Source: Roseibium sp. TrichSKD4
GTDB lineage: Bacteria > Pseudomonadota > Alphaproteobacteria > Rhizobiales > Stappiaceae
Assembly: GCF_000148725.1 (NCBI RefSeq)
Contig: NZ_GL476320.1
Location: 289,698-353,697, forward strand
DNA length: 64,000 nt
Direction: 5' to 3'
Below are positions 1 through 64,000 of this stretch, piece by piece (within the stretch, counting starts at the first letter, position 1; each line of letters begins with the position of its first letter). A program made the translations under genes and the position numbers. Under the pieces are notes generated by a model. That model was not told where the DNA came from. It ran no database searches and saw only the letters and a program-made list of their open reading frames with translations.

Positions 1-576
1 GCGTGCCATGTTCTTCACCCGCACGTGCTTGATCATGTCGAGAGCGCCAGATGCGGATTTGGCCAGAACCGGCCCTTCTTCTGGGGCGTGGCGTTCCGTC
101 GTGACCACTGCGTCTGCATCAAGGGCGACAGCTGAGCGCAAAATCGCTCCAACATTATGTGGATCGGTGACCTGATCCAGCGCCAGCACAAGCCGCGCAC
201 CTTTCAAGTGCTCCGGGCCATAAGCGGGTAGGGGATCGGCTTCCAGAATAACACCTTGATGCACCGCATCACGCGTCACCATCTTATCAAGCGCGCGTGG
301 AGCCAGTGTTTCTATGGGCACGTCGACTACAACGTCGCGCTCGGCTAGTCGGCGTTGTGCGTTCTCCGTTGCATAAAGCTTCATCCGCTTTCGTTCGGTA
401 TTTGCGAAGGCTGCTTCCACCGTATGAAGACCATATAGAAGGATAGGGCCTTCCGGTGGCAGTCCGGGGCATCGTGGTGCGGGTTTCTTTGTCCATTTTC
501 CGGCACGCTTATTGTCGCGCGACGGACGATGGGGGCCTGATCGCTTGGAGCCGGCACTTTTCGTATTCTCGGTCAT
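1..576 (-). CDS. rlmB: 23S rRNA 2'-O-methyltransferase, TrmH/SpoU family (partial)
   Basis: The minus-strand frame opens at an ATG at 576 behind a good AGGAG site and runs off the left window edge after 192 codons, so the C-terminal part is missing. Residues 1-40 are a basic, low-complexity tail. Then comes the small substrate-binding domain (LYGLHTVEAAFAN near residue 48), followed by the start of the SPOUT methyltransferase domain (LALDQVTDPHNVGAILRSA near residue 129), which is diagnostic for TrmH-type enzymes. The family member in this genomic place usually methylates G2251 of 23S rRNA. Its position divergent from the tRNA-Tyr/tuf block is common in Hyphomicrobiales. The exact target nucleoside is inferred from family and context. 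Confidence 0.85.
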   Translation of the reverse strand, partial: MTENTKSAGSKRSGPHRPSRDNKRAGKWTKKPAPRCPGLPPEGPILLYGLHTVEAAFANTERKRMKLYATENAQRRLAERDVVVDVPIETLAPRALDKMVTRDAVHQGVILEADPLPAYGPEHLKGARLVLALDQVTDPHNVGAILRSAVALDADAVVTTERHAPEEGPVLAKSASGALDMIKHVRVKNMAR

Positions 577-1004
577 AGCGATCTCCTACTCCCAAATCCA
601 AAAGCTGGAAAGGTGACAGATGGCGATCCAGCCACCCAATACGGACGCCTTTGCCGGTTATCGAATTGATCAGCCGGTTTGAAGCCAGCAGAATCGGGCG
701 TTTTCGTCCGGTTTCACTTTTCCACATCGTGCTGCCCAAGGGGGAACCGAAACGGAATGTGTTGTGAAGAAACGTGACAATATGCGTCCAAAATGGCAGG
801 ATACCGGGACAAATAACAGTGTCTATCGGGCCGGTCGCGCAGTCTCGCGCCAGACCGCTGCATATTTTATGAACTTCTTCGCAAAAACGGCGTTGACACC
901 CAAGGTCCCTATCTGCATAACACGCGCCACGGGATTGCTCGCCCCACCAAGGCGGGCTCTTCGGTAAGCCATCCTGACCGCTTCGGCGTGAAGTAGGAAA
1001 AGAT
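577..1004. other. Intergenic region between rlmB and tRNA-Tyr
   Basis: This 428-base stretch lies between two divergent transcription units. Short open frames on both strands lack ribosome binding sites and recognisable protein sequence, so no gene is called. It holds the rlmB upstream region on the left and the strong promoter for the tRNA/tuf unit at about 893-921. Confidence 0.6.
893..921 (+). promoter_or_regulatory. Probable promoter for tRNA-Tyr/tRNA-Gly/tufA
   Basis: A perfect -35 hexamer TTGACA (893-898) is followed 17 bases later by CATAAC (916-921), which matches four of six -10 positions. Transcription would start near 928, about 77 bases before tRNA-Tyr. This is the best housekeeping promoter match seen upstream of the ribosomal block. 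Confidence 0.6.
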
Positions 1005-1089
1005 GGAGGAGTGCCCGAGTGGCTAAAGGGGGCGGACTGTAAATCCGCTGGCTATGCCTACGTTGGTTCGAATCCAACCTCCTCCACCA
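1005..1089 (+). tRNA. tRNA-Tyr(GUA)
   Basis: The seven-base acceptor stem GGAGGAG (1005-1011) pairs exactly with CTCCTCC (1079-1085), followed by discriminator A and an encoded CCA (1087-1089). The anticodon arm GCGGA-CTGTAAA-TCCGC places GTA in the loop. A long variable arm makes it a class II tRNA, as expected for bacterial tRNA-Tyr. It is the first gene of the tRNA/tuf transcript. Confidence 0.95.
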
Positions 1090-1111
1090 TCTTCCTTTTC
1101 AGGTCCGGTGC

Positions 1112-1185
1112 GCGGGTGTAGCTCAATGGTAGAGCAGCAGCCTTCCAAGCTGACGACGAGGGTTCGATTCCCTTCACCCGCTCCA
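1112..1185 (+). tRNA. tRNA-Gly(UCC)
   Basis: Acceptor strand GCGGGTG (1112-1118) pairs with CACCCGC (1175-1181), then discriminator T and encoded CCA (1183-1185). The anticodon loop contains TCC between the CAGC and GCTG arms. It lies 22 bases after tRNA-Tyr and 165 bases before tufA, so the three are probably co-transcribed. Confidence 0.95.
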
Positions 1186-1350
1186 TCATGGGTGCTGATC
1201 GGAGTATCTGGACGGAAGGCTCTTTCGCTCGGAAAATCCTGACATAAATAATGGGAGACAATTCGCCGTTTGGGGAAACTCATGGGCCGATGCGTGTCCC
1301 GCCGCGAGCCACTATCGATATAACCTCGTATTGGACAGAGAGCGACGCCG

Positions 1351-2541
1351 ATGGCGAAGGAAAAATTTGAGCGCAATAAGCCTCACGTCAACATTGGCAC
1401 GATCGGCCACGTTGACCACGGTAAGACTACGCTGACTGCAGCAATCACGATGACACTTGCTGAGGCAGGTGGTGCAGAAGCTAAGGCTTACGACGAAATT
1501 GACGGTGCTCCTGAAGAGCGTGCACGCGGCATTACGATTTCCACGGCACACGTTGAGTATGAGACGGAAAACCGTCACTACGCTCACGTTGACTGCCCGG
1601 GCCACGCCGACTACGTGAAGAACATGATCACCGGTGCAGCGCAGATGGATGGCGCTATCCTGGTATGTTCTGCAGCAGATGGCCCAATGCCGCAGACCCG
1701 TGAGCACATCCTGCTTGCGCGTCAGGTTGGTGTACCGGCACTTGTCGTGTTCATGAACAAGGTTGACCAGGTCGACGACGAAGAGCTTCTCGAGCTCGTC
1801 GAAATGGAAATCCGTGAGCTTCTGTCTTCTTACGAGTTCCCGGGCGACGACATTCCGATCGTCAAGGGTTCTGCACTTGCAGCAGTTGAGAACCGCGACG
1901 AAGCAATCGGCCGTGGTGCGATCCGTGAGCTGATGTCTCAGGTTGACGAATACATCCCGACCCCTGAGCGTCCGAAGGATCAGCCGTTCCTGATGCCGAT
2001 CGAAGACGTGTTCTCGATCTCTGGTCGTGGAACTGTTGTGACCGGTCGTGTTGAGCGCGGTGTGATCAACGTTGGTGAAGAAGTCGAGATCGTCGGCATC
2101 AAGGACACCGCGAAGACCACAGTTACCGGCGTTGAAATGTTCCGCAAGCTGCTTGATAGCGGTGAAGCAGGCGACAACATCGGCGCACTGATCCGCGGCG
2201 TTGCTCGCGAAGAAGTTGAGCGTGGCCAGGTACTTTGTAAGCCGGGTTCTGTTACCCCGCACACGAAGTTCAAGGCTGAGGCTTACATCCTTACGAAGGA
2301 AGAGGGTGGCCGTCATACGCCGTTCTTCACCAACTACCGTCCTCAGTTCTACTTCCGTACGACTGACGTGACCGGTGTTGTGTCTCTTCCGGAAGGCACT
2401 GAAATGGTGATGCCGGGCGACAACGTCTCTGTTGACGTTGAGCTGATCGTTCCGATCGCCATGGAAGATGGTCTGCGCTTCGCGATCCGCGAAGGTGGCC
2501 GGACCGTCGGCGCTGGCGTCGTCGCTTCCATCACTGAATAA
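1351..2541 (+). CDS. tufA: Elongation factor Tu, copy 1
   Basis: This 396-residue GTPase delivers aminoacyl-tRNA to the ribosome. The P-loop GHVDHGKT is at residues 19-26, switch [10 protein letters not shown] is near 81, and the NKVD guanine-specificity motif is near 136. Domains II and III complete the protein. It is preceded by tRNA-Tyr and tRNA-Gly and followed by tRNA-Trp and secE, as in the tRNA-tufB arrangement of enterobacteria. The start has a GAGAG site nine bases upstream. The coding sequence appears identical at the nucleotide level to the second copy at 18797-19987, while the flanks differ. Confidence 0.98.
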
Positions 2542-2549
2542 GTGATTTT

Positions 2550-2581
2550 ATCCACCGGGCCTGTTACCCGGTCCGGTGGAT
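2550..2581 (+). terminator. Hairpin after tufA (possible weak terminator)
   Basis: ATCCACCGG (2550-2558) pairs perfectly with CCGGTGGAT (2573-2581). Only a broken run of T follows (CTTCCTTGTT), so it may terminate partially or mark a processing site before tRNA-Trp. Function is inferred. Confidence 0.45.
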
Positions 2582-2653
2582 CTTCCTTGTTGGGGCTTGA
2601 ATTTTCAAAACCTGGCAAGTATCAGGAGCAAGGCTGACTAGTCAGCATCATGA

Positions 2654-2729
<76 letters not shown>

Positions 2730-2835
2730 TATTTGCTCTTGAAAGCAAACCCCCGAGGGGTTACATAGAGACCTCGGGTGAGGCGCGCGAACGATGAGTC
2801 GCGCGCCCACTCGTATTTAACAGACCGGAATCGGA

Positions 2836-3027
2836 ATGGCGAAGACCAATCCCCTTACTTTCATTCAGCAGGTTCGGTCCGAGGTGGCGAAAGTCACTTG
2901 GCCGACACGTCGGGAAACGGCAGTGACCACCGTCATGGTGTTCATCATGGTTGTTATTGCGTCGATTTTCTTCCTGCTTGCCGATCAGCTGATGGGCTGG
3001 GGTATCGGCTGGATGCTTGGTGTTTAA
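2836..3027 (+). CDS. secE: Preprotein translocase subunit SecE
   Basis: A 63-residue protein whose amphipathic N-terminal helix carries the family motif EVAKVTWPTRRE (residues 16-27). A single transmembrane segment covers about residues 33-58. This is the short, one-helix SecE typical of alphaproteobacteria; the enterobacterial protein has three helices. It stabilises SecY in the SecYEG channel. It lies between tRNA-Trp and nusG, as in most bacteria. Confidence 0.96.
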   Translation: MAKTNPLTFIQQVRSEVAKVTWPTRRETAVTTVMVFIMVVIASIFFLLADQLMGWGIGWMLGV

Positions 3028-3093
3028 GGTCGGCTCGCTGTAAAAGCGCCGCTGGGAACGCTCAGAAAAGAACAAGAAACGGAACTGAAAAAC

Positions 3094-3627
3094 ATGGCCA
3101 AGCGCTGGTACATTGTGCACGCCTATTCGAATTTCGAGAAAAAGGTCGCCGAGTCCATCCGCGAAAAGGCCGAGCAAAAAGGTCTTTCGGACCTCTTTGA
3201 AGAAATTCTTGTTCCGATGGAAAAGGTCACCGAAGTGCGCCGCGGCCGCAAGGTTGAAGCAGAGCGCAAATTCTTCCCGGGCTATGTTCTTGTGAAGATG
3301 GATATGACCAATGAGGCGTTTCACCTGATCAAGGACACTCCGAAGGTCACCGGCTTCCTTGGTGCGGATCAAAAACCGATCCCGATCCCGGAGCGCGAGG
3401 CGCTTCAGATCATCAATCAGGTGCAGGAAGGCGTTGATCGTCCGAAGCCGTCCGTCACCTTTGAAGTTGGTGAGCAGGTTCGTGTCTCCGATGGTCCGTT
3501 CGCGTCCTTCTCCGGTCTCGTTGAAGAGGTTGATGACGAGCGTGCTCGCTTGAAGGTGGCTGTGTCTATCTTTGGCCGTGCGACCCCGGTTGAATTGGAA
3601 TTCGGTCAGGTTGACAAGCTCGCCTGA
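3094..3627 (+). CDS. nusG: Transcription termination/antitermination factor NusG
   Basis: A 177-residue protein with an N-terminal NGN domain (starts [20 protein letters not shown], including the RWYIVH strand) and a C-terminal KOW domain near residues 125-177 ([18 protein letters not shown]). It binds the RNA polymerase clamp helices and links to Rho or ribosomal S10. It lies 66 bases after secE and 155 bases before rplK. Confidence 0.97.
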
Positions 3628-3782
3628 CTGTTGGCTGCTACGGTAGCTATCGTGCCTGTTCCGTTAAGGGCAGGGTAACTGGTGGCAGATTGGTTCGCTC
3701 TTCGCCGAGTGGACGGAAGATCACACCACCGCCTCCCGCAAAACTGGTGAGCCATCGCCAGTTTGCTTGAATGGAGATCATC

Positions 3783-4211
3783 ATGGCGAAAAAAATTGAA
3801 GGCTTCCTGAAGCTTCAGGTGCCGGCTGGGTCCGCGACCCCGTCTCCTCCAATCGGTCCTGCGCTGGGTCAGCGCGGTCTGAATATCATGGAATTCTGTA
3901 AAGCGTTCAACGCACAGACCCAGGATGTCGAGAAGGGCGCACCTTGCCCGACCGTGATCACATACTTCACCGACAAGTCTTTCACATTCGAAGTGAAGAC
4001 TGCACCGGTTTCCTTCTTCCTGAAGAAGGCTGCAAAGCTTCAAAAGGGTTCACAGACCCCTGGTCGCGGTACTGTCGGTTCCGTTTCCAAGGCTCAGGTC
4101 AAGGAAATTGCAGAAGCGAAAATGAAGGACCTGAACGCCAACGACATCGACGCAGCAATGCTGATGGTTGAAGGCTCCGCCCGGTCCATGGGCCTCGAGG
4201 TGACGGAGTAA
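3783..4211 (+). CDS. rplK: 50S ribosomal protein L11
   Basis: 142 residues starting [12 protein letters not shown]. The proline-rich N-terminal motif [15 protein letters not shown] (about residues 16-31) binds the GTPase-associated centre of 23S rRNA and is the site of PrmA methylation in the family. An in-frame ATG four codons upstream (3771) would leave the GGAG site inside the gene, so 3783 is chosen. First gene of rplK-rplA, with rplA five bases downstream. Confidence 0.97.
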
Positions 4212-4215
4212 GATC

Positions 4216-4911
4216 ATGGCGAAGATCGGAAAGCGTATCACAGAAGCCCGTGAGGGCATCGACCGCAACAAGACCTACGCGCTTGATGAAGCGCTGGGTC
4301 TTTTGAAAGGTCGCTCCAAGGTCAAGTTCGACGAGACCATTGAAGTTGCCATCAACCTCGGTGTTGACCCACGTCACGCTGACCAGATGGTCCGTGGCGT
4401 CTGCGTTCTGCCGAACGGTACAGGCAAAAACGTCAAGGTTGCCGTGTTCGCACGTGGCGACAAGGCAGAAGAAGCCAAGGCTGCCGGTGCTGACATCGTT
4501 GGTGCTGAAGAGCTGGTCCAGGAAGTTCAGGGTGGAAACATCGACTTCGATACCGTCATTGCTACTCCGGACATGATGCCGCTCGTTGGTCGTCTTGGTA
4601 AGGTTCTCGGCCCGCGCGGCATGATGCCGAACCCGAAGGTCGGAACCGTTACTCCGGACGTTGCCAAGGCAATCAACGACGCCAAGGGCGGTGCTGTTCA
4701 GTTCCGCGTTGAAAAGGCGGGTATCGTTCATGCTGGTATCGGCAAGGCGTCTTTTTCTGAAGACGCTCTGCAACAGAACATCAAGGCTTTCGTCGACGCA
4801 GTTCAAAAAGCCAAGCCAACCGGCGCCAAGGGCACTTACATGAAGCGCATTGCCGTTTCATCCACAATGGGCCCGGGCGTGAAGGTCGATCTGGCCAGCG
4901 TTGCTGAATAA
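4216..4911 (+). CDS. rplA: 50S ribosomal protein L1
   Basis: 231 residues with the L1 signature (about 120-140, containing [20 protein letters not shown]). It forms the L1 stalk and in many bacteria represses its own operon by binding the leader. The GGAG site overlaps the end of rplK, indicating translational coupling. Confidence 0.97.
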
Positions 4912-5220
4912 TCCGGTCTGACCGGAGAACAAGTTTCAGTTGGGTAGCCGACTGATTGATTTGGCGGTTCGCCGCCAAGTCACCCTGTCCGAGACTGCAG
5001 GTGCCGGGAAACCGGTTTAAGCTTATTCAGGCCTGCATAGATGGGTTAGAACCGAATTTCCCGCTTGGGCGGATAACCGGTTCGAACCAGGCCTTGCCGC
5101 GCAGCCTGCGTGTGCGAGGGGACAGGACCCTGAGCGTCGTTGCAGGCGTTCCCGGGTTCGGGAAACCTGCTGCGGCAAAGGCAAACCGATGACGGAAACG
5201 TTATCAACTGGAGAAGGCAA
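4912..5220 (+). promoter_or_regulatory. rplJL leader region with stable hairpins
   Basis: The 309 bases between rplA and rplJ hold no convincing gene. A seven-pair hairpin with a TTCG tetraloop (TTGGCGG at 4961-4967, CCGCCAA at 4972-4978) is followed by further GC-rich inverted segments at about 5003-5035 and 5145-5170. In many bacteria this leader binds the L10-(L7/L12) complex and represses rplJL translation. That role is inferred from position, and the L10-binding kink-turn was not proved. Confidence 0.5.
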
Positions 5221-5739
5221 GTGGAAAGAGCGGAAAAGCACGAGTTCGTGACGTCTCTCAACGCTGAGTTGGCTGACACCGGCGTTGTAGTCGTTGCGCA
5301 CTATGCAGGTCTTTCAGTTTCCCAGATGACTGCACTACGGTCTTCTGTTCGTGAAGCTGGCGGCACTGTGAAAGTCGCGAAAAACCGCCTTGTGAAACTT
5401 GCCCTTCAAGGCACGGAACTGGAGCACATTGCTGACCTTTTCCAGGGCCCGACCGCCCTCGTCTATTCCGAGGATCCGGTTGCAGCCCCGAAAGCAGCTG
5501 TGAACTTCGCCAAGGCAAACGAGAAGTTTGAAATCCTTGGTGGCGCTCTTGGTTCCACAAACCTGAACGCGGACGGGGTTAAATCCCTGGCCACCATGCC
5601 GTCTCTGGACGAGCTGCGTGGCAAGCTGGTTGGTCTCATCCAGACCCCGGCTTCCCGGATCGCTCAGGTTGTCAACGCGCCGGCCGGGCAGCTTGCTCGC
5701 GTCTTCAACGCGTACGCCGAGAAGGACAAGGCCGCATAA
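5221..5739 (+). CDS. rplJ: 50S ribosomal protein L10
   Basis: 172 residues if it starts at the GTG at 5221 (protein begins with an initiator, then [13 protein letters not shown]). This matches the family N-terminus and sits behind a GGAGAAGG site; a longer in-frame extension into the leader has no such support. L10 forms the base of the L7/L12 stalk. Its C-terminal helix (about residues 135-172) carries the L7/L12 dimers encoded by the next gene. Confidence 0.95.
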
Positions 5740-5799
5740 GGCGACCGAAACACTGTCATACAAAACCAACTTACTGGTTCGAACTAAAGGTACTGAAAA

Positions 5800-6177
5800 A
5801 TGGCTGATCTCGAAAAGCTCGTAGAAGAACTGTCCACACTGACTGTTATGGAAGCAGCTGAACTGTCCAAGCTTCTGGAAGAGAAGTGGGGCGTTTCCGC
5901 TGCTGCTCCTGTTGCTGTTGCTGCTGTTGCAGGCGGCGCTGATGCAGGTGCTGCTGCTGAAGAAAAGACTGAATTTGACGTTGTTCTGGCTTCTGCTGGC
6001 GACAAGAAAATCAACGTCATCAAGGAAGTACGCGCAATCACTGGTCTTGGCCTGAAAGAAGCCAAGGAACTCGTTGAGTCCGCTCCGAAGGCAGTCAAGG
6101 AAGCAGTTTCCAAGGACGAAGCTGAAGAGCTGAAGAAGAAGCTTGAAGAAGCTGGCGCTTCCGTAGAGCTGAAGTAA
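5800..6177 (+). CDS. rplL: 50S ribosomal protein L7/L12
   Basis: 125 residues. The N-terminal dimerisation domain (1-30) is joined by an Ala/Val/Gly-rich flexible hinge (about 33-55) to a C-terminal domain with the factor-binding motif [20 protein letters not shown]. It is strongly acidic, as in the family. Placed 60 bases after rplJ. Confidence 0.97.
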
Positions 6178-6198
6178 TCAGGGCTTAAAGCCCTATAG

Positions 6199-6224
6199 AC
6201 GGTCCCGGTCTCCGGGGCCGTTTT
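6199..6224 (+). terminator. Hairpin between rplL and rpoB (attenuator-like)
   Basis: ACGGTCCCGG (6199-6208) pairs over ten positions, one of them T-G, with CCGGGGCCGT (6212-6221) around a three-base loop, followed by only three further T residues. It resembles the partial terminator known in the rplL-rpoB gap of other proteobacteria, which lowers rpoBC transcription relative to rplJL. The remaining bases to 6442 show no gene. Confidence 0.55.
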
Positions 6225-6442
6225 CTGGCCCCGGCGGGTTTTCCCGTGTCCGGGGCTAAAGTCCCACTGGAGCACAGTGATGCCAAACTAGGTTTCAACG
6301 TGCCCTGGTCCCCATAGACCGGTCAGCCAAAAGTCTGGTTGATCAATTTTGGGGGACGGTTTTCCGAAGCGCCTGGATGAGGTTCATCCGATGACAAGGG
6401 GCGTTTCGGGAAGCCGTTACCCGGCCGATACGAGGAGCGACA

Positions 6443-10582
<4,140 letters not shown>

Positions 10583-10683
10583 TCCGGAAATTATGACAAA
10601 GACCGATTTGAGACTTGCAGAACGGGTTGAGGGAAGGGTGCCAGTCGGCATTCTTCCGACCCCTGCAGTGAAGGAGATGGACC

Positions 10684-13600
10684 ATGAATCATGAGGTCAT
10701 GAACCTGTTTAACCAACAGGCTCCGACGCAGACCTTCGATAATATCCGGATCTCGCTTGCGAGCCCGGAAAAGATCATGTCCTGGTCGTTTGGCGAAATC
10801 AAAAAGCCAGAGACCATCAACTACCGTACGTTCAAGCCTGAACGGGATGGTCTGTTCTGCGCGCGCATCTTTGGCCCGATCAAGGACTACGAATGTCTTT
10901 GCGGCAAATATAAGCGCATGAAATACAAAGGCGTTATCTGTGAGAAGTGTGGCGTTGAAGTCACCTTGTCTCGTGTGCGCCGTGAACGCATGGGCCACAT
11001 TGAACTGGCTGCGCCGGTTGCGCACATCTGGTTCCTGAAGTCCCTGCCAAGCCGTATCGGCCTTCTGCTCGACATGACGCTGAAGGATCTGGAACGCGTT
11101 CTCTACTTCGAGAATTATGTGGTTCTGGAGCCGGGTCTTACGCCGCTGAAGCAACACCAGCTTCTGTCGGAAGAAGACTACATCGCAGCTCAGGACGAGT
11201 ATGGCGAAGACGCATTCACCGCCATGATCGGCGCTGAAGCGATCCGCGAAATCATGATGTCCATGGATCTGGAGCGCATCAGCGAACAGCTCCGTCAGGA
11301 AATCGCGGAAGCCACAACCGAGCTGAAGCCGAAGAAGCTGGCCAAGCGCCTGAAGGTCATTGAGGCATTTATCGAATCCGGCAATCGTCCGGAATGGATG
11401 ATCATGACCGTTGTTCCGGTTATTCCGCCGGACCTGCGTCCGCTGGTTCCGCTTGATGGTGGCCGGTTTGCGACTTCCGATTTGAACGATCTGTATCGCC
11501 GCGTGATCAACCGGAACAACCGTCTGCGCCGCCTGATGGAATTGCGCGCTCCGGACATCATCATCCGGAACGAAAAGCGTATGCTTCAGGAGTCTGTTGA
11601 CGCCCTGTTTGACAACGGTCGTCGTGGCCGCGTCATCACCGGTGCCAACAAGCGTCCGCTGAAGTCGCTGTCTGACATGCTGAAAGGCAAGCAGGGCCGC
11701 TTCCGTCAGAACCTTCTTGGTAAGCGCGTCGACTATTCTGGTCGTTCGGTTATCACCGTGGGTCCTGAGCTTAAGCTACACCAGTGTGGCCTGCCGAAGA
11801 AGATGGCGCTTGAGCTGTTCAAGCCGTTCATCTACTCCCGTCTTGATGCGAAAGGGTTCTCCTCAACCGTCAAGCAGGCCAAGAAGCTGGTGGAGAAAGA
11901 GCGTCCGGAAGTCTGGGATATCCTTGACGAGGTGATCCGTGAGCACCCGGTTCTCTTGAACCGCGCGCCTACGCTTCACCGTCTTGGCATCCAGGCGTTC
12001 GAACCGACCCTGATTGAAGGCAAGGCGATCCAGCTACACCCGCTCGTCTGTTCGGCGTTTAACGCTGACTTTGACGGCGACCAGATGGCTGTTCACGTCC
12101 CGCTCTCGTTGGAAGCCCAGCTGGAAGCGCGGACGCTGATGATGTCCACAAACAACATTCTGCACCCGGCTAACGGTGGTCCGATCATCGTTCCGTCGCA
12201 GGATATCGTTCTTGGTCTCTACTATCTGTCGATCATGGCAGAGAAAGAGCCGGGCGAGGGCATGGCCTTCGGTGATATTGGTGAAATCCATCACGCTCTG
12301 GCTAACAACGTCATTACGCTGCACACCAAGATCAAGGGTCGTTTCAAGACTGTTGATGAGCATGGCAACGAAGTCTGTCAGATCGTAGAGACGACTCCGG
12401 GCCGGATGCTGATTGGTGAGCTGCTGCCGAAGCACTTTGAAGTGCCTTATGACGTGTGCAACAAGCTGATGACCAAGAAGGATATCTCCAAGATGATCGA
12501 CACGGTTTACCGTGCGTGCGGTCAAAAGGAGACGGTTATCTTCTGTGACCAGATCATGGGTCTCGGCTTCAAGAACGCATGTAACGCCGGTATTTCGTTC
12601 GGTATGGACGACATGGTTATCCCGGACACCAAACAGAAGCTGGTTTCCGATACATCAGCCATGGCGACCGAATACGAGCAACAGTACAACGATGGTCTGA
12701 TCACTCAGGGCGAGAAATACAACAAGGTTGTTGACGCCTGGGCGAAGTGTACCGACCGTGTTGCTGACGAGATGATGAAGCGGATTCAGGCGGTGGAATT
12801 CGACGAAGAATCCGGTCGCCAGAAGCAGATGAACTCAGTGTACATGATGTCCCACTCCGGGGCGCGTGGTTCACCACAGCAGATGAAGCAGCTGGCTGGT
12901 ATGCGTGGTCTGATGGCCAAGCCGTCCGGTGAGATCATCGAAAACCCGATTATCTCGAACTTCAAGGAAGGCCTGTCGGTTCTGGAGTACTTCAACTCCA
13001 CGCACGGCGCCCGTAAGGGTCTGGCTGACACCGCTTTGAAGACAGCGAACTCTGGTTACCTGACCCGCCGTCTCGTGGACGTTGCGCAGGATTCCATCAT
13101 CCTTGAACCGGATTGTGGATCAGAGCGTGGCATCACAGTGGCGCCAATCGTTGATGCCGGTAACGTCATCGCCTCTCTGGGCATGCGCGTTCTGGGTCGT
13201 ACGACCGCTGAAGACGTTTACAATCACCAGACCGGTGAAGTGATCGTTCCGAAGGGGCATTTGATCGACGAGAAGGACGTTGAAGTCATCGAGGCCGCCA
13301 AGGTTCAGCAGATCAAGATCCGTTCGGTTCTGACCTGTGAGACCGAGACCGGTGTGTGTGCGACCTGTTACGGTCGTGACCTTGCACGCGGTACGCCTGT
13401 GAACATGGGTGAGGCTGTTGGCGTTATCGCTGCTCAGTCCATCGGTGAGCCGGGCACTCAGCTGACCATGCGGACGTTCCACATTGGTGGTACGGCGCAG
13501 GTTGTCGATAGTTCGTTCATCGAGTCCAACGTTGACGGCCGGGTGAAGATCCGCAATCGGAGCGTCCAGCGCGACTCCGACGGCAATCTCATCGCCATGG

Positions 13601-14889
13601 TTCGGAACATGTCCATCGTTGTTCTCGACAGCGATGACAACGAGCGTGCAGTTCACCGCGTCACTTACGGCTCCAAGCTGCATGTGGACGACGGCGACAC
13701 GGTCAAGCGCGGACAGCGGATTGCTGAATGGGATCCTTACACCCGTCCAATGCTTGCAGATGTCGATGGTGTCGTGGACTTTGAAGACCTTACTGACGGT
13801 GTTTCCATTCAGGAAACCGCTGATGAGGCAACCGGTATCACCAAGCGTGTCGTCATCGATTGGCGGTCCTCGCAACGTGGTGCTGACCTCAAGCCGGCGA
13901 TTGTCATCAAGGGTGCAAAGGGTGCAGTGTCCAAGACGCAGCGTGGCTCCGATGCGCGCCTGTTGTTGTCGGTCGATGCGATTCTCTCGGTGCAGCCGGG
14001 TGCATCTGTCAAGGCAGGTGACGTGTTGGCGCGTATTCCTCTGGAAAGCGCGAAGACGAAAGACATCACCGGTGGTCTGCCGCGTGTTGCTGAACTCTTC
14101 GAGGCGCGTCGTCCGAAGGATCACGCAATCATCGCCGAGATCTCCGGTACCATCCGGTTTGGTCGGGACTACAAGAACAAGCGTCGGATCATCATCGATC
14201 CGTCGGAAGAGGGCATGGAGCCGGTCGAGTACCTCATCCCGAAAGGCAAGCATTTCCACCTTCAGGAAGGCGATGCAATTGAAAAGGGTGAGTACATCCT
14301 CGACGGTAACCCGGCACCGCATGACATTCTGGCCGTTAAGGGCGTGGAAGCACTTGCTGCATACCTCGTCAACGAAATCCAGGAAGTCTATCGACTGCAG
14401 GGCGTGACCATCAACGACAAGCACATCGAGGTGATTGTTCGCCAGATGCTGCAAAAAGTTGAGATCACGGATCCGGGCGAGACGGAGTTCTTTTCGGGCG
14501 AGCAGATCGACCGTATCGACTTCGAGGAAGCCAACCAGAGAGCGATCGACAATGCGCGCGATCCGGCCAAGGGCAACCCGGTTCTTCTCGGGATCACCAA
14601 GGCATCGCTGCAAACCCGCTCGTTCTTCTCGGCTGCATCGTTCCAGGAGACAACCCGCGTTCTCACCGAAGCTGCAGTGGGCGGCAAGATCGATCCGCTG
14701 GTCGGCCTCAAGGAGAACGTTATCGTTGGTCGCCTGATCCCGGCTGGTACAGGCGGGGTGATGAAGCGCATCCGTCAGGTTGCAAGCCATCGCGACGACC
14801 TTATCCAGGAAGCCCAACGTCAGGACTCAGCCCAAAGCGCTGCTTCCGCAGACGGCCTTCTGGAAGATATGAGTGGCGCTGCCGAATAA
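10684..14889 (+). CDS. rpoC: DNA-directed RNA polymerase subunit beta'
   Basis: 1401 residues. The N-terminal zinc site is formed by the CLCGKY and CEKCG cysteines near residues 71-89. The Mg-binding catalytic motif [12 protein letters not shown] is near 460. The second zinc site ([13 protein letters not shown]) is near 885. The start has an AAGGAG site seven bases before the ATG. A strong terminator follows at 14915. Confidence 0.99.
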
Positions 14890-14914
14890 GGCCTTGCCCG
14901 TTTAATGACCTATC

Positions 14915-14938
14915 AAAGGCCGCCTCCGGGCGGCCTTT
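14915..14938 (+). terminator. Rho-independent terminator after rpoC
   Basis: AAAGGCCGCC (14915-14924) pairs perfectly with GGCGGCCTTT (14929-14938) around a TCCG loop. The T tract is short, but the A-stem-T layout is that of a bidirectional terminator. It ends the rif unit 26 bases after the rpoC stop. Confidence 0.75.
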
Positions 14939-14963
14939 GTCATGAGATAAAGGGAAATGGAAG

Positions 14964-15344
14964 ATGAATGACAATGGTGATGCAGAAGATCCGGTGATCT
15001 ACATCGTGATTGGCCGTGTTTGGGATCATGAAGAGGGGACCACGGAAACGGCCACTCCGGTCCATGTGCTGCTTAAAGGCGCAGATGATGATGACGCGGT
15101 TCGCAAAACGCTCGAGGCTCTGACCGCAAAGGGGTTCGTTGAAGCCGAGCTTGACCAGATCGGCGTCATGGACGGAGAACCGGATGACCCGACATATGAG
15201 GCCGCATATGAGGATGCGTTGACTGGCAATGTCGCCGTCATCACATTCGCTGAATTACAAGCTATCGCCGAAAGGGATTCTCCCGAATTCGATTCTCTGG
15301 AATACGATTCCACTGCAGAGTCAGGAAATGAACCACGCCGTTAA
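14964..15344 (+). CDS. Small acidic protein of unknown function
   Basis: 126 residues beginning MNDNGDAEDPVIYIVIGRVW, with a GGAA-type site upstream. It is very rich in Asp and Glu, has no signal peptide and no transmembrane segment, and I recognise no family motif. Residues 10-95 look like an alternating strand/helix fold (VIYIVIGRVWD, TPVHVLLKGAD, DDAVRKTLEALTAKGF, GNVAVITFAELQAIA); the tail is disordered. It lies between the rpoC terminator and the rpsL promoter region, so it is probably expressed separately or by readthrough. Codon use resembles its neighbours. Confidence 0.7.
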   Translation: MNDNGDAEDPVIYIVIGRVWDHEEGTTETATPVHVLLKGADDDDAVRKTLEALTAKGFVEAELDQIGVMDGEPDDPTYEAAYEDALTGNVAVITFAELQAIAERDSPEFDSLEYDSTAESGNEPRR

Positions 15345-15796
15345 GACTTTGTTCATGCGTATAGCGGGCATGCGTTTTCTGCATTCGCAATAAAAGGTGC
15401 GATAGGTGGTTTTGGGGAGTAATAAAATTCTAAAAACCGGCTGGAAAATGTCCAAAAAACCCGAGAAAACCGCAAAATTCCCGGAAAACGGGAAATCGCG
15501 ATAAACCGCTTGACGGGAGAGGGTGTTGTGAGTAGGTTCCGGCCATCCCAAGGGCAGGCGGTAAGAGCACAGGTGTCCAGCGCGACGCGCGCAGGAGTAG
15601 GCCTCTTAAACGCTGCCGGGTTCATATAGGCGAACAAGCGTCGATTGCATGACCGCGGTTTGAATAACTCGTGGTCCTCTGGTTTTCGCAGCGCCGGCTG
15701 CTCAGTTTTGAGCGCGCGGGTGCGATTTTGCATGCAAGATCAGCGAAAACGGCAGTTGCGAAACGAATTTTGGATGGACGAGGTAAAGGGCACAAT
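15345..15796 (+). promoter_or_regulatory. rpsL (str operon) upstream region
   Basis: These 452 bases contain no supported gene. The first part (15390-15505) is A-rich with a six-pair hairpin (TTCCCG 15478-15483, CGGGAA 15489-15494). A candidate -35 element CTTGAC is at 15509-15514. The best -10 at the right distance is only TAGGTT (15533-15538), so the promoter call is tentative. A long untranslated leader of over 200 bases to rpsL would result. Confidence 0.4.
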
Positions 15797-16168
15797 ATGC
15801 CGACCATCAACCAGTTGATCCGCAAGCCGCGGAAAGTTCCGGCAAAGCGGAACAAGGTGCCGGCCATGGAGGCCTGCCCACAGAAGCGTGGTGTTTGTAC
15901 CCGCGTTTACACAACGACGCCAAAGAAGCCGAACTCGGCTCTGCGTAAGGTGGCTAAGATTCGCCTGACCAACGGCTTCGAAGTAATTGGATATATCCCG
16001 GGTGAAGGTCACAACCTTCAGGAGCACTCCGTGGTGATGATCCGTGGCGGTCGTGTAAAGGACTTGCCGGGTGTTCGTTATCACATCATTCGTGGTGTTC
16101 TTGATACCCAGGGCGTCAAGGACCGTAAACAACGCCGGTCCAAATACGGCGCTAAGCGGCCGAAGTAA
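15797..16168 (+). CDS. rpsL: 30S ribosomal protein S12
   Basis: 123 residues starting [13 protein letters not shown]; in-frame upstream codons are rejected because this is the universal S12 N-terminus. The decoding-centre segment [15 protein letters not shown] retains Lys at the position (about 43) whose change gives streptomycin resistance. First gene of rpsL-rpsG-fusA-tuf. Confidence 0.97.
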
Positions 16169-16179
16169 GGAGCACATAG

Positions 16180-16650
<471 letters not shown>

Positions 16651-16674
16651 TCTGGACTTCGAAGGGCTGACGCA

Positions 16675-18750
16675 ATGTCCCGCACGCATAAAATCGAGGA
16701 CTACCGCAACTTCGGCATCATGGCTCACATCGATGCTGGTAAGACGACTACGACCGAGCGGATCCTCTATTACACCGGCAAAAGCCACAAGATCGGCGAA
16801 GTGCATGATGGCGCTGCCACCATGGACTGGATGGAGCAGGAGCAGGAGCGTGGCATTACGATCACGTCCGCTGCAACTACTGCATTCTGGAACGAAAAGC
16901 GCCTGAACATCATCGACACTCCAGGTCACGTTGACTTCACCATTGAAGTTGAGCGGTCCTTGCGTGTTCTTGACGGTGCAGTTGCACTTCTCGACGCCAA
17001 CGCTGGTGTTGAGCCGCAGACCGAGACAGTTTGGCGTCAGGCCGACAAGTACAACGTCCCGCGGATGATCTTCGTCAACAAAATGGATAAGCTCGGCGCC
17101 GATTTCGATCGCTGTGTTGAGATGATCCGTGATCGCCTCGGCGCAACTCCGCTGGTCATGCAGCTCAACGTTGGTGCTGAGAACGAATTCGCAGGTTGCG
17201 TTGACCTGCTGAAGATGAAGGCGCTCATCTGGCAGTCCGAAAATCTCGGTGCGGCTTGGGATGAGCTTGAAATTCCGGCTGAACTTGCAGACCGTGCTCA
17301 AGAAGCTCGCGACGCTCTGATCGAGACTGCAGTCGAGATCGACGAAGCGGCCATGGAAGCCTACCTTGAAGGTGAAGAGCCCTCCATGGAGAAGCTGAAA
17401 GAACTGATCCGCAAGGGCACTATCAACGGTGACTTCGTACCAGTTTTCTGTGGTTCTGCATTCAAGAACAAGGGTGTTCAGCCGCTGCTCGACGCAGTTG
17501 TTGACTACCTGCCGAGCCCGGTCGAAGTTCCTGCCATTAAGGGCATCGATCCGAAGACCGAAGGCGAAGCAGTTCGTACATCTTCTGATGAAGAGCCGCT
17601 CAGCATTCTCGCGTTCAAGATTGCAAACGATCCGTTCGTTGGCTCGCTGACGTTCTGCCGCATCTACTCTGGTGTTTTGAACAAGGGTGTATCCCTGCTC
17701 AACACTGTGAAGGAAAAGCGTGAGCGCGTCGGGCGCATGATGCAGATGCACTCAAACTCCCGTGAAGACATCGACGTTGCCTACGCTGGTGACATTGTTG
17801 CGATCGCGGGCCTCAAGGACACCACGACAGGTGACACACTGTGTGACCCGCTGAAGCCGGTTATCCTTGAGCGTATGGAATTCCCAGAGCCGGTCATCGA
17901 GATCGCGATTGAGCCGAAGACCAAGGCTGACCAAGAAAAGATGGGCATCGCCCTGAACCGTCTGGCTGCTGAAGATCCGTCTTTCCGTGTGAAGTCTGAC
18001 GATGAATCCGGTCAGACAATCATCGCCGGCATGGGCGAACTTCACCTCGATATCCTCGTTGACCGAATGAAGCGCGAATTCAAGGTTGAGGCGAATATCG
18101 GTGCTCCGCAGGTTGCCTATCGTGAAACCATTACACGTGCAGCAGATGTGGACTACACCCACAAGAAGCAGTCCGGTGGTTCTGGCCAGTTCGCTCGCGT
18201 CAAGCTCACTATTGAGCCGGCTGAGCCGAACGAAGGTTTCGTCTTCGAAAGCACCATTGTTGGTGGTTCGGTGCCGAAGGAATACATCCCGGGTGTGAGC
18301 AAGGGTATCGAAAGCGTTATGTCCTCTGGACCGCTGGCAGGCTTCCCGATGCTCGACATCAAGGCAACCCTGACCGACGGTGCATACCACGACGTTGACT
18401 CCTCCGTTATGGCCTTCGAAATCGCAGGTCGCGCAGGTTTCCGCGAAGGTATTGCCAAGGCAGCGCCGAAGCTTCTTGAGCCGGTCATGAAGGTTGAGGT
18501 GGTCACACCTGAAGAGTACATGGGCGACGTGATCGGGGATCTGAACTCCCGTCGTGGTCAAATCGCCGGTACCGAAAACCGCGGCATCGTAACGGTGATC
18601 ACCGGTATGGTCCCGCTGGCCAACATGTTCGGTTACGTAAACAATCTGCGGTCCATGTCCCAGGGTCGTGCGCAATATTCCATGGTCTTTGACCATTACG
18701 CGCAGGTTCCACAGGCAGTCGCCGAAGAGGTTCAGGCGAAATACGCCTGA
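16675..18750 (+). CDS. fusA: Elongation factor G
   Basis: 691 residues. GTPase motifs are the P-loop AHIDAGKT (17-24), DTPGHVDF (81-88) and NKMD (about 135-138). Domains II-V follow, giving the standard translocase length. It is 24 bases downstream of rpsG and 46 bases upstream of the second tuf gene. Confidence 0.98.
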
Positions 18751-18796
18751 TCCACCTCTCAAAGTCAAAAAAGAATTAGAGAAACGGAGTAATCCG

Positions 18797-19987
18797 ATGG
18801 CGAAGGAAAAATTTGAGCGCAATAAGCCTCACGTCAACATTGGCACGATCGGCCACGTTGACCACGGTAAGACTACGCTGACTGCAGCAATCACGATGAC
18901 ACTTGCTGAGGCAGGTGGTGCAGAAGCTAAGGCTTACGACGAAATTGACGGTGCTCCTGAAGAGCGTGCACGCGGCATTACGATTTCCACGGCACACGTT
19001 GAGTATGAGACGGAAAACCGTCACTACGCTCACGTTGACTGCCCGGGCCACGCCGACTACGTGAAGAACATGATCACCGGTGCAGCGCAGATGGATGGCG
19101 CTATCCTGGTATGTTCTGCAGCAGATGGCCCAATGCCGCAGACCCGTGAGCACATCCTGCTTGCGCGTCAGGTTGGTGTACCGGCACTTGTCGTGTTCAT
19201 GAACAAGGTTGACCAGGTCGACGACGAAGAGCTTCTCGAGCTCGTCGAAATGGAAATCCGTGAGCTTCTGTCTTCTTACGAGTTCCCGGGCGACGACATT
19301 CCGATCGTCAAGGGTTCTGCACTTGCAGCAGTTGAGAACCGCGACGAAGCAATCGGCCGTGGTGCGATCCGTGAGCTGATGTCTCAGGTTGACGAATACA
19401 TCCCGACCCCTGAGCGTCCGAAGGATCAGCCGTTCCTGATGCCGATCGAAGACGTGTTCTCGATCTCTGGTCGTGGAACTGTTGTGACCGGTCGTGTTGA
19501 GCGCGGTGTGATCAACGTTGGTGAAGAAGTCGAGATCGTCGGCATCAAGGACACCGCGAAGACCACAGTTACCGGCGTTGAAATGTTCCGCAAGCTGCTT
19601 GATAGCGGTGAAGCAGGCGACAACATCGGCGCACTGATCCGCGGCGTTGCTCGCGAAGAAGTTGAGCGTGGCCAGGTACTTTGTAAGCCGGGTTCTGTTA
19701 CCCCGCACACGAAGTTCAAGGCTGAGGCTTACATCCTTACGAAGGAAGAGGGTGGCCGTCATACGCCGTTCTTCACCAACTACCGTCCTCAGTTCTACTT
19801 CCGTACGACTGACGTGACCGGTGTTGTGTCTCTTCCGGAAGGCACTGAAATGGTGATGCCGGGCGACAACGTCTCTGTTGACGTTGAGCTGATCGTTCCG
19901 ATCGCCATGGAAGATGGTCTGCGCTTCGCGATCCGCGAAGGTGGCCGGACCGTCGGCGCTGGCGTCGTCGCTTCCATCACTGAATAA
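18797..19987 (+). CDS. tufB: Elongation factor Tu, copy 2
   Basis: 396 residues, the same protein as at 1351-2541 and apparently the same nucleotide sequence from the CCG before the ATG to the TAA stop. The initiator is the ATG at 18797 behind a GGAG site; an in-frame extension reaching back into fusA is not real. This is the str-operon copy, downstream of fusA. Immediately outside the coding region the two loci are unrelated. Confidence 0.98.
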
Positions 19988-20060
19988 TCGCCGGTAGGGC
20001 CTGCTCCGGTTTAATTGAAACTAAGGCGGCGGGCCCGCCGATTACCTCGGGAAATCTGAA

Positions 20061-20369
20061 ATGAACGGTCAGAATATCCGGATCCGACTTAAGGCATTTG
20101 ACCACCGTATTCTCGACGCCTCCACCAAGGAGATCGTGAACACGGCCAAGCGGACCGGTGCACAGGTACGGGGTCCCGTACCACTGCCGACGCGGATCGA
20201 GAAGTACACAGTACTTCGCGGACCGCATATCGATAAGAAAAGCCGCGATCAGTTCGAGATGCGTACACACAAGCGCTTGCTCGACATCGTTGATCCGACA
20301 CCGCAGACGGTTGACGCTCTTATGAAGCTCGATCTGGCCGCTGGTGTGGACGTCGAGATCAAGCTCTGA
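20061..20369 (+). CDS. rpsJ: 30S ribosomal protein S10
   Basis: 102 residues ([20 protein letters not shown]), with the conserved GPVPLPTR loop near residue 37. It also serves as NusE in antitermination. First gene of the S10 cluster. The 73 bases before it contain a GC-rich palindrome (CGGCGGGCCCGCCG at about 20027-20040). Confidence 0.97.
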
Positions 20370-20392
20370 GGCGGATCGAAGGGGACACGTCA

Positions 20393-21115
20393 ATGCGTTC
20401 TGGAGTGATCGCTCAGAAGGTGGGCATGACTCGTATCTATAATGATGCGGGTGCAAATGTTCCGGTCACAGTTCTGCGGCTGGAAAAGTGTCAGGTGGTT
20501 GCCCACCGGACTGAAGAAAAGAACGGCTACACTGCGCTGCAAGTCGGCGTCGGTCTGGCAAAAGTAAGGAATACGCCTAAGGCGATGCGTGGTCACTACG
20601 CTGTTGCCAAGGTGGAGCCCAAGCGCAAACTCGCCGAGTTCCGCGTGTCGGCCGACAACATGATCGACGTTGGCGCGGAAATCACCGCTGACCACTACGT
20701 CGAAGGTCAGTTCGTCGACGTCACAGGCACTTCGATCGGTAAGGGTTTTGCCGGTGTTATGAAGCGTCACAACTTCGGTGGTGGCCGCGCCTCTCACGGT
20801 AACTCGATCTCGCACCGTTCACACGGTTCGACCGGTCAGTGTCAGGATCCGGGCCGCGTCTTCAAGGGCAAGAAAATGGCCGGTCATATGGGTGATGCCC
20901 GCGTGACCACGCAGAACTTGAAAGTTGTGCGTACGGATGTTGAGCGTGGCTTGATCATGGTTGAAGGTTCCGTTCCGGGCACCAAGGGTGGCTGGATTCT
21001 GGTCCGCGACGCGATCAAGAAGGCGCTCCCTGAAGGTGTGCCAACACCGGGTGCGTTCCGTGCGCCTGAAGCCGCTGCAGCTGGTGCTGAAGCAGCCGGG
21101 AAGGAGAGTGAGTGA
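20393..21115 (+). CDS. rplC: 50S ribosomal protein L3
   Basis: 240 residues, long for L3 because of an Ala/Glu-rich C-terminal tail (about 215-240), common in alphaproteobacteria. The segment [20 protein letters not shown] contains the glutamine methylated by PrmB in the family. Its TGA stop overlaps the rplD ATG by one base. Confidence 0.97.
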
Positions 21116-21735
21116 TGGAACTTCAGGTCAAGACCCTGGAAGGCGGGGCGGCCGGTTCGATCACGGTGTCGGATGAGATCTTTGGTCTCGAGCCGCGCAC
21201 CGATCTGATCCACCGTGTGGTGCGTTGGCAGCTCGCCAAGCGCCAGGCCGGTACCCACAAGACGCTTCAGCGTTCCGAAGTTACTGGCACAACGAAGAAA
21301 TTCGTTCGCCAGAAAGGCTCCGGTGGCGCTCGTCACGGCAACCGCAAGGCTCCGCAATTCCGCGGCGGCGGTAAGGCTTTCGGCCCGATCGTTCGCGATC
21401 ACAGCCACGATCTTCCCAAGAAGGTACGTGTGCTCGGTCTGAAGCACGTTTTGTCTGCAAAGGCGAAAGCCGACAGCCTGATCGTTGTTGAGGATGCCAA
21501 GGCAGCTGAAGCAAAGACAAAGGCTCTGAAGGAGCAGCTTGCGAAAGCTGGCCTGACCAGCGCGCTCATCATCGATGGCGCTGAGGTTGATGCCAACTTT
21601 GCTCTTGCTTCACGGAACATCCCGCATGTGGACGTTCTGCCGGTTCAGGGCATCAACGTTTACGACATCATGCAGGCCAACACACTTGTGTTGACCAAAG
21701 CAGCGGTGTCCGCACTTGAGGAGCGCTTTAAATGA
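21115..21735 (+). CDS. rplD: 50S ribosomal protein L4
   Basis: 206 residues starting [16 protein letters not shown]. The extended loop with [20 protein letters not shown] (about 63-82) lines the exit tunnel. The ATG at 21115 overlaps the rplC stop and is preferred to the GTG one codon earlier because it lies at the coupled TGATG junction. L4 is the autogenous regulator of S10 operons in some bacteria; no such leader is evident here. Confidence 0.97.
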
Positions 21736-22025
21736 GCAACCTTCCTCACTACGACAAAATCGTCGGCCCGGTGATCACCGAAAAGGCGACCTTGGCTTCT
21801 GAAGAGAACAAGGTTGTCTTCAAGGTAGCCAACGACGCGACCAAGCCTGAAATCAAGGCTGCTGTTGAAGCGTTGTTCGGTGTCAAGGTCACGGCCGTAA
21901 ACACTCTGGTCCGCAAGGGCAAGGTGAAGCGGTTCCGCGGTCGTCTTGGCCGTCAGTCCGACTTCAAAAAGGCCGTCGTGACGCTCGCCGAAGGGCAAGC
22001 CATCGACGTGACCACCGGGCTTTAA
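21732..22025 (+). CDS. rplW: 50S ribosomal protein L23
   Basis: 97 residues ([19 protein letters not shown]). The [21 protein letters not shown] tail is typical. L23 sits at the tunnel exit and docks trigger factor and SRP. Its start overlaps the rplD stop by four bases (ATGA). Confidence 0.97.
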
Positions 22026-22043
22026 GGCGGGGGACAGAAGAAA

Positions 22044-22877
22044 ATGGCACTTAAGACATTCAATCCCACGTCGCCGGGCCGCCGCCAACTGGTTCAAGTT
22101 GATCGGTCCGACCTCCATAAGGGCAAGCCGGTCAAGACTTTGACCGAAGGTCTATCCAAAAAAGGAGGCCGTAACAACACTGGCCGCCTGACATCACGAA
22201 ATCGGGGTGGTGGTCATAAGCGTTCTTATCGTCTGGTAGATTTCAAGCGTCGTAAGTTCGACGTGCCGGCAACTGTAGAGCGTCTGGAATATGACCCGAA
22301 CCGCACAGCCTTCATCGCGTTGATCCGCTATGAAGATGGTGAGCTGAGCTACATCCTGGCGCCGCAGCGTCTGGCAGCTGGAGACAAGGTTATCTCCGGT
22401 CAGTCAGTTGACGTTAAGCCGGGCAACGCTATGCCGCTTGCTTCCATTCCGGTTGGCACAATCGTGCACAACATCGAAATGAAGCCAGGCAAGGGCGCTC
22501 AGATCGCTCGCTCCGCTGGTGCATTCGTTCAGGTCGTTGGCCGTGACCAGGGTTACACAACCCTGCGTCTGATGTCCGGTGAACAGCGCCGGGTTCTGGG
22601 AACATGCATGGCAACAGTTGGTGCCGTGTCCAACCCGGATCACTCCAACATCAATCTCGGCAAGGCGGGTCGCTCCCGTTGGTTGGGCATTCGCCCGCAC
22701 ACCCGCGGTGTTGCTATGAACCCGATCGACCACCCACACGGTGGTGGTGAGGGACGTACCTCCGGCGGCCGTCATCCGGTTACTCCTTGGGGTAAACCGA
22801 CAAAAGGCAAGCGCACACGGCGTAACAAGCAGACTGATAAATATATCGTCCGCAGCCGCCACGCGCGTAAGAAGTAA
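22044..22877 (+). CDS. rplB: 50S ribosomal protein L2
   Basis: 277 residues, full length. The C-terminal signature [20 protein letters not shown] (about 222-241) contains the conserved histidine near the peptidyl transferase centre. Eighteen bases after rplW. Confidence 0.98.
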
Positions 22878-22888
22878 AGGGCAAGATC

Positions 22889-23167
22889 GTGGCACGTTCT
22901 GTCTGGAAAGGTCCGTTTGTAGACGGTTACCTTCTGAAAAAAGCGGACAAGGTTCGCGAGTCCGGCCGCAACGAGGTCATCAAGACCTGGAGCCGCCGCT
23001 CAACGATCTTGCCTCAGTTTGTTGGACTGACATTTGGCGTTTACAACGGCCAAAAGCATGTCCCGGTACTGGTGTCTGAAGAAATGATTGGTCACAAGTT
23101 CGGTGAATTTTCTCCGTCTCGTACCTACTACGGACACGGCGCCGACAAAAAGGCTAAGAGGAAGTAA
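22889..23167 (+). CDS. rpsS: 30S ribosomal protein S19
   Basis: 92 residues starting at a GTG (reads [18 protein letters not shown] after the initiator), which matches the universal S19 N-terminus. Signature [23 protein letters not shown] near residue 32 is complete. Binds 16S rRNA in the 30S head with S13. Confidence 0.97.
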
Positions 23168-23169
23168 CG

Positions 23170-23550
23170 ATGGGCAAGCCGAAGCGTGAGCGGACGCTCG
23201 CTGACAACGAGGCCCGGGCAATGACCCGCATGCTGCGCGTATCTCCGCGCAAGCTGAATCTCGTTGCGGCTTCGATCCGCGGTAAAAAGGTTGGCAGCGC
23301 GATTGCCGATCTGACCTTCTCTCGCAAGCGTATTGCGCAAGACGTCAAGAAAACCTTGATGTCCGCGATTGCGAATGCGGAAAACAACCACGACCTGGAC
23401 ATCGACAACCTGATGGTTGCCGAAGCTCATGTTGGCAAGGCATTTGTCATCAAGCGTTTCCAGGCTCGTGCACGTGGTCGCGTTGGCCGGATCGAGAAGC
23501 CTTTCTCGAACTTGACCATCGTCGTCCGTGAAGTCGAGGAGAGTGCCTGA
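23170..23550 (+). CDS. rplV: 50S ribosomal protein L22
   Basis: 126 residues. The C-terminal beta hairpin with [20 protein letters not shown] reaches into the exit tunnel and is the macrolide-resistance site in the family. Two bases separate it from rpsS, and its TGA overlaps the rpsC ATG. Confidence 0.97.
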
Positions 23551-24278
23551 TGGGACATAAAGTAAACCCGATCGGCATGCGCCTCGGGATTAACCGTACC
23601 TGGGATTCTCGCTGGTTCGCACCGAAGGGTGAATATGGCGGTCTTCTCCACGAAGATTTCCGGATCCGCGAATTCCTGATGAACGAACTGAAGCAGGCAG
23701 CTGTTTCCAAAATCGTCATCGAACGTCCGCACAAAAAAGCTCGTGTCACCATTCACTCCGGTCGCCCGGGTGTTGTGATCGGCAAAAAGGGTGCTGACAT
23801 CGAGCGTCTTCGCAAGAAGATCGCTGACATCACCAAGTCCGAAGTGCACATCAACATCGTTGAAGTGCGCAAGCCTGAAGTTGACGCAACTCTCGTTGCG
23901 GCTTCGATCGCCCAGCAGCTGGAACGCCGTGTTGCATTCCGTCGTGCCATGAAGCGGTCCGTTCAGTCGGCTATGCGTCTTGGCGCACAAGGCATCAAGA
24001 TCACCTGTGGTGGCCGTCTCGGTGGCGCGGAAATCGCGCGTATCGAATGGTACCGTGAAGGTCGCGTGCCGCTCCACACACTTCGCGCTGACATCGATTA
24101 CGGTGTTGCATCCGCTCACACGGCTTACGGCGTGTGCGGTGTGAAGGTCTGGATCTTCAAGGGTGAAATTCTCGAGCACGATCCGATGGCGTCTGAACGC
24201 CGCGCGACCCAGGGCTCGGATAATAACCAGGGTGATCGCGGCGGACGCCGGGATCGGGGCCGCGAGCGCGCAGCTTAA
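23550..24278 (+). CDS. rpsC: 30S ribosomal protein S3
   Basis: 242 residues. A type II KH domain lies at about 40-110 ([18 protein letters not shown] near 70). The C-terminal domain contains [20 protein letters not shown]. The Gly/Arg/Asp-rich tail (about 215-242) is an alphaproteobacterial-style extension. Confidence 0.97.
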
Positions 24279-24325
24279 TTTAAGCTGCCTGCCGCTCGTT
24301 AAACACGAAAGACGAGAGAAGAGCG

Positions 24326-24739
24326 ATGCTGCAACCGAAGCGCACAAAGTTCCGCAAGCAGCACAAGGGCCGCATCCACGGTTTGTCGAAGGGAGGCACA
24401 GACCTCAACTTCGGCGCTTTCGGTCTGAAGGCTGTTGAGCCAGAGCGCGTTACCGCGCGTCAGATCGAAGCGGCCCGCCGTGCCATGACCCGCCATATGA
24501 AGCGTGCGGGTCGCGTATGGATCCGGATCTTCCCGGACCTCCCGGTTTCTTCAAAGCCGGCTGAAGTCCGCATGGGTAAAGGTAAGGGTTCTCCGGACTA
24601 CTGGGCTTGCCGAGTCAAGCCGGGCCGGATCATGTTCGAAATCGACGGTGTGCCGGAAGACGTTGCTCGCGAAGCTATGCGTCTTGCTGCCGCCAAACTG
24701 CCGATCAAGTGCCGGTTCGTCCAGCGGATCGCCGACTAA
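24326..24739 (+). CDS. rplP: 50S ribosomal protein L16
   Basis: 137 residues ([20 protein letters not shown]). The segment [20 protein letters not shown] near residue 80 carries the arginine hydroxylated by YcfD in the family. Required for A-site tRNA accommodation. Forty-seven bases after rpsC. Confidence 0.97.
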
Positions 24740-24760
24740 GGCAGTCAAGGAGTCAAGGCC

Positions 24761-24961
24761 ATGAAGGCGAGTGATGTAAGGGCTAAAACCCTCGACGAGC
24801 TCCGCACTGAGCTTGAGGGTCTGAAGAAAGAGCAGTTCAACCTGCGCTTTCAGAAGGCCACGGGTCAGCTTGAAAACACTGGGCGCGTCCGGCAAATCCG
24901 CCGCGACATCGCCCGGATCGAAACGATCATGCGCGAAAAGCGCGTGGCGGCTAGCGCGTAA
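24761..24961 (+). CDS. rpmC: 50S ribosomal protein L29
   Basis: 66 residues forming two long helices; the family motif [19 protein letters not shown] is at about 23-41. Located at the tunnel exit beside L23. Twenty-one bases after rplP and ten before rpsQ. Confidence 0.96.
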
Positions 24962-24971
24962 GGAGACGGCA

Positions 24972-25202
24972 ATGCCAAAGCGTATTCTGCAGGGCACCGT
25001 TGTCGGCGACGCAAACGACAAGACGGTTACCGTCAAGGTTGAACGTCGTTTCACCCATCCGCTTCTGAAAAAGACCGTTCGTCGGTCCAAGAAGTATCGG
25101 GCACACGACGAAGCAAACACACATAAAATCGGCGATTCTGTACAAATCGAAGAATGTGCGCCGATTTCGAAAAACAAACGTTGGACTGTGGTCGCAAGCT
25201 GA
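24972..25202 (+). CDS. rpsQ: 30S ribosomal protein S17
   Basis: 76 residues starting [20 protein letters not shown] at the ATG at 24972, behind AGGAGACGGC. An extension upstream in the same frame would run into rpmC and is rejected. OB-fold protein binding the 5' domain of 16S rRNA. Confidence 0.96.
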
Positions 25203-25271
25203 CCACAGCCCACTAGGTGAGCATCAGGCGCCCGTGGCAGGTGCGCCGATAGAAGAACAAGGCAGCCAGTC

Positions 25272-25640
25272 ATGATTCAGATGCAAACAAACCTCGACGT
25301 CGCCGACAACTCCGGCGCTCGTCGTGTCATGTGCATCAAAGTGCTCGGCGGCTCCAAGCGGAAATATGCCCAGGTAGGCGACATCATCGTCGTCTCCGTG
25401 AAAGAGGCAATCCCGCGAGGCCGCGTTAAAAAGGGCGATGTGATGAAGGCTGTTGTCGTGCGCACGGCAAAGGATATCCGCCGTCCCGATGGCAGCGTGA
25501 TCCGGTTCGACCGCAATGCGGCCGTGCTGGTCAACAACAACAAGGAGCCAGTCGGCACCCGTATCTTCGGGCCAGTGCCGCGCGAACTCCGTGCAAAGAA
25601 CCACATGAAAATCATTTCACTCGCGCCGGAGGTGCTCTGA
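25272..25640 (+). CDS. rplN: 50S ribosomal protein L14
   Basis: 122 residues ([20 protein letters not shown]), exact family length. Contacts 16S rRNA in bridge B8 and the silencing factor RsfS. Sixty-nine bases after rpsQ; its TGA overlaps the rplX ATG by one base. Confidence 0.97.
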
Positions 25641-25957
25641 TGGCTGCGAAAATTAAAAAAGGCGACACAGTTGTAGTACTCACCGGACGTGACAAGGGCA
25701 AGTCCGGCGAAGTCATCCAGCTGCTGCCTGCCGATAACAAGGCGCTTGTCCGTGGCGTGAACCTCGTTCGCCGCCACCAGAAGCAGACCCAGACCCAGGA
25801 AGGCGGGATCGTTTCCAAGGAAGCTCCGATCCACCTGTCCAACCTGTCGGTTGCTGATCCGAAAGACGGGAAAGCAACTCGTGTTGGCTTCCAGGTCAAG
25901 GAAGACGGCTCCAAGGTCCGTGTGGCCAAGCGTTCGGGAGACCTGATCGATGGCTGA
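25640..25957 (+). CDS. rplX: 50S ribosomal protein L24
   Basis: 105 residues with an N-terminal KOW motif ([20 protein letters not shown], residues 7-26). Assembly initiator for the large subunit. Its last eight bases overlap rplE. Confidence 0.97.
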
Positions 25958-26504
25958 GACCTACGTACCGCGTCTTAAGACGCATTACGAAGAAGTTGTT
26001 CGCAAGCAACTTCAGGAAAAGTTCGACTACAAGAACCCGATGATGGTTCCTAAGTTGAACAAGATCGTTTTGAACATCGGCGTTGGTGAAGCCGTTGGGG
26101 ATTCCAAGAAGGCCCGTACTGCGGCTGCCGATCTTGCCCTGATTGCTGGTCAGAAGCCGGTTGTAACCAAGGCAAAGAAATCCATCGCGACCTTTAAGGT
26201 TCGTGAAGGCATGCCGCTTGGTTCCAAGGTGACCCTGCGCCGCCAGCAGATGTTTGAATTCATGGACCGTTTGATCACCATCGCGCTTCCGCGCGTTCGT
26301 GACTTCCGGGGTCTGAACCCGAAGAGCTTCGACGGTCGCGGCAACTATGCGATGGGCATCAAGGAACACATCGTGTTTCCAGAGATCGAGTACGACAAGG
26401 TCGACCAGATCTGGGGCATGGACGTGATTGTCTGCACCACCGCTGCAAACGACGACGAAGCGCGCGAATTGCTCCGCGCGTTCAACTTCCCGTTCACGAA
26501 GTAA
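25950..26504 (+). CDS. rplE: 50S ribosomal protein L5
   Basis: 184 residues ([16 protein letters not shown] after Met). Contains [14 protein letters not shown] near residue 36 and the P-site loop region near 70-85. Binds 5S rRNA with L18 and L25. Translationally coupled to rplX by the eight-base overlap. Confidence 0.97.
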
Positions 26505-26525
26505 CGGGCAAGGAAGGGAACGACG

Positions 26526-26831
26526 ATGGCGAAGAAGAGCGCGGTCGAAAAGAATGAGCGTCGTAAGAAGCTCGTCAAGAAATACGCTGAGAAGCGCGCC
26601 ACTCTGAAGGCACAGGCCAAAGACGAAAGCCTGAGTCTGGAAGAGCGGTTCAATGCACGCCTCAAGCTTGCAAAACTACCGCGGAATTCCGCACCGAACC
26701 GAGTTCGCAACCGTTGCGAAGTCTCCGGTCGTCCGCGCGGTTTCTACCGCAAGCTGAAGATGTCGCGTATTGCGCTTCGTGAACTGGGCTCCCTGGGTAA
26801 GATCCCCGGCCTGGTCAAGTCGAGCTGGTAA
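26526..26831 (+). CDS. rpsN: 30S ribosomal protein S14 (zinc-free type)
   Basis: 101 residues. Only a single cysteine lies in the region that forms a zinc ribbon in C+ S14 proteins ([20 protein letters not shown] near 60), so this is the long, zinc-independent form. Twenty-one bases after rplE. Confidence 0.97.
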
Positions 26832-26843
26832 GGAGAAACTCCC

Positions 26844-27242
26844 ATGGCAATTTCTGATCCGTTGGGGGATATGCTGACCCGGATCCGCAACGCGCAACTG
26901 CGTCGCAAGGGCAAGGTTAGTTCACCAAATTCCAAATTACGCGCACACGTACTTGAAGTGCTCGTAAAAGAAGGATACATCCGTGGCTTCACCACGGTTG
27001 ACTACGAGGGCGGTAAGTCCGAGTTGGAAATCGAACTGAAGTATTTCGACGGTGAGCCGGTTATCCGCACGATTGAGCGGGTCTCAAAGCCGGGTCGTCG
27101 CGTGTACTCTTCGGTAAAGAACATCCCGCACGTCTCTAATGGCCTGGGTGTGTCGATTCTGTCGACTCCACGCGGTGTCATGAGTGACCACCAAGCGCGC
27201 GATGAAAATGTAGGTGGCGAGGTTCTCTGCCGCGTCTTCTGA
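26844..27242 (+). CDS. rpsH: 30S ribosomal protein S8
   Basis: 132 residues. The C-terminal signature [20 protein letters not shown] is complete. In enterobacteria S8 represses the spc operon by binding the rplE leader; I saw no equivalent target here. Twelve bases after rpsN. Confidence 0.97.
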
Positions 27243-27283
27243 TGCGGTAGACTCGTCTTTAAGACAACGACAAGGTTGGTCAG

Positions 27284-27817
27284 ATGTCTCGTATTGGCAA
27301 AAAGCCAGTCCCCGTGCCAAGCGGGGTAACGGCAACGATCAACGGTCAGACCATTGCGGTCAAGGGCCCGAAGGGGGAACTCTCCTTCGTGCTCAACGAT
27401 CAGGTGCTGGCCGAAATGACGGACGACGGGATCAAGGTTGATCCACGTGGTAACTCCAAGACGGCACGTTCCCTTTGGGGTATGAGCCGGACCATGGTCC
27501 AGAACATCGTCACTGGTGTTAGCGAAGGCTTTGAGAAGAAGCTGGAGATGACAGGTGTCGGTTACCGTGCCCAAATGCAGGGCAAGAACCTTCAGCTTGC
27601 GCTGGGTTTCTCGCATGACGTTATTTACGACGTTCCGGAAGGGATCGAAGTAAAATGTCCGAAGCCGACCGAGATTGTTGTTTCGGGGATCGACAAGCAA
27701 ACTGTCGGTCAGGTTGCAGCGGAAATCCGCGAATTCCGTCCACCTGAGCCTTATAAGGGCAAGGGTGTACGCTACGCTGGCGAATTCATCGTCCGCAAAG
27801 AAGGCAAGAAGAAGTAA
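27284..27817 (+). CDS. rplF: 50S ribosomal protein L6
   Basis: 177 residues with two repeated L6 domains. The C-terminal signature [20 protein letters not shown] is near residue 153. Located near the factor-binding site. Forty-one bases after rpsH. Confidence 0.97.
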
Positions 27818-27829
27818 CGGAGCAGGATC

Positions 27830-28192
27830 ATGGCGAACAGCAAAAATGCTTTCGAACGCCGCCGCGATCGCGTGCGCCGTTCCATCAGAAAGACAGCCGG
27901 CGACCGCCCGCGTCTTTCGGTATTCCGCTCGTCGAAGCAGATCTACGCCCAGATCATCGACGATGCGAAAGGACATACTCTCGTTTCGGCTTCGACCATC
28001 GAGAAGGATGTCAAGGGCAACCTGAAAACGGGCGCCGACACCGCTGCTGCTGCAGCCGTCGGCAAGCTTGTCGCCGAGCGCGCTTCTGCCGCTGGCATCA
28101 AGCAGGTCGTGTTCGACCGGGGTGGGTACCAGTATCACGGGCGTGTTAAAGCGCTTGCAGATGCGGCCCGCGAAGGTGGACTTGATTTCTGA
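27830..28192 (+). CDS. rplR: 50S ribosomal protein L18
   Basis: 120 residues with a basic N-terminal tail ([20 protein letters not shown]) that binds 5S rRNA and the C-terminal [20 protein letters not shown] signature. Twelve bases after rplF. Confidence 0.97.
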
Positions 28193-28233
28193 CCAGCGCC
28201 CGTTGGCGCTCTTAAGAACGGAAGACTTATAAC

Positions 28234-28800
28234 ATGGCGAGACAAGACAATCGCGAGCGCGACGAGCGCGACAGCGAATTCGTCGACAAGCTGGTCCACA
28301 TCAACCGCGTTGCCAAGGTGGTCAAGGGTGGCCGTCGTTTCGGCTTTGCCGCTCTGGTGGTCGTAGGTGATCAAAAGGGCCGCGTTGGCTTTGGACACGG
28401 CAAGGCACGTGAAGTGCCTGAAGCAATCCGCAAGGCAACTGAAGCTGCCAAGCGCACTATGATCCGCGTACCGCTTCGTGAGGGCCGGACCCTTCACCAC
28501 GATGTGGAAGGCCGTCACGGTGCAGGCAAGGTGATCCTGCGTTCCGCACCTCCTGGTACTGGTATCATTGCCGGTGGCCCGATGCGTGCTGTTTTTGAAA
28601 CACTCGGTGTTCAGGACGTTGTTGCCAAGTCGCTGGGAACTTCAAACCCCTACAACATGGTGCGTGCAACTTTTGCAGCATTGACCAAGGAAGACAGCCC
28701 GCGCTCCGTCGCAGCTCGTCGTGGCCTGAAGGTCTCTGTGATCCAGTCGCGCCGCCGGGACAATAACGATGAGGCAGCTCCTGCAGCCGCCGAGGCTTGA
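28234..28800 (+). CDS. rpsE: 30S ribosomal protein S5
   Basis: 188 residues. The dsRBD-like N-terminal domain contains [20 protein letters not shown], including the loop linked to spectinomycin binding. The C-terminal domain covers about 95-165. An Ala/Glu-rich tail extends to 188. Forty-one bases after rplR. Confidence 0.97.
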
Positions 28801-28841
28801 TCTCGGCGGGCTCAGGGCCCACTTGAACGAGGGTTAGTTCC

Positions 28842-29039
28842 ATGGCGAACACCGAAAAGACCGTAACGGTCGAACAGATCGGGAGCCCGCTGCGCCGTCC
28901 GCAAGACCAGCGCGCAACGCTCATCGGTCTGGGTCTGAACAAGATGCACCGTCGCTCGACACTGAAGGACACACCGGAAGTGCGCGGCATGATCAGAAAG
29001 GTCCAGCATCTCGTTCGCGTCGTTGAAGACAACGCGTAA
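28842..29039 (+). CDS. rpmD: 50S ribosomal protein L30
   Basis: 65 residues ([20 protein letters not shown] from residue 7), standard short bacterial L30. Forty-one bases after rpsE and 21 before rplO. Confidence 0.96.
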
Positions 29040-29060
29040 GCGGGATCGGGAGATAGTATA

Positions 29061-29531
29061 ATGAAGCTCAACGAACTTCGGGACAATCCCGGTGCCGTAA
29101 AAGAGCGGACCCGCGTTGGACGCGGTATCGGCTCTGGCAAGGGCAAAACCGGCGGTCGTGGCGTCAAGGGTCAAAAGTCCCGTTCCGGCGTAGCGATCAA
29201 GGGCTTTGAAGGCGGTCAAATGCCACTGCACCGGCGTCTGCCGAAGCGTGGTTTTACCAACATCTTTGCCAAGGACTTCAACGTGGTATCTTTGGGCCGC
29301 GTTCAACAGGCTATCGACGCAGGCAAGCTTGATACGAAAGCTGCAGTCACTGTTGAAGCACTCAAGGCTGCAGGTGTAGTCAAGCGCGTTCGTGACGGCG
29401 TACGTCTGCTGAGTGATGGCGAGCTGAAAGCAGCTGTCACCTTTGAAATCGCTGGCGCTTCCAAAGCTGCCATTGAAGCGGTTGAAAAAGCGGGCGGCAA
29501 AGTAGTCGTTCAGGGAGCTCAGGCCGAATAG
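29061..29531 (+). CDS. rplO: 50S ribosomal protein L15
   Basis: 156 residues. The Gly/Arg/Lys-rich N-terminus ([20 protein letters not shown], about 21-40) threads into 23S rRNA. The globular C-terminal domain ends near 150. Directly upstream of secY, as in nearly all bacteria. Confidence 0.97.
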
Positions 29532-29578
29532 GCCTGGGCTTTTCCCATTTGTCGGTAAGTAACTGACCGGAGTAGGGC

Positions 29579-30910
29579 ATGGCATCCGCCGCCGAGCAAC
29601 TGGCGTCAAATTTAAATTTCTCAGCTTTCGCCAAGGCTGAAGAACTCAAAAAGCGCATCTGGTTCACACTGGGGGCGCTTTTGGTTTATCGACTGGGCAC
29701 ATACATTCCGCTGCCCGGCATCAATCCGGAAGCATTCGGGCAAGCGTTCAACCAGGCGCAATCCGGCATCATCGGCATGTTCAACATGTTTGCCGGTGGC
29801 GCAGTTGAGCGCATGGCCATTTTTGCGCTTGGCATTATGCCTTATATTTCCGCCTCGATTATCATGCAGCTGATGACGACGGTTGTTCCGACGCTTGAGC
29901 AAATGAAAAAAGACGGCGAGCAGGGCCGAAAAGTCATCAACCAGTACACCCGCTACGGAACAGTCGTTCTGGCTGCGCTTCAAGCTTACGGCATTGCCGT
30001 TGGTTTGGAAGGTGCGGCGAATGTCGTGACCGATCCGGGCTGGTTCTTCCGGGCGTCCACAGTGATCACCCTTGTAGGTGGCACGATGTTCTTGATGTGG
30101 CTCGGTGAGCAGATCACGTCTCGCGGCATTGGTAACGGTATTTCCCTGATCATCTTTGCAGGCATCGTGGCCGGACTTCCAACAGCCGTCGTTTCGACGC
30201 TTGAGCTTGGCCGTCAGGGCGCCTTGGCAACGTGGATCATTCTCGGAATCATCATTCTGGCCGTTGTCGTGATCGCGTTTATCGTGTTCATGGAGCGCGC
30301 ACAGCGCCGTCTTTTGATCCAGTATCCGAAGCGTCAGATGGGCAACCGGATGTTTGAGGGCAACACCTCATTCCTTCCGCTGAAGCTCAACACTGCTGGT
30401 GTTATTCCGCCGATCTTTGCGTCATCGCTTCTGTTGGTCCCGGCTACGATTTCGGGCTTCAACTCAGGTGGAGGCAACGAGTGGCTGACGACCATCACAG
30501 CGCTGCTTGGTCATGGCCAGCCGCTCTATATGGTCTTCTATGCGGTGATGATCATCTTCTTCTGTTTCTTCTACACAGCGATCGTCTTCAATCCGACGGA
30601 CACTGCTGATAACCTGAAGAAACATGGCGGTTTCATTCCGGGTATTCGTCCGGGCGAGCGTACCGCGCAGTACATCGACTATGTGCTGACTCGCGTTACC
30701 GTCGTTGGGGCCATATACATAACCCTCGTCTGTCTATTACCCGAATTCCTCATTTCGGCGACGGGCGTACCGTTCTATTTCGGTGGAACCTCATTGCTGA
30801 TCGTCGTCAGTGTGACAATGGATACCGTTTCTCAGATCCAGGGTCATCTGCTCGCGCACCAGTATGAGGGACTGGTGAAGAAAGCAAAACTGAGGGGGAA
30901 GCGTAAATGA
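29579..30910 (+). CDS. secY: Preprotein translocase subunit SecY
   Basis: 443 residues with ten predicted membrane helices. The plug and TM2 region ([20 protein letters not shown] near residue 44) and the cytoplasmic loop near TM8-9 ([20 protein letters not shown] near 340) are conserved. Forms the protein-conducting channel with SecE and SecG. Its stop overlaps the adk start (ATGA). Confidence 0.98.
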
Positions 30911-31500
30911 GGCTGATTTTGGTGGGACCGCCGGGTGCAGGTAAAGGCACTCAGGCAGCTCGTTTGGTTGCGAATTACAACATTCCGCAACTTTCGACCG
31001 GCGACATGTTGCGCGCTGCTGTCGCAGCGGAGACACCAATCGGTCTTCAGGCCAAGGCTGTGATGGATGCCGGTGGGCTCGTTTCCGACGAGATCGTTGT
31101 TGGCATCATCCGCGACCGCATCAACGAAGAAGACGCCAAGAACGGCTTCATTCTGGATGGGTTCCCGCGGACGATTGCCCAGGCAGACGCTCTCGCGGAC
31201 ATGCTCAAGGACAATGGACTTGAGCTTAATGCCGTGGTTGAGCTTCGCGTTGATCAGACAAAACTGGTCGACCGGATCATCAACCGTGCAGAAGAAGCCA
31301 AGGCCGCTGGTCAGCCGGTCCGTAAGGACGACGATCCAGAGGTCTTCAAGGACCGTCTTGAGGCCTATAACCGCGACACAGCTGTGGTTATTCCATACTA
31401 CGAGAAGGCCGGTTTGCTGACCGTTGTTGATGGCATGCAATCCATCGACGATGTTGCAGGCAGCATTGATGCCGTTCTTAAGAAAACACAGGCGGCCTGA
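30907..31500 (+). CDS. adk: Adenylate kinase
   Basis: 197 residues; catalyses ATP + AMP to 2 ADP. P-loop GPPGAGKGT is at residues 7-15 and [10 protein letters not shown] near 84. The LID between about 125 and 145 is short and lacks the zinc-binding cysteines, so this is the short form usual in alphaproteobacteria. Translationally coupled to secY. A terminator lies 30 bases downstream, ending the spc unit. Confidence 0.97.
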
Positions 31501-31529
31501 CCCTACAGGATGCTATGTGGAAGCTCTGG

Positions 31530-31555
31530 AAAGCGCGCCATTTGGCGCGCTTTTT
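31530..31555 (+). terminator. Rho-independent terminator after adk
   Basis: AAAGCGCGCC (31530-31539) pairs perfectly with GGCGCGCTTT (31544-31553) around ATTT, followed by TT and C. It separates the spc cluster from the rpsM-rplQ cluster. Confidence 0.8.
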
Positions 31556-31559
31556 CGTC

Positions 31560-31588
31560 TTGACGAAACCTTTGACTTTCGGTAAACG
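31560..31588 (+). promoter_or_regulatory. Candidate promoter for rpsM-rpsK-rpoA-rplQ
   Basis: TTGACG (31560-31565) is followed after 17 bases by TAAACG (31583-31588). The -10 match is weak (three of six), but a promoter is expected here because a terminator lies just upstream. An alternative TTGACT at 31572 has a similar score. Confidence 0.35.
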
Positions 31589-31755
31589 ACGCCATCAATC
31601 CTTAAAAAGGTTTGCGCCGCTCTCATGTGAATCATGAGGACGGTGTTTTGCGTGCTTGAATACGGCCGCAAATAATCATCCGCAAGGGCCGGACTCCACC
31701 GGACGCGGGTATAACAATGGCCGCAGCCTTTGGGCTGCATGAAATGGAGACCAGC

Positions 31756-32124
31756 GTGGCACGTATTGCTGGCGTTAACATCCCGACAAACAAGCGCGTC
31801 ATCATTGCGCTTCAGTACATCCACGGCATTGGCGCGAAATTCGCCCAGGAAATCGTCGAAAAGAACAACATCGACGCTGCTCGCCGCGTGAACGAGCTTT
31901 CCGACGCTGAAGTTCTGTCTATCCGCGAAACCATTGACCGCGATTACATCGTGGAAGGTGACCTTCGTCGTGACACAGCCATGAACATCAAGCGTCTGAT
32001 GGACCTCGGTTGCTACCGTGGTCTGCGTCACCGCCGCGGCCTTCCGGTTCGTGGTCAGCGGACGCACACAAACGCACGTACCCGTAAGGGTCCGGCGAAG
32101 CCGATCGCAGGTAAGAAGAAGTAA
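31756..32124 (+). CDS. rpsM: 30S ribosomal protein S13
   Basis: 122 residues from the GTG at 31756, giving the conserved N-terminus (M)[14 protein letters not shown] and a GGAG site six bases upstream. The longer in-frame ATG start at 31717 would add unconserved residues. The C-terminal [20 protein letters not shown] signature is complete. Contacts P-site tRNA and S19. Confidence 0.95.
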
Positions 32125-32190
32125 TTTGCCCCGATTGGCGGTGGAGCTGCCGGCACTACGGCAGTGAAGAGATCAAAGTAAGGAATTCAA

Positions 32191-32580
32191 ATGGCAAAAG
32201 ACACAACGCGCGTCCGTCGCCGCGAGCGGAAAAACATTTCCTCCGGCGTTGCGCATGTGAACTCTACATTCAACAACACCATGATCACCATCACTGATGC
32301 ACAGGGAAATGCGATTTCCTGGTCATCCGCTGGTGCTCTGGGCTTCAAGGGCTCTCGTAAGTCCACTCCGTACGCAGCTCAGGTTGCTGCTGAAGACGCT
32401 GCAAAGAAAGCAGCTGATCACGGCATGCGTACGCTCGAAGTTGAAGTTCGTGGTCCTGGTTCAGGTCGTGAATCTGCGCTGCGCGCTCTTCAGGCTGCCG
32501 GTTTCCTCATCACGTCCATCCGTGACGTGACGCCGATCCCGCACAACGGCTGCCGTCCGCGCAAGCGTCGTCGCGTCTAA
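32191..32580 (+). CDS. rpsK: 30S ribosomal protein S11
   Basis: 129 residues. Conserved [20 protein letters not shown] near residue 20 and the basic tail [20 protein letters not shown]. Forms the platform of the 30S subunit. Sixty-six bases after rpsM. Confidence 0.97.
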
Positions 32581-32670
32581 GGCCTTCTGGCTTTGGGCAA
32601 CTGTTTCTCCAGTGGCAAAGAATAGCCTGGAACTTGTGCATTCAGGCGGGATAGCCGAAGGGACATATAC

Positions 32671-33693
32671 GTGACAATTCAAAAGAACTGGCAAGAACTG
32701 ATCAAGCCGACCAAGCTGGAAGTAAAACCGGGCGATGACCCGCGCTTCCTGGCCACAGTTGTGGCCGAACCGCTTGAGCGTGGCTATGGTCTGACGCTTG
32801 GCAATGCCTTGCGCCGCATTCTGCTGTCGTCTCTCCAGGGCGCTGCAGTAACTGCTGTGCAGATCGACGGCGTTCTTCACGAGTTTTCGTCCATTCCGGG
32901 CGTGCGTGAAGACGTGACGGACATCGTTCTCAACATCAAGGAAATCGCCATCCGCATGGAAGGTGAGGGCCCCAAGCGCATGGTTGTGCGCAAGCAGGGA
33001 CCTGGTGTTGTTACAGCTGGTGACATCCAGACTGTTGGCGATGTTGAAGTTCTGAACCCGGAGCTGGTTCTGTGTACTCTTGATGAGGGCGCAGAGATCC
33101 GTATGGAGTTCACTGTCAACACTGGCAAGGGCTATGTTGCATCCGACCGGAACCGTCCGGAAGATGCTCCAATTGGCCTGATCCCGGTCGACAGCTTGTA
33201 TTCCCCGGTCAAGAAGGTCTCCTACAAGGTTGAAAACACCCGTGAAGGTCAGGTTCTCGATTACGACAAACTGACTTTGACCGTTGAAACCGATGGATCA
33301 GTCAAGCCGGATGATGCGGTTGCTTTCGCAGCACGCATTCTTCAGGACCAGCTGTCCATCTTCGTCAACTTTGAAGAGCCGCAGCGCGAAGTCGCCGAGG
33401 ACACTGTCCCGGAACTGGCTTTCAACCCTGCGCTTCTCAAGAAGGTCGACGAGCTGGAGCTGTCCGTCCGTTCTGCAAACTGTCTGAAGAACGACAATAT
33501 CGTGTATATTGGCGATCTCATTCAGAAGACCGAAGCGGAAATGCTGCGCACGCCGAACTTTGGCCGCAAGTCGCTTAACGAGATCAAGGAAGTTCTCGCC
33601 CAGATGGGTCTCCATCTCGGCATGGAAGTCGCCAACTGGCCGCCTGAGAACATCGATGACCTCGCAAAGCGCTACGAAGATCATCAGTATTAA
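32671..33693 (+). CDS. rpoA: DNA-directed RNA polymerase subunit alpha
   Basis: 340 residues starting at GTG 32671 (then [17 protein letters not shown], the alphaproteobacterial N-terminus). The N-terminal assembly domain covers about 1-235. The C-terminal domain with two helix-hairpin-helix motifs ([20 protein letters not shown] near 267) covers about 250-330. An AAGGGA site lies ten bases upstream. Confidence 0.98.
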
Positions 33694-33777
33694 GGGGCGC
33701 ACGCGTCCCTAACGGAGCAACCGGGCAAGTGCTTGGCGAGAGACCAGCAGACTGCCTGATAGACAAAGGAGAGGGCT

Positions 33778-34203
33778 ATGCGCCACGGGAAATCCGGCCG
33801 TAAGCTCAACCGGACATCTAGCCACCGTAAGGCTATGTTCGCGAACATGGCAGCGTCGCTGATCAAGCACGAGCAAATCGTGACGACCCTGCCAAAGGCT
33901 AAAGAAATGAAGCCGATCATCGACAAGCTCATCACATTGGGCAAGCGCGGTGATCTTCACGCACGCCGTCAGGCTATTTCGCAAGTCCGCGATGCTGCCA
34001 TGGTCAAGAAGCTGTTTGACACGCTTGGCGAGCGTTACAAGGAACGCAACGGCGGTTACAGCCGTGTTCTGAAAGCTGGCTTCCGTTATGGCGACAACGC
34101 ACCGATGGCTGTCATCGAGCTGGTCGACCGTGATCCGGAAGCACGCGGCGCAGAAGACCGCGCACGCGCCGAAGCACAAGAATCCGCTGAAGCAGCTGCA
34201 TAA
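33778..34203 (+). CDS. rplQ: 50S ribosomal protein L17
   Basis: 141 residues ([20 protein letters not shown]), with a Glu/Ala-rich C-terminal extension beyond about 118. An AGGAGAGGG site precedes the ATG. Last gene of the ribosomal block, followed by a strong terminator. Confidence 0.97.
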
Positions 34204-34226
34204 GCACCGCTTCAGGATTTGACATG

Positions 34227-34258
34227 AAAAGGGCGGACCACATCGGTCCGCCCTTTTT
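34227..34258 (+). terminator. Bidirectional terminator after rplQ
   Basis: AAAAGGGCGGACC (34227-34239) pairs with GGTCCGCCCTTTT (34245-34257) around ACATC, followed by T. The A and T flanks make it usable on both strands, fitting the convergent gene at 34293. Confidence 0.9.
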
Positions 34259-34292
34259 GTTGGTCTTTGGTCCGCCAATTTTCTCGCGAAAC

Positions 34293-34718
34293 TCAATTAA
34301 TCTCGCAGCTTCTATACAACACGTTGCACTTGATCCATGCCGTGCTGGTGATTTTGGATACACCGCTTCCGGTTTCAGCATGGGCATACATGCAGAACTT
34401 CTTCACGCCCCTGAACTCGATCTGGTTTCCGTTTACATCTTTGGTTGAGATGTTGATGTACTCGCGATTTCCCGAAGTTCGGCACTGTTGTTTGTGACCC
34501 GCGCCATTTCGTTTCTTCATAGAGATAGAGCTTTCCACGATGTACTCATCGCTTCGGGCTGCAAAGCACTGAACAGGTGAGTTCGCGGACGCGCCACGAT
34601 CACTTGTGCTGTAGGCTTTGCCGCTATCGACGACAAATACCTGACTATCCTCACAAGCTGCTTCTGCCAGGCCAACTGACATCAGGGATAAGAGACAAAA
34701 CACTCCAAATTTGCGCAT
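34293..34718 (-). CDS. Small secreted protein of unknown function
   Basis: About 141 residues starting MRKFGVFCLLSLMSVGLAEA, a clear Sec signal peptide cleaved after AEA. A GGAGGG site lies just before this ATG. An in-frame start 29 codons further upstream lacks such support. The mature part is rich in Ser, Thr and Asn and has six cysteines (including CEDSQ, QCFAA, QQCRT and KFCMY), suggesting disulfides in the periplasm or outside. I recognise no domain. It converges on rplQ. Confidence 0.7.
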   Translation of the reverse strand: MRKFGVFCLLSLMSVGLAEAACEDSQVFVVDSGKAYSTSDRGASANSPVQCFAARSDEYIVESSISMKKRNGAGHKQQCRTSGNREYINISTKDVNGNQIEFRGVKKFCMYAHAETGSGVSKITSTAWIKCNVLYRSCEIN

Positions 34719-34980
34719 GACACCCTCCGGTTCTCCATTTTGAGATGTAAATATTTGCAGTGTAATTTTACCGGGTCGGGCGTGATCCAAGCGGGAATAC
34801 GCCATGAAGAGAGTGTGAGGCTGAAGAGCGTTGAGCTTTCCGGGAGAGGTTTGTCAGAAATCCTTCGTAACCCACGGACTGTTCACCAGCGATTGATTGT
34901 GTTTGCGCGCAAAACTCCCTATCTGCCAAGGTGACGGTTCTTTCAAAAGAGATTCGCCGAAAATGGCTTGGGAGACGGGA

Positions 34981-36420
34981 ATGACACTCGGGGCAGGGCG
35001 CAAGCTCATCAAACTGACAGCGGTAATCGCCCTTGCAGTTGGCACTGTCTTTCAGGGGGCAAACGCGCAGGATGGTGCGCGGCAGGTACCAACCTCCGCT
35101 GCAGAAATGAAACTCTCTTTTGCACCCATCGTGAGGGACGTCGGCCCGGCGGTGGTCAATGTCTATGCAAGTCGGCGCGTGGTGCAACAGCGCAGGGTGT
35201 CTCCCTTTTTCGACGATCCGTTCTTTAAGAGGTTCTTTGGTGAGCCGGGTGGAAACCTCTCACGTCCACGAGAGCGGGTGCAGTCGTCCCTTGGCTCTGG
35301 TGTCATCATCTCCGATGATGGGACGGTGATTACCAATCACCACGTCATCAAGGATGCGGATGAAGTTCGTGTCGCCCTGAACGACCGGCGTGAGTTTGAT
35401 GCCGAAATTATTCTCAAGGACGAACGCACGGATCTGGCCGTTTTAAAGATCAAAGCAGATGGCCCTTTTGACTCTGTGCCCTTTGCTGAAACGGATAGTC
35501 TGGAAGTCGGTGATATCGTTCTGGCCATCGGCAATCCGTTCGGGGTTGGTCAAACCGTGACCCAGGGCATTGTGTCGGCCTTGGCGCGCACGCAGGTTGG
35601 CGTGACGGATTATCAGTTCTTCATTCAGACCGATGCAGCCATCAACCCCGGAAATTCGGGCGGGGCCTTGGTGGATATGCATGGTCGGCTGGTTGGCATC
35701 AACACAGCGATCTTTTCACGCTCTGGCGGCTCCAACGGCATCGGCTTTGCCATCCCGGCCCATATGGCGCGCTTCGTGGCATCAGCAGCCGGGCAGGGTG
35801 ATATGGTTCGCCGTCCCTGGCTTGGCGCAACGGTCCAAACGGTCAGCGCTGAAATCTCGGAAGCCTTGGGACTGGATCGTCCACGCGGCGTCCTCGTCAC
35901 CAACGTCTTTGAAGGCTCCCCGGCACGGGCAGCGGGTCTGCGCGTGAGTGACCTTGTAGTGGCCATCGATGGCAAGGAAGTCATTGATCCGGACAGTTTT
36001 GGCTATCGCTTTGCAACCAAGCCGCTCGGCGAGGTCTCCAGCTTCACGGTTCTGCGCTCCGGCGGCGAAACCATCATTGATGTTCGGCTGGAGCCAGCAC
36101 CTGAAACCGTCCCTCGCGATGAGAGGTTTCTCGATGAATTTTCACCCTTTGAAGGTGTGACCGTGATGAACCTGTCGCCCGCCGTGGCCGAGGAGCTGCG
36201 GATTGAGGGAGACTATGAAGGGGTTGTGATTACTGCGGTCGATCCGCGCGGAACGGCCCGCCGCGTCGGGCTGCGGGTTGGTGACATCGTGCGCAGCGTC
36301 AACGGTCGGCAGATCGACAGCACCGAACGATTGGAACGGGAAACGCGCCGCGATGTTCGGGTCTGGGACCTTGAAATCGAACGCGGTGATCAGGTTCAGC
36401 GCATTCGGCTGAGAGGCTAG
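34981..36420 (+). CDS. Periplasmic serine protease, Do/DegP-DegQ family
   Basis: 479 residues from the ATG at 34981, behind GGGAGACGGGA. Residues 1-30 are a signal peptide (cleavage near ANAQ). The trypsin-like domain has the catalytic triad His121 (TNHHVI), Asp151 (DLAVLKI) and Ser226 (NPGNSGGAL). Two PDZ domains follow at about 280-370 and 385-475. It degrades or refolds misfolded envelope proteins. The neighbour rarA starts 17 bases downstream, so the two are probably co-transcribed. DegQ versus DegP cannot be assigned from sequence alone. Confidence 0.95.
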   Translation: MTLGAGRKLIKLTAVIALAVGTVFQGANAQDGARQVPTSAAEMKLSFAPIVRDVGPAVVNVYASRRVVQQRRVSPFFDDPFFKRFFGEPGGNLSRPRERVQSSLGSGVIISDDGTVITNHHVIKDADEVRVALNDRREFDAEIILKDERTDLAVLKIKADGPFDSVPFAETDSLEVGDIVLAIGNPFGVGQTVTQGIVSALARTQVGVTDYQFFIQTDAAINPGNSGGALVDMHGRLVGINTAIFSRSGGSNGIGFAIPAHMARFVASAAGQGDMVRRPWLGATVQTVSAEISEALGLDRPRGVLVTNVFEGSPARAAGLRVSDLVVAIDGKEVIDPDSFGYRFATKPLGEVSSFTVLRSGGETIIDVRLEPAPETVPRDERFLDEFSPFEGVTVMNLSPAVAEELRIEGDYEGVVITAVDPRGTARRVGLRVGDIVRSVNGRQIDSTERLERETRRDVRVWDLEIERGDQVQRIRLRG

Positions 36421-36436
36421 GAAAAGGGCAGGGGCG

Positions 36437-37750
36437 ATGTCAGATCTGTTTGCCGCATCTGGTCTGGACAAGGACGTCAATCGCCCCTTGGCCGATCGCT
36501 TGCGGCCACAGAAGCTGGACGATGTCGTCGGTCAAGACCATCTGCTTGGGCCGGACGGAACACTGTCGCGCATGCTCAAGACGCGCAGTCTGGGCTCTCT
36601 GATCTTCTGGGGGCCACCGGGAACTGGCAAGACGACCATCGCGCGCCTTCTGGCGGATGAAACAGATCTCGCCTTTGAGCAGATTTCCGCGATCTTTTCC
36701 GGCGTGGCGGATCTGAAGAAGGTGTTTGAAACGGCCCGAGCTCGCCGCATGGGCGGGCGTGGCACGCTTTTATTCGTGGACGAGATCCACCGCTTCAATC
36801 GTGCCCAGCAGGACAGTTTTTTGCCCGTTATGGAAGACGGCACCATCACGCTTGTTGGGGCGACCACGGAAAACCCGTCTTTTGAGCTGAATGCCGCTGT
36901 TCTCTCCCGCTCCCACGTCATGACGTTCCATTCGTTGAACATTGAGTCGATCGGAAAGCTGTTGGCGCGGGCCGAGGAAGAAGAGGGCAAACCCTTGCCG
37001 CTGGACGAAGAGGCGCGCGGTGTTCTCATTCGCATGGCAGATGGGGACGGGCGGTCAGCGCTCACACTGGCGGAAGATGTGTGGCGGGCAGCAGATGAGG
37101 ATGAGGTTTTTGATGCCGAGCGTCTGCAGGGCATCGTGCAGCGACGTGCCCCGATCTATGACAAGGGGCAGGACGGGCACTACAATCTGATCTCGGCTCT
37201 TCATAAATCCGTCCGCGGTTCAGACCCGGACGCATCGCTTTACTGGTTTTGCCGGATGTTGGACGGGGGCGAGGACCCGATGTATCTCGCCCGACGCCTG
37301 ATCCGCATGGCGGTTGAAGACATCGGGTTGGCGGACCCGCACGCTCTGGTTCAGGCCAACAGTGCGCGCGATGCCTACCAGATGCTTGGCTCTCCGGAAG
37401 GAGAACTGGCATTGGCGCAGGCCGTGATTTATCTCGCCAGTGCACCGAAATCGAATGGTGCCTATCTGGCCTATAAGGCTGCCATGCGCAGCGCCAAATC
37501 CAGTGGTTCCCTGTTGCCGCCTAAGCATATTCTCAATGCGCCGACCAAGTTGATGAAGGCGGAAGGGTATGGCGATGGCTATCAATATGATCATGATGCG
37601 CCGGACGGATTCTCTGGTCAGGATTACTTTCCCGAAACTCTTGGGCGTCAGACTTACTATGATCCGCCAGACAGAGGCTTTGAGCGGGAATTGCGCAAGC
37701 GACTGGACTATTGGTCTCGTCTGCGGCGCGAGCGCAGCGGAACGTCTTAA
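36437..37750 (+). CDS. rarA: Replication-associated recombination protein RarA (MgsA), AAA+ ATPase
   Basis: 437 residues. Walker A GPPGTGKT is at 59-66, Walker B LLFVDEIHR at 111-119, and sensor 1 lies in GATTENPSFELN near 139. The C-terminal half is the RarA-specific helical and tetramerisation region (SPEGELALAQAVIYLASAPK near 316). Acts at stalled replication forks. The degQ-rarA pairing is common in Hyphomicrobiales. Confidence 0.96.
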   Translation: MSDLFAASGLDKDVNRPLADRLRPQKLDDVVGQDHLLGPDGTLSRMLKTRSLGSLIFWGPPGTGKTTIARLLADETDLAFEQISAIFSGVADLKKVFETARARRMGGRGTLLFVDEIHRFNRAQQDSFLPVMEDGTITLVGATTENPSFELNAAVLSRSHVMTFHSLNIESIGKLLARAEEEEGKPLPLDEEARGVLIRMADGDGRSALTLAEDVWRAADEDEVFDAERLQGIVQRRAPIYDKGQDGHYNLISALHKSVRGSDPDASLYWFCRMLDGGEDPMYLARRLIRMAVEDIGLADPHALVQANSARDAYQMLGSPEGELALAQAVIYLASAPKSNGAYLAYKAAMRSAKSSGSLLPPKHILNAPTKLMKAEGYGDGYQYDHDAPDGFSGQDYFPETLGRQTYYDPPDRGFERELRKRLDYWSRLRRERSGTS

Positions 37751-37780
37751 GGGACAAAGGGCAATGACAGGCACACGCTC

Positions 37781-40159
37781 ATGAGAGAGATCGAACTGCG
37801 GTTGGCTCTGGTATTTTATGGCGGTGTCTCGCTTGCCATCTATATGCACGGGGTTAGCCGGGAAGTTTTGTCTCTTGTGCGTGCCAGTGCTTGCCATACA
37901 CCAACGGGCCGTCGCTCATCTGATCCGGATAAGTGCCGCGTCCTATCCCCAAGCGAAAAAGCGTATGCGCGCTTTCTTGCAGCCGTGGGAGAGCACATTC
38001 AGATCCGGGTGGTGGTTGATGCAATTGCCGGCGCATCGGCGGGCGGTGTCAACGGCATCATGCTCGCCCGCGCCCTTGCACATGACTTGCCGCTGGACGG
38101 ACATCGTGATCTCTGGCTGAAACATGCCGATGTAACAGAGCTGGCCCGTCCACAGGACGGTTTGACCCGTTATCTGAAATCTGGCGTTTCACCGGTGCTG
38201 GACCGATTGATCAGTTCGCAGTTGAACAAGGAAGTCTCCGAGCCCGAAACGCGCGAAAAGCTGCGCCTGTTCATGCAGTCCCGGTGGTTTACACCACCCT
38301 TTTCGGGCGAAGCCTATATCGGGTGGATGTTGGATGCCTGCAAAAAGATGGAGGAAGGCACCACTCCGGGTTCGACCCTTATTCCTCACGGCCAAACGCT
38401 GGATCTCTTTGTCACGATTACGGACTATCACGGCAATTGTCGGCAGATTCGGATTGATGACCCGGCCTTCATCGAGGAATGGGACCACCGCCGCATCCTG
38501 AATTTCAAGGCCCGTCATCGCGCCTCCGGCGAGCTGGAAAGCGAGTTGGATAGCCTGAGCGCACCGGAACTGGTGTTCGCCGCGCGGGCAACATCCTCTT
38601 TCCCGGGTGCCTTTCCGCCCGCGACGGTGAAAGAAATGGACAAGGTGCTTAGCGAGCGCGGAGACGATTGGACGAACCGCGAGCGTTTCCTCACGCAAAG
38701 CCTGCAAGTTGATGGGGACACAGGCGAACATCGCTGTTTTGTCGACGGCAGCGTGGTCATGAACAAGCCTTTTGCACCTGTGATTGACGTTGTGCGGCAG
38801 CGCCCGGCAGCACGGGAAGTCGCCCGCCGTCTTGTCTACATAGATCCAACCCCGGTGGAAGAGCGCGGACTGACCGGGCCTCAGGAAGAAGTTCCCGGCT
38901 TTTTCCGGGTAATCCTGGCCTCTCTTGCCCACATTCCCCGAAATGAGCCGATTGGTGATGACCTGTTGGAGATCGAGGAAGGCAACCGGCGGAGCCGCTG
39001 GGTTAGTCGGACGATTGCCGCTGCCGATCCGGTGGTGTCTGCCAACGTGCGCAAGGTTCTGCCCTTTTGGGGCAGCATGACGACGGAAACGGTTACTCGG
39101 TGCCGGGAAAAGGCGAATGAGGCGGCGCACGATCAGGCGGGGTTTGCCATCCTGAACTATCAGGCCCTGAAGCTGCATGCCATTGCGGACAAGCTGGGTG
39201 AACTGGCCAAAAATTTGGCCGGGGTGGAACGCGGTGGTCCTGCGGATCAGGAATTGGCCAATCTGTTGGTTGCCCGGATTGAGCGCCTGACAGCCATGCC
39301 ATCGGGCAGTACTGTTAAATCGTCACTGGATGTTATTCGCTTCTTGAAGCAGTACGATGTTCACTACCGTATCCGGCGACTGCGGTTTTCCATTCGAAGG
39401 CTCAACGGGTTTTATCTGGAACCTGCGGCCACAGAAGAAGACAGCGCGATAAAGGCCGAGTTTGATCGGCTCAAAAGCCAATTCTATAAGCAAATCGATT
39501 TGCTTCAGGAGCGCTGGCAGACGAGCGCCTTCGATGGAAATGCGAAAGATGCGGCCCGTGATCTGCTGACCCATTGTCAGACAGGGGATCAGCTTGAACA
39601 GGAGCGTGGACTGGATCGGTTTCTGGATGCAATTGCCGGGCAGATGCAGCTGATGGATCTGGACATTTCCCAAGACGAGCTCCTGTCGGAAGCCGCCACT
39701 AGACTTCAAAAAGGCGTCTGGTATGAGCGCTTGATCGAAGCCTATGTCGGCTTTGCCTATTATGATCTGGTCATTTACCCCGGCCTGCAAAGTGACGATT
39801 TCGCAGAAGCTGGTGAAACTCTGGTGGATAGAATCAGCCCCAAAGATGCAACAGGCCTGCAGGACGAAGGCTTTGAACTGAAAGGCAAGGCTCTCAACAC
39901 CTTCGGGGCGTTCTTTAATCGTAGTTGGCGAGAGCATGATTATGTCTGGGGGCGGCTGAACACCGCAGAACGCCTGATCTCGATAATCATGTCCGCATCT
40001 GATGAAATCCGGATCGAACCCGGCCGCTTCATCGAACTCAAGACCGACATCTTCAACGCAATCCTCGAAGAAGAGCGGCCTTTCCTGGCCGAAATACCAG
40101 ACGATCTGGACAAGATTCAGGACCGGATCACGACAATGGCGAACAAGTGGAAGGGCTAG
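37781..40159 (+). CDS. Patatin-like phospholipase-related protein (TIGR03607/DUF3376 type)
   Basis: 792 residues. The N-terminal patatin fold has the oxyanion-type motif FYGGVSLAIYMHG (12-24), the nucleophile elbow GASAG with Ser86, and the partner Asp in FVDGSVVMNKPF near residue 325. The long C-terminal region (about 400-792) is helical and unassigned, matching the large patatin-related family of actinobacteria and alphaproteobacteria. Acyl-hydrolase activity is inferred. No signal peptide. It follows rarA by 30 bases. Its TAG stop codon is formed by the TA and first G of the inserted element at 40157. Confidence 0.85.
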   Translation: MREIELRLALVFYGGVSLAIYMHGVSREVLSLVRASACHTPTGRRSSDPDKCRVLSPSEKAYARFLAAVGEHIQIRVVVDAIAGASAGGVNGIMLARALAHDLPLDGHRDLWLKHADVTELARPQDGLTRYLKSGVSPVLDRLISSQLNKEVSEPETREKLRLFMQSRWFTPPFSGEAYIGWMLDACKKMEEGTTPGSTLIPHGQTLDLFVTITDYHGNCRQIRIDDPAFIEEWDHRRILNFKARHRASGELESELDSLSAPELVFAARATSSFPGAFPPATVKEMDKVLSERGDDWTNRERFLTQSLQVDGDTGEHRCFVDGSVVMNKPFAPVIDVVRQRPAAREVARRLVYIDPTPVEERGLTGPQEEVPGFFRVILASLAHIPRNEPIGDDLLEIEEGNRRSRWVSRTIAAADPVVSANVRKVLPFWGSMTTETVTRCREKANEAAHDQAGFAILNYQALKLHAIADKLGELAKNLAGVERGGPADQELANLLVARIERLTAMPSGSTVKSSLDVIRFLKQYDVHYRIRRLRFSIRRLNGFYLEPAATEEDSAIKAEFDRLKSQFYKQIDLLQERWQTSAFDGNAKDAARDLLTHCQTGDQLEQERGLDRFLDAIAGQMQLMDLDISQDELLSEAATRLQKGVWYERLIEAYVGFAYYDLVIYPGLQSDDFAEAGETLVDRISPKDATGLQDEGFELKGKALNTFGAFFNRSWREHDYVWGRLNTAERLISIIMSASDEIRIEPGRFIELKTDIFNAILEEERPFLAEIPDDLDKIQDRITTMANKWKG

Positions 40160-40424
40160 GGTCAGGACCCATTAATTTGGATGGAATGGTAGGGATGAAT
40201 TTGTTCGGATACGAGGCGCAAGGCTGAAGGAAACCGTCCGGTTTTCAAAGATTTGCAACGACGTTGCCGGCCAAATTCACCCTATCCCGCAGGGACGTAA
40301 AAACAGCTTCGACCTGCTGCGTCAAACCGCTCAACCGGACAAGAAGTCCGCTCGTCGCGCTTTTCCTTGCAGCTCATGGCTTTTTGTTACGCCATTCCAA
40401 TCAAATTAATGGGTCCTGACCCTA
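40157..40424. mobile_element. MITE-like element, 264 bp, with TA target duplication
   Basis: Terminal inverted repeats of 31 bases (40159-40189 and 40392-40422) match at 29 positions. The outer 12 bases, GGGTCAGGACCC, are themselves nearly palindromic. TA flanks both ends (40157-40158 and 40423-40424), as expected for an IS630/Tc1-mariner-type transposase acting in trans. No open frame of useful length lies inside. A second, internal inverted pair (TAGGGATGAATTTG near 40190 and CAAATTCACCCTA near 40272) suggests a folded structure. The 268 bases explain nearly all of the patatin-crcB gap. Confidence 0.8.
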
Positions 40425-40476
40425 GGGTGCGTGGATGGGGCATGCGTGAGCTTGTCGATGCAGCTATAGTTGCACC

Positions 40477-40863
40477 ATGAATCACTTGTTGCTTGTCATG
40501 TTGGGCGGTGGACTGGGGGCTGGCCTCCGCCATTTGGTCGCACTTGGCACCTTACGAGCCTTTGGGCCGGGCTTCCCGGTTGGTACCCTGACTGTCAATG
40601 TCGTCGGCTCGCTCGCCATGGGCGTGTTGATCGGTTGGCTTGTCCGCCATGAGGCTGCGCAGGCGCAAAACTTGCGTTACTTTTTGGCCACCGGCCTTTT
40701 GGGCGGTTTCACCACCTTCTCCGCGTTTTCTCTTGATACAGCGGTTTTGTGGGAGCGTGGGGACACCGGCTTGGCATTGATCTACATTGCAGCCTCCGTT
40801 TTATTGTCACTGATTGCCGTGTTTGCAGGGCTGTTTTTGATGAGAAGCTTCGCGGCAGCATGA
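40477..40863 (+). CDS. crcB: Fluoride ion channel CrcB/Fluc
   Basis: 128 residues with four membrane helices. Family motifs are GGGLGAGLRH (residues 10-19), GTLTVNVVGSLAMG (near 38-51) and TGLLGGFTTFSAFS (near 72-85), the last holding the conserved Phe box and Thr/Ser of the pore. It exports fluoride as a dual-topology dimer. No fluoride riboswitch was recognised upstream; a MITE ends 52 bases before the ATG. A short copy of the MITE end lies downstream. Confidence 0.95.
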   Translation: MNHLLLVMLGGGLGAGLRHLVALGTLRAFGPGFPVGTLTVNVVGSLAMGVLIGWLVRHEAAQAQNLRYFLATGLLGGFTTFSAFSLDTAVLWERGDTGLALIYIAASVLLSLIAVFAGLFLMRSFAAA

Positions 40864-40931
40864 TCGGCCCCTTTTCTAATCCGCCATTGTTGCGTATACG
40901 CGGGTGAAACAGCGCCCGAGTAGGGCAGGGC

Positions 40932-40947
40932 TAGGGTCAGGACCCTA
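40932..40947. repeat. Solo terminal repeat of the 40157 element (TA-GGGTCAGGACCC-TA)
   Basis: The 12-base outer terminus of the MITE occurs here flanked by TA on both sides. With one more base each side it reads CTAGGGTC-AG-GACCCTAG, a near-perfect palindrome. It lies 69 bases after crcB and 30 bases before rluC. It may be an excision footprint, a collapsed element or an unrelated palindrome; the flanking TA favours the first two. Confidence 0.55.
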
Positions 40948-40976
40948 GGAGCCCAAACACAGACGAAAGATCCAAC

Positions 40977-41978
40977 ATGTCCGCTATTGAGCAGAAAACT
41001 GTCACCGCAGATGAAGCGGGCATGCGCCTCGACCGCTGGTTCAAGGCTCATTATCCGGGTATGGGCTTTGGGCGACTTCAAAAACTGCTGCGGACCGGTC
41101 AGGTGCGGGTCGACGGCAAACGGGCTGAAAGCAACACGCGGATTGCCAAGGGCCAAACGGTTCGCATTCCGCCATTGGGCGTCGAACTGCCTGCAAACGA
41201 CAAGAAGAACGCCAAACCCAAATCCTCCAAACTGATGGCCGATGACAAGGCAGCGATTGAGGACATGATGCTGTTTGAGGACAATCATGTCATGGTCCTC
41301 AATAAGCCGGCCGGTCTGGCGGTGCAGGGCGGCTCAGGCCTCAAACGGCATCTTGACGGCATGTTGGAAGCATACACCAACAAAAAGGGCGAAAAACCGA
41401 AACTGGTGCACCGGCTGGATCGGGAAACCTCTGGCATCATTTTGGTGGCCAAGACCCGCAAGGCGGCGCAGGAGCTCACCAAGGCGTTCCGCCACCGCAA
41501 TACCCGAAAAATCTACTGGGCGATGTTAGCGGGCGTGCCAAAGCCGCATCAAGGGCGGATTTCCACCTATCTGGCCCGCAGCGAGGAAATGGAGCGGATG
41601 CGGGTTGCCCGTCACGGAGATGACGAGGCCCAGCATGCAGTGTCGCTCTATTCAGTATTTGAAAAGTCAGCGCAGAAATTGTCCTGGGTAACCCTCAAGC
41701 CGGTCACTGGCCGAACCCACCAGCTGCGTGCCCATGCGGCCCATATCGGTCATCCGATCATCGGCGACGACAAGTATTTCAATATCGAAAATTGGGAATT
41801 GCCGGGCGGTATTCAAAATCGCCTGCATCTGCTTGCCCGCCGGATCGTCATTCCGCACCCTTCCGGAAACGGCATGATCGATGTCTCAGCTCCGCTTCCC
41901 CCGCACATGCAGCAGACCTGGAACCTGCTTGGGTTCGATGTGACCGATTATGATCCGGATGTGGATGATCCTGAATAA
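40977..41978 (+). CDS. rluC: RluA-family 23S rRNA pseudouridine synthase
   Basis: 333 residues. An N-terminal S4 RNA-binding domain (about 12-70) precedes the pseudouridine synthase domain with the catalytic motif HRLDRETSG (catalytic Asp148) and the C-terminal VTGRTHQLRAHAAHIGHPI segment. The S4 plus RluA layout and length fit RluC, which acts on U955, 2504 and 2580 of 23S rRNA; RluD cannot be excluded. Confidence 0.9.
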   Translation: MSAIEQKTVTADEAGMRLDRWFKAHYPGMGFGRLQKLLRTGQVRVDGKRAESNTRIAKGQTVRIPPLGVELPANDKKNAKPKSSKLMADDKAAIEDMMLFEDNHVMVLNKPAGLAVQGGSGLKRHLDGMLEAYTNKKGEKPKLVHRLDRETSGIILVAKTRKAAQELTKAFRHRNTRKIYWAMLAGVPKPHQGRISTYLARSEEMERMRVARHGDDEAQHAVSLYSVFEKSAQKLSWVTLKPVTGRTHQLRAHAAHIGHPIIGDDKYFNIENWELPGGIQNRLHLLARRIVIPHPSGNGMIDVSAPLPPHMQQTWNLLGFDVTDYDPDVDDPE

Positions 41979-41981
41979 GGA

Positions 41982-42170
41982 TCAGGCTCCCTGAAACAGG
42001 GCTGTCAAAACCAGCATGACAAATGTGACGCCAATGGCCGCTGCGACCAGCCGCCACGCGTCTGAGCGTTTCTTCAGTCCGGGCCAACCAAGCGGTTTGA
42101 TGACCTGGATCGCAGCGATGCACAACAGCAGAAACAGTATAATTTTACTGGTCACGGGATCCCATTCCAA
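41982..42170 (-). CDS. Small two-helix membrane protein, unknown
   Basis: 62 residues if started at TTG 42170; a GTG at 42155, with GGAATGGGA just upstream, is an alternative giving 57 residues. Two hydrophobic helices (about 9-25 and 42-60) flank a basic loop (GLKKRSDAWR). It converges on rluC with a three-base gap. The hydrophobic pattern and loop argue that it is real, but the start codon is uncertain and I recognise no family. Confidence 0.55.
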   Translation of the reverse strand: MEWDPVTSKIILFLLLCIAAIQVIKPLGWPGLKKRSDAWRLVAAAIGVTFVMLVLTALFQGA

Positions 42171-42344
42171 AGCTGATTTTGGTTCTTCGTAGGATCTATT
42201 GGCAGCTTTGTCGAGGGTGAGAAAATGCGCGTAAAAGGTGTAAATAATTTGTGAAAGTGAAATGCAGGCGAGTTTTCACGGTGGAATATCACATTTTGAC
42301 CCGGTACGTCTTCTTGAAAGCTACATTCAAATCAGGATGTTAAA

Positions 42345-43073
42345 ATGGCTTTCAAGGTGCTGAAAATTTCCTTTTTTGCAGGGGTTAGCATTGCAACCTT
42401 CGCTTTCGCGGCTCCAGCTTTTGCTGATGAGAATGAAATAGGCTGGTTCGCCGATCTGGGAGCGGGAGCCGCATTCAGGTCAGCAACAAGCGATACCCGA
42501 GACGGCGGCCTTTCCGGTAACGGACGTGTTGAGGACATTGACTTTGACACTGCTTTGGCCGTTGGCGGGCGTGTCGGCTATCAGTTCTCGAGCGCGCTCG
42601 GTGTGTTCCTGAGTTACGACTATGTTGGCGGTGACGCGCGATGGTTCGCATCATATGCCGGGATCTCCAATCGCAGCCGTTTTGATGCACAGGCTCAGTC
42701 GCATGTCGTTTTGGCGAACTTGAGCTACACGATGGACATGACATCAGCGACTTCATTGTCGGCTGTTGCCGGTCTGGGTTTAGCGGTTAACCGCCTGAGC
42801 GATATTGAAGAAAGCAGCGAAGCCACGGGAATTAAGTTTGCCGACGTTGCCTCCAAGACAAACACGGGTTTCGCGGCTCGCGGCGGTGTGGAAGTCAACC
42901 ATGCCTTGAGCGAAGCTTTCGCAGTCAAACTGGGTGCCAGCCTGGATTATTATGGAAGTTTCAAGACCGGCGACACCCGGACCATTGGCACGAACAAACA
43001 ATCAATAGGTGCTTATGAGTTGGACAACGCATGGGGCGCAACGCTTATGGCGCGCGCCACTTACCGGTTCTAA
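42345..43073 (+). CDS. Outer membrane beta-barrel protein
   Basis: 242 residues with a signal peptide (cleavage after APAFA, about residue 27). An alternating aromatic/hydrophobic strand pattern follows, and the last residues TYRF end in Phe, a C-terminal signal for BAM-mediated insertion. Similar to small OmpA/Omp25-like porin-family barrels of alphaproteobacteria. No catalytic motif is seen. It is flanked by divergent and convergent genes, so probably monocistronic. Confidence 0.8.
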   Translation: MAFKVLKISFFAGVSIATFAFAAPAFADENEIGWFADLGAGAAFRSATSDTRDGGLSGNGRVEDIDFDTALAVGGRVGYQFSSALGVFLSYDYVGGDARWFASYAGISNRSRFDAQAQSHVVLANLSYTMDMTSATSLSAVAGLGLAVNRLSDIEESSEATGIKFADVASKTNTGFAARGGVEVNHALSEAFAVKLGASLDYYGSFKTGDTRTIGTNKQSIGAYELDNAWGATLMARATYRF

Positions 43074-43225
43074 ACGACACGAAGAATAGGCTGTTGAAGT
43101 AAGGCGCTGAATTACATGCCGGTGCCCTTTTCCAGTCCCCACTGCCAAAAGAGTGTGGGTCTCCTGTGATCAAAGGCTGGGGTTAGCAGTTCGCGGGCCC
43201 AATCAGCCTGTCGATCACAAGTGTC

Positions 43226-44536
43226 CTATTGTCTGGACGCGAATTTGCGTTCCTTGTACATGGCAGCGTATTTCGGCAGGGCGCTCATCTTAGGCACGAC
43301 AATCATCGTTTTGACCTTGCCTCGCTTAAAGGCTTTCAGGAACTTGTTGTAGTTCGGGAAGGCGACGCATCCGTGAGACCCCTTGCTATTGCGCAGCAGT
43401 GGCGTGTGGGCCAGCATTCCGTCTCGGCCACGCATTGCGGCAACGTCATAGGGCAGCATGCGGATTGCTTCCACTCCATGAAAGCGCCGCTCCCGCATCC
43501 GCAGCTTGTAGACATTCGGTGGTGTCGGCCCAAGGTTCTTCACATAAGCATATTTCGGATTGTTCATCCGGTGACCAATGCCGGAATTTGCCTTTAACTT
43601 GCTGCCGTCCGGCATGTGCACGGTTGCAGTACTGATATCGTAAATCGCCACTTTGCTGTCCGGGCCAAAGTCTGTCGGGCTGCTAAATAGCTTCTTGATG
43701 CCGCTGAAAACGCCGTTTTCTTTGCTCTCCGGATTGCCCGGATTGCCCGGATTGGCATAGGAGAGCACTGGTCCTGATAATTGTGCAGGTTTGTTTACAG
43801 CGCGGGGCTTGGTTCGCACCAAAGGCCTCGGCCTAAGGCTCGGAACAGGAATAACGTCCGGGCTGAGAGAGGCGAGAACCAGAGGCTCAGCGGTGATCGG
43901 CACCTCATGCGATGGGATAGACGCTGTCGTGAGAGGTTCGTTAGATGATAGATCTGCATCAATCAGAGGAAGTTCGCCGGTTTCAGCTTCTGCTGCTGTC
44001 TCGGGAGCCTCGGCAAGTGCCAGCTGTGCGGCCTGCTCTTGACGGTGCAAGGCAATCTTTTGAACGGTTTGGAGGCTGAGAGCGAGGTTCAGCCGCGCCA
44101 AGCCTTCAGCAAGAGCTTGAGTCGCTGCTCTCTTTTCCTGATCTGAAGGCCCGGTATCCAACTCCGGAAGCGTCTCGCTGGTCGCTGTTTGCAGCGGAAC
44201 AGCCGGCGCTTCTTGAGCAGGGGCCTCGGTCACTTCAATACCCCCGATAGGAGGAACTGGCACTTCGGCAGGCGCTGCCGGCTCTATGGGTACCGGCAGA
44301 GCGACTTGCGACGGCTGCTGCATGGGCGGGGTGACCGTTGCAAAGCTCACCACTGAGGGAGCTTTTCCGGCAAATCCGGTGTGATGGTCAGGCAAGTCCG
44401 CACTCATCATTCCGGCTGTCACGGCAGCGGCTGAAAGGAGAGTGGAAAGTCCGGCGAGGCTGATACCAGCCGTGAACAAACTTACCCGTGCGGTCGACCG
44501 TGGCTTTGACCCGGTTGGCTGCTTCTGTTTCTTCAT
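43226..44536 (-). CDS. DUF2778 (Tlde1-like L,D-transpeptidase fold) envelope protein
   Basis: 436 residues from the ATG at 44536; a GTG eight codons upstream is also in frame. A basic N-terminus is followed by one hydrophobic segment (about 20-43), so it is probably anchored in the inner membrane. Residues 50-275 form a Pro/Ala/Glu-rich linker. The C-terminal domain (about 280-420) has SGIGHRMNNPKYAYVKNLGP and the putative catalytic His377 and Cys390 in AHTPLLRNSKGSHGC, typical of DUF2778. Related type VI toxins cut or modify peptidoglycan stems; a housekeeping wall role is inferred here because no secretion genes are nearby. Confidence 0.8.
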   Translation of the reverse strand: MKKQKQPTGSKPRSTARVSLFTAGISLAGLSTLLSAAAVTAGMMSADLPDHHTGFAGKAPSVVSFATVTPPMQQPSQVALPVPIEPAAPAEVPVPPIGGIEVTEAPAQEAPAVPLQTATSETLPELDTGPSDQEKRAATQALAEGLARLNLALSLQTVQKIALHRQEQAAQLALAEAPETAAEAETGELPLIDADLSSNEPLTTASIPSHEVPITAEPLVLASLSPDVIPVPSLRPRPLVRTKPRAVNKPAQLSGPVLSYANPGNPGNPESKENGVFSGIKKLFSSPTDFGPDSKVAIYDISTATVHMPDGSKLKANSGIGHRMNNPKYAYVKNLGPTPPNVYKLRMRERRFHGVEAIRMLPYDVAAMRGRDGMLAHTPLLRNSKGSHGCVAFPNYNKFLKAFKRGKVKTMIVVPKMSALPKYAAMYKERKFASRQ

Positions 44537-44952
44537 AAAGACAAAACAGTCCTGTTGCACCCAGCAATACGCGCTGCGTGTCGGTTACTCATCGTGTTTA
44601 GCGGCAAAATTGCCCCAAACGTTCATGCCCACCCAAGGTCTACAGAATGGACGTTTATGGTAACCAGAGAGTTTACACCACCGTTCTGCATGTTGGGCAG
44701 CGGCTTGGACCATCATAAAATGGCTGAAACCTCAGCGTTCAAAACATTCCAGAGATATCCAGAGAAACCGCTCCAGAATTGAAATGCTGGCTGGGAAGAC
44801 AAGATCGGTTGCTCATACCGACAAACTGCAGCGGGGCAGACGTAGCGCTCGTTGAGGTCAATGGCGGAAGCGGGTGGTCCGCAGGCCTTGACCCTCATTG
44901 AAAAACAGGCCACATGCGGGCCTCCCTTGATTAAAGCTCGAGACCTACGCGC
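44537..44952. other. Intergenic region, no recognised content
   Basis: This gap between the divergent DUF2778 and HAD genes must contain both promoters. I found no convincing hairpin, repeat, RNA gene or coding sequence in it. Confidence 0.5.
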
Positions 44953-45633
44953 ATGTATCTTGTCATTTTCGATTGCGACGGCACGTTGATCGATAGTCAG
45001 CACACGATCTTGCACGGGCTTGAAGTGGGGTTTGACGCGGTGGGGCTGCCTATGCCGGATCGGCAAACAGCTCTCTCCATCGTCGGCCTTTCGTTGGAGC
45101 AGGCGTTCGAAACGTTGGTCGGTCCCCATAACGCTCACCTTGCACCCGAGATGGCGAACGCCTATCGGCAGTCGAAAATTGCACGGCGTCAAAGCGGCGC
45201 GGATCAGGACCCGCTTTATCCAGGGGCACGAGAGTGTCTTGATCGGCTGGGGCAACGCGACGATATCCTCTTGGGGATCGCAACGGGCAAAGCGCGCCGC
45301 GGCGTTGATCACATGATTGACGTTCATAGCCTTCAAAACCGCTTTGTGACCATCCAGACCGCTGATACGTCTCCCTCCAAGCCGCACCCGGACATGATCC
45401 ATCGCGCGCTCTCTGAAACGGAAGCAGATGCTGCACGGACTGTGATGATCGGAGACACGACGTTCGACATTGAAATGGCGCTGGCTGCGGGCACGCAGGC
45501 TATCGGCGTGTCTTGGGGGTATCACGAGGCGGATGCACTGAAGCGGGCAGGAGCTTTCAATGTTATCAATCACTTCGATGAATTATTCGATTCAATATCC
45601 CAAGCACTTCACCTGAAAGGGGAACTGGCCTGA
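44953..45633 (+). CDS. HAD-IA family phosphatase (phosphoglycolate phosphatase-like)
   Basis: 226 residues. Motif I is FDCDGTLID with Asp7 and Asp9, the lysine motif is SKPHPDM near 142, and motif III/IV is MIGDTTFDIEMA near 167. A helical cap lies at about 15-80. The substrate is not evident; Gph-like 2-phosphoglycolate or a pyrophosphate are family possibilities. Its TGA overlaps the ATP12 ATG, a linkage seen throughout Hyphomicrobiales. Confidence 0.88.
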   Translation: MYLVIFDCDGTLIDSQHTILHGLEVGFDAVGLPMPDRQTALSIVGLSLEQAFETLVGPHNAHLAPEMANAYRQSKIARRQSGADQDPLYPGARECLDRLGQRDDILLGIATGKARRGVDHMIDVHSLQNRFVTIQTADTSPSKPHPDMIHRALSETEADAARTVMIGDTTFDIEMALAAGTQAIGVSWGYHEADALKRAGAFNVINHFDELFDSISQALHLKGELA

Positions 45634-46406
45634 TGCGCGATTTGTTGTCTGATCCGGAAGGCGCTGCCGCAAATGATCCCGAGCAGCGGGCCCGGGAGCT
45701 GTCCAAGCGCGAACTGCCAAAACGGTTCTACAAGAAGGCGGAGGCCGCGAAGGTTGACGGCGGTTTCGCCATTCATCTGGATGGTCGGGCAGTCAAGACA
45801 CCGGCCAAGGTAACGCTCCTGCTGCCAACGCTGACACTGGCAGAAGCCGTCGCTGCTGAATGGGAAGCGCAGGAAAAGGAAATCGATCCCGGCAAAATGC
45901 CGCTGACCCGGATATCAAATTCTGCGCAGGATGCTGTTACCTCCAAGTTTGCTGATGTTGCAGATGAAATCACTCGCTTTGTTGGGAATGATGCCCTATG
46001 TTATCGGGCAGATGGACCTGAGACGCTGGTGACCCGTCAACGCGAATTGTGGGACCCGGTTTTGAATTGGGCAGGGGATGCCTTGGGCGGCGTGTTTGTC
46101 CTGATTGAGGGGATCATTCACAAGGAACAGCCCGAAGCTTTGCTTTCGTCCTTCCGCACCCGTCTGGATGCACTTTCACCCCTGCAGCTTTCAGCTCTCC
46201 ACACAGCGACCACTCTGACAGGCTCTGCCGTGCTGGCCTATGCACTGTTCGAAAAACGGGTGACCGCAGACGAGGCTTGGAAAGCCGCTTTTGTTGAAGA
46301 AGACTGGAACATTGAGCGCTGGGGCGAAGACGCCGAATCCAGCCAAATGCGCGTCTACAAGCGCAAGGAATTTGATGCCGCAGTGCTTATTTTAGAACAA
46401 GCATAA
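45633..46406 (+). CDS. ATP12 family F1-ATPase assembly chaperone
   Basis: 257 residues with the ATP12 signature (KRFYKKAEAAKVDGGFAIHL from residue 30; DGRAVKTPAK) and the C-terminal WNIERWGEDAES. In mitochondria the protein binds the F1 alpha subunit before assembly, and alphaproteobacteria hold the ancestral form. Starts on the last base of the HAD gene, so translation is coupled. Confidence 0.93.
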   Translation: MRDLLSDPEGAAANDPEQRARELSKRELPKRFYKKAEAAKVDGGFAIHLDGRAVKTPAKVTLLLPTLTLAEAVAAEWEAQEKEIDPGKMPLTRISNSAQDAVTSKFADVADEITRFVGNDALCYRADGPETLVTRQRELWDPVLNWAGDALGGVFVLIEGIIHKEQPEALLSSFRTRLDALSPLQLSALHTATTLTGSAVLAYALFEKRVTADEAWKAAFVEEDWNIERWGEDAESSQMRVYKRKEFDAAVLILEQA

Positions 46407-46490
46407 GTTTAACACTTCTTAGATTTCACACCATCATTCCGCCTGTTTTTCCGGCAACAACGAGCCTTAACGAACAAGGGACGTTTGGTG

Positions 46491-46826
46491 ATGAAATATC
46501 TTGGAATGACTGTCGTGTTGCTTGGGAGCATCGGTTCGGCAGCAGCTGGCGGGCCGTTTGATCATCTTCCCATTTTGGAAAAGAACAGGTTGACGGTAAC
46601 CATTACTGGCGAGCGGACATTTTGCATGGGGATGGCACCTCAGCCGTTTCCCTGTTTTGAGGGCATCACGACATCAGGGCGAAAAATCAGCTTTGACACG
46701 GGAATATCCGGCTACACCTTCCGCGAAGGGCGGAAGGAAACCATTGAAGTTGAGGAAATCAAATATGATTTCAGTGGTCCGGCAGCGCCAATGGACACAT
46801 CTTCCATCCGCTACGTTCTGAAATAG
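46491..46826 (+). CDS. Small periplasmic protein, unknown
   Basis: 111 residues from the ATG at 46491; TTG and GTG one and two codons upstream are also in frame. Signal peptide residues 1-19 (MKYLGMTVVLLGSIGSAAAG). The mature part has two cysteines in CMGMAPQPFPC and the segment ISGYTFREGRKETIEVEEIK, faintly like DUF4377 proteins, but I would not assign it. Converges on mgtE with a four-base gap. Confidence 0.7.
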   Translation: MKYLGMTVVLLGSIGSAAAGGPFDHLPILEKNRLTVTITGERTFCMGMAPQPFPCFEGITTSGRKISFDTGISGYTFREGRKETIEVEEIKYDFSGPAAPMDTSSIRYVLK

Positions 46827-46830
46827 CGTC

Positions 46831-48249
46831 TCAGCCCAGATAAAACGTTGTCGCCATCAGGAAGAAGATCAATACGCCCAGAATGTCATTGGACGAGGTG
46901 ATGAACACGCCAATGGCCATAGCCGGGTCAATCCCGACCTTGTCGAGGATGATGGGCACGGTCGCGCCGACCATTACGGCCAGCGTCGTGACACAGAGCA
47001 GGGACAGCGACGTCGCCAGCGCCAGCTGGTGAGGGGCTTCAATCGGAACGACTTGCGAGACAATGAGCACCAGGCCAGCCAGAATCGTTCCTGCAATGGC
47101 TCCATTCACCAGCGCTGCTATGAGCTCTTTAAAGAGGCGGAACAAGATATCTCCGGACCAGATGGCTCCGGTCGCCAAGCCTTGAACAGCAACGGCTGAA
47201 GCCTGAAGCCCGGCGTTTCCAGCCATGGACATGGTGACGGGAATAAAGGCGGCGAGGATCGCGGCCTTTGCAAGTTGCTCTTCAAACGATCCGACAACCG
47301 TCGCAGCAACACTTGCGCCAATCAAACCGGTAAGCAGCCACGGCAAGCGTCCTTTGACGATCTTGAAGACCGTGTCGTCTGCCTTGGCTTCGCCAGAAAC
47401 ACCGCTCATCAACAACAAGTCTTCAGCAGATTCCTCAGAAGCTATTCGGCTGAGCTGCTTTGGCGTGACGCGGCCGATCAGCTGCCCGTCTGAACTGACA
47501 ACAGGCATTGTTCGCATATCTTTTCGGCGGGCAATGCGAAGCACTTCCTCCTGATCCATGTCTGCAGAAACGGCGATAAAATCGCGGTTCATGATGCTGG
47601 ACAGGAGCGCGCTGTTGTCGTTGAGCAAAAGCTTGCCCACTTCCACAGTGCCGGTCAGACGATTTTCATCGTCGAGCGCGTATATCGTGAAGATTTTTCG
47701 GATGCGATCGGATTCCTCTCGGATCTGCGCGATCGCGTCGCCAACGCTGCATGTCTCCGGAAGCGCCACGAACTTCCGCGCCATCACCCGCCCGGCGCTT
47801 TCCTCCGCATAGTTTTTGACGCCCTCAAGGCTGTCGATTGCCGGAAGGCGGGCAATCAGCTCTTCGGCAACATCGTCCGGAAACTCGTTGAGGACATCAA
47901 TCGCGTCTTCCGGGTCAAGGCCATGCAAAATGTCGCGAAACTGCTCGAGCGTTGCTTCTTCAAGAAGAGTGGAGCGGAACTCGGACCTGAGTTCGGCAAC
48001 GACCTTGATGGACGGATTGGAAGGCAGCCATTGAAACAGCTTCCGGGCCTGCTTCAAGCGCAGCCGCGTGAGCAACTGCATGACATCAACCGGATCCCAT
48101 TTCTTGAGGGTCTCGACCAGTTCCGCCCGCTGGTCGGCCTTGATCATCATGCGAATGTGCTGAAGTACATTCTCGTTTTCGTCGAGTGCCTCATTGGCCG
48201 GTTCACGTTGCCAGACCGGCATGGTTTCGCTCTCTGCGATCTGGTTCAT
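46831..48249 (-). CDS. mgtE: Magnesium transporter MgtE
   Basis: 472 residues. N-terminal MgtE_N helical repeats (about 30-150) precede two CBS domains (about 150-280; MARKFVALPETCSVGDAIAQ). Five membrane helices (about 305-470) include the selectivity motif SMAGNAGLQASAVAVQGLAT. A Mg-gated channel in the inner membrane. It follows the Anbu gene on the same strand by 103 bases; no M-box riboswitch was seen. Confidence 0.96.
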   Translation of the reverse strand: MNQIAESETMPVWQREPANEALDENENVLQHIRMMIKADQRAELVETLKKWDPVDVMQLLTRLRLKQARKLFQWLPSNPSIKVVAELRSEFRSTLLEEATLEQFRDILHGLDPEDAIDVLNEFPDDVAEELIARLPAIDSLEGVKNYAEESAGRVMARKFVALPETCSVGDAIAQIREESDRIRKIFTIYALDDENRLTGTVEVGKLLLNDNSALLSSIMNRDFIAVSADMDQEEVLRIARRKDMRTMPVVSSDGQLIGRVTPKQLSRIASEESAEDLLLMSGVSGEAKADDTVFKIVKGRLPWLLTGLIGASVAATVVGSFEEQLAKAAILAAFIPVTMSMAGNAGLQASAVAVQGLATGAIWSGDILFRLFKELIAALVNGAIAGTILAGLVLIVSQVVPIEAPHQLALATSLSLLCVTTLAVMVGATVPIILDKVGIDPAMAIGVFITSSNDILGVLIFFLMATTFYLG

Positions 48250-48352
48250 GAAGGTTGCCTGATTGAAAACGTGTTGAGGTCGGGCATCTTAATAAGAGCA
48301 GCAGGTGACAGTGGCTTGAACGCAGTTTGGACGCGCGCGGCTCTGCGACAGC

Positions 48353-49084
48353 CTATTCGTCAAATTCTTCCATGGCGGCAAAACCCTCTCGCAGCTTGTC
48401 AGACCAGGCTTCAGACAGCTTTTGGAAGTAGGGGTCGTCCTGCTCAATCCGCTTGTAGCGCGATGTTGAAAAACTGTCGGTGTTGTAAAGCAGAAGATCG
48501 ATTGGAAGGCCGACAGACAGGTTGGAGCGGACGGTGGAATCGAAGGACAGGAGCACCATTTTGGCGGCTTCACCGAGCCGCATGTCCGGGCGTGTGACCC
48601 GGTCGAGAATGGGCTTGCCGTATTTGTGCTCGCCGATTTGCAGAAAAGGCGTGTCGTCCGAGACTTCAATGAAGTTTCCGGCGGAATAGACTTGGAAGAG
48701 CCTTGGTTCTTCGCCCTTGATCTGTCCGCCAAGGATAAAGGTCACGGAAAAGTTCTCGGCCTGGGCACCATGCGTTTCGCTGTCCACCCGCGCCACTTCT
48801 CGCACAGCGCTGCCCACAAGGCGGGCCGCCTGGAACATGGTGTCTACCGTCATCAAGGTTGGAGCTTCATCCCCGCCGAGAGAAATCTGCTCTGACAAAA
48901 GCGAAATGACCGCCTGTGTGGTCGCTAGATTGCCAGCCGACAAAAGGGTGATGACGCGTTCGCCTTCTCGCTCCCAAAAATGAAGTTTCCTGAAGGTGGC
49001 GATATTGTCCAATCCGGCATTCGTCCGGGTATCGGCGGCAAACACCAAACCGCGATCAAGTTTCAGACCAACACAATAGGTCAT
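48353..49084 (-). CDS. Anbu proteasome-type peptidase (COG3484)
   Basis: 243 residues starting MTYCVGLKLDRGLVFAADTR. Removal of Met would expose Thr as N-terminal nucleophile, with Asp18 (AADTRTN) and Lys33 (FRKLHFWE) completing a proteasome-like catalytic centre in precursor numbering. Anbu (ancestral beta subunit, also BPH) is related to HslV and proteasome beta subunits. Its physiological substrate is not established. It is the last gene of the ATP-grasp/alpha-E/transglutaminase operon, 90 bases after the transglutaminase. Confidence 0.93.
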   Translation of the reverse strand: MTYCVGLKLDRGLVFAADTRTNAGLDNIATFRKLHFWEREGERVITLLSAGNLATTQAVISLLSEQISLGGDEAPTLMTVDTMFQAARLVGSAVREVARVDSETHGAQAENFSVTFILGGQIKGEEPRLFQVYSAGNFIEVSDDTPFLQIGEHKYGKPILDRVTRPDMRLGEAAKMVLLSFDSTVRSNLSVGLPIDLLLYNTDSFSTSRYKRIEQDDPYFQKLSEAWSDKLREGFAAMEEFDE

Positions 49085-49174
49085 GCTGCACTCTCCGGCC
49101 CTTTAGGGCAGTTCATTCCTGTTCGAGAGCTAGCAAAGCAATTGCGGCGCGTCTATCGCAAACCAGCCGTTAGG

Positions 49175-49990
49175 TCATTGTTGTTGTTGATGTGCTGCTT
49201 GAAGCACATCGACTTCCACCTGCAGATTTTCTTCTGTTCCGCCAAGCTGGATGCCCCGAATGGGGGCGGCGGACCTAGAATCAAGACCTGTGGTGAGGCG
49301 GACATAACGGTCGGTCGGACAAATCTCGTTGGAGATATCGAAACCCACCCAGCCGAGATTAGGCAGATAGACTTCAGCCCAGGCATGATGGGCTTCAGAG
49401 GCTTGTTCATCTTCCAACAACAGGTATCCCGAGACATATCGAGCTGGCACACTTATTGAGCGGGCGGCGGCTATGAAGATATGCGCGTGATCCTGACAGA
49501 CACCTTCTCCAGAACTCAGAGCCGATGCGGCGGTGGAATGAGTGTCCGTGACCCCGATCTTGTACTCCACCTTCTCGCGGATGGCATGCATCAAGGCATG
49601 AAATCCTGAGAGCTGGTCGTCTTCACCCACGAGATTTGCAAGTCGTCGAATGGCTTGATTGCTTTTGGTCAGCGGGGTGACCCGCGTGAAAATGCGAACG
49701 GGAGCAGCCCCTTTTTCAAACCCCACAACACCGGCAGTATCCTGCGTTTCCACGGTTCCCGACGCGGTGATTTCGACCGTCTCGATGTTATCGTCACTGG
49801 AGACCATGTGCACGATGTTCTCGAACGCATCCCTGTAGCTGGTTGCGCGATCCATCCCACGAGCATCGATAGACCAGTCGACAACCTTCTGCCCCGCACA
49901 GTCCTGTGGTGTCAGACGCAGTTGCTGCATGGCATTGGCCAACGGCGAGTCATAGCGGTATCGGGTGGTATGGCGGATAGATAGATGCAT
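49175..49990 (-). CDS. Transglutaminase-like cysteine protease-fold protein
   Basis: 271 residues. An N-terminal beta-strand domain (Bact_transglu_N, about 1-85) precedes the transglutaminase core. The likely triad is Cys165 (GEGVCQDHAH), His202 (HHAWAEVYL) and Asp218 (GFDIS). No signal peptide, so cytoplasmic. In this operon type the enzyme is proposed to hydrolyse or form isopeptide bonds in the product of the ATP-grasp enzyme; that is inference. Twenty-one bases after the alpha-E gene. Confidence 0.92.
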   Translation of the reverse strand: MHLSIRHTTRYRYDSPLANAMQQLRLTPQDCAGQKVVDWSIDARGMDRATSYRDAFENIVHMVSSDDNIETVEITASGTVETQDTAGVVGFEKGAAPVRIFTRVTPLTKSNQAIRRLANLVGEDDQLSGFHALMHAIREKVEYKIGVTDTHSTAASALSSGEGVCQDHAHIFIAAARSISVPARYVSGYLLLEDEQASEAHHAWAEVYLPNLGWVGFDISNEICPTDRYVRLTTGLDSRSAAPIRGIQLGGTEENLQVEVDVLQAAHQQQQ

Positions 49991-50011
49991 GGCGATGATC
50001 CGGACCTCCGG

Positions 50012-50962
50012 TCAGGCAAAATTATAATCTTGGGACAGCTGGCTGGCGAAATTGTTGTTCTGAACAATGAAATCGCTCAGGAAGTCATGCAGTCCGTTGT
50101 GATAAATGTCCGACATGTCGGTATCGGAAAGCTCACTGCTGATCTTGTCTGCCATTTTGAGGCTCGGAAGGCTTTCGCCATAGTAGAGCCCTAGATCGTT
50201 GGCCGATCCGCTGATCCACTCATAACAATGCGCCAATGAACGTGGCATCTCCCGGCGCAGGATCAAAAACTCCGCAATGTTCTGAGCCGACAATTTGGCA
50301 TTGGGGTAGGCAAAGCGATAGCTGCGATGGCCGGACAAGGCGCGCAGAATACCTGTCCACTGATAGCGCTCCATCGAGCCGTCGCCAATCACATCATTAT
50401 CGGGGAGTAGGACCCAATACTGGGTGTTGAGGACGCGAGCTGTGTTGTCGACCCGCTCAACGAAATTGCCGAGTTGACTAAAGTAATAGCCGTCATCGCG
50501 CAAAAGAGTGTTGAGCAGCGCACCCCGGAACAAATGAGACCGCTGGCTGATCCAGGACAGGAATTCTGGCAGCCGGTCCCGCGTAATGGATTGCGGGTTT
50601 GTGTCCGAAAACTCGATCCAGGTGGTGTTGATCGCTTCCCAAAGTTCAGACGTGATGCTGGTGCGCACAGAGCGCGCATTATTGCGGGCAGCCTCAAGAC
50701 AAACCCGCACGCTGCACGGGTTGTCCTTGTCAAACACCATGTAGGAAATCACCCCTTTGGGAGATACTTCCTCGACCTTGGCCATATACATGTTTTCGCA
50801 GCCGGAACTGAGCAGCGCAAAGCGCCAGTCATCCAGCGAGTTTTGACCGCCATGCGCAACGATGGCGTTTCGATAGGCCACTTCCAGCAGCTTGGCGATG
50901 TTCATTGCGCGCTCGTGATAGCGCGACATCCAGAACAGGGAGGATGCTGTTCTTCCGAGCAT
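50012..50962 (-). CDS. Alpha-E domain protein
   Basis: 316 residues, almost wholly alpha-helical, with the family start MLGRTASSLFWMSRYHERAM and conserved acidic and Trp residues (DDWRFALLSSG near 42, LSGHRSYRFAYPNAKLS near 215). Biochemical function is unknown; it always accompanies circularly permuted ATP-grasp proteins and is sometimes fused to them. Starts four bases after the ATP-grasp stop. Confidence 0.92.
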   Translation of the reverse strand: MLGRTASSLFWMSRYHERAMNIAKLLEVAYRNAIVAHGGQNSLDDWRFALLSSGCENMYMAKVEEVSPKGVISYMVFDKDNPCSVRVCLEAARNNARSVRTSITSELWEAINTTWIEFSDTNPQSITRDRLPEFLSWISQRSHLFRGALLNTLLRDDGYYFSQLGNFVERVDNTARVLNTQYWVLLPDNDVIGDGSMERYQWTGILRALSGHRSYRFAYPNAKLSAQNIAEFLILRREMPRSLAHCYEWISGSANDLGLYYGESLPSLKMADKISSELSDTDMSDIYHNGLHDFLSDFIVQNNNFASQLSQDYNFA

Positions 50963-50966
50963 ATGA

Positions 50967-52390
50967 TCAGTCCTCCAGAACCCAGGTGTCTTTGGTCCCG
51001 CCGCCCTGACTGGAATTGACCACCAGCGAGCCTTTCTTAAGGGCGACGCGGGTTAGGCCGCCGGGCGTGATCCGGACACGGTCGCCGATCAGGACGAAGG
51101 GCCGCAAATCGACATGGCGCGGGGCAACGCCGGAGGCAACATGTGTCGGGCAAGCCGACAGCGCGAGGGTCGGCTGAGCAGTATAGTTGGAGGGGTTGGC
51201 TTCCAGAACCTTGCGGAAATCGGCAATCTGCTTCTTTGAGGCGGTCGGTCCGATCAGCATTCCATAGCCGCCAGACCCGTGAACCTCCTTGACGACAATG
51301 TTTTCCAGATTGTCGAGCACATAGGCAAGATCATCTTCCCGGGCACAGTTCCATGTTGGCACGTTCTTCAGGATCGGTTTCTGACCCGTATAGAACTCGA
51401 TGATTTCCGGCACATAGGCATAGATCGCCTTGTCATCGGCAATGCCGGTTCCCGGAGCGTTGCAGATGGTGACATTGCCTGCGCGATACGCATCGAAAAG
51501 ACCGGGAACACCCAGCATGGAATCTGGCTGGAAGGTGAGGGGATCGAGAAACGCATCATCGATGCGCCGATAAATGACGTCGACCTGCTTCGGTTTGCGC
51601 GTTGTGCGCATGAAAACCTTGCCTTCATCGACGAAGAGGTCACGACCTTCGACCAGTTCCACACCCATGGAATCGGCCAAAATGCATGTTCAAAATAGGC
51701 AGAGTTGTAGATGCCCGGTGTCAGGACAACGACGGTCTGGTTGGACTTGGATTGATCCGGGCCAACGCTTTCGAGCGTCTGACGGAGTGAATCCGGATAA
51801 TGCTCGACCGGTGCAACGCGATGGATTTCAAACAGTTCCGGGAACATCCGCATCATGGTTTCCCGGTTTTCCATCATGTAGGAAACACCGGACGGGGTGC
51901 GAGTGTTGTCCTCCAGAACATAGAAGTCATCTTTCCCGACACGGACAAGATCCGTTCCGATGATGTGGGCATACACCTTGCGGGCCGGTGTGAAGCCAAC
52001 CATCTCCGGCAGGAAAGCCTCATTCTGGATGATCAGATCTGCCGGAATGCGCCCCGCCCGGATAATCTCCTGACGGTGATAAATGTCATGGAGGAAGGCA
52101 TTTAGCGCTCGAACCCGTTGATCAATGCCTGCGGACAGGCGGCGCCATTCTGAGGCAGACAAAATTCGCGGAATTGGATCGAACGGGATCAGACGTTCCG
52201 TAGCTTCATTTGACCCATAGACCGCAAAAGTAATTCCGAGACGGCGGAAAATTGTTTCCGCTTCCCGATTTTTCTTCTTCAGGAAATTTGGTGGTTTGGA
52301 GTTCAGCCAGTCTTCAAGCTTTGAGTAAGCAGGGCGGGACATCCCCGCGTCGTCGAGCATTTCATTGAAAAACGTTCGATCAACAGACAT
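50967..52390 (-). pseudogene. Circularly permuted ATP-grasp protein, frameshifted
   Basis: Intact length would be about 474 residues. The first frame runs from ATG 52390 (GGGAGA site; MSVDRTFFNEMLDDAGMSRP) to about residue 237 ([14 protein letters not shown]), then changes sense. The family continuation, [20 protein letters not shown], resumes in another frame through to the stop at 50967. The break lies at a run of four T (plus-strand AAAA 51679-51682) where five would keep frame. Family members (DUF404/407, CP_ATPgrasp_1) are proposed peptide or amide ligases. Either a real inactivation or a sequencing error. Confidence 0.88.
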
Positions 52391-52691
52391 GGCATCTCCC
52401 GGTTCGTATTAGTACCAAGGGTAAACATGACAGAGGGAGAAATAGTTTCAAGCTCTTTTGTTGAGCGTCTCTGCATGTCTTTTGGGCATCGATTGGGGAG
52501 TTACAATAGCTCTGTTTTCTGAATACAGTTTCAGCAGCGCGACGATTTGATGTTGAATCGCGACATCTGTGCGGACGTGGCGGGTGCCTTGGCCGAGAGA
52601 AGAAAAAATCAGACGCCTTCTCCTATCTGCTGACTTTGCTTGTAATATTCTGCGTGCTACCACCCTCGGCAAATAGAGGTTGGAGAACGCA
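52391..52691. other. Intergenic region between ATP-grasp operon and pccB
   Basis: These 301 bases separate two divergent units and should hold both promoters. A weak minus-strand open frame of 74 codons (52448-52672) has no ribosome binding site or recognisable sequence and is not called. A TAATAT at 52643-52648 could be a pccB -10, but no good -35 accompanies it. Confidence 0.45.
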
Positions 52692-54224
52692 ATGAAGGAA
52701 ATCCTTGCCGAATTGGAGAACCGCCGCGAGACGGCGCGTTTGGGAGGCGGACAGCGCAGGATCGATTCTCAGCATTCAAAGGGAAAGCTGACCGCGCGCG
52801 AGCGGATTGAAATTCTTCTGGACGAAGGATCGTTCGAAGAATTTGATATGTTCAAGCGCCATCGCTGTACAGATTTCGGTATGGACGAGCAGCACATCCC
52901 CGGGGATGGTGTCGTCACCGGTTGGGGTACGGTCAATGGCCGTACAGTCTATGTCTTTTCCAAAGACTTTACGGTTTTTGGCGGCTCCTTGTCCGAAACC
53001 CATGCAGAAAAGATCATAAAGCTGCAGGATATGGCTCTGCGCAATCGTGCGCCCATCATTGGACTGTTTGATGCAGGTGGTGCTCGCATTCAGGAAGGCG
53101 TTGCGGCGCTGGGCGGCTATGGCGAAGTGTTCTCCCGCAATGTTCAGGCCTCTGGCGTCATCCCTCAGATTTCCCTGATCATGGGCCCCTGTGCTGGCGG
53201 CGACGTCTACTCTCCCGCGATGACAGACTTCATCTTCATGGTGCAGGACACATCCTACATGTTCGTGACCGGCCCTGATGTTGTAAAAACTGTAACCAAT
53301 GAAACGGTCACGGCTGAAGAGCTGGGTGGTGCGTCCATCCATACCACCAAGTCATCCATTGCCGATGGCGCCTTCGACAACGACGTTGAAGCTCTGCAGG
53401 AAATGCGGCGTTTGATCGACTTCCTGCCAATGAACAACATGGCGGACGTTCCAGAGATCGAATCTCACGATGATCCGGACCGCATTGACATGTCGCTGGA
53501 TTCGCTCATTCCGGACAATCCGAACAAGCCCTACGATATGAAGGAGCTTGTGCTGAAGACGGTGGACGAGGGCGACTTCTACGAAATACAGCCAAACTTT
53601 GCCGCCAACATCATCACCGGTTTCGGCCGGATCGAAGGTCGCACGGTTGGCATCATCGCAAACCAGCCCATGGTTTTGGCTGGCGTTCTGGATTCTGATG
53701 CCAGCCGCAAGGCAGCACGCTTTGTGCGCTTTTGTGACTGTTTCAGCATTCCAACCGTCACTTATGTCGACGTTCCAGGCTTCCTGCCGGGGACTGCTCA
53801 GGAATATGGCGGCTTGATCAAGCACGGCGCAAAGCTTCTGTTTGCCTATTCGGAAGCGACGGTTCCGAAAGTCACGGTTATCACGCGGAAGGCCTATGGC
53901 GGTGCCTATGACGTCATGAGCTCCAAGCACATTCAGGGCGATATCAACTACGCCTGGCCAACCGCGGAAATTGCCGTAATGGGCGCAAAAGGTGCCGTTG
54001 AAATCCTCTATCGCTCAGAATTGGGCGAGCCGGAGAAAATCGCGCAGCGCACCAAGGATTACGAGGATCGTTTCGCTAACCCATTTGTGGCAGCAGAACG
54101 CGGTTACATCGATGATGTAATCCGCCCGCATTCCAGCCGCCGCCGGGTGTCCAAGGCCCTTGCCTTGTTGCGGTCCAAACAGGTCGAAACGCCGTGGAAG
54201 AAGCACGACAACATTCCGCTCTAG
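52692..54224 (+). CDS. pccB: Propionyl-CoA carboxylase beta subunit (carboxyltransferase)
   Basis: 510 residues from ATG 52692 (GGAG nine bases upstream; the in-frame TTG at 52680 is the site itself). Transfers carboxyl from biotin to propionyl-CoA. N-terminal crotonase-fold half has [20 protein letters not shown] near 123; the C-terminal half has [20 protein letters not shown] near 362 and [14 protein letters not shown] near 404. The alpha subunit lies 3 kb downstream, with three other genes between. Confidence 0.95.
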
Positions 54225-54246
54225 AAAGCGCTTGAAGCTGAAATGA

Positions 54247-54276
54247 AAACGCCCGGTCATCTCTGACCGGGCGTTT
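54247..54276. terminator. Bidirectional terminator between pccB and chemoreceptor gene
   Basis: AAACGCCCGGTCA (54247-54259) pairs perfectly with TGACCGGGCGTTT (54264-54276) around TCTC, with A and T tracts on both sides. It serves the convergent pccB and chemoreceptor genes. Confidence 0.9.
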
Positions 54277-54298
54277 ATTGTTTGAAACCTGTGAACTG

Positions 54299-56089
54299 TC
54301 AGGCAGCAGAGCGGGAGGTAGAGTGCAGGAATTCCTGAATAGCACCCTGAATACGGCTGGAGCTGTCCCCCAGCTGTTTTGTTTGCTCTTCGAGTTGGGA
54401 TACTAGCTCCCGGTTCTCTGCGGTCATGTTTCCAACACGGGAAACCGAGTCAGCCATGCTGTCTGCGTTGGCAGTTGACTCTTCTGCAGCATTTGCAATT
54501 TCGCCTGTTGCCTGGTGCTGCTGATCGACAGAACCGGCCAAGTCTTCAACGAATGTCTTCATTTCCGTTAGAATGTCGTTGATCTGGCGAATGGCGTCGA
54601 CGGAGCCGCCGGTGGAACCCTGAATGGCTTCGATCTGCGTTCTGATCTCGTCCGTTGCCTTGCTGGTCTGGGTCGCCAGTTCTTTCACCTCGGCTGCCAC
54701 AACGGCAAAGCCTTTGCCAGCCTCGCCGGCGCGTGCAGCCTCAATTGTGGCGTTCAGTGCGAGAAGGTTGGTCTGCTCGGCAATGTCCTGAATGAGGCCG
54801 ATAACAGTGCCGATACTGTCTGCCATGGAATTCAGTTCCGTCATCTTTTCGCTGGCAGAGGTCGAAACCGCAGTCGCATCGCCAATCCGGGTTGTTACCT
54901 GACCGATGCGATTGTTCAGCTCTGAAATCGAGTTTGATAGCTCTGAGCTGGCCGAAGCGACAGTTTGCGCTGAGTTTCGAGCCTCTGTTGTTGAAGACAG
55001 GGAGCCGCGAGACTCACTTTCCGTATTCTCAGCATAATCCAGGAGGCGCCTGGAATTGTCCTGCACGTCCTCAATCAACTTGCCCATACCGCTAATTAAA
55101 TCACCGATTTGAGTGTTGAACTCCGCGGTAAAGGCAGCGCGCTCCGCTTCCATCTGCGCCTGCATTCGCTTGTCGTCTTCAAGCTTCTGCGCTTCAAGGT
55201 TTTTCTTTTCAACGAGAGAAAGACGCAGCTTCTCAAGGATACGCGCCATGCCGCCGATCTCGTCATTACGATCAACTTCCGCAACACTTTGATCAATTGA
55301 TCCGTCGGACACAGACTTCATCACGCCGTAAAGGTGTTTGGTTGATTTCAGGATCCGGAGGAACACGAAAGCCACGATCCCGAACAAGGTGCCGATGGTG
55401 AAGAGGACACTCAGGAGAAGGATGATCGAGGCGGATTGCTGCTTGGCCTCCGCCGCCGCCACATTCGCGTTAATTCGTTCCTCCATCAACTGATAGAACT
55501 CGTCGACGGGGCGCATGATTTTGCCCTTGTAACGATGGTACTCGTCACTGTGCAGCATGCGGATCGGCACCAGCGGATCACCCGCTTCAATTGGATTGCC
55601 GTTCTCGTCCAGGCCCTTGACGTAATTCATCGCCTTGACCTCGAGGTTGACGAGGTCATCAGAGTTGTTTTTTGCTTCTTCCAGCTTGGCAAACTCGGCT
55701 TCCGTGAAACCTGCATCTTTCATGCGGTCCAACAAGGCGCGGCTTTCACCATCGGGCCGTGGTTTTTCAATGCCGTCGCTGACAAAGTCCCAGTAAATCC
55801 GATGATAATTGATCGGGGTGGGGGCCTTGCCGTCACGAATTGCAAGGATCTTCATGAACTGCTGTTCGTATTGATCCTCACCTGTCACAACATAGGTTCG
55901 GGCGAGACGGGTAAGATCATCCGAACTCTGGCGTAGTTCATCAGCGAGCAGATAGGATTCGTATTGATTTTCAAGCGCAGCGTTCAGGTCCTCAGACGCG
56001 CTGCTGAAGGACATGTCCGCGTAGATCAGAGCAGCGGACGAGACGACAGACACCGCCAGTCCGGCGAACATGTATTGAGAAATTCGCAT
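54299..56089 (-). CDS. Methyl-accepting chemotaxis protein
   Basis: 596 residues from ATG 56089 (GGAAAG upstream; a GTG at 56119 would add ten). Membrane helices at about 8-27 and 218-242 enclose a periplasmic sensor of roughly 190 residues, mostly helical, with unknown ligand. A HAMP-like segment follows ([20 protein letters not shown]). The signalling hairpin tip is [20 protein letters not shown], with [20 protein letters not shown] after it. No C-terminal CheR/CheB pentapeptide. Probably feeds flagellar motility, consistent with the FliN-like gene at 63784. Confidence 0.93.
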
Positions 56090-56275
56090 TTTTCGCTTTC
56101 CAGTTTCGGCATTAACCACAACCTAAGCGAGAGAATATGCTTTATTGACTTAAATGGAGGTTAAATAAAGCGGCTCCAGAGTAAGTAATAAAGATTTGTT
56201 ATAATTACATATTTTCAGAATATTCTGGACGCAACCTTCTTGTCTCAGTGTGTTGTGGAGGTTGTTGGTCGAGTG

Positions 56276-56590
56276 TCAGCGAAACCTATTCCAGCGATCA
56301 TTGAAGAGAGGTTCCTTACACTCATAAGCAACCGGACATTTTGGATTGTCTTTGGTCTTTGCATATTGGGTGAACAAGCGCTCCCAAGAATCGCAGTAGC
56401 GGTAGTTGGATACAAATCGGGAATAGGTGTGTGGTCCTGTCGCAAACACAACCGCGCCATTTTGCCGGACCATGGCCTGTGCTTTAGCGCAAGATAACTT
56501 CCGCACATCAGGGCGAGCTTCTGCCGCAATGGGGAGCAAAACAAACAGCGATGCCGCTATGTTTGCCAAAAAAACGCGTGTTCTTTTCAT
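56276..56590 (-). CDS. Small secreted conserved protein, unknown
   Basis: 104 residues starting MKRTRVFLANIAASLFVLLP with a signal peptide cleaved after AEA. The mature part contains LSCAKAQAMVRQNGAVVFAT, GPHTYSRFV and four cysteines (SCAK, RYCD, KCPV, ECKE). The CAxAQAxVxxxGAVVxxTGxHTYxRFV pattern recurs in small secreted proteins of rhizobia and relatives, with no known function. Downstream of the divergent pccA/folB region, on the same strand as folB. Confidence 0.75.
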   Translation of the reverse strand: MKRTRVFLANIAASLFVLLPIAAEARPDVRKLSCAKAQAMVRQNGAVVFATGPHTYSRFVSNYRYCDSWERLFTQYAKTKDNPKCPVAYECKEPLFNDRWNRFR

Positions 56591-56684
56591 CAATATCATT
56601 CCGCTCAATGGACCCAGTTAAAGGTCAATTAGGCGCAGAAAATGCGGCAGCAAGGTGGCTTGTTAGGCGGACACCTGATCCATT

Positions 56685-57056
56685 TTAGGTGATTCCCGGA
56701 CGGTTGCGCAGGATTTCAACACTCACCTTGCCAGCGGCTATTGGCAGCGGGGCACCGGGTTTGTGCACCCGCACACGAACCCTCTGAATTCGCTCATCTG
56801 CTTCAAACAGCGTTTCTGCAATGGCGCCGGCAAGCCGTTCAATCAGGTTGAAACGAGTTGTGGTAACCGTTTTTTCGACCGATTTGGCCAGTGTCGCGTA
56901 GCAAACGGTATCAGAATACTCGTCGCTTTCTGTTGCTGTTCTCAGGTCCATCCAGCAGGTCAGATCAACCAGAAACCGTTGGCCCAGCTTGGCTTCTTCA
57001 TCATAGACGCCGTGATAGGCAAAGAAGGCAAGGTCTTCGAGATGAATGGCGTCCAT
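56685..57056 (-). CDS. folB: Dihydroneopterin aldolase
   Basis: 123 residues starting MDAIHLEDLAFFAYHGVYDE; in-frame upstream codons do not resemble the family. Conserved FAYHGVYDEEAKLGQRFLVD carries the pterin-site Glu and Tyr, and the Lys in VHKPGAPLP near residue 103 is the catalytic lysine. Makes 6-hydroxymethyl-dihydropterin in folate synthesis. Divergent from pccA. Confidence 0.93.
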   Translation of the reverse strand: MDAIHLEDLAFFAYHGVYDEEAKLGQRFLVDLTCWMDLRTATESDEYSDTVCYATLAKSVEKTVTTTRFNLIERLAGAIAETLFEADERIQRVRVRVHKPGAPLPIAAGKVSVEILRNRPGIT

Positions 57057-57187
57057 TGGAATGCAGCCTGATCGTTCGTGTCGCGGTAGGGATTTGCAAA
57101 CAAGCAACCCACTTACTTGGTTGTGGCGGGAAAATAAAGGACACATAAGACGCAAAATGTTCAGAAACGGTCCTCTCAGCGATGTCA

Positions 57188-57217
57188 TTGAGAGTAGTGT
57201 CAACCTTTAGATATATT
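57188..57217 (+). promoter_or_regulatory. Candidate promoter of pccA
   Basis: TTGAGA (57188-57193) and TATATT (57212-57217) are separated by 18 bases; each matches the housekeeping consensus at five of six positions. Transcription would start near 57225, about 50 bases before the pccA ATG. Confidence 0.45.
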
Positions 57218-57275
57218 GCGCTGCCGTTGCGCTCCGCCTAAAAGACGGCAAAGAGATGTTTTGGGTGGAGCACTT

Positions 57276-59288
57276 ATGTTTTCGAAGATCCTGATCGCCA
57301 ACCGCGGCGAAATCGCATGCCGGGTCATCAAGACGGCCAAACGCATGGGCATTAAGACCGTAGCGGTCTATTCTGATGCTGATCGGGAGGCTTTGCATGT
57401 GGAGATGGCTGACGAGGCTGTCCATATCGGTCCGGCTGCTGCCGCCGAATCCTACCTGATCCCGGAAAAGATTATCGCCGCCTGTAAGGAAACCGGCGCA
57501 GAAGCCGTTCACCCTGGATATGGATTTCTGTCCGAGCGGGCGAGCTTTCCGGAAGCCCTGAAAAAAGAGGGTATCGTTTTCATCGGTCCGAACCCGCGCG
57601 CCATTGAGGCGATGGGCGACAAGATCGAATCCAAGAAGTTCGCCAATGATGCAAAGGTTTCCACGGTTCCAGGCTATCTCGGTGTTATCGAGAGCCCGGA
57701 TCAGGCCGTGGAGATTGCCAAGGACATCGGCTACCCGGTGATGATCAAGGCGTCCGCAGGCGGCGGCGGTAAGGGCATGCGGATTGCCTGGAATGACGAA
57801 GAAACACGCGATGGCTACACCCGCTCCAAGTCGGAAGCAGCCTCGTCCTTCGGCGATGACCGTGTTTTCATCGAGAAATTCATTGAAAACCCGCGCCATA
57901 TCGAAATTCAGGTGCTGGGCGACAAGCATGGCAACGCCATCTATCTCGGCGAGCGCGAATGCTCCATTCAGCGCCGGAACCAGAAGGTCATCGAGGAAGC
58001 GCCGTCTCCGCTTCTGGATGAAGAAACCCGCCGCGCCATGGGTGAGCAGGCGGTCGCTCTGGCCAAGGCCGTGGATTACGATTCGGCTGGCACGGTGGAA
58101 TTCGTCGCTGGGCAGGACAAGAGCTTCTACTTCCTGGAAATGAACACCCGCTTACAGGTGGAACACCCTGTCACAGAACTCATCACGGGTGTCGACCTCG
58201 TGGAGCAGATGATCCGCGTTGCTGCTGGCGAAAAGCTGGAAATCAAACAGGAAGACGTCAAGCTGAATGGCTGGTCCGTCGAAAGCCGGATTTACGCTGA
58301 AGACCCGTACCGCAATTTCCTGCCGTCCATTGGACGCCTGACTCGTTACCGTCCGCCGGAAGAGGGCGTTGCCGATGGCCTGACCATCAGGAACGACACT
58401 GGCGTGGTTGAGGGGTCGGAAATTTCCATGTTCTACGACCCGATGATTGCCAAGCTGGTCACCCATGCGCCGACCCGTGAGGAGGCGATTGACGGTATGT
58501 CGGAAGCTCTGGACGCCTTCTATGTTGATGGCATTCAACACAACGTCCCGTTCCTGACGGCTCTCATGAACCACCCGCGTTGGCGCTCTGGCGAACTGTC
58601 CACCAGCTTCATTGCCGATGAATATCCAGATGGGTTCCAACCGGCTGAGCCGGATGAGGCTGCACAAGCGCTTCTGGCCGCCGTCGCGCTCTCCATGGGG
58701 GCACTCAATCGGGAGCGTCTGGATCATCTGACTGATCGCCTGCGCCCGCATTCCGGCGCAATCCGCGAGGATTGGGTGGTCAAGATCGACAAGACCTACA
58801 TCCCGATCCGCCTTGCTGCTGGTTATCCGGGCACTCCGATTGAAATTGACGTTGCCATCGGTGAGGGGCCGATTACGACCGTTGAATCTGATTGGGCACC
58901 GGGCGATCTGTTGTGGAACGGCAAGGTCGGCGAGCGGAACGTCACCGTGCAGGTGCGTCCAGTGATGGGCGGCTATCGTCTGGACTGGCAGGGCTATTCC
59001 GTCATTGCCAAGGTCATGACCCCACGCATTGCCGAGCTCGATGATCTGATGCCGGAAAAACTGCCACCGGACACCTCCAAGATGCTGCTTTGCCCGATGC
59101 CGGGTCTGGTGGTGTCCATCGCGGTGGAAGAAGGGCAAGAAGTCAAAGCTGGCGAGCAGCTGGCCATCGTCGAAGCCATGAAGATGGAAAACGTCCTCAG
59201 AGCCGAGCGCGACTGTACTGTGTCGGCCATCAAAGCCGGAGCAGGCGACAGCCTCGCCGTTGATGCTGTCATCATGGAATTTGAATAA
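57276..59288 (+). CDS. pccA: Propionyl-CoA carboxylase alpha subunit (biotin carboxylase/BCCP)
   Basis: 670 residues from ATG 57276 (FSKILIANRGEIACRVIKTA after Met), behind a GGTGGAG site. Biotin carboxylase domain about 1-450 with the glycine-rich ATP loop SAGGGGKGMRI near 160 and ERECSIQRRNQKVIEEAPSP near 226. A BT linker domain follows. The C-terminal biotinyl domain has EAMKMENVL near 632, with biotin on the Lys. With PccB forms the enzyme converting propionyl-CoA to methylmalonyl-CoA; acetyl-CoA or methylcrotonyl-CoA specificity is less likely from layout. Confidence 0.95.
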   Translation: MFSKILIANRGEIACRVIKTAKRMGIKTVAVYSDADREALHVEMADEAVHIGPAAAAESYLIPEKIIAACKETGAEAVHPGYGFLSERASFPEALKKEGIVFIGPNPRAIEAMGDKIESKKFANDAKVSTVPGYLGVIESPDQAVEIAKDIGYPVMIKASAGGGGKGMRIAWNDEETRDGYTRSKSEAASSFGDDRVFIEKFIENPRHIEIQVLGDKHGNAIYLGERECSIQRRNQKVIEEAPSPLLDEETRRAMGEQAVALAKAVDYDSAGTVEFVAGQDKSFYFLEMNTRLQVEHPVTELITGVDLVEQMIRVAAGEKLEIKQEDVKLNGWSVESRIYAEDPYRNFLPSIGRLTRYRPPEEGVADGLTIRNDTGVVEGSEISMFYDPMIAKLVTHAPTREEAIDGMSEALDAFYVDGIQHNVPFLTALMNHPRWRSGELSTSFIADEYPDGFQPAEPDEAAQALLAAVALSMGALNRERLDHLTDRLRPHSGAIREDWVVKIDKTYIPIRLAAGYPGTPIEIDVAIGEGPITTVESDWAPGDLLWNGKVGERNVTVQVRPVMGGYRLDWQGYSVIAKVMTPRIAELDDLMPEKLPPDTSKMLLCPMPGLVVSIAVEEGQEVKAGEQLAIVEAMKMENVLRAERDCTVSAIKAGAGDSLAVDAVIMEFE

Positions 59289-59314
59289 GCCGATCGAGGC
59301 TTGCTTTGAGTGAT

Positions 59315-59343
59315 AAAACCGGCGAGATGATCGCCGGTTTTTT
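59315..59343 (+). terminator. Rho-independent terminator after pccA
   Basis: AAAACCGGCGA (59315-59325) pairs with TCGCCGGTTTT (59331-59341) around GATGA, followed by further T. Twenty-seven bases after the pccA stop. Confidence 0.92.
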
Positions 59344-59385
59344 GTGCCCTAAATCCAGCTTCATTCTCGCAACAGGAAATTGACC

Positions 59386-60063
59386 TTGGTTCTTCCCAGT
59401 ACGACCCAACCGCTCACCACCGTCCTGTTCGACCTTGATGGAACCCTGAGCGATCCGTTTGAAGGCATCACGCGCTGTATCCAATATGCCATGGAAAAGA
59501 TGGGAGTGGGCGTGCCGGAGGCATCCACACTTGGCTAGTGTATTGGTCCGCCGCTCTGGGACAGTTTCGAAATGCTTTTGAACACCAAGGACCGGGCGGT
59601 GACGGATCAGGCTGTAACCTATTACCGCGAGCGTTATGCCGAAAAAGGTATGTATGAGAACACGTTAATCGACGGAATTGAATCGGTTGTCCAAGAACTG
59701 GCAGCTCAAAACATCAAGCTCCTTGTGGCGACGTCAAAGACCAACACCTATGCGGGCAAAATCGTTGAGCATTTCGGCCTGATGCCGCCAATTGAAACGG
59801 TCTATGGCGCAGAACCGGACGGAACACGCTCCGACAAAACAGAACTGATCGCTCACATTCTTGAGGATGAAGGCTTGTCTGCGGCCGAATGCGTAATGAT
59901 TGGGGATCGCAAGTTTGATCTGATCGGCGCGCGCAACAATTCTGTCCGCAGCATCGGCGTTCTCTGGGGATATGGCACGTGCGGAGAGTTGGAAGCCGAA
60001 AAGCCTGATTTTCTGGCTGAAAGGCCGGAACAGATTTTGGAATGGGTCACGAAGAGCTCCTGA
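59386..60063 (+). pseudogene. HAD phosphatase with internal amber stop (phosphoglycolate phosphatase-like)
   Basis: The frame reads from a TTG near 59386 through motif I (VLFDLDGTLSDPFEGITRCI, residues 14-33) to TAG at 59536-59538. It then continues as CIGPPLWDSFEMLL and on through MIGDRKFDLIGARNN and the Lys region to TGA at 60061, 225 residues in all. Relatives carry Trp before CIGPPL, so TGG to TAG is the simplest change. A downstream ATG at 59572 would give 163 residues without the nucleophile Asp, hence inactive. Start codon uncertain. No other damage is visible, so the loss is recent or an error. Confidence 0.82.
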
Positions 60064-60072
60064 CCCCTCCTT

Positions 60073-60570
60073 TCAAAAATGTCGGTACACAAGGTCTTCC
60101 GGGTCTTTACGGGGGGCTTTGTTATCGAGTGTCGCTCCCAAACGCTCAGCAAGGCGGCGAGAGCGGATGTTGTTGGCATCGATGTAGCTGACAAGCGTTG
60201 GTAGCTTGCGCACATCCCGTGCCCAATCGCGATAGACGGTTGCCGCCTCAAATGCGTACCCTTTGCCTTCAAAGGCCGGGTAAACGTACCAGCCAAGTTC
60301 GGTTTCCGGAAACAAGGGCCCGGCGTTGATGCCGACCTGCCCGAGGGTTTCACCAGTTTCCCTGTCATCTAACATCAAGGCACCGTGACCGAACAAAGAC
60401 CATTGGCCGAGGTCATGGCAGAACATGCCCCAAGCGAAAGGCATGGTCAGTGGGCCGCCCATACCTTCTGAATAATCAGACTGCATCAGTTCCAGATAGG
60501 CCGGCCAATCGGAATAAGTCATCGGCCTCAGGGTCAAACGGTCAGTTGAAAGTGTGGGGGCATCAAGCAT
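60073..60570 (-). CDS. GNAT family N-acetyltransferase
   Basis: 165 residues, RimJ/RimL-like: TDRLTLRPMTYSDWPAYLEL (9-28), then LGQVGINAGPLFPETELGWY near 77 and the acetyl-CoA loop YVYPAFEGKGYAFEA. The C-terminal part has SYIDANNIRSRRLAERLGAT. Acceptor substrate unknown. Converges on the broken HAD gene with a nine-base gap. Confidence 0.88.
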   Translation of the reverse strand: MLDAPTLSTDRLTLRPMTYSDWPAYLELMQSDYSEGMGGPLTMPFAWGMFCHDLGQWSLFGHGALMLDDRETGETLGQVGINAGPLFPETELGWYVYPAFEGKGYAFEAATVYRDWARDVRKLPTLVSYIDANNIRSRRLAERLGATLDNKAPRKDPEDLVYRHF

Positions 60571-60696
60571 TTCAAAAATCCAAGGTGAATACGGTCGGCA
60601 AATGCCGCGGGAAGAATATGAAAGTTCAGTGATACTGAAATTTTCATCAAAAGTCTTTGTTTTTCAATGTGTGAGGCGGTAATAAAAACGGGAACA

Positions 60697-60847
<151 letters not shown>

Positions 60848-60937
60848 GATGGCAGGTGTGCTCCTCCGCGCAAGCGGATTGGCGCGCCGTGAGCGTGCTC
60901 GGACTGTTCGCTGAACGTTGGCAACAAGGGTCCGGAC

Positions 60938-61845
60938 ATGACTGATATTACCAAACCCAATTCTCGCAGCTCGACACTTGCAGTGCTGGCCATGGTCGGA
61001 GCAGGGGCATCCTTTGCTCTTATCAACGGCGCGCTGCAAGCCTCCACCATGCAGCTGGGCGTCGCATCAACGACAGCAGCCTTCTGGCAATATGCGTTCG
61101 GCCTGTTGGTTGCCATTCCCTGGGTGCTTCGCGGTGGTCCGTCCGCTGTCAAGACCGATCAAATCGGCTGGCACCTGCTGCGGGCGGTTCTGGCGGTCAT
61201 CGGTATCCAGCTTTGGGTGGCCGGGTTGGCGAAAGTGCAAATCTGGCAGGCCATCGCCCTGGTCATGACCTCACCATTCTTCGTGATCATCGGCGCAAAA
61301 CTGTTTTCCGTGAGCGGGTGGGCTGGGTGCGCTGGCTGGCCACCATTGCCGGGTTCTCCGGAGGTATGCTGATCCTGGAGCCATGGACGGAGAGTTTTCA
61401 TTGGGGTGCCATACTGCCGGTGGGGGCAGCTGCGTTCTGGGCTGGAACGTCACTTGTGACCAAGAAGCTGACACGTACTGAAGCGGCGGATACGATTACG
61501 CTTTATCTCCTCTTGTTGCTGACACCGGTCAATGCCTTCCTGGCCTTCGGAAACGATGGAGTGATGGTTTCCGGTCTGTCCATGTGGTTGCTGCTCGGCG
61601 CAGGTGGGCTGACTGTACTGGCTAACTATTTGCTGACACTGGCTTACCAAAAGGCCGATGCTGCCTTCATACAACCGTTTGATCACCTCAAGCTGCCATT
61701 GAACATTGCTGTTGGCTGGTTCGCCTTCGGCTTTGCCCCATCTGGTGCCTTCTGGCCGGGTGCCATTATTATCGTAGGGGCATCGCTGTTGGTCATGGTG
61801 GACGAAACCAGAGCAACCCGCAAAGCCCGGATGGCAGATGCTTGA
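60938..61845 (+). pseudogene. ribN: Riboflavin transporter RibN (EamA/DMT family), frameshifted
   Basis: Intact length would be about 302 residues with ten membrane helices (two EamA repeats). The first frame (TLAVLAMVGAGASFALINGA onward) reads to FFVIIGAKLF. The second frame then supplies FRERVGWVRWLATIAGFSGG to the end. The join is at a run of four T (61304-61307), where a fifth T restores KLFFRERVGWVRW. FMN riboswitch control and EamA fold identify the RibN type of riboflavin importer known in rhizobia. Unless the base is a sequencing error, only helices 1-4 would be made. Confidence 0.85.
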
Positions 61846-62014
61846 TGACCCGATGCGCTGACGCGCCTGAATTTGCAGGTTTCACCAATCCTTCAGCGGG
61901 TTGAGTACTGGATAAGCCGGATTGCGCTTTACGCTACGGCTTAGTTTTCCGTCGACTCAGCTATAGTGGCAGCCAAATTGAGTTTGGCGAGACTGTCGGC
62001 GGGACAAGATCAAG

Positions 62015-62950
62015 ATGAAGCACATTCTTCTAACTGGCGCATCCGGAACACTTGGCCGGTTCATCGCCGAGCGCTTGTTGAACGATGGGCACACCGTGAC
62101 ATGTCTCGGGCGCAGTGATCCGAAAATCGACGGCACCCACTATGCGCGTTGGAATCTCGGACAGGAAAATGTCACCCTGCCACCGGCTGACGCGCTTGTT
62201 CACGCGGCACTCTTTCATGAACCGGGAAAATACGAGGGTGGGGAAGGCGACGATCCGCATACCTTCATCGAAATGAATGTAGGCGGCACAATTCGCCTGT
62301 TCGATGCAGCCAAGCGGGCCGGGATCGCGCAGTCGGTCTTTCTCTCCTCCGGCACCGTTTATGCAGACACTGGCAATTGGAAAGTGTTGAAAGAAGACGC
62401 GGACCTTGGGCCAGACAGTCTTTACGGGGAAGTCAAAATCGCCGGAGAGATGGCGCTGGAAAATCAGTGCGATGACGCTATGCGTGGCACAGCGCTCCGC
62501 GTTACTGGTGTGTATGGCTTGGCACCCGGGAAGACGAGCCACAAATGGTCTGGTCTTTTCATGGATTGCGCGGGCTCAGAGCCGCTAGAGCCTGACTTGA
62601 CAACGGAAGTGCACGGCGAAGACCTCGCTGCAGCCGTCGCGCTTGTTCTTGATCGTGATGAGGCTTCCCAGCCGGTTTTCGATATCTTCAACGTCTCCGA
62701 TATTCTTCTGGATCGGCAGGACCTCTTGCGCTTGTTTGCAGAAAAGGCAGGCCTCGCGGTTCCACTTCCAGACCGCAGCCCCGGAGCTCTTGGTGTCATG
62801 GAGCCCGGCAAACTAAAGGTTTTGGGCTGGAGCCCCGGAGGAATGGCCAAACTGGACGAGTTTGTGACAGAAGAAGCTGCAAGATTTTCCAGCGTCGTGT
62901 CCGCAGCCCGCAAAGCCCGTGCTGCTGGCGGAGGCGGAAAGGCCGTTTAG
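62015..62950 (+). CDS. NAD(P)-dependent epimerase/dehydratase (extended SDR)
   Basis: 311 residues. Rossmann motif TGASGTLG is at 7-14 (fits the GxxGxxG of extended SDRs). The catalytic Ser is in FLSSGTVYAD near 110 and Tyr-xxx-Lys in YGEVKIAGE near 137. C-terminal substrate-binding half to about 290. Sugar-nucleotide substrate is not evident. Isolated gene between ribN and the convergent lipB. Confidence 0.85.
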   Translation: MKHILLTGASGTLGRFIAERLLNDGHTVTCLGRSDPKIDGTHYARWNLGQENVTLPPADALVHAALFHEPGKYEGGEGDDPHTFIEMNVGGTIRLFDAAKRAGIAQSVFLSSGTVYADTGNWKVLKEDADLGPDSLYGEVKIAGEMALENQCDDAMRGTALRVTGVYGLAPGKTSHKWSGLFMDCAGSEPLEPDLTTEVHGEDLAAAVALVLDRDEASQPVFDIFNVSDILLDRQDLLRLFAEKAGLAVPLPDRSPGALGVMEPGKLKVLGWSPGGMAKLDEFVTEEAARFSSVVSAARKARAAGGGGKAV

Positions 62951-62961
62951 GGATAATCCAA

Positions 62962-63672
62962 TTACCCCGCGCTGACGGTCGGCCCGAATATCTTCTCAAA
63001 TTCGGCACGCAAAACCATGTCGTTTTCGGCCATGGTCACAGGTATTCCAAGGTCAACCAGACTGGTAACGCCGTGTTCTTGAACGCCGCAGGGCACAATC
63101 CCTGAAAAATGGTCCAGATCCGGTTCCACGTTAAAGCTGATGCCATGGAACGTGACCCATTTGCGCATGCGAATGCCTATGGCCGCGATCTTGTCTTCTG
63201 ACGTGGCGCTGCGTTCCGGACGCTGTACCCAAACGCCGACACGATCTTCCCGGCGCTCGCCGCGTACATGATAGCTCCAGAGCGTGTTGATGATCCACGC
63301 CTCCAGCGCGGCAACAAAGGCGCGGACGTCCTGCTTGCGGCGCTTCAGGTCCAGCATGACATAGGCAACGCGTTGTCCCGGTCCATGATAGGTGTATTGC
63401 CCACCGCGCCCCGTCTTGAAAACCGGAAACCGGTCCGGCGCAATCAGGTCTGCCTCATCTGCCCGCGGGCCTGCAGTATAGAGGGGAGGGTGTTCGAGCA
63501 GCCAAACCCGTTCAGCGGCCTCTCCGTTGCTCAGCGCCGCCACATGCCGCTCCATCTCGGCCACGGCCAGCTCATAGTCAATAAGCGTATCTTCAATCAC
63601 CCATTCCACTGGCGGAGACCCGTCAACAGGGGAAAAGTCGAACGTGAGAGTTTGGCGATCCGTGACTGGCAT
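62962..63672 (-). CDS. lipB: Octanoyl-[acyl-carrier-protein]:protein N-octanoyltransferase
   Basis: 236 residues. Family motifs: [20 protein letters not shown] near 58, [20 protein letters not shown] (88-107), catalytic Lys161 in [10 protein letters not shown] and acyl-accepting Cys195 in [15 protein letters not shown]. Starts lipoate assembly on 2-oxoacid dehydrogenases and GcvH. Divergent from the FliN-like gene; this pairing is frequent in Hyphomicrobiales. Confidence 0.95.
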
Positions 63673-63783
63673 GGTGCGTTAATCTTTTGTAAACTTTTTG
63701 AGTGCCGTATCGAAGGTTAACGGGCGTTAATCAGTTCGCCCCGACGGGTACCTGTAATCCTCTCATAGGGATCCTTGATCCAA

Positions 63784-64000
63784 ATGACCACCTTAGACGA
63801 CATCTTTGTTGATATTTCCGTTGTTCTCGGCAAATCCGAAATGCCAATCCACCAGCTGTTGCGGATGGGACGTGGGGCTGTAATTGATCTGGACGTCAGT
63901 GAAGACGACGATGTCGAAATCTACGCCAACAAGACGCTGGTTGCGACAGGGCAGGTGGTCTTGTTGGGCGAGCGGATCGGTATATCGGTGACGGAAGTCC
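63784..64000 (+). CDS. FliM/FliN-family flagellar motor switch protein (partial)
   Basis: 72 codons are visible from ATG 63784, preceded by AGGGAT; the gene continues past the window edge. The sequence is a SpoA domain: DISVVLGKSEMPIHQLLRMG, then AVIDLD, VEIYANKTLVATGQVVLLGE and RIGISVTEV. It is short-type, without the long N-terminus of true FliN, as in the stand-alone lipB-linked homologues. A role in the flagellar C-ring is likely but unproved. Confidence 0.85.
   Translation, partial: MTTLDDIFVDISVVLGKSEMPIHQLLRMGRGAVIDLDVSEDDDVEIYANKTLVATGQVVLLGERIGISVTEV

What the first reader, a model, noticed from the sequence alone, without database searches (positions are those of the whole stretch)
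48353..52390. Anbu peptidase encoded with ATP-grasp, alpha-E and transglutaminase genes
Four tightly packed minus-strand genes (gaps of 4, 21 and 90 bases) encode a circularly permuted ATP-grasp ligase, a helical alpha-E protein, a transglutaminase-fold enzyme and Anbu, a proteasome ancestor with predicted Thr2/Asp18/Lys33 catalytic residues. Comparative genomics (the amidoligase literature) proposes that such sets make and cleave an unknown peptide or amide product or tag, but the product is not established. This is the least understood coherent system in the window. mgtE follows on the same strand after 103 bases and could be part of the transcript.
Basis: partly seen in the sequence, partly recalled or inferred. 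Interest (0 to 1): 0.78.

Follow-up and report, generated by a model that had tools for sequence, protein, structure and literature searches.

The report
Anbu amide-ligase operon, one gene frameshifted
A bacterium related to marine Roseibium carries a widespread but still unexplained four-gene set, with two probable bond-breaking enzymes beside a probable bond-making pair, that looks like a dedicated system for making and undoing an unknown amide compound; here the bond-making gene is interrupted by what is probably a sequencing slip.

Summary
The genes are real and correctly named: ATP-grasp, alpha-E, transglutaminase-like, Anbu; minus strand, 48353-52390; stated gaps; Anbu and transglutaminase catalytic residues intact. 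All 13 nearest loci have one frame. A second gene split at a TTTT run (EamA, 61304-61307) and ordinary conservation of both halves favour a sequencing slip; unproven without reads. The set is the published Anbu operon: 67 of 80 loci keep its order. In 249 Pseudomonadota genomes ATP-grasp and alpha-E occur in exactly the same 132; Anbu in 85 (84 of those), DUF2126 in 71 (all among them), TGase-N in 128 of the 132. So the core is an ATP-grasp/alpha-E pair, naturally fused in a paralogue; Anbu is an optional addition. Alpha-E is an internal duplication with two ER motifs; no convincing relative among solved structures. Sigma-54 boxes precede 15 of 59 operons, none of the 14 Stappiaceae tested. 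mgtE adjoins only in Roseibium (8 of 80). Best reading: a two-subunit amide ligase with dedicated hydrolases. Product unknown. New member of a known kind.

The parts
51680..52390 (-). N-terminal part of the circularly permuted ATP-grasp (type 2) gene; its ORF runs on out of frame to 51368
   Evidence: PF14403 positions 1-163, E 2.4e-68; 80.6-83.1% identical to L001-L008
50967..51680 (-). C-terminal part of the same ATP-grasp gene, in another frame
   Evidence: PF14403 positions 164-374, E 1.1e-92; 89.5-93.7% identical to L001-L008
51679..51682 (-). TTTT run at or next to which the reading frame is lost (one-base frameshift)
   Evidence: coding-frame scan changes frame at 51684-51688; context printed; 13 of 13 nearest relatives uninterrupted
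50012..50962 (-). alpha-E protein, 316 aa, internal duplication with two ER motifs (E17-R18, E169-R170)
   Evidence: PF04168 E 1.1e-80; hhalign of the two halves E 6.2e-13; AlphaFold2 model pLDDT 91.6, pTM 0.90
49175..49990 (-). transglutaminase-like protein, 271 aa, C165/H202/D218
   Evidence: PF01841 E 7.5e-24, PF08379 E 2.2e-22; C in 37, H and D in 38 of 38 aligned
48353..49084 (-). Anbu, 243 aa, nucleophile Thr2 (Thr1 after Met removal), Asp18, Lys33
   Evidence: PDB 5nyj E 1.1e-100; T2, D18, K33 and G51 in 39 of 39 aligned
52423..52451 (-). possible promoter TTGAAA-17-ATGTTT, 33-61 nt before the ATP-grasp start; the second box is weak
   Evidence: same place as TTGACA boxes in 6 of 8 Roseibium loci, L002-L007 (alignment); not found by the stricter consensus scan
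46831..48249 (-). mgtE; neighbour, probably not a member
   Evidence: TIGR00400; orthologue in 8 of 80 loci, all Roseibium

Best explanation
This is the Anbu operon of an unnamed bacterium of the Stappiaceae (nearest: Roseibium). Most likely ATP-grasp and alpha-E form one amide (peptide-like) ligase: ATP-grasp activates a carboxylate as acyl phosphate, and alpha-E supplies part of the complex, perhaps the site for the second substrate. The transglutaminase-like thiol enzyme and, where present, the Anbu Ntn-hydrolase trim, transfer or hydrolyse the amide product. In some relatives, but probably not in the Stappiaceae, the set has a sigma-54 promoter of the kind used in nitrogen limitation. Shown here: families, catalytic residues, co-inheritance, natural ATP-grasp/alpha-E fusion, alpha-E duplication, sigma-54 boxes in relatives. 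Inferred: the physical complex, the chemistry, the order of steps and any link to nitrogen in this organism. The ATP-grasp frameshift is most likely a sequencing or assembly slip, so the operon is probably functional; this was not verified.
For: ATP-grasp and alpha-E in the same 132 of 249 genomes; alpha-E directly downstream of ATP-grasp on the same strand in 57 of 57 loci where both were taken as complete, gap at most 30 nt in 44. A paralogue carries both domains in one chain, shown by Pfam for L216 (800 aa), others by profile. Anbu in 85 genomes, 84 of them with alpha-E and 72 within 12 kb of it. TGase-N in 128 of 132 alpha-E genomes against 2 of 117 others. Catalytic residues kept. ATP-grasp profile matches 3n6x over positions 2-468 of 468, E 1e-241. 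In print: the ATP-grasp of a Yersinia Anbu operon releases phosphate from ATP (PMC6376114, abstract and passages) and Thr1 of Pseudomonas Anbu reacts with proteasome inhibitors (PMC5666114, passages). Sigma-54 box upstream in 15 of 59, shuffle mean 0.52, maximum 3 in 300 shuffles; a related set depends on NtrC in Burkholderia (PMC5491218, passages).
Against: No substrate or product is known. Anbu showed no activity on tested peptides, and co-expression pull-downs found no specific Anbu complex with the other operon proteins (PMC6376114, passages). Fuchs et al. judge a peptide-synthesis role less likely (PMC5666114, section 14). My model of ATP-grasp with alpha-E as one chain failed (pLDDT 70.3, pTM 0.53). 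Anbu is absent from 48 of 132 alpha-E genomes and was not within 12 kb of alpha-E in 13 of 85 Anbu genomes, one of which has no alpha-E at all. No NtrC-like palindrome was enriched. In this window the ATP-grasp frame is broken.
Confidence: 0.5

Rival explanations
1. Anbu is a compartmental protease for general protein turnover under nitrogen limitation; the other genes modify or mark its substrates.
For: Argued by Fuchs et al. from ring shape, inhibitor binding and S1 pockets (PMC5666114, section 14); nitrogen-limitation expression cited there and in PMC6376114; COG3484, proteasome-type protease, is listed in a predicted sigma-54 regulon of alpha-, beta- and gamma-proteobacteria (PMC12316311, one passage).
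Against: Anbu is reported not to be associated with an AAA+ ATPase in genomes (PMC5666114, passage; not tested here); no peptidase activity on tested substrates; ATP-grasp and alpha-E persist without Anbu in 48 of 132 genomes, so Anbu is not the purpose of the set.
Confidence: 0.2
2. A protein-tagging system: the ATP-grasp attaches a peptide or amino acid to proteins and Anbu or TGase removes it (proposal of Iyer et al. 2009, known to me only as described in PMC6376114 and PMC5666114).
For: A ligase family plus two hydrolase families in one operon.
Against: No modified protein is mentioned in the passages I saw. I did not search for short tag-like genes, so this is weak evidence.
Confidence: 0.2
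3. The frameshift is a true mutation and the operon is decaying in this strain.
For: The frame is broken in the given sequence. The N-terminal half is about two points less like the relatives than L008, a comparably distant relative, is (82.2 against 84.2% on average).
Against: The C-terminal half (92.1 against 92.0%), alpha-E (67.9 against 66.2), TGase (73.2 against 73.2) and Anbu (78.1 against 78.5) are as conserved as in L008; a second unrelated gene is broken at the same kind of run, which points to the data.
Confidence: 0.2
4. Programmed frameshifting makes two ATP-grasp products.
For: The two frames overlap and both halves are conserved.
Against: Both halves lie in one frame in 71 of the 72 loci where both were found; the exception, L078, is broken in all four genes. 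The run is only four T.
Confidence: 0.03

Closest known systems
Anbu operon (Iyer et al. 2009, not held; Fuchs et al. 2017 PMC5666114; Piasecka et al. 2018 PMC6376114)
   Same: same four families, the order given in PMC6376114; same Anbu active-site residues
   Different: ATP-grasp frame interrupted here; no sigma-54 box; mgtE downstream
Anbu structures 5nyj and 5nyf in the PDB
   Same: align over residues 1-242 and 2-242, E 1.1e-100 and 4.3e-100
   Different: not compared further
3n6x, deposited as putative glutathionylspermidine synthase (solved CP ATP-grasp)
   Same: family profile matches over 468 positions, E 1e-241
   Different: the deposited name does not establish the reaction; I read no paper on it
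Second amidoligase set: fused ATP-grasp-alpha-E, TGase-DUF2126 protein and TGase (e.g. L216); Burkholderia I35_5080-83 appears related
   Same: ATP-grasp, alpha-E and TGase domains
   Different: has DUF2126 and, in L216, no Anbu beside it; ATP-grasp and alpha-E in one chain

Membership tests
Anbu | proteasome-beta-like sequence with Thr1, Asp17, Lys32(33) in mature numbering | tested here: met
Anbu | open split-ring (lock-washer) assembly | not testable with these tools
   known for homologues (PMC5666114, PMC6376114, passages)
Anbu operon | ATP-grasp, alpha-E, TGase, Anbu in one direction and order | tested here: met
Anbu operon | all four genes intact | tested here: not met
   ATP-grasp split in two frames; cause unresolved
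Anbu operon | single transcript | not testable with these tools
   gaps of 4, 21 and 90 nt only
Circularly permuted ATP-grasp type 2 | PF14403 profile over the whole length | tested here: met
   positions 1-163 and 164-374, in two ORFs
Circularly permuted ATP-grasp type 2 | amide ligase activity | not testable with these tools
   phosphate release from ATP shown for a homologue only (PMC6376114)
Alpha-E (PF04168) | profile and ER motif | tested here: met
Transglutaminase-like | Cys-His-Asp | tested here: met
Sigma-54/NtrC-controlled operon | TGGC-N7-TTGC within 150 nt upstream | tested here: not met
   none in the window or in L001-L013; 15 of 59 operons overall
A known helical fold for alpha-E | structural relative in the PDB | tested here: inconclusive

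The most novel reading that the evidence does not exclude
ATP-grasp and alpha-E are two subunits of one uncharacterised amide ligase whose helical subunit arose by internal duplication and holds a pseudo-twofold, arginine-rich, ER-ER site for the second substrate; Anbu is not a general protease but a hydrolase or transferase dedicated to that ligase's product, which would place a close relative of the proteasome in small-molecule or peptide amide metabolism.
Probability: 0.3. Interest if true: 0.75.

Novelty: new member of a known kind. Interest (0 to 1): 0.42.

Why it matters
Anbu is a relative of the proteasome core whose function is unknown, and this operon is its usual context. The survey says where to look: at the product of the ATP-grasp/alpha-E pair, which exists without Anbu, rather than at Anbu as a general protease. 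The duplicated alpha-E gives residues to mutate. The frameshift warns that this particular sequence should not be taken as a working copy, or as evidence of loss, without checking reads.

Tried and rejected

Rows left out of alignments: A1 holds 65 of 73 alpha-E taken as complete, A2 38 of 70 TGase, A3 39 of 80 Anbu, A4 37 of 58 ATP-grasp. The 58 are not all intact ATP-grasp genes: 71 loci have both halves in one ORF, my filter missed some. The duplication control was six column-permuted decoys (one reversed, five shuffled), not unrelated helical families. The EamA frameshift was not compared with relatives.
Full report
What is in the sequence. [quoted passage not shown] The window comes from an unnamed bacterium whose nearest relatives are Roseibium: Anbu is 76-79% identical to L001-L008. 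Anbu keeps Thr2, Asp18 and Lys33, and the transglutaminase C165, H202 and D218. In the aligned relatives T2, D18 and K33 are present in 39 of 39 Anbu, H and D in 38 of 38 and C in 37 of 38 transglutaminases, the exception being L065.

The ATP-grasp gene is two ORFs in two frames, 51368-52390 and 50967-51680, which match the first and second part of the same profile (positions 1-163 and 164-374). A codon-usage frame scan of the window changes frame at 51684-51688, next to a TTTT run at 51679-51682. In L001-L013, 13 of 13, the same protein is one frame. Over the 80 loci both halves lie in one ORF in 71, in different ORFs only in L078, and were not both found in 8; L078 is a metagenome assembly broken in all four genes of the operon, and L040 has a split transglutaminase. 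Compared with L008, a comparably distant relative, the window's halves are on average 82.2 against 84.2% (N part) and 92.1 against 92.0% (C part) identical to the Roseibium set, and the other three genes differ by less than two points, so there is no clear sign of decay. A second gene of the window, an EamA transporter, is also split into overlapping ORFs (60938-61372 and 61213-61845, both PF00892), and the frame scan changes at 61303/61304, where another TTTT run lies (61304-61307). I did not compare that gene with relatives. The only other same-strand frame change without a gap that I saw in the scan, at 23158/23159, is two complete ribosomal genes. Two breaks at the same kind of run in 64 kb suggest sequence error rather than biology, but without reads I cannot exclude real mutations. 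Intact copies exist in all 13 nearest loci.

Conservation of the set. The Anbu search kept the best 80 of 585 confirmed loci. Of these 80, 67 have all four genes in the same order and strand. Of the other 13, five begin within about 1.7 kb of the Anbu gene, too short for the whole set (L019, L046, L047, L059, L065), two have the trio divergent from Anbu (L015, L017), five show no matching transglutaminase (L066, L069, L074, L075, L077; in L074 the contig is short) and one shows Anbu alone (L076, 3.4 kb upstream held). An mgtE orthologue occurs in 8 of 80 loci, all Roseibium, and 68 of the 80 had at least 3 kb of sequence beyond Anbu. In the eight Roseibium loci PccB upstream and mgtE, ATP12 and HAD downstream are also kept, which points to vertical inheritance there.

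Which part is the core. In 249 Pseudomonadota genomes drawn by the tool (completeness not told), alpha-E is found in 132, ATP-grasp in 132, and these are the same genomes. Anbu is in 85, 84 of them with alpha-E, the exception being G104 (Fisher P 2e-30, not corrected for relatedness). DUF2126 is in 71, all with alpha-E; within alpha-E genomes no association of Anbu with DUF2126 was seen (P 0.28). The transglutaminase N-domain is in 130: 128 of the 132, and 2 of the 117 others. Anbu lies within 12 kb of an alpha-E copy in 72 of 85 genomes: one search counted 71 from a listing that was cut, and one search added G159. Of the other 13, six have them more than 200 kb apart on one contig, six on different contigs (a contig break cannot be excluded) and G104 has no alpha-E. 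In 57 of 57 loci where both were taken as complete, alpha-E directly follows ATP-grasp on the same strand, at most 30 nt away in 44 (in at least three the ATP-grasp end was cut short by the alignment, so those gaps are overstated). A paralogous protein carries both domains in one chain (L216, 800 aa: PF14403 then PF04168; others), next to a protein with TGase and DUF2126 domains, which Pfam calls a putative amidoligase, and a further TGase. The natural fusion and the identical distribution make ATP-grasp plus alpha-E the unit, and Anbu an optional addition.

Regulation. The box TGGC-N7-TTGC lies within 150 nt upstream of the ATP-grasp start in 15 of 59 operons, in 0 of 59 further upstream (-420 to -151), in 1 of 59 on the other strand, and on average in 0.52 in shuffles (maximum 3 in 300 shuffles). 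The 15 include close relatives, so they are not 15 independent events; start codons were chosen by script. None is in the window or in L001-L013. There six of eight Roseibium loci (L002-L007) have TTGACA at the same place, and the window has TTGAAA-17-ATGTTT at 52451-52423, with a weak second box. NtrC-like palindromes were not enriched. In print: in Burkholderia cenocepacia a related trio with a large TGase protein has values of -6.0 to -9.4 in the table for an ntrC mutant, which I take as fold changes (PMC5491218, passages); a Bradyrhizobium table of RpoN sites includes a CP_ATPgrasp protein with TGGCCCGGCCCTTGC (PMC13207237, passage); COG3484 is in a predicted sigma-54 regulon (PMC12316311, passage); nitrogen-limitation expression in P. 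putida is cited in PMC5666114 and PMC6376114. So the nitrogen link is already known for other lineages and is not supported by this window's own upstream region.

How it probably works. From family knowledge (recalled, and stated in PMC6376114), ATP-grasp enzymes make an acyl phosphate and then an amide. A homologue of this one releases phosphate from ATP (PMC6376114). The simplest reading is a two-subunit amide ligase with one or two dedicated amide-cleaving or -transferring enzymes. The complex, the substrates and the direction are inferred; my attempt to model ATP-grasp with alpha-E as one chain failed (pLDDT 70.3, pTM 0.53). Published negatives weigh against it: no Anbu activity on standard peptides and no specific pull-down of operon partners by Anbu, and Fuchs et al. 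prefer a protease role. A pure degradation role does not explain why ATP-grasp and alpha-E occur without Anbu in 48 of 132 genomes.

Verdict. A genuine, widespread and still unexplained system, already described as the Anbu operon; this copy is a new member with a probable sequence error. The additions are the nesting of its parts, the alpha-E duplication, the lineage-specific promoters and the frameshift.

Noticed in passing
window 60938-61845: EamA-family transporter gene split into two overlapping ORFs, the frame changing at a TTTT run (61304-61307), like the ATP-grasp gene.
   Followed up: partly
L161, L163-L167, L169: In 7 of 13 examined loci where Anbu lies away from the operon it sits beside a MutS gene (Pfam on the L167 copy).
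   Followed up: partly
L223 (Acidithiobacillus caldus megaplasmid) 1-12714: Anbu, a transglutaminase-family protein and a CP ATP-grasp lie on the same stretch as annotated glnL and ntrC, nitrogen regulators.
   Followed up: no
L078 6772-10725: Breoghania metagenome assembly with frame breaks in all four operon genes, suggesting assembly error.
   Followed up: no
MT835738.1 16860-17690 (L220): A record named Bacteriophage sp., UNVERIFIED and unannotated, carries a 27.6% alpha-E relative; may be bacterial DNA.
   Followed up: no
L171-L174, L197, L198: Loci combining Anbu, separate ATP-grasp and alpha-E, a fused ATP-grasp-alpha-E, TGase and a TGase protein of about 1100 aa in one cluster.
   Followed up: partly
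L065 221-1021: Transglutaminase next to Anbu has Val in place of the catalytic Cys.
   Followed up: no
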